From Candidatus Thiosymbion oneisti (GTDB lineage: Bacteria; Pseudomonadota; Gammaproteobacteria; Chromatiales; Chromatiaceae): a DNA stretch of 35,981 nt. Where the stretch lies: positions 1 through 35,981 of the forward strand of contig NZ_FLUY01000280.1 of assembly GCF_900092655.1 (NCBI RefSeq), written 5' to 3'. Below the pieces are notes generated by a model. That model did no database searches and was not told the DNA's origin. It saw nothing but the letters and a program-made list of their open reading frames with translations. Shown here in pieces: positions 1-35,981 of this stretch. The position numbers were made by a program, and so were the translations under genes. How positions within the stretch are numbered: the stretch's first letter is position 1; each line of letters opens with the position of its first letter.

Positions 1-7
1 CAAACCC

Positions 8-56
8 TGTCCCGACGCAGGAGGGATCTTTCTTGTCCCGACGCAGGAGGGATCTT
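8..56. repeat. two-copy direct repeat, 26-bp period
   Basis: The 23-base word TGTCCCGACGCAGGAGGGAT plus CTT occurs at 8-30 and again at 34-56, separated by three bases, so the period is 26 bp. It lies just past the stop codon of the minus-strand permease gene. The array may continue beyond the window edge. No coding or known regulatory function is visible. Confidence 0.85.
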
Positions 57-80
57 TTCCCCCAAACAGCGCCAAATCAT

Positions 81-902
81 TCAGGATTGCTGAATGTACC
101 GCCGGGCCGAGCGGACATCCAATCTGTCCCGCAGGCCGTCTCCCGCCAGGTTGACGCACAGCACGACGGAGAGGATCGCAAGTCCCGGGGCCAAGACCAG
201 ATGAGGCGCCACCAGCATATAACCTACGCCGTCCCGGATCATGCTGCCCCAGGAGGCCTGGGGCGGCTGCACACCGAGTCCGAGGAAGGAGAGGCCCGCC
301 TCGGCGATCACGGCCCCGGCGACGCCGAAGGTCGCCTCCACGATCAGGGGCGCCACCGCCAAGGGCAACAGGTGGCGCAGCAAGACCCGACTGGGTCCCG
401 CCCCCAGGGCGCGGGCCGCGACCACATGGTCACGCTGCTTCAGGGACAGGATCTGGGAGCGTGCCAGACGCGCATAGCCGACCCAACCCACGGCGGCCAA
501 GGCGATGATCACATTGTCGATCCCCGGTCCCATGATGCCCGCCAAGGCGATGGCGAGGAGGATGCCGGGAAAGGCGAGAAAGACATCGATGATCCGGACC
601 AGCGTCAAATCCACCCAGCCACCGGCCAGGGCCGCCATTCCGCCCACCAAGGCCCCCAGGACCGTGGACAGGGCCACCACGCCCAGCCCCACGGCGAAGG
701 AGGTACGGGCGCCGATCAGGAGCCGATCCAACACCGGTCGGCCCAGGTCATCCTTGCCGAGTGGTGCATCCGGCCCCGGTGGCGCCAGGATCCCGGGCAG
801 CTCGATGCGATCGGGCGTGAGCGGCAGCCAGGGGCTCGCCAGGGCAACCAGTGCCCACACCAGCAGGGCGGTGACCGGAAACCAAGCGCCTACCCCCCGC
901 AT
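81..902 (-). CDS. oligopeptide/dipeptide ABC transporter permease (DppC/OppC type)
   Basis: Inner-membrane permease of a peptide- or nickel-class importer, working as a heterodimer with the upstream permease. With a start at 902 the protein is 273 aa, normal for this family. Seen: one N-terminal membrane segment (GAWFPVTALLVWALVALA), then the family's periplasmic stretch APLGKDDLGRPVLDRLLIGAR, then a membrane domain with the cytoplasmic EAA-type loop ARALGAGPSRVLLRHLLPLA that docks on the ATPase, and the late motif AEAGLSFLGLGVQPPQASWG that is nearly invariant in DppC/OppC. The longer reading frame back to 1061 is rejected because it would run into the partner gene; ATG at 902 overlaps the partner's TGA in an ATGA junction, so the two are translationally coupled. 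The ATPase genes and binding protein are not in the window, so the substrate cannot be named. Confidence 0.93.
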   Translation of the reverse strand: MRGVGAWFPVTALLVWALVALASPWLPLTPDRIELPGILAPPGPDAPLGKDDLGRPVLDRLLIGARTSFAVGLGVVALSTVLGALVGGMAALAGGWVDLTLVRIIDVFLAFPGILLAIALAGIMGPGIDNVIIALAAVGWVGYARLARSQILSLKQRDHVVAARALGAGPSRVLLRHLLPLAVAPLIVEATFGVAGAVIAEAGLSFLGLGVQPPQASWGSMIRDGVGYMLVAPHLVLAPGLAILSVVLCVNLAGDGLRDRLDVRSARRYIQQS

Positions 903-1819
903 CAGGCCAGCCGAATCCGGGGGTCTACCCAGGCGTAGACCAGATCTGTCAGGGTGTTTACCAGCACATACGCCAGGCTGATCAGCAGCACGCCGGCCTG
1001 AACCACTGGGTAGTCCCGGTTCTGGATGGCTTCCACCAGCAGGCTGCCGATCCCCGGCCAAGCGAAGACAGTCTCCGTGATCACGGCCCCCCCGAGCAGT
1101 CCCCCCAGCTGGAGGCCGATCAGGGTCAGCACCGGCAGCCAGGCATTGCGTAAGGCGTGGCGTCGAACCACAGTGGCCTCGGACAGCCCCTTGGCACGGG
1201 CGGTGCGGACATAGTCCTCCCCCAATACCTCCAGCACGCTACCGCGCACCATGCGTGCCAGGACAGCCGCCAGCCCCGAGCCCAGGGTGATAGCGGGTAG
1301 GATCAGGCTCACCGGGCCGTCGCGCCCGCTCACCGGGGTCCAACCGAGCCACAGGGAAAAGACCAGGATCAACAGGGGCCCGAGCCAGAAATTGGGGATA
1401 GAGATACCGAGCAGAGACAGGCCCATGGCCCCGGAGTCGAGCGCCCCGCCCTGATTCCGTGCCGCCAACACCCCGAGTGGAACCGCCACTGCCAGGGCCA
1501 GGGCCAGGGCGGTCCCGGCCAGCTCCAGGGTCGCGGGGATACGTTCGGCGAGCAGGTCCGCCACCGGGCGCTGAAACTGGAACGACTGACCCAGATCCAG
1601 ACGGACCAGCCCGCCGAGATAACGCAGATACTGCTCGCCCAACGGTCGGTCGAGACCCAAGGCGGCGCGCAATGCCTGCCGATCCGCCGGTCGGGCGCTT
1701 TCCCCCAACATGGCCTCCACCGGATCACCCGGCACCAGATGGATCAGCAGGAACACCAGGGTGCAGACGCCGAAGACCACCAGGAGTGCCGAGCCAATGC
1801 GGGGCAGAATAAGCCGCAT
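902..1819 (-). CDS. oligopeptide/dipeptide ABC transporter permease (DppB/OppB type)
   Basis: First permease of the pair. The 305-aa protein has the family hallmarks: N-terminal membrane segment IGSALLVVFGVCTLVFLLIH followed at once by LVPGDPVEAMLG, a periplasmic LGLDRPLGEQYLRYLGGLVRLDLGQSF-like region (residues about 60-90), and the EAA loop DYVRTARAKGLSEATVVRRHALRNA. Two adjacent ATG codons (1822 and 1819) are possible; AGGAGG lies only one base from the first and four from the second, so 1819 is preferred. A longer frame to 1906 adds a cysteine/arginine-rich leader with no family match. Its stop overlaps the start of the DppC-like gene. Upstream is repeat-laden DNA rather than a binding-protein gene, so the transporter operon begins here or has lost its first gene. 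Confidence 0.93.
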   Translation of the reverse strand: MRLILPRIGSALLVVFGVCTLVFLLIHLVPGDPVEAMLGESARPADRQALRAALGLDRPLGEQYLRYLGGLVRLDLGQSFQFQRPVADLLAERIPATLELAGTALALALAVAVPLGVLAARNQGGALDSGAMGLSLLGISIPNFWLGPLLILVFSLWLGWTPVSGRDGPVSLILPAITLGSGLAAVLARMVRGSVLEVLGEDYVRTARAKGLSEATVVRRHALRNAWLPVLTLIGLQLGGLLGGAVITETVFAWPGIGSLLVEAIQNRDYPVVQAGVLLISLAYVLVNTLTDLVYAWVDPRIRLA

Positions 1820-2002
1820 CATGCCTCCTGGCAACCGAAGCAATCGGGATTGAACCCGGCAGGATAATCCTGTATCGACGCCGGTATGTCTAAAGTTGCG
1901 GAACAAAAGAACGTAAAGGAGAAATCCGTCATGCGTTACGGAGCAGGCGAACGCTACGGATTCGACTTGACCATGCTCACATCTGCGCGCCTTCGCACTT
2001 TA

Positions 2003-2178
2003 GAGCCTGTCTGGCTTACGCGTTCGTGGCGAGAGATCAAGGGGTCGAGGCGGATTTTCCGCTCGATTGAGGCAATAGCGGGCCTATTTAACGAAATCGA
2101 GTGGGAAAGCTGACCGGGCCTCTTCGATTCTGTACCTTCTCGATTCCGTAGTCGAACAGCCGTATGCCAGACAGGCTC
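2003..2178. mobile_element. MITE-like element, copy 1 (176 bp)
   Basis: Bounded by inverted ends GAGCCTGTCTGGCTTACG (left) and CGTATGCCAGACAGGCTC (right), and flanked by TTA on both sides (2000-2002 and 2179-2181), i.e. a 3-bp target duplication. The interior is noncoding and shared with copies at 5718-5880 and 25570-25722 (common words: CGCTCGATTGAGG, CCTATTTAACGA, GGGAAA.CTGACCGG). Ends starting GAGCC with a TNA duplication fit non-autonomous relatives of the IS1031 group of IS5-family elements; that assignment is inference. Confidence 0.8.
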
Positions 2179-2317
2179 TTAGTATGTATCTTCCACCAGG
2201 CGCCATCACCGCAGCGGATCAATGTTAACAGCCCTTAGCTACTCGACCCTACTCGATTTGACCAAGGTAGAGTTCTGCGTTGACTATAGGACGTCTGGAC
2301 GTCTACCATATCGCCCA

Positions 2318-2458
2318 ATGGAACGGCAAACTACCAGAAATTTCCCCGGACAAGTGAGAGACGCCATCTTTCAGGTTCTATCGCTGACGTCCAAGCCATT
2401 GACCGTTAAAGAGATAGCGGGCCAGGTGGAACGAATCGCAGGACCAACGGTTTCGTCT
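2318..2458 (+). pseudogene. winged-helix/HTH fragment
   Basis: From an ATG at 2318 the frame reads about 45 residues resembling a winged-helix N-terminus (RDAIFQVLSLTSKPLTVKEI followed by AGQVERIAGPTVSS), where helix-turn-helix-type repeats of this sort normally continue into a second helix and wing. Here the similarity stops near 2440 and the frame drifts into shifted transposase-derived sequence. I read it as a truncated remnant, not a working gene. The DNA is visibly less GC-rich than the flanking chromosome. Confidence 0.4.
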
Positions 2459-2592
2459 ACCTGTATAATTACCACATCCCGCAGAAAAACTTGCAACACA
2501 AAACGCCCCTTCAGACACTCCAAGAATGGTACGCACAGCAGCCCCAGCTGTTTAAAAAAAGTCCGCGCAATCATCCGGGACCCGACAATTAT
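2410..2592 (+). pseudogene. IS481-like transposase C-terminal scar
   Basis: In the frame that later encodes the cupin, residues TNRRTNGFV are followed directly by YLYNYHIPQKNLQHKTPLQT and LQEWYAQQPQLFKKSP, then HPGPD. In IS481-type DDE transposases the block TNGxVERFN (holding the catalytic Glu) and the block YNxxxPxxxxxxKTPxxxLxxW are separated by several tens of residues; here the middle, including the catalytic Glu, is deleted. No terminal repeats were found. This is a decayed insertion-sequence end that has come to lie in frame with the following cupin gene. Confidence 0.6.
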
Positions 2593-2922
2593 AAAAATAC
2601 CAGCGGGAACAGCTTCCATAGTGTCAAGCGCATAGAGCTAACAGGCAAATTTGGTGAGAAAACAGCCTTTGATGTTCGTTACTTTGAAGTTCAGCCTAAA
2701 GGTTACACCAGTTATGAAACCCATAAGCATGAACATGTGATTATAGGAATCCGAGGTTCGGGTACGCTTATTGCTGGGAGCAGGACTCTTGATTTGAAAG
2801 TGAATGACATTGCTTACATAGCTCCACATCAGCCCCATCAGATAAAAAACAACACCGACCGTCCTTTCGGTTTCTTTTGTATTGTGGATCATGAACGGGA
2901 TAAGCCCAGAGTACTGGATTAA
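2491..2922 (+). CDS. cupin-domain protein, start unclear (chimeric 5' end)
   Basis: The last ~100 residues are a compact cupin: VRYFEVQPKGYTSYETHKHEHV (metal-binding H-x-H-x6-type first motif: HKHEH) followed by GSGTLIAG and the second motif IAYIAPHQPHQIKNNTDRPF with GFFCIVDHERDKP at the end. Small stand-alone cupins of this type bind a metal ion; the substrate is unknown. The only in-frame initiator between the preceding stop (2407) and the domain is TTG at 2491; no ATG or GTG exists, and residues 1-32 are transposase-derived. So either translation starts at TTG and yields a 143-aa chimera, or the gene lost its own start and is a pseudogene. Base composition is more AT-rich than neighbours, consistent with transfer. 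It converges on ppiD, 16 bp away. Confidence 0.6.
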   Translation: MQHKTPLQTLQEWYAQQPQLFKKSPRNHPGPDNYKNTSGNSFHSVKRIELTGKFGEKTAFDVRYFEVQPKGYTSYETHKHEHVIIGIRGSGTLIAGSRTLDLKVNDIAYIAPHQPHQIKNNTDRPFGFFCIVDHERDKPRVLD

Positions 2923-2938
2923 TCGTGCTTTTCTTTCT

Positions 2939-4864
2939 CTATTCTTCTTCCGTCACTTTCCCTAACGAGCTGCGGGTGATATCGGCCCGGCTCTCCAGAT
3001 CTACCAACAGGTTCTCGTAGTAGGCGCGGCCAATGTCCCGCGTCAGACCCTTGCGTATCTGGTCACGGGTCGCCTCGTCCAGGTCCTCAAGGGAGCCGTC
3101 CACGACTTCGGTCAGGATCACCACGGCACCATCCCCGCTATTCAGGGACAGACTGCCGTAGTTTTCGCTGCCTCGATTCGGGCGACTCAGGGTAAAGGCG
3201 AAATCGAGGATTTGTGCCGGTATCTGCTCCGCATCCCGCGCGACTAACCCGAAGTCCTCCACCTGGTAGTCCCCGGCGATCACTGATAGGGTCCCGCCGG
3301 CGGTCAGGGCATCCGCCAGTTCAGTGGCCTTGGCAGCGGCCACATCCGCGGCCTGCTTGTCGCGCAGGATGGTCACGATCTCGTCGCGGACCGCGTCCAG
3401 GGGTTTGGCGGTTGCCTCTTCGTGCTCTAGTACGCGCAGTACAACCGCCTGCAGCTGGTCGTGATCGGGTTCGATGAGATCACTGTTGTTACCTTCCAGG
3501 AGCACCTCATCGCTGAAGGCGGCGCCGAGCACCTTGGGGTAAGCCAGGATGCCTTCCCCACCGGAGCGATCGATCCAACCGCTGGTCTGAAGCTCAAGGC
3601 CAAGGGCCTCAGCCGCGGGCTCCAGACTGTCCGGCGACTCATAGCTGAGGTTGGCCAGACGCTCGGTCGACTCGAAAAACAGGCCTTCGTTACCACGCTG
3701 CTCCAGGTCAGCGATGAGCTCAGGCTTCACCGCTTCGAAGGGCTTGGTCTCCCCCGGATCGATTCCGGTGACCTCGATCAGGTGGTAGCCGAAGCGGCTG
3801 CGGATGACCTCGCTGAGTTGGCTCGGGTCGAGGGCAAATGCAGCCTGATCGAGGGCCGGGTCCAGCAACCCCTGCTCGATGAATCCGAGGTCCCCGCCTT
3901 GCGCCGCCGATCCCGGGTCCTGGGACAGCTCCTTTGCTAAGGCGGCAAAGCCCTCTCTACCCGCAATCCGCTCCCGGATCTCTGCGATAGCCGCCTTAGC
4001 CGCGTCTTCTTGCGCCGCGTCGGCCCCCGCGTCCAGGGCGATCAGGATATGACGCACACGACGCCTTTCAGGCTGGGTGAAGCGGTCCTTCTCCGCTTCG
4101 TAGTGCTCGCGCAATTCCTGCTCACCGGGAACCTCGGGTGGAGCAATGGATCTGGCATCCAACACCAGGTATTGGATCCGTATCCGCTCCGGAATTTGAA
4201 ACCGCGACCGGTTCGACTCGTAGTAGGCGGTAACCTCCTCGTCGGAAACCGGCTCTTCGCTCAGGAAGGCGGACTTGGGCACACGGATGAAACTCAGACG
4301 CCGTTGTTGACGATCGAGCTGAACGGCCGCTTCGAGCGCTCTGTCCGGCAGGATCTCCGTGGCAACGATGGCCCGCAATAGCTGGGTACCCACGATTTGC
4401 CGGCGTAGCTCGTCCTCGAACTGGTGGGGAACCATGCCCTGTAGCTCGAGCATGCGTTCGTAGGTTGGGTTGTCGAACTGCCCGTCCTTCTGAAACGCAG
4501 GGTCGCTCAGGATGGAGCCACGCAGCTCCCGATCCGAGGCACGCAACCCCAGATCCTCGGCGGTTTGCATCAGAAGACTGTCCCGAATCATCTGATCGAG
4601 CACCTGGCCCCGCATTGCGTTGTCGTCGAACAGCTCCGGACGGTAGGCAGCCCCCAGCCGGTCCCGCAGTCGGGCCTTGAACCCCCGGTAGTGATCGTCG
4701 AGCTCGCGTTCGGTGATCTCGACCCCGTTGACCGTCGCCACTACCGGCTCTGCGCCGACCCCCAGATAGGACTGGATACCCCAAAGCGCGAAGGGAATGC
4801 TGATGAAGATTACGATCACCCAGGCGATCCAACCCTGGGCACGTTCTCGAATCGTCTGCAACAT
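2939..4864 (-). CDS. ppiD: periplasmic folding chaperone, PpiD/SurA-type, SurA_N and rotamase domains
   Basis: A 641-aa inner-membrane-anchored periplasmic chaperone that helps newly translocated envelope proteins fold, often at the Sec translocon. Residues about 13-35 form a single membrane anchor (WIAWVIVIFISIPFALWGIQ); residues 40-200 are the SurA/PpiD N-terminal chaperone region (VATVNGVEITERELDDHYRG); a parvulin-like domain covers about 265-370 (RRVRHILIAL ... GGDLGFIEQG ... FGYHLIEVT). The remainder is a second, degenerate parvulin-like region. Length matches PpiD (about 620). It follows hupB and two tRNA genes, the usual place for ppiD in gammaproteobacteria, but a terminator-like hairpin at 5018-5041 separates it from the tRNAs, so it probably has its own promoter. 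Confidence 0.95.
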   Translation of the reverse strand: MLQTIRERAQGWIAWVIVIFISIPFALWGIQSYLGVGAEPVVATVNGVEITERELDDHYRGFKARLRDRLGAAYRPELFDDNAMRGQVLDQMIRDSLLMQTAEDLGLRASDRELRGSILSDPAFQKDGQFDNPTYERMLELQGMVPHQFEDELRRQIVGTQLLRAIVATEILPDRALEAAVQLDRQQRRLSFIRVPKSAFLSEEPVSDEEVTAYYESNRSRFQIPERIRIQYLVLDARSIAPPEVPGEQELREHYEAEKDRFTQPERRRVRHILIALDAGADAAQEDAAKAAIAEIRERIAGREGFAALAKELSQDPGSAAQGGDLGFIEQGLLDPALDQAAFALDPSQLSEVIRSRFGYHLIEVTGIDPGETKPFEAVKPELIADLEQRGNEGLFFESTERLANLSYESPDSLEPAAEALGLELQTSGWIDRSGGEGILAYPKVLGAAFSDEVLLEGNNSDLIEPDHDQLQAVVLRVLEHEEATAKPLDAVRDEIVTILRDKQAADVAAAKATELADALTAGGTLSVIAGDYQVEDFGLVARDAEQIPAQILDFAFTLSRPNRGSENYGSLSLNSGDGAVVILTEVVDGSLEDLDEATRDQIRKGLTRDIGRAYYENLLVDLESRADITRSSLGKVTEEE

Positions 4865-4913
4865 GGCTGATTGCTTTGGAAATCCTCGGGGCTGTTCACA
4901 CGCGGATAGTACT

Positions 4914-4987
4914 TAATATGTAGTGATCGTGTAGTCATCCCATCGAAAAGGGAAAAGGCTCAGTAGCAAGCTCATCACTACACATTA
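4914..4987. repeat. dyad upstream of ppiD
   Basis: TAATATGTAGTGAT at 4914-4927 is matched in inverse by ATCACTACACATTA at 4974-4987 (13 of 14 pairs), 46 bases apart, between the terminator and the ppiD start. It could be an operator pair, an RNA hairpin in the ppiD leader or a decayed repeat; the sequence alone does not decide. Confidence 0.45.
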
Positions 4988-5009
4988 GGCACTACCCACA
5001 CGCGGCCCC

Positions 5010-5041
5010 AACGAAAACGGGGTATCCCACAGGATACCCCG
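5010..5041 (-). terminator. rho-independent terminator after tRNA-Asp
   Basis: A perfect 10-bp stem, CGGGGTATCC pairing with GGATACCCCG, with a 4-base loop at 5028-5031. On the minus strand it is followed by GTTTTCG. It ends the hupB-tRNA-Val-tRNA-Asp transcript. Confidence 0.75.
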
Positions 5042-5069
5042 CCTCCTCGATGCCGGTTCTGTCATTTTT

Positions 5070-5146
5070 TGGCGGAGTGGACGGGACTCGAACCCGCGAC
5101 CCTCGGCGTGACAGGCCGATATTCTAACCAACTGAACTACCACTCC
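5070..5146 (-). tRNA. tRNA-Asp (GTC)
   Basis: 77 nt cloverleaf on the minus strand. Acceptor stem GGAGTGG/CCACTCC, D arm AGTTCAGTTGGTTAGA, anticodon loop CTGTCAC (anticodon GTC), T arm GGGTTCGAGTCCC, discriminator G and an encoded CCA. It lies 27 bp after tRNA-Val and before a strong terminator. Confidence 0.97.
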
Positions 5147-5173
5147 ATGCTTACTCGGCACTCCGTGCCCGCC

Positions 5174-5249
5174 TGGTGGGTGCTGCAGGGCTCGAACCTG
5201 CGACCCTCGCCTTGTAAGGGCGATGCTCTCCCGGCTGAGCTAAGCACCC
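5174..5249 (-). tRNA. tRNA-Val (TAC)
   Basis: 76 nt on the minus strand. Acceptor stem GGGTGCT/AGCACCC, D arm TAGCTCAGCCGGGAGAG, anticodon loop CTTACAA (anticodon TAC), T arm CAGGTTCGAGCCCTG, discriminator A and encoded CCA. It is 13 bp downstream of hupB, so the two are probably cotranscribed and processed. Confidence 0.97.
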
Positions 5250-5262
5250 GGAAGACGATACT

Positions 5263-5535
5263 TTATTGTACTGCATCCTTCAGCGCCTTTCCAGCCTTGA
5301 ACGTCGGTACTTTCGAGGCGGCGATCTCGATTGTCTCACCTGTTTGGGGATTGCGTCCCGTCCTCGCTGCCCGCTCCTTTACGGAAAAGGTGCCGAAACC
5401 GATCACCGATACGGTGTCTCCCTCCTTCAACGCGACGGCGATGGCATCCGTCAAGCCATCCAAGGCCCTACCTGCTGCCGACTTGGAAATGTCCGCTGCC
5501 TCCGCCATTACCTCGACAAGATTCGACTTGTTCAT
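5263..5535 (-). CDS. hupB: DNA-binding protein HU-beta
   Basis: A 90-aa histone-like protein that bends and compacts DNA as a dimer. The whole chain fits HU: helical N-terminus [20 protein letters not shown], the beta hinge [20 protein letters not shown], the DNA-contacting arm [20 protein letters not shown] with the intercalating Pro in NPQTG, and the final helix [12 protein letters not shown]. It follows lon, as in enteric bacteria (lon-hupB-ppiD). A near-consensus sigma-70 promoter lies about 86 bp upstream, so hupB is not simply dependent on lon readthrough, and a MITE-like element has been inserted between the two genes. Confidence 0.97.
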
Positions 5536-5620
5536 TCATCCCCCCTCCCCTGTTGAGTTTAAGGGCCCATCCAATACCTCGTTGGATCCGACCCTGAATA
5601 CCGCTCTCGCGTCCGCTGAC

Positions 5621-5649
5621 TCTATAGCGGTCACCCCTATAGCTGTCAA
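5621..5649 (-). promoter_or_regulatory. sigma-70 promoter for hupB
   Basis: On the minus strand TTGACA (5649-5644) and TATAGA (5626-5621) are separated by exactly 17 bases. A full -35 consensus and five of six -10 bases make this the clearest promoter in the window. Confidence 0.75.
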
Positions 5650-5717
5650 CCGACGCCGGTTCCGCACCTGAGTTGCAGCATGCTTACCGGTCGCTCACAA
5701 CTATATCCTATCGCTTA

Positions 5718-5880
5718 CAGCCTGTCTGGCTTACGCGTTCGTAGCGAGGGATCGAGGGGCAAAAGATAAGATTTTGCGCTCGATCGAGGCGAATAGTGGA
5801 CCTATTTAACGAGATCGAGCGGGAAATCTGACCGGTCCTTCTCGATTCCGCAGTAGAACAGTCGTAAGCCAGACAGGCTC
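5718..5880. mobile_element. MITE-like element, copy 2 (163 bp)
   Basis: Same family as 2003-2178: left end CAGCCTGTCTGGCTTACG, right end CGTAAGCCAGACAGGCTC, flanked by TTA at 5715-5717 and 5881-5883. Interior shares CGCTCGATCGAGG and CCTATTTAACGAGATCGAG with the other copies. It lies between the end of lon and the hupB promoter, leaving both genes intact. Confidence 0.8.
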
Positions 5881-5899
5881 TTACAGTTTAGTTCAGAGT

Positions 5900-8404
<2,505 letters not shown>

Positions 8405-8489
8405 CCTGGGCCTTGGGCTCCGGTCCCGACAGTACCGAAAGAATAGGCAAAACGGAAGTTAAGAATATTGCGTCTGTTCGGGAAAGCTA

Positions 8490-8518
8490 AGTTCGGGCGC
8501 CCGGAGTCTTACTTCAAC
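8490..8518 (-). promoter_or_regulatory. possible sigma-32 promoter for lon
   Basis: On the minus strand GTTGAAG (8518-8512) and CCCGAACT (8497-8490) are 14 bases apart, compared with CTTGAAA-N13-15-CCCCATNT for sigma-32: five of seven and about six of seven informative positions agree. lon is a classical heat-shock gene, which makes the match more credible, but it is imperfect. Confidence 0.35.
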
Positions 8519-8595
8519 ACCCTTTCGGCCCCACCTGTGGCCGGGTCGCCTGAACCGGCACTCTGCGACCTGAATGCGTCGACCCGATCACCCGG

Positions 8596-9870
8596 TCAGT
8601 CCGACGCGGCGAGCTGTTGGTCGCCCCCATCGTAGATGATGAAGGGGTCGCTCTCGCCTGAAATGACCGAGCCGTCGACGACCACCTTGCTCACATTGTC
8701 CATCGACGGCAAGTCGTACATGATGTCGAGGAGGGCTTGCTCCATGATGGTGCGCAGGCCACGGGCGCCGGTCTTGCGATCCATCGACTTGTGTGCGATT
8801 GCCGTCAGGGCATCGTCGCGCAGCTCCAAGCCGCACCCTTCCATCTCGAAGAGCCGGGCGTATTGCTTGGTCAGTGCATTTTTGGGCTCGATAAGGATAC
8901 GCCTCAAGGCCGCTTCGTCCAGCTCTTCGAGCGTGGCGATGACCGGAAGGCGACCGACGAATTCAGGGATCAAGCCGTAGCGAATGAGGTCCTCCGGCTC
9001 AACCTCACGCAGGAGCTCGCCGATCTTCTTCTGGTCATCCTCACCCTGTACCTCTGCCGCGAAGCCGATCCCTCCCTTTTTCGAGCGAGTGCGGATCACC
9101 TTCTCGAGACCGGCAAAGGCCCCCCCGACGATAAACAGGATGTTGGCGGTATCCACTTGCAGAAACTCCTGCTGCGGATGCTTACGCCCACCCTGGGGCG
9201 GTATCGAAGCGACGGTGCCCTCGACGAGCTTCAGCAGGGCCTGCTGCACCCCCTCTCCGGATACGTCGCGGGTGATGGAGGGATTATCCGATTTGCGCGA
9301 GATCTTATCGATTTCGTCGATATAGACGATGCCCGTCTGGGCCTTCTCCACATCATAGTCACACTTCTGCAACAGCTTCTGAATGATGTTCTCCACGTCC
9401 TCGCCCACATAGCCTGCCTCGGTCAGGGTGGTGGCATCGGCGATCGTGAAGGGGACGTTCAGCAGTCGCGCCAGGGTCTCGGCGAGCAGCGTCTTGCCGG
9501 AACCCGTGGGGCCGATGAGCAGAATATTGCTCTTGGCGATCTCGATATCTTCCTTGATATCACCGGCCTCGAGCCGTTTGTAATGGTTGTAGACGGCGAC
9601 CGAGAGCACCTTCTTCGCCTGCTCCTGACCGATGACGTACTGATCCAGGATTTCCTTGATCTCGCGGGGCTTGGGCAGCTTGCTGGTCGCCTCGCCCACA
9701 CTCTCCTCGATCTCCTCGCGGATGATGTCGTTGCACAGATCGACGCATTCGTCGCAGATAAAAACCGAGGGACCTGCGATCAGCTTCCGCACCTCGTGCT
9801 GGCTCTTGCCGCAGAACGAGCAGTAAAGCAGCTTGGCATCGTGGTTCTTGCCGCGGTTGTTGCCACTCAT
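8596..9870 (-). CDS. clpX: ATP-dependent Clp protease ATP-binding subunit ClpX
   Basis: Hexameric AAA+ unfoldase that feeds substrates to ClpP. The 424-aa chain has the ClpX zinc-binding domain at residues 16-45 (four Cys in [11 protein letters not shown] and [12 protein letters not shown]), Walker A GPTGSGKT, Walker [12 protein letters not shown], sensor and arginine-finger motifs ([19 protein letters not shown]), and the C-terminal small domain ([18 protein letters not shown]). Normally clpX directly follows clpP. Here about 2.8 kb of accessory DNA separates them: a repeat, an orphan parA, a second copy of the clpX leader, and a cassette-like gene. So clpX may depend on a promoter in the repeat-derived leader instead of readthrough from clpP. 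Confidence 0.97.
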
Positions 9871-9922
9871 GTGCAGTGTTCTCCGAAGAATCTACTCGTA
9901 CAGTGGTGCTGAAATACCGATA
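9865..9922. repeat. 58-bp direct repeat, copy A (clpX leader)
   Basis: Covers the clpX start codon and about 52 bp of leader. It matches 11795-11852 at 53 of 58 positions in the same orientation. Copy B keeps the ATGAGT start of clpX and then diverges, so it is a partial duplication of the clpX 5' end. Confidence 0.9.
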
Positions 9923-10244
9923 GTATAGGAGTCATTTTTTGCCGCGAATGAACGCCAATGAACGCAAATCGGTTGTAATAAGGTCACATGATCTTTGTCT
10001 GTCCGCAGATGGCGCAGATGCTCACAGATTGTTTCGTTTTTAATCTGTGAAAATCTGTGGATAGATCGAAGCGACCGGATCATTTTCCCATACTCAATCC
10101 GAACCTCGGCGGTTCCGCTTTTTACCATCAATCAACATAGAATCAGTCGAGACCGATTCGCCATCATCGACGGTTCTTGATTCATTTGCGTTCATTTGCG
10201 GCTAAATCTTCCGTGAAGATCCTGTTAGTTCAATGTTATCGTTA
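9915..10244. repeat. dispersed intergenic repeat B, copy 1
   Basis: A noncoding stretch related in inverse orientation to 16487-16752 and, over a shorter length, to 21675-21856. Shared words include CGCAAATGAACGC-type strings, CAGATTAAAAACG/CGTTTTTAATCTG, CATTTTCCCATACTCAATCC and CGACGGTTCTTGAT. Its ends are TACCGATA and TGTTATCGTTA, a decayed version of the TACCGATAACA/TGTTATCGGTA ends of copy 3. Together with the inverted repeat and hairpins to 10600 it fills the 737-bp gap between clpX and parA, in which I see no gene. Confidence 0.7.
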
Positions 10245-10265
10245 TTAAAGCATCTGTACTAGCCC

Positions 10266-10298
10266 GCGTAGGGCGGATAAGCTTGCGCCATCCGCCGT
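10266..10298. repeat. 33-bp inverted repeat, left arm, bracketing parA
   Basis: Exact reverse complement of 11760-11792. Each arm contains its own short palindrome (GGCGGAT...ATCCGCC). Similar GTAGGGCGGATAAGC words are widespread intergenic repeats in proteobacteria, so the arms could be two independent copies of such a repeat or the ends of a mobile unit. Confidence 0.85.
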
Positions 10299-10474
10299 AT
10301 GCCAGCCACCTCCATCGCCCTGCCCGACCCGACCGACGGGCCGCCCTCCGACGGGTGACGGCGCGCCCACCGCCACGGCGATCACGGTGCTTGGCGTACG
10401 CACCTAACCCGCCCTACGGACTTGCCGAGCCCCAACCCCTCTCCCGGCGGGAGGGTGTCGTAAAAGTCATTTCG

Positions 10475-10538
10475 AACCACAGAGAACGCAGGGAAAGGAA
10501 TCGGCCAATTCTCTGCGTTCTCTGTGTCCTCTGTGGTT
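10475..10538. repeat. hairpin repeat (CACAGAG type) nested in another repeat
   Basis: AACCACAGAG (10475-10484) pairs with CTCTGTGGTT (10529-10538), and GAGAACGCAG (10482-10491) with CTGCGTTCTC (10513-10522). It splits a copy of the CCCCAACCCCTCTCCCGGCG repeat, parts of which remain at about 10431-10460 and 10583-10600. Nothing here codes for protein. Confidence 0.65.
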
Positions 10539-10607
10539 TGAATTTCACGGACTGGCAGCTGACGCCACGTTTTTGCGATACCCTCGGCGGGAGAGGGACT
10601 CTTACGG

Positions 10608-11681
10608 TTACGATGTCAAACTCAATACTCTTTCGCCTAAGTCGGTAAAAACACGATTAAAATTGTCTCTACTGACCTGCATTGTTTCTTCCGCATGACC
10701 AAAAACTTTCCCGACCTCGGCAATTTCACTGTCGGTTAACGAAAATACCGGTTTTGATACTTGTTGGCTTATAGCTATCAAAGAATTGAAGTCTGGTATA
10801 TGCGCCAAATCATACGGTTTCAGATCCGTATTCTTTAATGCCAGGTCCATCTTCTTTCCATCAATCACACAATCTATTTCTTCAAGCGACGGAACGAGAC
10901 TGTCATTTATCGATTCTCTTATTATATCTATCCATTTTTGGAAGGATTTAGCTGGCTTTTCCTTTCGTGGCCGATACCGTTGTTGGATAGCGCCTAAAAA
11001 TTTCGGGCTATTATGTATCGGAAAATTTGCCACGGAGAAATCATTGTCCTCTATAAATCGGATAACATCTTTATGCCATTTTCTTATATTTTTTTCAAGG
11101 GATCCTATGGCTTGTAAACAGAAATAATCCGGGGATGTCGGTATAATAAAGTAATCGCTCGACATAACCATGATTTCATTCAATCCGCCAACATTAGGGC
11201 TTAAATCATATATAATATAATCAATATCTTCTCGTTTTGAAATTTTATGCAATATTTCAGGGAGCATACCAGGTACATTTTTGGTGGCCGGCACTCCAGA
11301 TGCTATTTTCAGTGAAACGCTGATTTGTGAATCGAGGTCAGAGGTATTCAAATGTCCGGGAAGCAAGAACAAGTCCGGGTTCTCCGTTGGAAAGAGTTTT
11401 CCGTTTTCTGATTTTATGAAAATATCCGGCTCGGCCCCTTTTATTGCAGCTTCCACTATCGGCTTCATTGTCAGGTTTTCTCTGCTTGAATAGAAACTTT
11501 CCATTTTTTCATTTTCAACGGCACCATATCCCAACACAAGCCCGGTAAGATTGCATTGCGGATCGAGGTCGACAATAAGCACCTTTCTATTATGGTTAGC
11601 CAGAACCCAACCGAGATTAAAGGTCGTCGTCGTCTTGCTGACTCCGCCTTTGTGGTTGAATAAAGATATCGACTTTGTCAT
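10608..11681 (-). CDS. orphan ParA-family ATPase
   Basis: A 357-aa Walker-type ATPase of the ParA/Soj/MinD superfamily. Residues 9-18 are HKGGVSKTTT, the deviant P-loop with its signature Lys; KVLIVDLDPQCNLTGLVLG follows (A' motif), and DIDYIIYDLSPNVGGLNEIM is the Walker B region. ParA proteins use ATP-driven dimerisation on DNA to move plasmids, chromosomes or cell structures; no ParB gene or parS cluster is seen here, so this copy could serve as a defence or plasmid-remnant factor. The region between P-loop and Walker B is longer than in chromosomal ParA. The gene is far more AT-rich than the chromosome around it and lies between clpX and clpP, bracketed by perfect 33-bp inverted repeats, which points to recent transfer. 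Function beyond ATPase fold is not recognised. Confidence 0.88.
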   Translation of the reverse strand: MTKSISLFNHKGGVSKTTTTFNLGWVLANHNRKVLIVDLDPQCNLTGLVLGYGAVENEKMESFYSSRENLTMKPIVEAAIKGAEPDIFIKSENGKLFPTENPDLFLLPGHLNTSDLDSQISVSLKIASGVPATKNVPGMLPEILHKISKREDIDYIIYDLSPNVGGLNEIMVMSSDYFIIPTSPDYFCLQAIGSLEKNIRKWHKDVIRFIEDNDFSVANFPIHNSPKFLGAIQQRYRPRKEKPAKSFQKWIDIIRESINDSLVPSLEEIDCVIDGKKMDLALKNTDLKPYDLAHIPDFNSLIAISQQVSKPVFSLTDSEIAEVGKVFGHAEETMQVSRDNFNRVFTDLGERVLSLTS

Positions 11682-11759
11682 GTTACCGGCAGCTCATCGA
11701 TGCAGTTCGTGCGGGAAGCCCATAGGTCGGGTTAGGCCAGCGACGAAGGTAACTGGCCG

Positions 11760-11792
11760 ACGGCGGATGGCGCAAGCTTATCCGCCCTACGC
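11760..11792. repeat. 33-bp inverted repeat, right arm, bracketing parA
   Basis: Perfect inverse of 10266-10298; lies 78 bp upstream of the parA start and two bases from the duplicated clpX leader at 11795. Confidence 0.85.
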
Positions 11793-11794
11793 AG

Positions 11795-11852
11795 ACTCAT
11801 GTGCAGTATCCTCCAGAGAATCTACCCGTACAGTGGTGCTGAAATACCGATA
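11795..11852. repeat. 58-bp direct repeat, copy B (partial clpX leader)
   Basis: Second copy of 9865-9922 with five mismatches. On the minus strand it carries the leader and the first two codons of clpX before running into the 33-bp repeat. Its upstream end is exactly where the cassette-like element ends. Confidence 0.9.
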
Positions 11853-11853
11853 A

Positions 11854-11909
11854 CGCTACACATCAGCGGCACGCGCCTTTGGCGCGTCCGCTGAATGCGC
11901 TTGTTCGGC
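11854..11909 (-). other. attC-like integron recombination site
   Basis: Read on the minus strand: GCCGAAC (11909-11903, R''-like), then TCAGCGG-A-CGCGCC, loop AAA, GGCGCG-TG-CCGCTGA, then G at 11854 before TTATCGG. AAC faces GTT as required, the inner arms pair over 7 and 6 bp with an extrahelical base between, and the size is near 60 nt. The decisive point is that the other end of the element starts with TTCGGC after a G (12522-12516), so in the circular form R' would read GTTCGGC, the exact complement of R''. The resident 3' flank GTTATCGG does not complement it, as expected for a cassette inserted elsewhere. Confidence 0.7.
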
Positions 11910-12497
11910 ACTACCAGGTAACTCAGGTACTGTTAGTAACTGGATTTCTGTTGCTCTACTTAAAAACTCAGAGGTAAGACGCTCAAGAAATACTGAGCAC
12001 TTCCAATTCAGCTCTGTAACCTGCCTGACTGCGGTATTAATATCCTCTTTGTTAGCCTTTGCTTGAATCACAGCTCTATGAGCGATTACAAACTTATAGT
12101 GCAGGCTTTTAGGCTTACCTCTTGCGTTATCATCGCGATAATCCAGAAAATGATTTGATTGCTCTTCTCCTACAAGCAATCTTATTTTGTTACGATTACG
12201 CCAAAACTTAGAATTCCATTCTTCTACCACTTTAAGATATGATGCTTCTCTATTTTCAATTCTTTCATCATCTCCAGACTCTATCGCCCACATGAGCCTC
12301 TGCAGCAAAAAGAATCGATGGCCCACCAAAACCGATAGATCATCCAAGAACTCTACTCCCTCACTATATCGAGCCTGATAGAGAGCATGCTTCGTTTCCT
12401 CTGACCATGACCTACGTTTCAATCGGTGCACCCAGAATCCACCAAGTATTCCTGTGAGAAGAAAACTAACGATAAGAAGTAATACTTTTTCAATCAT
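11856..12497 (-). CDS. hypothetical membrane-anchored protein, cassette-borne
   Basis: 213 aa; not recognised. Residues 3-24 form one hydrophobic segment (KVLLLIVSFLLTGILGGFWV) followed by basic residues (HRLKRRS), so a single N-terminal anchor with the rest in the cytoplasm is likely. The remainder is a charged, mostly helical domain with many Trp, Arg and Glu residues (LMWAIESGDDERIENREASY, EEWNSKFWRNRNKIR). The last ~17 residues, SAEQAHSADAPKARAADV, are encoded by the attC-like hairpin, a known feature of cassette genes whose stop codon falls inside attC. The DNA is clearly more AT-rich than clpP next door. Start ATG at 12497 is the only one with a leader of cassette-like length. Confidence 0.7.
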   Translation of the reverse strand: MIEKVLLLIVSFLLTGILGGFWVHRLKRRSWSEETKHALYQARYSEGVEFLDDLSVLVGHRFFLLQRLMWAIESGDDERIENREASYLKVVEEWNSKFWRNRNKIRLLVGEEQSNHFLDYRDDNARGKPKSLHYKFVIAHRAVIQAKANKEDINTAVRQVTELNWKCSVFLERLTSEFLSRATEIQLLTVPELPGSAEQAHSADAPKARAADV

Positions 12498-12683
12498 GAT
12501 CGCTTAATTTATTATGCCGAACATCCTTTTGGTTCTTCCCTGAGGAGGTTGCTGATTCACTGTTATCGGTGGTTGAGAATATCTGTTCTGCGGAAATCTG
12601 CGTAATCTGCGGATTAAAAAAGTTTTTGTCGGATCACGGCGCGTTCAGACCGGCTTTCACACCTCAACGCGGCAGTGCGTGCC

Positions 12684-13334
12684 CTAATCCGACCTAGCTG
12701 TAGAAGCCGCCTCCCGTTCGGCGAGGACCTTGTCGACAAGACCATATTCCATGGCCTCCTCGCCGCCCATGAAACGGTCCCGCTCCGTGTCCTCCGCGAC
12801 CTTCTCCACCGGCTGCCCGGTATGGTGGGAGAGGATCCGGTTGAGGCGATCACGAATGTGCAGTATCTCGCGGGCGTGAATGTCCACGTCCGTCGCCTGG
12901 CCTTGAAAGCCCCCCAGGGGTTGATGGATCATCATCCGCGAGTGCGGCAGACAAAAGCGTTTTCCGGTGGCACCCCCGGCCAGCAACAGGGCACCCATGC
13001 TGGCCGCCTGACCGATACACATGGTGCTCACGTCCGGTCGGATGAAGCGCATGGTGTCATAGATGGCCAGCCCGGCGGTCACCGTACCTCCGGGCGAGTT
13101 GATGTAGAGGTGGATATCCTTGTCGGGGTTCTCCGACTCCAGGAAGAGGAGTTGGGCGACCACCAGGTTCGACGTATAGTCTTCCACCGGCCCGACGAGG
13201 AAGATGACGCGCTCCTTGAGCAGGCGCGAGTAGATATCGAAAGAACGCTCCCCACGCGCCGTATGCTCGATGACGATGGGGACCAATCCGAGGTTTTTCG
13301 GGTCCCACCCATTGTGGTCGGAAACTGTACTCAT
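12684..13334 (-). CDS. clpP: ATP-dependent Clp protease proteolytic subunit
   Basis: Serine protease forming the double-heptamer chamber used by ClpX. 216 aa, close to the usual 200-210. Catalytic triad is visible: S112 ([13 protein letters not shown]), H137 ([14 protein letters not shown]) and D186 ([19 protein letters not shown]). Residues [20 protein letters not shown] at the N-terminus match the propeptide and start of mature ClpP. tig lies upstream (gap 260 bp) in the standard order tig-clpP-clpX, but downstream the order is broken by the cassette and parA island. Confidence 0.97.
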
Positions 13335-13594
13335 AAGTTGTTCGTCGTACCGCTTACATTCATAGTTCAGGGTCCGCGTGTGGCCCTATTCCGTGTGACT
13401 GCAATGCCCACCGACCAGGCTTCCAGTCAACAGCTGCCCCTCATCGGCTTCCTGATCGATGCGGTTCGCGGCCTACCCCCGTCTGCCGTGCCCCATCTGC
13501 CGTGCTGCCGGTACAGGCAGGCATCCCTGGAGTAGTCGGTAGGGCGCTCACCGCATCCTACACCCTGGAACCTGAGCAATGGCGACCGCGGATC

Positions 13595-14899
13595 TCATTC
13601 GACGGCCGCGGGCGTGCTCAGCTTCTCGAAGGTCGTCGGTTCGTCCTCGACCGTTACCTGGTCCAGCACCCAGTCGACCACCTGGTTCTCCAGGGTGAGG
13701 GACTCTACCGGCGCCAGGCGTTCCTGGTCGGCATAGAAATAGTCGATGGCCTGCTGTGGATTTTCGTAGGTCGAGGCCAAACCTTCCACCATCTCCCGTA
13801 CCCGTTTCGGATCGACCTCGATGCCGTTGGCCTTGATGAGCTCACCGACAATCAGACCGAGCGCCACCCGCCGCCTGGCCCGATCCCGAAACAGGTCATC
13901 GGGGAGCTCGAAGTTACTGCCTCTCAAATTCCGACGAATCCGCTGCTTGAGTGCCCCGATCTCCTCCCGGACAAGGGCCTCCGGAAGGTCGATCCGGTTT
14001 ACTTCCAACAACAGGTCCATGACCTGCTCTTTGACCCTGGCCTGGATCAACTCCTTAAGCTCACGCTCCATGTTCTGGCGCAGCTCCAGGCGGAACCCGT
14101 CCAGGTCTCCATCCGGGAAACCCAAGCCTCTCGCAAAATCCGCATTCAGCTCAGGCAGCACCGGTTCGGCAACTTCGCCGACCCGGACAGTGAAGACGAC
14201 CGTCTTCCCACTCAAGTGTTCGGACGGATGCTGGTCCGGAAAATCCGGAAAAGTGAGGTCCAGCCGTCGCTCGTCCCCCGCCTGTACCCCCATCAGACCC
14301 TCTTCGAAACCGGGGAGCATGTCCCCGAGACCGAGCTCGATCCGGCCGTCTTCCTCAGAACTCCCCTCGAACGGCTCGCCGTCCAGCGTTCCGGTATAGG
14401 AGATCTTGAGTCGATCGCCTAACTGGGCCGGACGTTCCACGACCGACCAGGTCCTTTGCTGCTCACGCAACCGCATGAGCATGGCCTCCAGATCCGCATC
14501 CGCCACCTCGGCCACCGGCCGCTTGAGGGTCTTGCCGTCCAGACGACCCAGCTCGAACCGGGGCAATACCTCGAACACCGCCCTATAGGCATAGCGCCGG
14601 GCGGACACATCCATGTCGGGTTCGATCCGCGGAACCCCAACCGGTCGCAGTTCCTCCTTGGCAACGGCCTCGGAAAAGCTGGTTCGCATCAGCTCGCCGA
14701 AGACTTCTTGGCGCATTTGCCCACCGTAACGCTGACGCAAGACCTTCAGCGGCACCTTGCCGGGGCGGAATCCCGGCACCCTGGCGGAATGGGCGAATTC
14801 ACGCAGGCGCTTTTCCACCTCGGCATCGACCTGATCCGCTTCCAGGCCGACGGTCATCCGCCGCTCCAGCCCTTGCCCGTTTTCCACTGCTACTTGCAT
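13595..14899 (-). CDS. tig: trigger factor, ribosome-associated chaperone and prolyl isomerase
   Basis: 434 aa, the usual length. Binds at the ribosome exit tunnel and shields nascent chains. Residues 1-115 are the ribosome-binding domain with the signature loop ARVPGFRPGKVPLKVLRQRYG (the GFRxGKxP tail contact; Pro replaces the Lys of the E. coli FRK motif). The FKBP-type domain follows (QLGDRLKISYTGTLDGEPFEG, SEDGRIELGLGDMLPGFEEGL-like, residues about 155-240), then the long helical C-terminal arms. First gene of the tig-clpP-clpX-lon series. No obvious regulatory site; the 296 bp upstream to cpoB hold nothing I recognise. Confidence 0.96.
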   Translation of the reverse strand: MQVAVENGQGLERRMTVGLEADQVDAEVEKRLREFAHSARVPGFRPGKVPLKVLRQRYGGQMRQEVFGELMRTSFSEAVAKEELRPVGVPRIEPDMDVSARRYAYRAVFEVLPRFELGRLDGKTLKRPVAEVADADLEAMLMRLREQQRTWSVVERPAQLGDRLKISYTGTLDGEPFEGSSEEDGRIELGLGDMLPGFEEGLMGVQAGDERRLDLTFPDFPDQHPSEHLSGKTVVFTVRVGEVAEPVLPELNADFARGLGFPDGDLDGFRLELRQNMERELKELIQARVKEQVMDLLLEVNRIDLPEALVREEIGALKQRIRRNLRGSNFELPDDLFRDRARRRVALGLIVGELIKANGIEVDPKRVREMVEGLASTYENPQQAIDYFYADQERLAPVESLTLENQVVDWVLDQVTVEDEPTTFEKLSTPAAVE

Positions 14900-15195
14900 C
14901 GTCTTTCTTTACTCCAAGCCGGTGCCGGGAAACCAACGACCCATTGCCCGCTGCCGCTTCACGTTCGATAACCAATCGGACCTCGTCTCATAACCCCGGA
15001 TAGCTTCCGACGCAGATGAACGCAAACACAGGATACGTCTGCTCGTGTCCGGCCCGCTCATTGTGGTCCGGATCCGGGTCGATGTCGATGCGTGACTCAA
15101 TTAGGCCAATCTTAACCGATTTGCCGGCTAAGCCGCCTCTGGTCATGGAGTAGATTGTGAACCGCAACAGCGCAGAAGAATTACCAAAATCGCAC

Positions 15196-15936
15196 TCAAT
15201 GCCCCTCGCGGGTCATGCGTTCGAGGCGGCTTGCAGCCAGACGTGCCTCGGTGGTATCCGGAAACCTCTCGATCATGTTCTGCAATATTCTGCGCGCCCG
15301 TTGCCAATCGCCTTTCTCGTAGTGGATGTAACCGATTTTCAACAGGGATGCCGAAACCTTGGGACTCAGTGGATAGTCTGTTGTTACGCGCTGAAATTGG
15401 GTCAGCGCAGTCGCATAGTCGCGCTTGACATAGTTGGTCTCACCCAGCCAATAACGTGCATTGTCCGCAAACTCGCCGTTCGGATAGCGTGCCAGCAGGT
15501 CTTCGAATCCCCGTACCGCCTCTCCATAGCGGCGCTGCTTGAGTAGATCGAAGGCGTTATGGTAGGCCTGCTGTTCCTCGTTCGGCGTACCCGAAACCGG
15601 CGGGGAGTGTGTCGATGGCGCATCAGCCGCGGCCAGATCTTGCGGTGCCTGTAAGGCTTCCCTACCAATGGTATTCCCGGACGCCGGTGGGGGCGAGGTG
15701 CCTGCCGATCGATCCCGCAGGCGTGCGTCCAGGTCCAGGTATTGTTCCCGTTGCCGGCGTTTCAGGGTGGAAAGCGCGTGCTCCTGTAAATCGACCCGAC
15801 CGTGTAATCGCTGCACTTCCTGTTGCAGGCGTTGAATCTGCAGCAGCAGGTCGGATAGGCGCTGATCGGCGGCAACCGAGAACGCCGGTATCAAGATGCA
15901 GACCAAAACGGAGAGGATTGCCCGCAAGCTCATCAC
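15196..15936 (-). CDS. cpoB: cell division coordinator CpoB (YbgF), TPR protein
   Basis: Periplasmic protein linking Tol-Pal to peptidoglycan synthesis at the septum. 246 aa. N-terminal signal peptide (LRAILSVLVCILIPAFSVAA, cleavage after about residue 22), coiled-coil trimerisation region (LSDLLLQIQRLQQEVQRLHG, residues about 27-65), a Ser/Pro-rich linker, then TPR repeats from about residue 125 (YHNAFDLLKQRRYGEAVRGF, NARYWLGETNYVKRDYATAL, LLKIGYIHYEKGDWQRARRI). Last gene of the Tol-Pal block, seven bases after pal, so cotranscribed. Confidence 0.93.
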   Translation of the reverse strand: MMSLRAILSVLVCILIPAFSVAADQRLSDLLLQIQRLQQEVQRLHGRVDLQEHALSTLKRRQREQYLDLDARLRDRSAGTSPPPASGNTIGREALQAPQDLAAADAPSTHSPPVSGTPNEEQQAYHNAFDLLKQRRYGEAVRGFEDLLARYPNGEFADNARYWLGETNYVKRDYATALTQFQRVTTDYPLSPKVSASLLKIGYIHYEKGDWQRARRILQNMIERFPDTTEARLAASRLERMTREGH

Positions 15937-15943
15937 CGCTATC

Positions 15944-16477
15944 TCAATAGACCAGCTCGACGCGCCTGTTCAAGGCCCAGGCGGACTCGTCGTGATCCGG
16001 GTCTAGGGGGCGCTCCTCGCCGTAGCTCATGGTGCGGAGCCGGCTGTCCGGCACCCCTTCAGCGAGCAGGAAGCTGCGCACGGTGCCCGCGCGTTGGTCT
16101 CCCAGGGCCAGGTTGTACTCCCGGGTACCGCGTTCGTCGGTATGGCCGTCCAGGGTCACCGAGGCGGCGGAATCCGCAGCCAGATAGGACGCATGGGCGC
16201 GTAGGATATGGAGGAACTGGGGCTGTATGTCGCTACTGTCATATTCAAAGTAGATTGTACGCTGAGCGAGGGGGCTCGATGGATCCTTCAGGTCTGCCGC
16301 CCGGTACCCGCCTTGCCTACCTGGGGGGGACGCAACGGCGGTACCGGCGGGTCCTCTAACGGTGGAACCCGTCGGCGCTTGCCGGTCGATGGGCTGGGTG
16401 GGACAACCGCTCAATGAGAGGACCGCCGACAGTGCGATCAGCGTCGTACCGAGCGTCTTGTGCAAGCTCATTTTCAT
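15944..16477 (-). CDS. pal: peptidoglycan-associated lipoprotein Pal
   Basis: Outer-membrane lipoprotein that grips peptidoglycan and TolB. 177 aa. The signal peptide ends in the lipobox LSLSGC (Cys about residue 25). A Pro/Gly-rich linker leads to the OmpA-like domain (residues about 70-177): IYFEYDSSDIQPQF, VTLDGHTDERGTREYNLALG and the terminal NRRVELVY. The peptidoglycan-binding Asp and Arg in GHTDERG-x-NxxLxxxR are present. pal is separated from tolB by a 396-bp gap filled by a dispersed repeat, unusual because these genes are normally adjacent. Confidence 0.96.
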   Translation of the reverse strand: MKMSLHKTLGTTLIALSAVLSLSGCPTQPIDRQAPTGSTVRGPAGTAVASPPGRQGGYRAADLKDPSSPLAQRTIYFEYDSSDIQPQFLHILRAHASYLAADSAASVTLDGHTDERGTREYNLALGDQRAGTVRSFLLAEGVPDSRLRTMSYGEERPLDPDHDESAWALNRRVELVY

Positions 16478-16486
16478 CTGGGTGAG

Positions 16487-16752
16487 GGATCAAGAACCGT
16501 CGATGACAGCGGGCCGATTGCGACCGATTTGCGTTGATTGGCGGTAAACAGCGGAACTGCCGAGGTTCGGATTGAGTATGGGAAAATGATGCGGTTGCTT
16601 CGATCTATCCGCGGATCACACGGATTTTCACAGATTAAAAACGCAACCATCCGTGAGCATCTGCGTCATCTGCGGACAGTAAAGATCATGTGATCTTTTG
16701 CGATCGATTGGCGTTCATTTGCGGCAAAAAAATGTTTCCCATGTTATCGGTA
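16487..16752. repeat. dispersed intergenic repeat B, copy 2
   Basis: Inverse relative of 9915-10244: the strings ATCAAGAACCGTCGATGA, GGTTCGGATTGAGTATGGGA and CAGATTAAAAACG all recur there in reverse complement, in the same order. The right end is TGTTATCGGTA at 16742-16752. It fills most of the 396-bp gap between pal and tolB; the rest (16753-16873) shows no gene. Confidence 0.75.
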
Positions 16753-16873
16753 CTTCGGTATTGCCATACTAGGTTACGGCGAATCGGGTTGCGTAGCCAA
16801 ATCCATCCAAGGCAGCCACAAGCCGTTCGGATCGGTACCACTGTCTCCTATTAGCCCCTATTAGCAAGCAGGG

Positions 16874-18169
16874 CTAACGCAACAGGGGGGACCAGGCCGG
16901 CTCGCGCACGTCGCTCAGCCCCTGAGACAACCGTTGGCTGACGGACCCATCCACCGAGACCGCGGACAGAATGCTTCGGCCACCATGCAGTGTCGCATAA
17001 ATTACCATGGTGCCGTTGGGAGCAAAACTCGGGGACTCGTCTAACCTGCCGCTGCTCAGCGACCGCATCGTCCCGGTATTCAAATCCAACAGGCCGATGC
17101 GAAAGCTGCCGTCGATCCGGGTCACGCACAGGATGGAACGGCCGTCCGGCGCATAGGAGGCGCGGCCATTATAGTCGTTTTCGAAGGTGACCCGCGCCGC
17201 GGTCCCCCCGGTGGCCGGGATGCGATAGATCTGAGGACTCCCGCCGCGGTTGGAGGTAAAGATGATGTGGCTGCCGTCAGGCGACCAGGCGGGTTCGGTG
17301 TCGATGGCGAAGTGGTCCGTAACCTGACGCAGGTTGCGGCTGACCAGATCCAAGACATAGATCTCCGGGTTACCGTCCCTCGACAGGGTCATGGCCAAGC
17401 TGCGGCCATCCGGCGACCAGGTCGGGGACCCATTGATGCCCTTGAAGCCTGCGATTCGTTCCCGTCGGCCCGTGGCCAGCTCCTGGAGGTAGATGGCGGT
17501 CCGGCGATTCTCGAAGGAGACATAGGCCAGCTGACGGCCGTTCGGTGACCAGGCCGGGGACATGATGGGGTCACGGGAGGACACGATGGTCTGCGGATTG
17601 TGGCCGTCCGCGTCCGCCACCTCGAGCTTGACCCGTTGGCCGCCTCGATTTCCATCGGAGGTCACATAGGCGATACGGGTGGCGGCGACCCCCGGAGTGC
17701 CGGTCAGCCGCTCGTAGATCATGTCGGCGATCCGGTGCGCGGTATACCGCAGCTCCGAAGCGCGGCTGGTAAAGGTCATGGCCGCCAGCTGCTTACCGCG
17801 AAAGACGTCGAACAGGACGCAGCTGATGTCGTAGCCGCCTACGGCCGCCCGCTCGACCTTGCCGATGACCAGATTGTCCATCGCCACCAGGCGCCAGTCG
17901 CGCAGGTCCACCTCCTCAGCTGTGTGGGGGGTAGCCATCATGTCACGGCGGGGCATGGGCCGGAAACGCCCGGTTCGGGCCAGATCGGCCGCAATAACGG
18001 CTGCCACATCTTCGGCAAGCACCCCGCCGCCCTCAGGTCGCGCGAAAGGGACGATGGCGATGGGCTGGGCCCCTTCGGTGCCACCGGTGATCTCGATGGT
18101 GAGGCGGGCCTGGACCCCGATCGACCAGATCAGCAGGAACAGTAGCGAGAGAACGGACAGTGGTTTCAT
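16874..18169 (-). CDS. tolB: Tol-Pal system protein TolB
   Basis: Periplasmic beta-propeller that binds Pal and TolA. 431 aa. Signal peptide [21 protein letters not shown] (cut near residue 21), N-terminal alpha/beta domain (residues about 25-160; [20 protein letters not shown]), and a six-bladed propeller whose blades repeat the WSPDG signature ([71 protein letters not shown]). In most gammaproteobacteria tolB follows tolA directly; here an ATPase-nuclease pair intervenes, so tolB-pal-cpoB probably has a separate promoter or relies on transcription through the inserted genes. Confidence 0.96.
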
Positions 18170-18319
18170 GGGTTGTTTTTTTAGTGATCAGTGGCTAGTG
18201 GTCACCAATCACCGGTTATCGACCACTAAACGCTGAGGTGTGTGAGCCAGAAGATACTATAAATCCGCAATATCGGTTGAAGCCGGGTGCTAGGCGCCAG
18301 AAGACATCACCCTCACCGA

Positions 18320-18871
18320 TTATGCTGCCAAGCCAGCGAGCCGGTTAAATTGAAGGTAGTTCGGCCAGTCGATTTTCATGGCCCGATCGGGAGTATCATG
18401 CTGCTTTTCTATCCTTGTGATCCTCGTTTTTCTCTTGGCAATGTTCGTGTGACCGATGCTGATGAAGCGATTCTTATAGCCAGCCAGGAAGGAACTTTCA
18501 TCCCAGAATACCTTGCCGACTTCTTGACAATATTTGATAAAACACTGGGTTCCCATCAGCTGTTTAACGATCTGGTTCCATGCATCCTTAGTACGCTTGA
18601 TCTCGATATACAGGATACATTTCCTTTCCGCACTGATGATGACGTAATCAGCACGTTTGCATTCACCATGCAGCCCTTTGAAGATGTCATCCGGTGAGCG
18701 AAAGGCGTCCACTTTGATTACTATCGCATCGGCCGGCAGACTGCGAATGGTCGCACTGGAATCGGGCGCTTGGGGTTCGCGAAGCCTGACGAGTGGTTTG
18801 CCATAATCTTCTTGCAGCGGCACCAGCGCGGTATCCCGGATCATCTGGGAGAGGATGTCCATGTCCATCAT
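18320..18871 (-). CDS. putative PD-(D/E)XK-like nuclease partner of the upstream ATPase
   Basis: 183 aa; no named family recognised. Residues 69-92 read GECKRADYVIISAERKCILY then IEIK: D75, then E90-x-K92 on a beta strand, followed by a helix with Q104 (NQIVKQLMGTQCFIKY). This D-(x14)-ExK pattern with a trailing Gln is the PD-(D/E)XK nuclease core, and E70 could serve as the upstream helix acid. The N-terminus is polar, with IRDTALVPLQEDYGKPLVRL. It overlaps the ATPase stop by four bases (ATGA), so the two are translationally coupled and presumably act together. The nuclease call is motif-based inference; a non-catalytic use of the fold is possible. Both genes sit between tolA and tolB, a place where accessory genes are unexpected. 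Confidence 0.65.
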   Translation of the reverse strand: MMDMDILSQMIRDTALVPLQEDYGKPLVRLREPQAPDSSATIRSLPADAIVIKVDAFRSPDDIFKGLHGECKRADYVIISAERKCILYIEIKRTKDAWNQIVKQLMGTQCFIKYCQEVGKVFWDESSFLAGYKNRFISIGHTNIAKRKTRITRIEKQHDTPDRAMKIDWPNYLQFNRLAGLAA

Positions 18872-20253
18872 GATTCATCATCCCCCCAGACGATTTCTTC
18901 CTGGATGCGGTTCATATCCTCTATGGTCTTATCGAAACTCCTGGCCTCTATTCCATACTTGCCGTCGATATCGGCCGGAACAAGCGTCGGATATCGACCG
19001 CGCTTTTTTGCGCCATCCGGCTCGATGAGGGCCTCTTCCGCTATGTACACCCGTACTTTTTCAGGGGCGAGCAGCTCCGATGCTCCATAGTGCTCGCGTT
19101 CCGCCAGCGCCTGCAACCGTTCTCCACCCTGATTGAGCATAATCAGGGTATTCAGCTCCTTGATGATGTAGTCACTATGGGTCGTGATGAATACCTTGAT
19201 GCCGAGGTTGACCAGTCTTGCAAAGAGGCGGGCAATCCTTCGTTGATTCTCCGGATGGAGATTCAGCTCCGGCTCGTCGATCATGAGCAGATCGCCTGGT
19301 GCGACTACATGGCGGAGATAGAATCCGATATCCAGGAGTGAACGCACGGCACTGGAGCTCTCATCCATGGTCAGCCTGACGCGCTTGCCCTTTGGAAGGT
19401 AATAGATATCATCGTCTTTTGTTGCCAGGTAGTCACCGCCGATAATGTCAGCAAAGTCATGCAAGATTTCTGTATGGTCTTTTGAAATAAAACTCTCTTT
19501 TTTGGTGAGCCCTTCGAGCCGGCTATTAAATTCAACATTCGACGTGACTGGCAGAGCATAATCTTTATAGGCCCCAAATATTAGATCAACTAGGCTTCCC
19601 TTCTTTTCCATTGAACTCGTTTCTCCAAGCAAGCTACTAAAGTTGAGTTCCTTTCTGAAGATCGCGGCGCCGGTGCGTTCCGCGCTGGCAATGAAAGGAC
19701 GCGGAAAAAGGTGTCCGAAAAGGATATCTTTCAAGGCATCGCTGATGGTCTTGCTAATGACGTCCGGTGGTATTCCGACCTTTTCTTTTTCGACCAGCAG
19801 GGAAATCTTGACTAATTGGGAATCGGCCTTTTTTGCAATGGAAAAGAGTTGCGCTTTCGCGGCCCCCATGGTGCGTTCAAAGGTTTGCTTTGGCTGGATG
19901 TCACTCGGGTCGAGGTCGATAGCAAAATGACTCTCGGAGAAATGCTTATCCGGCGAGGCAAAAATCTGTGGGAGCCGTTTGGTGAACGCCTTGCACCCCT
20001 CTTCCAATATGGCCGCTGCCTTGCCGACGTAGGTGTTCAGATCCAGGTCGATATTGCCTTCACTCAGGAGACGCTGGATATCTTCATTCGGTACTTTAAT
20101 GGAAAGAATATTTCGCCAGAGGAATAGAAATCCGAACAAGGCATAGGTCGCATAGGTCTTGCCAGTATTGTTGTCACCGCAAATAATTGTCAACTTGCCA
20201 AGCGTGAACTCCGCTTGTCTGATGACGCCCAGATTCTTTATTGAAATCTTCAT
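18868..20253 (-). CDS. ABC/RecF-like AAA ATPase of a candidate defence pair
   Basis: 461 aa. Residues 26-33 are the Walker A motif GDNNTGKT in the setting IKNLGVIRQAEFTLGKLTII, typical of SMC/RecF/OLD-type ATP-binding proteins. SAERTG (190-195) is a conserved island of the same ATPases. An ABC-type signature-like ESSSAVRSLLDIG lies at 298-310, Walker B with catalytic Glu at 321-334 (DLLMIDEPELNLHP), and the switch His at 359 (TTHSDYI). The middle (50-290) is the variable helical insertion. No TOPRIM domain is present, so it is not a full OLD nuclease; the nuclease function seems split into the next gene. ATPases of this class with a separate nuclease are common in phage-defence systems such as Septu and PARIS, but the partner here fits neither HNH nor TOPRIM. 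The role is inferred. Confidence 0.8.
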   Translation of the reverse strand: MKISIKNLGVIRQAEFTLGKLTIICGDNNTGKTYATYALFGFLFLWRNILSIKVPNEDIQRLLSEGNIDLDLNTYVGKAAAILEEGCKAFTKRLPQIFASPDKHFSESHFAIDLDPSDIQPKQTFERTMGAAKAQLFSIAKKADSQLVKISLLVEKEKVGIPPDVISKTISDALKDILFGHLFPRPFIASAERTGAAIFRKELNFSSLLGETSSMEKKGSLVDLIFGAYKDYALPVTSNVEFNSRLEGLTKKESFISKDHTEILHDFADIIGGDYLATKDDDIYYLPKGKRVRLTMDESSSAVRSLLDIGFYLRHVVAPGDLLMIDEPELNLHPENQRRIARLFARLVNLGIKVFITTHSDYIIKELNTLIMLNQGGERLQALAEREHYGASELLAPEKVRVYIAEEALIEPDGAKKRGRYPTLVPADIDGKYGIEARSFDKTIEDMNRIQEEIVWGDDES

Positions 20254-20642
20254 ATCGCTTTACTCCTTAAACCTGCATCCGTTTGCCTTCGCGGGCTCCT
20301 TCCGGTCCAATCTTCTGGTGATTGCTGGATCCCCTCTCCCCAACCCCTCTCCCGGAGAAGGTGTCGCAAAAGCCCGTAGGAATGTGGTGAGTGCAGCGAA
20401 CCGCATCGATTTTTCTCACACAAAGCCTCAAAAACACGAAGAATGCCTCTCTGTCGCCGTTGAAATCCGCAAGCTTTTCATCTTAAGACCAGGATACGAC
20501 GCTTCCTATCGCTCCCCTTTTTATCCTTGTATCTCTTTGTGCCTTTGTGTCTCTGTGCGATGTAAAAAACTTTCGCGCCGATTCGCGCGATTCGTAGTTT
20601 TTGTTCCCGGTTTTTGTGCGCAGCTGTACCAGCAACTCCCCA
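20254..20642. repeat. repeat-filled gap between tolA and the ATPase gene
   Basis: 389 bp without a gene. It holds part of the CCCCTCTCCCCAACCCCTCT repeat (20330-20358, half of the palindrome seen whole at 23881-23930), and fragments of host-style repeats such as CACAAAGCCTCAAAAACACG and CTTTGTGCCTTTGTGTCTC. A promoter for the ATPase-nuclease pair should be here, but none stands out. Confidence 0.5.
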
Positions 20643-21650
20643 TCAGGGCTTGAAGTCCAACCTCAGATTCCTGAACTGTCCGAACAACTGCCCGGAGGGT
20701 ACGGGTAGGGGAGAGGCCTTGTAGACAGCGGTCACCACGGAGCGATCGAATGCCGGGTTGCCGCTGCTGCGGATCACCCGCACACCGGCGGGAACCACTT
20801 CCCCGCCCGGGATAAGTCTGACCTCTACCAGGCACGAGAGGTCCCGCCCCATACCCGGCTGACGGACCCAGTTTCGGCGGATACGCTCTCGGATCGCGTT
20901 CGTGTAGACGCCCAACTCGCCGGCGGCTGCTTGTTCCGCCTCCAAGGCTACCAGCAGATCCGCCTCCCGCGCCCGTTGGGCCTCCTCCTTGGCCTTGCGT
21001 TGGGCCTCCTCCTTGGCCTTGCGTTTGGCCTCCGCTTGGCGCTGAGCGGCTTCTTTAGCCTCGCGTTCAGCCTCGGCCCGTTGCCGGGCCTCCTCTTCGG
21101 CCTTGCGTTTGGCCTCCGCTTGGCGCTGAGCGGCTTGCTTGGCCTTGCGTTCGGCTGCGGCCTGTTGCCGGGCCTTCTCCTCGGCCTTACGCTTGGCCTC
21201 CGCTTGGCGCTGAGCGGCTTCCTTGGCCTTGCGTTCGGCTTCGGCCCGTTGCCGGGCCTCCTCTTCGGCCTTGCGCTTGGCCTCCGCTTGGCGTTGAGCG
21301 GCTTCCTTGGCCTTGCGTTCGGCTTCGGCCCGTTGCCGGGCCTTCTCCTCGGCCTTACGCTTGGCCTCCGCTCGGCGCTGAGCGGCTTCCTTGGCCTTAC
21401 GTTCGGCTTCGGCCTGTTGTCGTGCCTCCTCTTCGGCCTTGCGCTTGGCCTCCGTCTGATGTTGGGCCGCGACCTTCGCCTCTACGGCCTCAGTACTGAC
21501 GATGGTGGCTTGTACAACCCGCGGCTCGCTCCGTACCTCATCGAAGGTAGCCAACCAGTCCACACTCACCAGGGTAAACGCCGCCAAGATCAGGTGCAGC
21601 AACAGGGCGGCCCCGAAGGCCCGCGGGTTCCTGCGCAGGATTTGCCACAT
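20643..21650 (-). CDS. tolA: Tol-Pal system protein TolA
   Basis: Energy-coupling protein spanning the periplasm from TolQR to TolB-Pal. 335 aa. One N-terminal membrane anchor (residues 12-32, FGAALLLHLILAAFTLVSV), a long Ala/Lys/Glu/Arg helical arm at about 67-230 made of near-perfect 28-residue repeats, and a C-terminal domain (about 240-335) with the TonB/TolA-type pattern YTNAIRERIRRNWVRQPGMG, LVEVRLIPGGEVVPAGVRVI and SSGNPAFDRSVVTAV. Follows tolR after a 214-bp gap containing a mobile repeat; in most relatives that gap is a few bases. Confidence 0.95.
   Translation of the reverse strand: MWQILRRNPRAFGAALLLHLILAAFTLVSVDWLATFDEVRSEPRVVQATIVSTEAVEAKVAAQHQTEAKRKAEEEARQQAEAERKAKEAAQRRAEAKRKAEEKARQRAEAERKAKEAAQRQAEAKRKAEEEARQRAEAERKAKEAAQRQAEAKRKAEEKARQQAAAERKAKQAAQRQAEAKRKAEEEARQRAEAEREAKEAAQRQAEAKRKAKEEAQRKAKEEAQRAREADLLVALEAEQAAAGELGVYTNAIRERIRRNWVRQPGMGRDLSCLVEVRLIPGGEVVPAGVRVIRSSGNPAFDRSVVTAVYKASPLPVPSGQLFGQFRNLRLDFKP
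20980..21452 (-). repeat. 84-bp tandem repeats within tolA
   Basis: About five and a half copies of a 28-residue unit, AEAKRKAEEEARQRAEAERK followed by AKEAAQRQ, alternating EEEARQRA and EEKARQQA variants. DNA units are nearly identical, so this arm can change length by recombination or slippage and may be mis-assembled in short-read data. Confidence 0.85.
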
Positions 21651-21674
21651 CTCTTAAGTACAGGTGCTCTCAAC

Positions 21675-21856
21675 TACCGATAACAGCGAGCCGGCAGGAT
21701 CCCCACGGAAGATTTGTCCGCAAATAAACGCAAAACGAAACAATCTGCGAGAATCTGCGTAATCTGTGGACAGAAAAGACCGTGTGATCCTTTGCGACCG
21801 ATTTGCGTTCATTGGCGTTCATTTGCGGCAAAAAAATGATTCCCATGTTATCGGTA
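21675..21856. repeat. dispersed intergenic repeat B, copy 3 (with 11-bp terminal inverted repeats)
   Basis: Perfect ends TACCGATAACA (21675-21685) and TGTTATCGGTA (21846-21856). The interior shares GCGTTCATTTGCGGCAAAAA, AATCTGCG and GTGTGATC..TTTGCGA with copies 1 and 2. It sits in the gap between tolR and tolA. These ends suggest a MITE-like unit, though no target duplication is clear. Confidence 0.75.
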
Positions 21857-21864
21857 CTGCTGCA

Positions 21865-22299
21865 CTAGGGCCCGAGGCGTTCCAGCGGGGTTGTGATCAG
21901 ACCGACGCTCGGAGCCCCCGCGGTCTGGGCCAGCACCATGGCCTCCACCACGCGCCCATAGTCCACGGCGGCGTCGCCCCTGATCATGATGGGTACCCTG
22001 GGGTTGTGCTTGAGCACCGTACTGACCCGGGCCAGTAGGGTCTCTCGATCCACCGGCCGGTTCTTGGCCTCACCCACATCCAGGTAGAGGTCCCCGAACT
22101 GATCCACGGTGATGATGACCGGCTCCGAGGTCTCTTCGGAGATGACCTCGGCGTCTGCCTGGGGCAGGTCGACCTTGACCCCCTGGGTAATCAGGGGCGC
22201 AGTCACCATGAAGATCACCAGCAACACCAACATCACGTCGATGTAGGGCACGACGTTGATCTCGGACATGAACCGGCGGTGCAGGCGCGACCTTCGCAT
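21865..22299 (-). CDS. tolR: Tol-Pal system protein TolR
   Basis: Stator partner of TolQ, ExbD family. With a start at 22299 the protein has 144 aa, like E. coli TolR (142). MSEINVVPYIDVMLVLLVIF gives the SEIN motif and the membrane Asp that carries protons; the periplasmic part is VKVDLPQADAEV ... VPIMIRGDAAVDYGRVVEAM. GGGAG lies seven bases before ATG 22299; an in-frame ATG at 22314 adds five residues and cannot be excluded. The frame extending to 22566 runs into tolQ and is rejected. 32-bp gap to tolQ. Confidence 0.94.
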   Translation of the reverse strand: MRRSRLHRRFMSEINVVPYIDVMLVLLVIFMVTAPLITQGVKVDLPQADAEVISEETSEPVIITVDQFGDLYLDVGEAKNRPVDRETLLARVSTVLKHNPRVPIMIRGDAAVDYGRVVEAMVLAQTAGAPSVGLITTPLERLGP

Positions 22300-22331
22300 C
22301 CGGAGCGCTCCCATTCGTCCCGTAGGTCCCT

Positions 22332-23006
22332 TCAGCCCCGCCCCTGGCGTTGCAGTAGAGTCGAGAACTCTTCCATGAATTCCTGGTAGCGGTTGTTCAG
22401 CCGCTCCACCTGGTTGGCATAGCGGTTGTATGCGACCACCGCCGGGATGGCGGCGAACAGCCCGATGGCGGTTGCCACCAGGGCCTCGGAGATGCCCGGC
22501 GCCACCAGGGCCAGGGTCGCCTGCTTGACGTTTCCTAGGGCATGGAATGCATGCATGATGCCCCACACGGTACCGAACAGGCCCACATAAGGGCTGGTGG
22601 AGCCTACGGTAGCAAGGAAGGGCAGATTGACCTCCAGGCGGTCCATCTCGCGGCTCAGGGCGACCCGCATGGAGCGCTCGGTGCCCTGGAGGACGGCCAT
22701 GAGATCCCCATTGTCGCCCTTGCGCAAGCGCATGTACTCCTTGAAGCCGGCCCGGAAGATGGCGGCCGACCCACTCACGCCCCGCGGGTCCCGCTCCAGG
22801 TCTCGGTAAAGGGCGCCGAGGTCGCCGCCGGACCAGAAGCGTTGCTCGAAATCGTCCGTGATCTGCCGCGCCCGCTTCAGGACCCGGGCGCGGTCGAAGA
22901 TCATGGTCCAGGAGATAATCGAGGCCAACACCAGGGTCGCGAGCACCAATTGCACCACGACGCTGGCGTTGAGTACTAGGTCGAGCAGGGAGAGCTCAGC
23001 ATACAT
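22332..23006 (-). CDS. tolQ: Tol-Pal system proton channel subunit TolQ
   Basis: Inner-membrane motor protein of the ExbB/TolQ family. 224 aa with three membrane segments: about 13-36 (ASVVVQLVLATLVLASIISW), about 130-155 (FLATVGSTSPYVGLFGTVWGIM, carrying the conserved Thr/Ser of the proton path), and about 170-195 (ALVATAIGLFAAIPAVVAYN). Together with TolR it converts the proton gradient into TolA movement. Overlaps the end of ybgC by 11 bases, so the two are coupled. Confidence 0.96.
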   Translation of the reverse strand: MYAELSLLDLVLNASVVVQLVLATLVLASIISWTMIFDRARVLKRARQITDDFEQRFWSGGDLGALYRDLERDPRGVSGSAAIFRAGFKEYMRLRKGDNGDLMAVLQGTERSMRVALSREMDRLEVNLPFLATVGSTSPYVGLFGTVWGIMHAFHALGNVKQATLALVAPGISEALVATAIGLFAAIPAVVAYNRYANQVERLNNRYQEFMEEFSTLLQRQGRG

Positions 23007-23463
23007 CGGCGATCTCCGCCAGCAGCCGTTCCGGTAGGCGAGTGGGACGCAGAGTCTTTTCGTCTATACAGGCAACCTTTATCCGACCCCGGCAGCAGAG
23101 GGTGGCGTCTGCCGTGCGGCGTATCTCCTGCACGAAATCCATGCTTGCCTTGCCGCCGGCACGGAGGTCGACGGTGACCGTCAGCAGGTCGTTGAACACT
23201 GCCGGGCGTAGGTACGCGATTTCCGCGTGTCGCACGACGAACAGCAGACCCTCGCGCAGCCGCAGTGCGTCCAGCTCGAAGTCCAGGCTGCGTAGCCATT
23301 CGGTGCGCGCTCGCTCCATGAACCTAAGGAAGTTGGCATAATAGACCGTACCACCGACGTCCGTGTCATCGTAGTAGACCCGCACCGGCAGGGAAAATCT
23401 CGGCTCGCCTTCGTTACTCGACACAGCACACCTGGAAAATTTGAAAAAACCCGATAGGGGCAT
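22996..23463 (-). CDS. ybgC: Tol-Pal-associated acyl-CoA thioesterase YbgC
   Basis: 155-aa hotdog-fold thioesterase, first gene of the Tol-Pal operon. The family active-site block is VRVYYDDTDVGGTVYYANFL (catalytic Asp in DTD) followed by RFMERARTEWLR. The rest (YLRPAVFNDLLTVTVDLRAG, DATLCCRGRIKVACID) fits the fold. The N-terminus has an additional ~20 residues before the conserved strand; ATG 23463 has GGAGGAG about 12 bases upstream. It hydrolyses short acyl thioesters and may act in phospholipid metabolism. Confidence 0.93.
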   Translation of the reverse strand: MPLSGFFKFSRCAVSSNEGEPRFSLPVRVYYDDTDVGGTVYYANFLRFMERARTEWLRSLDFELDALRLREGLLFVVRHAEIAYLRPAVFNDLLTVTVDLRAGGKASMDFVQEIRRTADATLCCRGRIKVACIDEKTLRPTRLPERLLAEIADVC

Positions 23464-23612
23464 CTTATCTGGACTCCTCCGCGTTGCAAGGGGATCTGTC
23501 GTGTTATAGGGTTGAGGCGGGTGGAGTCGCTTATCCCACGCGGACCACGTGAAGTTTTCAAGCTGCCTTTTTGAGAGATTGCCTAAGAACCAACGCTTTG
23601 ATCGATATATTC

Positions 23613-23675
23613 GTAGGGAACGGCCTCCGTGCCGTTCCGCAAACTGTTCGGAACGCCACGGAGGGCGTTCCCTAC
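23613..23675. repeat. hairpin repeat of GTAGGGAACG type
   Basis: Arms at 23613-23639 and 23649-23675, 27 bp with two mismatches and a nine-base loop. It lies between the divergent ybgC and rpoN. Part of a 578-bp gap (23464-24041) with no gene; the rest holds a second palindrome (23881-23930) and a 23940-23990 string typical of dispersed repeats (TCGTGTCCATTCGTGTTCAT). Confidence 0.8.
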
Positions 23676-23880
23676 AGCAAAATCATGCGAAATGGGGTAG
23701 TAGAGTTAGCTTTCAACCCGTCCGGCCGGATAGAAGACAAGGCTACATCGTGAAAAATCAATGGGCTGGTTTTTAGACGACCTCTGAAAGAAGGTATTAG
23801 ACTCCCTTAGAGTAACCGGCATCTTTACCAATGAGTCGAGTCTGTGCATTGCGCAAAAGGGAGGGATTCCCCGTTTTGAT

Positions 23881-23930
23881 CCCCTCTCCCCAACCCCTCT
23901 CCCGGCGGGAGAGGGGCTTGGGGAGAGGGG
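23881..23930. repeat. 50-bp palindromic repeat (CCCCTCTCCCC type) upstream of rpoN
   Basis: Left arm CCCCTCTCCCCAACCCCTCT with CCC, right arm its near-perfect inverse. Partial copies occur at 10431-10460 and 20330-20358. It lies about 110 bp before rpoN and would form a strong hairpin in any transcript entering from upstream. Confidence 0.85.
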
Positions 23931-24041
23931 CTTTCGGGTCTGTGGAAATATTCGTGTCCATTCGTGTTCATCCGTGGTTCTTGTCAACCGCGATTCCGCA
24001 TCAATGGTCTGAAGCGAAGCCTCGCTAGGTCTGAATCCCCG

Positions 24042-25511
24042 ATGAAGCAGTCGCTTCAGTTCCGGCTCGGTCAGCAGCTGACCATGACCCCGCAATTGCA
24101 GCAGGCAATTCGCCTGCTGCAGCTGTCGACCTCGGATCTTCGGCAAGAGATACAGGAGGCCTTGGATTCCAACCTGATGTTGGAGAATACTGAGGAGGTG
24201 GAGTGCCTTAATGGATCCGGTCACCTCCGGTCGATGGACGCGACCCTGGAGACGGCAGGCGTCGCTGCCGATTCGGAGCAGGAGATACAACCCGAGAGCA
24301 TGCCGATCCCCGATGAGCTGCCGGTCGATGTGGAGTGGACCGATCATTACGACAGCGATCTGCCGAGCCGAGGGGCAAGGGCACAAGCGACCAACGAGAT
24401 CGATATCTTCGCTCGGCACAGCAAGGCGCCGACCCTCCGAGACCACCTGCACTGGCAGCTCAACCTGAGCCGGTTGGATGCAGCGAGTCTGGCCATCGCC
24501 ACCGCCATCGTCGATGCCATCAACGAGGATGGTTATTTCACCGCGACGCCGGAGGAGCTCCTCGCCACCTTTGACGCTGTGGACCTGACGCCGGAGGAGA
24601 TCGAAATCATACTCCATCGGGTCCAGTCCCTGGACCCGCCCGGGGTGGGGGCGCGCGACCTGCGCGAGTGTCTGCTGATCCAGCTGCGCCACCTCCCGGA
24701 AGGGACCAGGATGCGCGGTCCGGCCATCGAGGTCTGCGACCGCTACTTCGAGGCCCTGGCGAAGAACGACATGGAGCAAATCCGGCGCGCGTTGCGACTG
24801 TCCGCCCGAGCTATGGACGAGATCACCGATCTGATCCGTTCTCTACACCCACGGCCGGGGACCTTGATTGCGGACCTCGAGCCCCAGTACCTTGTCCCTG
24901 ACGTCATCGTGCGGAAGCGGAAAACTGCCTGGGTCGTCGAGCTGAATCCGGAAACGGCACCTAAACTTAGAGTGAATCCGGATTATGCCAAGCTGGTCCG
25001 ACGCGCCGACCGGAGCCAAGACAACCAGTGTCTCAAGAGCCACCTGCAAGAGGCGCGCTGGTTCATCAACAGCCTGGCCAGCCGCAACGATACTGTGTTG
25101 AAAGTGGCCTCCAAGATTGTGGAACTGCAACGGGACTTTCTCGAATACGGCGAAGAGGCGATGAAGCCCATGGTACTGCGTGACGTCGCCGAGGCACTGG
25201 AGCTGCACGAGTCCACCATCTCTCGGGTGACGACCAACAAGTACATGGGTACCCCCAGGGGTACGTTCGAGTTCAAGTATTTTTTCTCGAGCCACCTGAG
25301 CACGGACTCCGGCGGTGAATGTTCATCGACGGCGGTTCGCGCCTGCATCCGCAAGCTGGTTGCCGTGGAGGATCCACACCATCCGCTGAGCGACAACAAG
25401 ATCGCGACGGTCCTGGCCGAACAAGGCATCAAGGTGGCGAGGCGGACGGTCGCCAAGTATCGGGAGGGTATGGGGGTTCCGTCCTCGAACGAGCGCAGAC
25501 GTCCGGGTTGA
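24042..25511 (+). CDS. rpoN: RNA polymerase sigma-54 factor RpoN
   Basis: Enhancer-dependent sigma factor. 489 aa from ATG 24042 (MKQSLQFRLGQQLTMTPQLQ), which is the proper sigma-54 N-terminus: the Gln/Leu-rich activator-interacting region, residues 1-50. The acidic linker (about 60-120) precedes the core-binding domain (DLTPEEIEIILHRVQSLDPP, GVGARDLRECL), the HTH for the -12 element (LHESTISRVTTNKYMGTPRG) and the RpoN box ARRTVAKYREGMGVPSS that reads the -24 element. The upstream frame to 23964 is repeat-derived. In enteric bacteria lptB precedes rpoN; here the upstream 578 bp are repeats, so the promoter must be local. The downstream order hpf-ptsN-rapZ-npr is standard. Confidence 0.97.
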   Translation: MKQSLQFRLGQQLTMTPQLQQAIRLLQLSTSDLRQEIQEALDSNLMLENTEEVECLNGSGHLRSMDATLETAGVAADSEQEIQPESMPIPDELPVDVEWTDHYDSDLPSRGARAQATNEIDIFARHSKAPTLRDHLHWQLNLSRLDAASLAIATAIVDAINEDGYFTATPEELLATFDAVDLTPEEIEIILHRVQSLDPPGVGARDLRECLLIQLRHLPEGTRMRGPAIEVCDRYFEALAKNDMEQIRRALRLSARAMDEITDLIRSLHPRPGTLIADLEPQYLVPDVIVRKRKTAWVVELNPETAPKLRVNPDYAKLVRRADRSQDNQCLKSHLQEARWFINSLASRNDTVLKVASKIVELQRDFLEYGEEAMKPMVLRDVAEALELHESTISRVTTNKYMGTPRGTFEFKYFFSSHLSTDSGGECSSTAVRACIRKLVAVEDPHHPLSDNKIATVLAEQGIKVARRTVAKYREGMGVPSSNERRRPG

Positions 25512-25569
25512 CGAGGAGCCTCGAGGCCGTGAAGTCTGCGCAAGGGATTGCGGAGGATTAAAGATTTCA

Positions 25570-25722
25570 GAGCCGGTCTGGCTTACGCGTTCGTAGCGAG
25601 GGGTCGAGGCAGATTTTGCGCTCGATTGAGGCGAAAGCTTAAGTCTATTTAACGAACTCGAGCGGGAAATCTGACCGACCGCCTCGATTCCACAGGAGAA
25701 CAGCCGTATGCCAGACAGGCGC
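25570..25722. mobile_element. MITE-like element, copy 3 (153 bp)
   Basis: Ends GAGCCGGTCTGGCTTACG and CGTATGCCAGACAGGCGC, flanked by TCA at 25567-25569 and 25723-25725. It is inserted between rpoN and hpf, ending 57 bp before the hpf start. Interior shares GTAGCGAGGGGTCGAGG, CGCTCGATTGAGGCG and GCGGGAAATCTGACCG with the other copies. Confidence 0.8.
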
Positions 25723-25779
25723 TCACGTCCGCCGCCGGGAGCCGTCTGGCGCTACTTCGGAAACTTCAGGAGTCATACG

Positions 25780-26112
25780 ATGCAAATCAACCTGACGGGT
25801 CACCATGTCGATGTCACGGACTCCCTCAAGGGTTATGTGGAGACCAAGTTCGAACGCCTGGCGCGACACTTTGACCACGTCCTCGACATCCATGTCATCC
25901 TCAGTGTGGAGAAGCTGCGCCAAAAGGCGGAGGCCACATTGCACGTCAACGGCGCCAAGGTCTTCGCGGACTCGGTCCACGAGGATATGTACGCAGCGAT
26001 CGATGGGCTCATCGATAAGCTCAATCGTCAGGTCCTGAAGCACAAAGAGAAGAGGCGCGATCACCGGGGCAACGGCCATCGGGCCCTCGACCAGGACCCG
26101 GAACGGGTCTGA
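25780..26112 (+). CDS. hpf: ribosome hibernation promoting factor (short HPF)
   Basis: 110 aa, the short class. Binds the 30S decoding region and helps ribosomes dimerise in stationary phase. Sequence features: MQINLTGHHVDVTDSLKGYV, then KFERLARHFDHVLDIHVILS, VNGAKVFADSVHEDMYAAID and the basic tail LNRQVLKHKEKRRDH. ATG 25780 is preceded by CAGGAG about nine bases upstream; the frame from 25708 begins inside the MITE. The element just upstream could alter coupling to rpoN. Confidence 0.95.
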   Translation: MQINLTGHHVDVTDSLKGYVETKFERLARHFDHVLDIHVILSVEKLRQKAEATLHVNGAKVFADSVHEDMYAAIDGLIDKLNRQVLKHKEKRRDHRGNGHRALDQDPERV

Positions 26113-26217
26113 ATGCCTTGCCTGCGGACCCCCTGGATACACCTCGTCGTCCGCAACCCCTGGCTAGGGCAGGTTTATCGAACCACTTCATCACCTACCC
26201 ATCGGGAGCAGCATTCG

Positions 26218-26688
26218 ATGTTTCCTCCCCACCTCATCGTTGCCGACCGCATCGGCAATGACCTGGAGCTGAGCAGCAAAAAGCGTCTCTTGGAGAGGCT
26301 CGGCATGCTGCTCGCCAGCATCGACCCGGATTTAAGTCCGGAAGGCGTGTTCGGGCGTCTGTGCGAGCGCGAACGTCTCGGCAGCACCGGGCTCGGTCAT
26401 GGGGTTGCCCTACCCCACGCCCGTATGCAGGAAGTAACCGAAGCCGTCGGTGCCTTCGTCCAGCTCCGGAAGGGGGTCGCCTTCGACGCCCTCGACAACG
26501 GACCGGTTGATCTGGCCTTCGGGTTGTTGGTACCCGAGTCAGTCACCGAGCTGCACCTGCAGCTGCTCGCGCAGTTGGCATCTATGTTCAAGGATCCACG
26601 GCTGCGCCAGGACCTGCGCCGGGCTACCTCGGCGGAGCAGATCCTTGCGCTCTTGGAAGGCCAGGAACAGGATCTCCGGAATCAATGA
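26218..26688 (+). CDS. ptsN: PTS IIA-like nitrogen regulatory protein PtsN (EIIA-Ntr)
   Basis: Terminal phosphate acceptor of the nitrogen PTS; regulates potassium transport and stress responses in enteric bacteria. 156 aa from ATG 26218. Phosphorylated His is H67 in GLGHGVALPHARM, matching H73 of the E. coli protein; the family core continues GAFVQLRKGVAFDALDNGPV and VFGLLVPES-like LAFGLLVPES. A GGGAG lies about ten bases before the ATG; the frame extended to 26113 is unneeded. 105 bp after hpf, 118 bp before rapZ; no hprK lies between. Confidence 0.94.
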   Translation: MFPPHLIVADRIGNDLELSSKKRLLERLGMLLASIDPDLSPEGVFGRLCERERLGSTGLGHGVALPHARMQEVTEAVGAFVQLRKGVAFDALDNGPVDLAFGLLVPESVTELHLQLLAQLASMFKDPRLRQDLRRATSAEQILALLEGQEQDLRNQ

Positions 26689-26806
26689 CCCAAGTCCAAC
26701 CCCTCCAAAGACCTGATGGATCGACTCAACCCGCGGTTCAGTCGCACCGGCTGCCGGGACAGCCCGTAACCACAGGACCCGTGCGCGGAGTGGCGGTAAG
26801 TCTGAG

Positions 26807-27673
26807 ATGAACGCAAAGAAGCTGATTATTGTCAGTGGACTGTCCGGGTCGGGAAAAAGCATCGCGTTGCATACGCTGGAAGACCTCGGTTATTACTGTA
26901 TCGACAACCTCCCCCTGTTTCTGCTCAAGGAACTGGTCGCAGGACTGGCGAGGGCGGACAGCGACGCCTTCACCCAAACCGCCGTCGGTATCGACGCCCG
27001 TAACCAGCCGCAGCAGCTGGAGGGACTGCCGAGGCTGCTGGAGTTCGTCTGCAACGGACCTTTCGAGCGTCGCGTCCTCTACCTGGAGGCCCAGACGGAC
27101 ACCCTGATCAAACGCTTCAGCGAGACCCGCCGCAAGCATCCCTTGACTGTCCCTGAGCGTCCGTTGGCCGAGGCAATCGAGCTCGAACGCAAGCTGCTCG
27201 AACCGATCCTGAGCGATTCCGACCTGCGCATCGACACTACCCACACCAACGTCCATCAGCTGCGGGATCTGGTGCGCGAGTGCCTTCGGGACGGTGCCTC
27301 GCCCAAGGTCTCGATTCTGCTCCAAACCTTCGGCTTCAAACACGGCATACCCCAGGACGTGGACTTCGTCTTCGATGTACGCTGTTTGCCCAATCCCCAT
27401 TGGCAGCCGGAATTGCGCTCGTTGACCGGTCTGGATCCCGCGGTAGCCCACTTCTTGGAAGCGTTACCGGAAGTCGGCGCGATGCACGATGACCTCGCGC
27501 GCTTCTTCGACCGCTGGATTCCCCGCTTCGAGGCAGACGGGCGCAGCTATCTGACCGTCGCCGTCGGTTGTACCGGTGGTCAACACCGCTCCGTCTACAT
27601 CGCCGAACAGCTCAAAAGCCATTTCGAGGCTGAAGGACGCAAGGTCATGGTCCGCCACCGGGAGTTGTTGTGA
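26807..27673 (+). CDS. rapZ: RNase adapter protein RapZ
   Basis: P-loop protein that in E. coli binds small RNA GlmZ and guides RNase E, controlling glucosamine-6-phosphate synthesis. 288 aa. Walker A GLSGSGKS at 11-18, DNLPLFLL after the first strand, Walker B-like DVRCLPNPHWQPELRSLTGL, and the C-terminal RNA-binding domain with TVAVGCTGGQHRSVYIAEQL. Start ATG 26807 gives the standard N-terminus KLIIVSGLSGSGKS. Its TGA overlaps the GTG of npr by 4 bases. Confidence 0.96.
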   Translation: MNAKKLIIVSGLSGSGKSIALHTLEDLGYYCIDNLPLFLLKELVAGLARADSDAFTQTAVGIDARNQPQQLEGLPRLLEFVCNGPFERRVLYLEAQTDTLIKRFSETRRKHPLTVPERPLAEAIELERKLLEPILSDSDLRIDTTHTNVHQLRDLVRECLRDGASPKVSILLQTFGFKHGIPQDVDFVFDVRCLPNPHWQPELRSLTGLDPAVAHFLEALPEVGAMHDDLARFFDRWIPRFEADGRSYLTVAVGCTGGQHRSVYIAEQLKSHFEAEGRKVMVRHRELL

Positions 27674-27939
27674 TCCGCAAGGAGATCGAGATCCTGAACA
27701 AGCTCGGGCTGCACGCCCGCGCCGCCGCTAAGCTGGTCACCTGTGCCGGCGCTTTCGCCAGTCAGGTCCGGTTGGAATGGAAGGGTCGGCGGGTAAACGG
27801 TAAGAGCATCATGGATGTGATGATGCTGGCCGCGGCGCAGGGCAGTATGGTGACACTGCTGATCGAGGGCAAGGACGAAGCCGCCGCCTGTGCTGCCCTG
27901 GAGAGGCTCATCGCCGACCGCTTCGGGGAGGACGAATGA
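27670..27939 (+). CDS. npr: phosphocarrier protein NPr (HPr-like)
   Basis: 89-aa HPr-family protein that passes phosphate from enzyme I to PtsN. Active His is H15 in NKLGLHARAAAKLV; the regulatory Ser region is S46 in VNGKSIMDVMML. GTG start at 27670 overlaps the stop of rapZ, and its TGA overlaps the next gene (ATGA), so rapZ-npr-enzyme I form one tightly coupled unit. Also called ptsO. Confidence 0.96.
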   Translation: MIRKEIEILNKLGLHARAAAKLVTCAGAFASQVRLEWKGRRVNGKSIMDVMMLAAAQGSMVTLLIEGKDEAAACAALERLIADRFGEDE

Positions 27940-29684
27940 CCCTCTCCTGTTGCGGACTCGGCGTCGCCACTACCCGGGCGATCGCGATCGGCCCTGTCTT
28001 CCTGCTCGACCGGAGCCCCCTGAGGATAGCCCCCCGCAGCATCGATCCGGCCGCGGTTCCCGGCGAGCTGCAACGGCTCGAAGCTGCCCTCGCGGCGGCC
28101 CAGGGGGCCCTGCGGACCGTGCGCGATCAGATCCCGCACGCAACCCCGGTCAAAGTCGCTGAATTCATCGACTCACACCTGCTCATGCTCGAAGATGCCG
28201 CCCTCGTCGATCCGGCGCGGGCATTGATCCGGGAGCGGCTGTTCAGCGCCGAGTGGGCATTGGAGCAGCACCGGATGACGTTGGTGAAGGCATTCGAAGA
28301 GATGGAGGACCCTTATCTGCGTGGCCGCCGCGACGACCTAGACCATGTGGTGCAGCACATCCTCGGCTTCCTGCTCGACGGACGGATCCCGGACCCGGAG
28401 GAAGACACCGACCTGAACGGGTGCGTGGTCATCGCCCATGACATCTCTCCCGCGGACACGGTAGTCCTGCGCCAGCGGCGCGTCGTGGCCCTGGTCACCG
28501 AGTACGGCAGTCCCCTGTCCCATACCGCCATCCTGGCGCGCAGCCTGAACCTCCCTATGGTAGTCGGGGTGCGCAAGGTTACCAGCTATTTTCGTCCGGG
28601 CGAGACGGTGGTGGTCGACGACGAGTCCGGCGTCGTGTTGGCAGACGTCGACGCGGACATCCTGGCGCATTACCGGCAGCGCATACGGGTACTCGAGGAA
28701 CGCCGAGCCCGCCTCCGGCGCTTGGTCAGAGAGCCCTCGCTCAGCGCCGACGGAACCCCGGTAAGTCTGCTGGGCAATCTCGATCTCCCGGAAGATACGG
28801 TAGCCATCCGAGCCAACGGAGCGGCCGGGGTTGGCCTCTACCGGACCGAGTTCCTCTACATGAACCGGGACCGTCCGCCGGACGAGGAGGAGCAGCTGGC
28901 GGCCTATCTGGAGGTCATCCGCGGACTCGAAGGCACCCCGGTCACGATACGGACCCTGGACCTGGGGGCGGACAAACAGGTGGACGGCGACTCGGCCACC
29001 TGTCCACTGGCCTGTAATCCCGCCCTGGGTCTGCGTGCCATCCGCCTGTGCCTCAAGCAGCCCGAGCTGTTTCGTCCCCAGCTGCGCGCGATCCTACGCG
29101 CCTCCGCCTTCGGCCCGGTGCGTCTGATGATCCCTATGTTGTCCCACATCCGGGAGCTCGATTCGGTCCTCGCACTCATCGAGCAGGTCGGTCGGGAGCT
29201 CGACCGCGAGGGGCTGGCCTTCGATCCGCACATGCCGGTAGGCGGCATGATCGAAGTACCGGCGGCCGCCCTTTCCGCGCCGGCATTCACCCACCGGCTG
29301 GATTTTCTCTCCATCGGCACCAACGACCTCATCCAATACACCCTGGCCATTGACCGTATGGACGACACTGTCAGCTACCTTTACGATCCCCTGCACCCGG
29401 CGATACTCCGTCTCATCCGCATGACGATCGAGGCCGGACGGGCCCACGGTATCCCCGTATCCATGTGCGGCGAAATGGCGGGAACCCCCCGCTATGTGCC
29501 CCTGCTGCTGGGACTTGGCCTGCGTGAGTTCAGTATGCAACCGGGCTCGCTGCTGGAGATCAAGGAACGCGTACGCGGTTCTCATATCCCCCACCTGGAG
29601 CGCGCAACCGGGGAGCTGTTCGCCCATCTGGAAGATCATGAGCCGGAACAGTTCGCGCAGGCCATCGAGCGCATCTGCTCCTGA
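27936..29684 (+). CDS. phosphoenolpyruvate-protein phosphotransferase (enzyme I)
   Basis: Autophosphorylates from PEP and phosphorylates NPr. 582 aa: enzyme-I length, without the N-terminal GAF domain that marks enteric PtsP (about 750 aa). Active His is H196 in TEYGSPLSHTAILARSLNLP. The C-terminal TIM barrel contains GLYRTEFLYMN (PEP binding), DFLSIGTNDLIQYTLAIDR and the active-site Cys in VSMCGEMAG (near residue 515). ATGA overlap with npr. No sugar-specific PTS genes are in the window, so this enzyme most likely feeds the NPr-PtsN branch. ptsI and ptsP are both used for such genes; no symbol is given. Confidence 0.95.
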   Translation: MTLSCCGLGVATTRAIAIGPVFLLDRSPLRIAPRSIDPAAVPGELQRLEAALAAAQGALRTVRDQIPHATPVKVAEFIDSHLLMLEDAALVDPARALIRERLFSAEWALEQHRMTLVKAFEEMEDPYLRGRRDDLDHVVQHILGFLLDGRIPDPEEDTDLNGCVVIAHDISPADTVVLRQRRVVALVTEYGSPLSHTAILARSLNLPMVVGVRKVTSYFRPGETVVVDDESGVVLADVDADILAHYRQRIRVLEERRARLRRLVREPSLSADGTPVSLLGNLDLPEDTVAIRANGAAGVGLYRTEFLYMNRDRPPDEEEQLAAYLEVIRGLEGTPVTIRTLDLGADKQVDGDSATCPLACNPALGLRAIRLCLKQPELFRPQLRAILRASAFGPVRLMIPMLSHIRELDSVLALIEQVGRELDREGLAFDPHMPVGGMIEVPAAALSAPAFTHRLDFLSIGTNDLIQYTLAIDRMDDTVSYLYDPLHPAILRLIRMTIEAGRAHGIPVSMCGEMAGTPRYVPLLLGLGLREFSMQPGSLLEIKERVRGSHIPHLERATGELFAHLEDHEPEQFAQAIERICS

Positions 29685-29855
29685 CCTGCCATGCCCGTCC
29701 GCTGACATCGTAGAGTGGCGAGTGGAACGAACCGCATCACCGGGAATGGAAAATTTGTCCGCCTAGTGACTATTGCGCGTTTCTATGTTCCGGCATAGCC
29801 TGCCGCAGTCGGCATAACACCGCTCCGGCTTGAATATAATCACGCAGATTTGACA

Positions 29856-31409
29856 ATGACCAACAATCAACCTTTACCGAACAAGGGAAGGGCGACATAC
29901 GAACACGATGTTTCCCCCCCGACCAAAGACGATATCGACCGGATCATGCACCGCATTCGAGAAGAAGTCGCGTCCGAGCAATCGAGCCGGGCTCAGGTAA
30001 CCGAAGGAGCAGTGGCGGAATCGGCCCCCTCACCGATACCGGAGGCCGGCGTTGAGCCCTTTGCCGAGAGACCCTCCGGGCCGCCCGGGAATCGTGTGGA
30101 AGATTTCCTCCTCGCCGATGATGAGGCGTTTCTTGAAAACGCTTATCGACGCATCCTGAACCGGGATCTCGACCACGGGGGGCGGGAACGATTCCTTGCC
30201 AGGTTGAAAGCAAAGCAGATCTCCAAGCTGGAGGTGCTGGCACGCTTGAGATACTCCCCGGAAGGGAGGGCGAACGGGGTCCCGATTCGAGGTGGGCTGG
30301 CCGTGTGGGGGTTGATGAAGGCGGTCTTTCGTGTACCGATTCTGGGCTACTTACCGGCGCTCTTGATTCATCTGATCAGGCTGCCGGTGGCTGTTGCCAA
30401 TCAGGAGCGGACGACGGAGGACCTGTGGCAGGCGATCAACGAGAACAGGGATATCGTTAATAAGAAAGTCGACCATGAGAAATTTTGGGATGTCGTCAAT
30501 GGGAAGGCCGATAACGGGCGGCTTGCGGAGCTCGAATCAAAGCTTGCAGCGCTTGCATCGGAGCAGGCCAGGTTGCTCCATAAATATCAGGACCAGAAAC
30601 GGACCCTGCTCGATTCCCAGCGGCGGCTGAATTTGCTCCTTGAGGAGGCCCGCAAACGGCTGCCCGAACCCTTCGACCAAGAACAGGTCGCCACGCTGAC
30701 CGCTGCGGCGGATCATTGGCTGGACGCGCACTATGTCAGCTTCGAGGATGCCTTCCGGGGGACGCGCGCGGAGATCAAGCAACGCGCCGAGGTCTACCTG
30801 GAGCTGATCCGCTCGGTCGGTGCCGGAACCGAGGAACACCCCGTGATCGATCTGGGATGCGGTCGGGGCGAGCTGTTGGAATTGCTGAAAGACCATAATC
30901 TGGTGGCACGTGGCATCGACCTGAATCAGCTGCTTGTCAAGGAATGCCGGGATACTGGATTCGAGGTCATCGAGGCGGATGCGATGGACTACCTACGCAA
31001 GCTGCACCAGGCATCGGTAGGGGCCATTACCGGCCTGCATCTCATCGAACACATTCCCTTCAACCAGCTCGTGCAACTCTTGGATGAGTGTTTGCGAGTA
31101 CTCAAGCCCGGTGGTCTCGTGGCCTTCGAGACACCGAATCCGGAAAATCTTCGGGTTGGGGCCTGCAACTTCTACTTTGATCCGACCCACCTGCATCCAC
31201 TGCCCCCGCTCATGTCCCAGTTTCTGCTCGAAGCCAGGGGCTATGTTGCGGTCGAGATCAAGCGACTTTCCGAACACCGTTCAGTGGAATCATTACCGCT
31301 CTCGCCTGCGGAAACGCCCGATGCCCAAGCCCTGAACCGGGTCATCGAGTTTATCAATGCGAACTTCGCGACCGCCCCTGATTATGCCGTGATCGGATAC
31401 AAGGCCTAA
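29856..31409 (+). CDS. DUF4214 plus SAM-dependent methyltransferase fusion, glycan locus
   Basis: 517 aa from ATG 29856 (a TTG two codons earlier is possible). A disordered acidic N-terminus is followed by a DUF4214-like domain at about 82-145 (EDFLLADDEAFLENAYRRIL, NRDLDHGGRERFLARLKAKQ), a hydrophobic stretch at about 150-180, a coiled-coil-like region (RLAELESKLAALASEQARLL to LLLEEARKRLP, about 222-270), and a class I methyltransferase at about 300-450 with SAM motif I DLGCGRGE (332-339) and later motif LRVLKPGGLVAFETPNPEN. The combination resembles the methyltransferases that cap or modify the ends of O-antigen chains (WbdD-like), and the neighbours are glycosyltransferases and a glycan exporter. 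No kinase domain is present. Function in polysaccharide modification is inferred from context. Confidence 0.85.
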   Translation: MTNNQPLPNKGRATYEHDVSPPTKDDIDRIMHRIREEVASEQSSRAQVTEGAVAESAPSPIPEAGVEPFAERPSGPPGNRVEDFLLADDEAFLENAYRRILNRDLDHGGRERFLARLKAKQISKLEVLARLRYSPEGRANGVPIRGGLAVWGLMKAVFRVPILGYLPALLIHLIRLPVAVANQERTTEDLWQAINENRDIVNKKVDHEKFWDVVNGKADNGRLAELESKLAALASEQARLLHKYQDQKRTLLDSQRRLNLLLEEARKRLPEPFDQEQVATLTAAADHWLDAHYVSFEDAFRGTRAEIKQRAEVYLELIRSVGAGTEEHPVIDLGCGRGELLELLKDHNLVARGIDLNQLLVKECRDTGFEVIEADAMDYLRKLHQASVGAITGLHLIEHIPFNQLVQLLDECLRVLKPGGLVAFETPNPENLRVGACNFYFDPTHLHPLPPLMSQFLLEARGYVAVEIKRLSEHRSVESLPLSPAETPDAQALNRVIEFINANFATAPDYAVIGYKA

Positions 31410-31411
31410 GG

Positions 31412-32485
31412 ATGAAAATCGCCATCTTGTCAACGGCTTCCGTGACAGGGGAACAAGGGGGCGCAGAGCGTTTCTACCCGGGGCTTAGCAACGCTCTGAT
31501 CGAGGCAGGCGCAAGTACCGAAATCGTATCCATAGTTAGTGATGAGAGGGACTTTCGTCACATCCAGGAGTCTTACCTCCGTTTCTATGACTTGGACCTT
31601 ACCGGCTACGATGCCGTGATCTCTACCAAGGCGCCGGGATACGTCGTGCGGCATCCGAATCATCTGTGCTACCTGCAGCACACCATGCGCGTCTTCTACG
31701 ACTTGTTCGATGTTACGTATCCGCTGCCTACTCGAGAGCACATCCGACGCCGGAAGTTCATTCACAACCTGGATACGTTGGCGCTTCGATCACCAAGGAC
31801 ACGGCGTATCTTCACTATCGGCCATGAGGTAAGTCGGAGACTCAAGGCATTTAATGGTCTCGATTCGGAGGTGCTCTATCAGGCAACCACGATAAAAGGA
31901 TTCCGGCATGGAGATTACCGGTACGTTTTCCTACCCGGCCGCCTGAATCGGTGGAAGCGAGGCGACCTGGTCATCAAGGCCATGCGCCACGTCCGCTCGC
32001 CGGTGGAGCTCCTCATCTCCGGCATCGGGGAGAAGGAGGTGGCCTGGAAGTCGTTGGCGAGTAAGAATTCAAGAATTCGTTTTCTCGGCAGGGTCTCCGA
32101 CGAGGAATTGCTTGCGCTCTACGCCGATGCGTTGTGCGTGGCCTTCGTTCCGTTGCACGAGGACTTCGGGCTGATAACGCTCGAGGCATTTCATAGCCAC
32201 AAACCCGTGATTACCTGTTCGGATTCCGGCGAACCAGCGCGAATCGTGGAGCACGGGAAAAGTGGTTTCGTTTGCGCCCCCAATCCCAGGCGCATTGCCA
32301 AACACATCGATTTTCTTGCTGCCGACCCGGCAGTGTCTAAGCGTATGGGCCAACGGGGTGCGGAATCGATCCAAGGTATCAGTTGGGAGCATGTGGCCAC
32401 TACCCTGATGGATGCGCTCGAAGCGGGGATTGAGCGCGTTAAGAGGCCATCAATTCGAAGATTCCCGAAACACCACACCCGCTAG
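31412..32485 (+). CDS. glycosyltransferase family 4/1
   Basis: 357 aa GT-B enzyme that adds sugars from nucleotide-sugar donors, here most likely to a surface polysaccharide on the cytoplasmic face. The C-terminal nucleotide-binding half is clear: FLPGRLNRWKRGDLVIKAM, GRVSDEELLALYADALCVAF and the E-x7-E motif HEDFGLITLEAFHSHKPVIT, then GKSGFVCAPNPR. The N-terminal half starts IAILSTASVTGEQGGAERFY, with the GGAER loop seen in GT4 acceptors. It begins two bases after the methyltransferase stop and is followed by a second glycosyltransferase. Donor and acceptor cannot be told. Confidence 0.9.
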   Translation: MKIAILSTASVTGEQGGAERFYPGLSNALIEAGASTEIVSIVSDERDFRHIQESYLRFYDLDLTGYDAVISTKAPGYVVRHPNHLCYLQHTMRVFYDLFDVTYPLPTREHIRRRKFIHNLDTLALRSPRTRRIFTIGHEVSRRLKAFNGLDSEVLYQATTIKGFRHGDYRYVFLPGRLNRWKRGDLVIKAMRHVRSPVELLISGIGEKEVAWKSLASKNSRIRFLGRVSDEELLALYADALCVAFVPLHEDFGLITLEAFHSHKPVITCSDSGEPARIVEHGKSGFVCAPNPRRIAKHIDFLAADPAVSKRMGQRGAESIQGISWEHVATTLMDALEAGIERVKRPSIRRFPKHHTR

Positions 32486-32531
32486 GTCACCTAGGTGACG
32501 CCAAGCGATTTTCGGTAGTTACGAAGACACC

Positions 32532-33944
32532 ATGACTATTTGGATAAACGTTACCACATCCGTAGGTCACAAGCAGCCGCCGGTCGGTGTCGTTCGGGTT
32601 GAGCAAAATATCGCCTGGGCTCTCCGGGAAGCGCTCGGTGAAGAGCAGGTACGGTATTGCGTGTGGAAAGCAGGACGAGGTGATTTTGTCGAGATCCCTG
32701 CCGCCTCCGTTAGAGCAAGCTTGACGAAGAAGCCCTCTCCTGACAGACCTTGGTGTATAAGGCCGTCGCGTTCCTCGGAACATCAGATTGCACCCATCCG
32801 ATTCAGCGCGCCCCTTGCTAGCATCCGGACGAACCTTCGGTCTCTCGCCAGAGGTTCGCCGTGCTTGGTCGCCGGAATAAGACGCCTCGTCGAAGTGGGA
32901 CGCAGTATACAGAGAGGCTTGGGAAAATGGGCTTTTCGCACGCGCATGGGCCTGGGGCGATGGTTGGCGACCTCAGGGGGATACGTCTGTAACGTTCTGA
33001 GACCGGGGGACGTTCTGGTTATCCTCGGTATTGAGTGGGATATCAGCTTTGTCCTCCAGGAATTAAAGAACCGTGTCGGTATCCGAATTATCGGCTGTTG
33101 CCACGATCTAGGCCCGATCAAATATCCTCAGTATTGTCTTCGTTACGTCGCCAAGCAGTTTCCGAGGTATCTGATGGAGTTAGTAGCAGGGTGTGATGCG
33201 ATTGCCTGTGTGTCGGAATGCACCTTGCGGGATTTGCGCGCAGAGATCGAGAGACTCGGCATACCGGTGCCGCGGCTCTTTACTATCCGCCTCGGAGCAG
33301 ATCTGCCCATGGCTGCCGGGTCGCCCTCCGACCTGATCTCGAGCCTGACAGAACGGCCCTACGTACTGTTCGTGTCCACCATCGAACGACGCAAGAACCA
33401 TGAGGTGCTCTATCGGGCCTTCCATCGCCTTGCCGAGATCCATGGTCGGGACAGGCTACCGCGCATGGTCTTTGTCGGGTCACCCGGCTGGGGTGTGAAC
33501 GATCTCCTTAACGACATCAAGCTGGATCCGGTAACCAAAGGCATCATTGTTCAGTTGCATCAGGTATCGGACCATGACCTTTGCGTCCTGTACCAAAAGG
33601 CGCTGTTCTGCGTCTTCCCTTCACTCTACGAGGGTTGGGGCCTTCCGGTCGCGGAGGCCCTGGGTTTCGGAACGCCGGTCGTCTGTTCGGATCGCGGCTC
33701 GCTGCCGGAGGTAGGAGGCGATCTGGTCGAGTACCTGGATCCTTGGGATCTGCCCGCTTGGGTCCATGCCATCGAGCGGCTTTGGCTCGATGGGGATTAC
33801 AGAAGACGTTTAGCGGACCGCATTGCCAGGGAGTATCGAATGGAAGACTGGTCGGCGGCCGGAACAAAAATCGGACGGATTGCGTCGAGGCTCGAAGCCG
33901 GATCGGACGTGCACGTCGTCTCGAATATTCACCTGGAAACCTGA
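32532..33944 (+). CDS. glycosyltransferase family 4/1
   Basis: 470 aa, longer than the preceding one because of a distinct N-terminal part that opens WINVTTSVGHKQPPVGVVRV, a pattern seen in GT4 enzymes of O-antigen and capsule clusters. Residues about 275-445 form the canonical C-terminal domain: VLFVSTIERRKNHEVLYRAF, VFVGSPGWG, then YEGWGLPVAEALGFGTPVVC and SDRGSLPEVGGD. GC content drops in the N-terminal half compared with the PTS genes. 46 bp after the previous gene, 54 bp before the exporter permease, so probably the same transcript. Confidence 0.9.
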   Translation: MTIWINVTTSVGHKQPPVGVVRVEQNIAWALREALGEEQVRYCVWKAGRGDFVEIPAASVRASLTKKPSPDRPWCIRPSRSSEHQIAPIRFSAPLASIRTNLRSLARGSPCLVAGIRRLVEVGRSIQRGLGKWAFRTRMGLGRWLATSGGYVCNVLRPGDVLVILGIEWDISFVLQELKNRVGIRIIGCCHDLGPIKYPQYCLRYVAKQFPRYLMELVAGCDAIACVSECTLRDLRAEIERLGIPVPRLFTIRLGADLPMAAGSPSDLISSLTERPYVLFVSTIERRKNHEVLYRAFHRLAEIHGRDRLPRMVFVGSPGWGVNDLLNDIKLDPVTKGIIVQLHQVSDHDLCVLYQKALFCVFPSLYEGWGLPVAEALGFGTPVVCSDRGSLPEVGGDLVEYLDPWDLPAWVHAIERLWLDGDYRRRLADRIAREYRMEDWSAAGTKIGRIASRLEAGSDVHVVSNIHLET

Positions 33945-33998
33945 TATTGCATCCGGTATCCTTTTGATTTTCCAGACCCTCCTTGGCTCGAACTCTCC

Positions 33999-34853
33999 AT
34001 GCCGGATACCGAGGTCTCCAAATCTTCGTCCTGGTTCGCTGCTCAGTGCCATCATGCAACTCGTTCGGGCCAGCTCCGCAACGCCCTGGCCGACATTTCC
34101 AATGGCTGGGGGCACCGGTCGCTTTGGATGACGATCGGGTTACACACTATTCGACAGACTTATCGACGGTCATTCATCGGACCCTTCTGGATAACCATCT
34201 CGATGGGCGTGATGGTCGCCGCCATCGGTGTACTCTACGGCCAAATCTTCAAGATCGAAGTCCGGGAGTACCTTCCCTATCTAGCCGCGGGTTTTTTCTC
34301 CTGGGGGCTCATATCGAGCTTGGTGAATGAAGGATGTCAGACCTTCAACGGTGCCGAAAATCTCATCAAGCAACTCAATGCGCCATTATCCACTCACGCC
34401 TATCGCGTAGTCTGGAGCAACTTCCTCACAGCGATGCATACCATCTGGGTCTTCGTGGCCGTGGCCCTGGTGTTCCCGGTCGCGGTCGGGTGGTCTTGGT
34501 TGCTCGCGGTGCTCGGGATCGCCCTGATTCTGCTCAACGGACTCTGGGTTGCCCTACTGCTGGGGTTACTGAGTGCCCGCTTCAGAGATATTCCCATGAT
34601 TGTAGGGAGTATCGTACAGGTATTGTTTTTTATGACGCCCATCTTCTGGCAAGTGGATATGCTTCCCGGCCGCAGCGTGCTCCTGGATGGGAATCCCTTC
34701 TACCATTTCGTCACCGTTGTACGCAGCCCCCTGTTGGGCCAGGTTCCGGCCTTCGAGCATTGGATCGTCATCTTTGGGGTAACCATCGTCGGCTGGACCC
34801 TTACCTTGCTCGCCTATACCGCCTATCGGTGGCGAATCCCGTACTGGGTTTAG
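33999..34853 (+). CDS. polysaccharide ABC exporter permease (Wzm/KpsM/RfbA type)
   Basis: 284 aa ABC-2-type permease with six likely membrane segments (for example GPFWITISMGVMVAAIGVLY, LLAVLGIALILLNGLWVALL, VIFGVTIVGWTLTLLAYTAY). The characteristic N-terminal amphipathic helix TIRQTYRRSFIGPFWITIS and the late motif IVQVLFFMTPIFWQVDMLPG with NPFYHFVTVVRSPLLG are found in Wzm and TagG. It moves a lipid-linked glycan to the periplasmic side with its ATPase, encoded 265 bp downstream. Confidence 0.93.
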   Translation: MPDTEVSKSSSWFAAQCHHATRSGQLRNALADISNGWGHRSLWMTIGLHTIRQTYRRSFIGPFWITISMGVMVAAIGVLYGQIFKIEVREYLPYLAAGFFSWGLISSLVNEGCQTFNGAENLIKQLNAPLSTHAYRVVWSNFLTAMHTIWVFVAVALVFPVAVGWSWLLAVLGIALILLNGLWVALLLGLLSARFRDIPMIVGSIVQVLFFMTPIFWQVDMLPGRSVLLDGNPFYHFVTVVRSPLLGQVPAFEHWIVIFGVTIVGWTLTLLAYTAYRWRIPYWV

Positions 34854-34970
34854 CCCGCATATCCCATCAGGGCGGCTGGCGACGCTTCAGTTTTCAATTT
34901 ATTTCAACAAATTATGGATCAATTTCTCAATTACCATAACAAACAGCGTGTAATTGTCGCCAGCCTATCA

Positions 34971-35082
34971 CCGTCCTGGCGGTTTCTCGCGCGCGCTCGC
35001 TTGCCGTTCGCTCAACCCGTAGGAGTGGCTACGAATTTCGCTCACGGCGGCACGAGCGCGGCTGCGAATTCCACCAGGACGG
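34971..35082. repeat. inverted-repeat-bounded insert between exporter genes
   Basis: CCGTCCTGG at 34971-34979 is matched by CCAGGACGG at 35074-35082, with GC-rich, partly self-complementary sequence between (CGCGCTCG/CGAGCGCG). Together with 34854-34970 it widens the gap between the permease and ATPase genes, normally contiguous, to 265 bp. No gene is seen. Confidence 0.55.
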
Positions 35083-35118
35083 CAATCCCTGATGAGATAT
35101 GCGGGCTCGGAGAAAGAT

Positions 35119-35880
35119 ATGGCGTCTATCCGCCTGAATAAGGTGGCGGTATCTTTCCCCATCTATGACGCAAGCAGTCGCTCATTGAAGAAGCGCCTCA
35201 TCCGGACCGGCACGGGCGGACGCATTCAATCTCAGCCCGGTTCGGGCAAGGTATCGGTAGTCAAGGCGCTGGATGATGTGAGCCTGTCGTTTCAAGATGG
35301 GGATTATGTCGGGCTGATTGGGCACAATGGATCGGGAAAGACCACGCTGCTGCGGGTGCTGGCCGGAATCTATGAACCCAGTGCCGGAACTGTCGAGATC
35401 CAAGGCCATGCAGTGCCCCTCTTCGATGTGGCCTTGGGGATGGACCAGGAGAGTACCGGTTACGAGAACATCGTGATGCGAGGCCTGTTTCTGGGTCTGA
35501 CCCATCAGCAAATCAAGCAACGCGTGGACGACATCGTCGAGTTCACCGAGCTGGGGGACTTTTTGAACCTGCCGATACGGACCTATTCCGCCGGTATGCG
35601 CATGCGCCTGGCGTTTGCCGTGTCCACATCGATCGTGCCGGATATCCTGTTATTGGACGAAGGAATCGGGGCGGGTGATGCGGCGTTTCTGGAAAAGGCA
35701 AACAAGCGTCTGGATGCATTCACAGGGAAAGCGGCGATCATCGTACTGGCGTCGCATTCGGAACCTCTGGTGAGGAAAATATGCAGAACCTGCGTCTTGA
35801 TGGAGCACGGGAAGGTGCTTCGCGTGGGAGAGACCGATGCAATCCTGGAGTATTACAAGGACCGATCGGGGGCTCCCTAG
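35119..35880 (+). CDS. polysaccharide ABC exporter ATPase (Wzt/KpsT/RfbB type)
   Basis: 253 aa from ATG 35119 (MASIRLNKVAVSFPIYDA); the frame starts 27 bp earlier but the shorter form matches family N-termini and has GGAGAAAG upstream. Walker A GHNGSGKT at 68-75, signature YSAGMRMRLAF, Walker B DILLLDEGIGAGD, switch His in VLASHSE. In the Wzt/TagH subfamily the D-loop reads GAGD as here. It stops at the ATPase core: the C-terminal carbohydrate-binding domain (~150 residues) that some Wzt proteins use to recognise modified chain ends is absent. Confidence 0.94.
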   Translation: MASIRLNKVAVSFPIYDASSRSLKKRLIRTGTGGRIQSQPGSGKVSVVKALDDVSLSFQDGDYVGLIGHNGSGKTTLLRVLAGIYEPSAGTVEIQGHAVPLFDVALGMDQESTGYENIVMRGLFLGLTHQQIKQRVDDIVEFTELGDFLNLPIRTYSAGMRMRLAFAVSTSIVPDILLLDEGIGAGDAAFLEKANKRLDAFTGKAAIIVLASHSEPLVRKICRTCVLMEHGKVLRVGETDAILEYYKDRSGAP

Positions 35881-35981
35881 CGCGGTCCTGGGTTATTTGG
35901 CGGGCACCTTGAAAAATCCACTTTTTCGGCGCGTTTTGTAAGTAGTTGATGAACTGCTTACAGGCTTATGCCGAGCGGGGT

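Follow-up and report, generated by a model that had tools for sequence, protein, structure and literature searches.

A PDC-M47-type ATPase-nuclease pair, a candidate anti-phage module, between tolA and tolB of Candidatus Thiosymbion oneisti

The stretch of DNA analysed here (the window, 35,981 nucleotides) comes from Candidatus Thiosymbion oneisti and carries two overlapping genes, ORF A and ORF B, inside a Tol-Pal operon (Table 1). Candidatus Thiosymbion is a genus of marine-worm symbionts. All genes of the region lie on a single strand, with ybgC, tolQ, tolR and tolA upstream of the pair and tolB, pal and cpoB downstream. NCBIfam models confirm TolB, TolA, Pal, CpoB, TolQ, TolR and YbgC around A and B, among them both borders of the site that an earlier inspection of the letters (the sequence-only reading) had placed between tolA and tolB. 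The tolA-tolB gap that holds the pair measures 2,473 bp. The four bases shared by the two frames and the 183-residue length of the partner are as that reading had described them, and the overlap makes translational coupling of A and B likely. An SD-like AAGGAG lies 9 nt 5′ of the A start, in the tolA-A spacer; a promoter scan of this spacer gave no candidate upstream of A, and a terminator-like stem within it (20573-20590) is weak and no better than chance. The spacer is a mosaic of short genome-dispersed repeats (49 matches, itself included), which may have helped insertion. In the centre of tolA (20970-21500), AEAKRKAEEEARQ-like repeats form a long array. A housekeeping envelope operon is an unusual home for defence genes.

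Table 1. Features of the tolA-tolB insertion in the window and homologous loci found in defence contexts.
Feature	Position in window	Strand	Description
ORF A	18868-20253	minus	461 aa; OLD/RecF-like ABC ATPase; PDC-M47A by model match
ORF B	18320-18871	minus	183 aa; probable PD-(D/E)XK-type nuclease; PDC-M47B by model match
ATGA overlap, A stop/B start	18868-18871 (4 bp)	minus	seen also in the sister species (L021)
tolA, upstream border of insertion	20643-21650	minus	TIGR02794, 5.8e-47
tolB, downstream border of insertion	16874-18169	minus	TIGR02800, 1.3e-152
tolA-A spacer	20254-20642 (389 bp)	minus	dispersed repeats; A-adjoining part kept in the sister species
B-tolB spacer	18170-18319 (150 bp)	minus	alignable to the sister species in the part adjoining B, but not in most of the remainder
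BREX-embedded loci			L014, L015, L016, L017, L019, L020, L036, L046, L049, L062
Loci whose pair has type III methylase/restriction or DrmD-like helicase genes nearby (7)			L039, L041, L068, L072, L077, L080, L081

The motifs first picked out in ORF A are all intact and follow one another in the expected order: Walker A (GDNNTGKT, residues 26-33), the signature (SAERTG, 190-195), the Walker B region (LLMIDEPELNLHP, 322-334, with E327) and the switch histidine (TTHSD, 357-361, H359). The protein matches Pfam AAA_15 (1.9e-24), PADLOC PDC-M47A over residues 1-458 of 461 (8.1e-221) and PADLOC PD-T4-4_A (9.5e-150); a PDB sequence search returned nothing at 1e-8. Structure prediction, which the sequence-only reading had proposed as a check for both proteins, gave an ATPase fold for A (pLDDT 85, pTM 0.87). 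VIA-align scores this model at Z of about 15 against Septu/retron PtuA and 13 against AriA; it shares the ATPase head of PtuA, SMC/Rad50 and AriA, and its fold is as in OLD ATPases. A is probably the infection sensor and regulator of the pair.

In an alignment of 46 sequences, E32, D75, E90 and K92 of ORF B are invariant and Q104 is more than 90% conserved, a pattern well in excess of any chance motif; the last four residues are exactly those on which the sequence-only reading had based its PD-(D/E)XK pattern. The predicted structure of B (pLDDT 90.6, pTM 0.88) contains a PD-(D/E)XK-type core with its elements in the order of that fold (strands 76-80 and 85-91, helix 98-122, strand 133-140). 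D75 stands just ahead of the first strand, E90-x-K92 ends the second, and Q104 lies in the helix. Comparison of the model with solved structures gave weak matches (best Z 5.8), mostly to PD-(D/E)XK nucleases; Can2, Card1, McrC, Hjc, FokI and Bse634I are among these matches at Z of 5.8 or less. Foldseek against PDB and viral models found nothing significant (best E 0.14), and a PDB sequence search produced insignificant matches only, over the active-site region (BpuSI, Hjc). B had no match in Pfam or NCBIfam, and neither Pfam nor PADLOC revealed a TOPRIM or HNH domain in it, in agreement with the original view that the partner is neither. B is probably a PD-(D/E)XK-type nuclease and the effector of the pair. 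The further suggestion that it represents a different effector branch had to be given up, because B matches PADLOC PDC-M47B over residues 1-179 of 183 (3.7e-76, 253 bits). PADLOC PD-T4-4_B matches weakly (7.6e-4, 17 bits) and is not the main model for B.

As both proteins match full length, A and B can be assigned, at the level of sequence models, to PDC-M47, a phage-defence candidate family of PADLOC. PDC-M47 is a computed candidate family. Its genes come in the same order as A and B, which adjoin each other on a single strand, and the sole difference that we found is the tolA-tolB location of the window pair. The pair is therefore of a known kind, and it is its location that is unusual. We found no published report of a phage test of any PDC-M47 member.

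Scanning genome contigs yielded 167 relatives. The best 80 of these come from Pseudomonadota, Thermodesulfobacteriota, Cyanobacteriota, Synergistota, Bacteroidota, Verrucomicrobiota, Cloacimonadota and methanogenic/ANME archaea, among others, and more distant relatives are carried by plasmids and phages. At 72 of the 87 homologous loci examined, A is followed within 60 bp by an ORF of 150-235 aa; several of the remaining loci are contig ends or broken frames. Within the genus, the genome of the sister species (G003) encodes a further A homologue (34% identity), and that of another congener (G002) has a separate PD-T4-4-type pair (L006, 1501-3461; B against PD-T4-4_B, 1.9e-37).

Many close relatives of the window pair are BREX accessories. 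At 10 of the best 80 genome loci the pair is inside a type I BREX operon, in most of them directly between brxC and pglX (Table 1). PADLOC identified BrxA, BrxB, BrxC, PglX and PglZ at L014 and BrxC, PglX and PglZ at L062, and the remaining BREX loci were identified through BLAST comparison with the genes of L014. The bacterial family of the window itself contributes an eleventh case (L139, genome G091). Other homologues have type III or DrmD-like genes nearby (Table 1), and L037, which is the closest relative outside a Tol context in the A tree, has as neighbours a C5 methylase, Vsr, a Mrr-type helicase and a GHKL ATPase. PglX, BrxC, methylases and SNF2 helicases are among the commonest PADLOC and Pfam matches of 106 immediate neighbours, in a tally made without a matched random control. 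The neighbourhood survey that the sequence-only reading had recommended thus leads to BREX and type III RM operons and, distantly, to plasmids and phages, and together with the full-length PDC-M47 matches it bears out the proposal of a candidate defence module. This repeated embedding in BREX and RM operons fits defence better than a selfish addiction module of toxin-antitoxin-like design, devoid of a defence role, in which a toxic B would be checked by A. Such a module would suit two genes that overlap in one operon, and WonB, the nuclease of the probably related WonAB system, is toxic when overproduced (PMC12137116). That toxicity requires the WonA ATPase, however, so that WonA is no simple antitoxin (PMC12137116), and we regard an addiction module as very improbable.

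Conservation is uneven along A. Its column conservation has a trough at about residues 41-180, and between the window and six loci (L046, L049, L053, L054, L061 and L062) residues 61-180 are 22-27% identical and residues 311-380 are 74-93% identical. The poorly conserved stretch is likely to be the trigger-sensing region. The trees of A and B disagree, and nucleases have thus been exchanged between ATPases within the family. The A proteins of L016 and L017 are 74-76% identical to that of the window, and their B proteins (8739-9281 and 8629-9171, respectively) are 46-48% identical to the window B and group with that of L046 (9392-9937), to which they are 81-82% identical. Forcing the B proteins of L016 and L017 into the window clade was rejected (AU p 5e-6, for a group picked after the trees had been seen). 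At these two loci an A close to that of the window is paired with a B of a distant clade, and such exchange helps to tell sensor from effector.

In a maximum-likelihood tree of A, the window groups with L021, the G003 locus, from the Thiosymbion symbiont of Catanema (support 100/93), and the two are nested in a clade with many BREX-embedded members (10 rows, 100/95; 12 rows, 99/94). In the sister species, too, the pair separates tolA from tolB. Sequence adjoining A and B is alignable between the two species, and farther out the spacers have mostly diverged. A third congener (G001) has an empty site, with less than 30 bp between tolA and tolB; this gap measures tens of bases in most other relatives and several hundred in a few. 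GC content is 0.50 for the pair versus 0.65 for tolB, and GC3 is 0.58 and 0.60 for A and B versus 0.81 for tolB. B was found in 3 of 194 sampled family genomes. With this foreign GC3 and the empty site in a congener, acquisition of the pair, which the sequence-only reading had supposed from its position, is well supported. Conversely, vertical conservation across the clade was not what we found: a core gene of the clade was rejected given the pair's absence from G001 and the rarity of B in the family. Between the window and the sister species, dS is 0.48 for A, 0.36 for B and 0.35 for tolB, with dN/dS of 0.22, 0.24 and 0.23, respectively; the pair is kept under purifying selection. The dS of tolB to G001 is 0.79 from both species, which makes G001 the outgroup. 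Shared junction, foreign composition, empty site and dN/dS together give, as the simplest history, a single acquisition before the split of the two species with vertical inheritance under purifying selection thereafter, and a secondary loss in G001 is possible. The clade that holds the window pair is dominated by BREX-embedded members, so the pair probably moved from a BREX context to Tol-Pal.

Inheritance along with tolA and tolB since the ancestor of the two species, at similar dS and dN/dS, would also be expected of a pair that had been domesticated to serve Tol-Pal or the response to envelope stress and was expressed together with tolQRA, its ATPase sensing the state of the envelope and B acting on mRNA or DNA. 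The placement of the pair within the operon and on its strand suits this idea. Its nearest relatives reside in defence operons, however, no tolA-tolB flanks occur in the other genome and viral-contig relatives that were fetched, and the pair is missing from a congener and from nearly all sampled family members. We therefore consider domestication highly unlikely. A functional tie to Tol-Pal, for which position and orientation are the basis, is speculation, as is a link between the pair and TolA as a route for phages or colicins. It is likewise improbable that a BREX-accessory abortive-infection module moved into Tol-Pal and took its transcription, with defence coupled either to the integrity of the envelope or to attack on it by phages and colicins. 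If this were true, the Thiosymbion tolA-tolB junction would be a recurrent landing site, a view in which the ampG-family gene that follows tolA in G002 would also have a place. In that congener the gene stands 30 bp after tolA, in the place of tolB (L141, 2434-3810); tolB was not found in the G002 assembly, and the L141 contig ends shortly after the ampG-family gene.

The window copy of A departs from its relatives in one respect. RNR is missing from the segment xRNRLLE (after SAERTG..FRKELNF; window 19590-19665, residues ~200-222), which nearly all close relatives retain, the sister species included, and confidence in the A model is low at residues 202-221. The window branch of the A tree is about twice as long as that of the sister (0.14 vs 0.06), and B shows no speed-up (0.11 vs 0.12). 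Given the loss of RNR and the doubled A branch, the window copy of the pair may be altered or weakened. The same observations would suit a decaying remnant, that is, a formerly defensive pair whose window copy is losing function, but both frames are intact, the ATPase and nuclease motifs are all retained, and the pairwise dN/dS is 0.22-0.24, so that decay is unlikely.

Our preferred explanation, which we hold to be highly probable, is that A and B form an anti-phage pair of the PDC-M47 kind, horizontally acquired, that aborts infection through B. By homology to tested kin, it would most likely do so by activation of B. In this mechanism A, an OLD-type ABC ATPase that is presumably dimeric, would hold B in a complex and regulate it; by analogy with the model of WonAB, B would be expected to dock at the C-terminal region of A. 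Upon infection, a trigger would be sensed via residues ~41-180 of A, which would then release or activate B, and B (E32, D75, E90, K92, Q104) would cut nucleic acid of the cell or the phage, perhaps RNA, as proposed for WonB. By analogy with its homologues, this cleavage would abort the infection. Horizontal transfer, most likely out of a BREX-embedded lineage, would have brought the pair into a Thiosymbion ancestor, at its tolA-tolB junction. For a defence module, the locus is a well-bounded case from a genus of animal symbionts: the site is empty in one congener and occupied in the sister species, and the gain can be dated in relative terms. The locus also connects the candidate family PDC-M47 to phage-tested kin and supplies catalytic residues and a predicted fold.

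Among known systems, PARIS (AriA/AriB), Septu (PtuA/PtuB) and Gabija/OLD share the ATPase fold of A (Z 13-15, AriA and PtuA). Their effectors are TOPRIM or HNH proteins, whereas B, of PD-(D/E)XK type, has no match to either family. PARIS was rejected because B lacks a TOPRIM (DUF4435) AriB-like match and has an invariant E-D-ExK motif, Septu because B lacks an HNH PtuB-like match and has the PD-(D/E)XK motif and strand order, and Gabija membership because the effector is neither TOPRIM nor HNH. The pair's relatives are instead PD-T4-4 and, probably, WonAB, two systems demonstrated to stop phages (PMC9519451; PMC12137116). PD-T4-4 of E. coli came from a phage-resistance selection and is part of an ICE-like defence locus (Vassallo 2022; PMC9519451). 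It has in common with the window pair a two-gene plan and a close A (9.5e-150), and its partner, like B, is reported or predicted to be PD-(D/E)XK-type; PD-T4-4_B scores 7.6e-4 against the window B versus 1e-43 and 3e-108 against two enterobacterial plasmid pairs. WonAB, from the WASA-1 prophage of V. cholerae, combines an OLD-ABC ATPase with a small PD-(D/E)xK nuclease in the order of A and B (PMC12137116), and the domain features that mark WonAB-type pairs, OLD-ABC ATPase motifs with PD-(D/E)xK residues in the partner, are present in A and B. The catalytic Lys is residue 71 in WonB and 92 in B, so that the protein lengths differ, and the published wonA primer had no match when scanned against viral contigs. 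Changing the ATPase residues of WonA or K71 of WonB abolishes protection; the system acts once phage DNA replication has begun, genomic DNA stays intact while translation stops, and rRNA or tRNA has been suggested as the WonB target (PMC12137116). Pairs of an OLD-ABC ATPase and a PD-(D/E)XK protein have thus already been described (PMC12137116; PMC12839542), and those near BREX have been proposed to be backup suicidal effectors (PMC12839542). A search of the window's own genome for BrxC, run without a positive control, gave no match. The BREX-neighbourhood modules have the same domain pairing as A and B, homologues of which also lie inside BREX operons; unlike these modules, the window pair lies outside BREX, between tolA and tolB.
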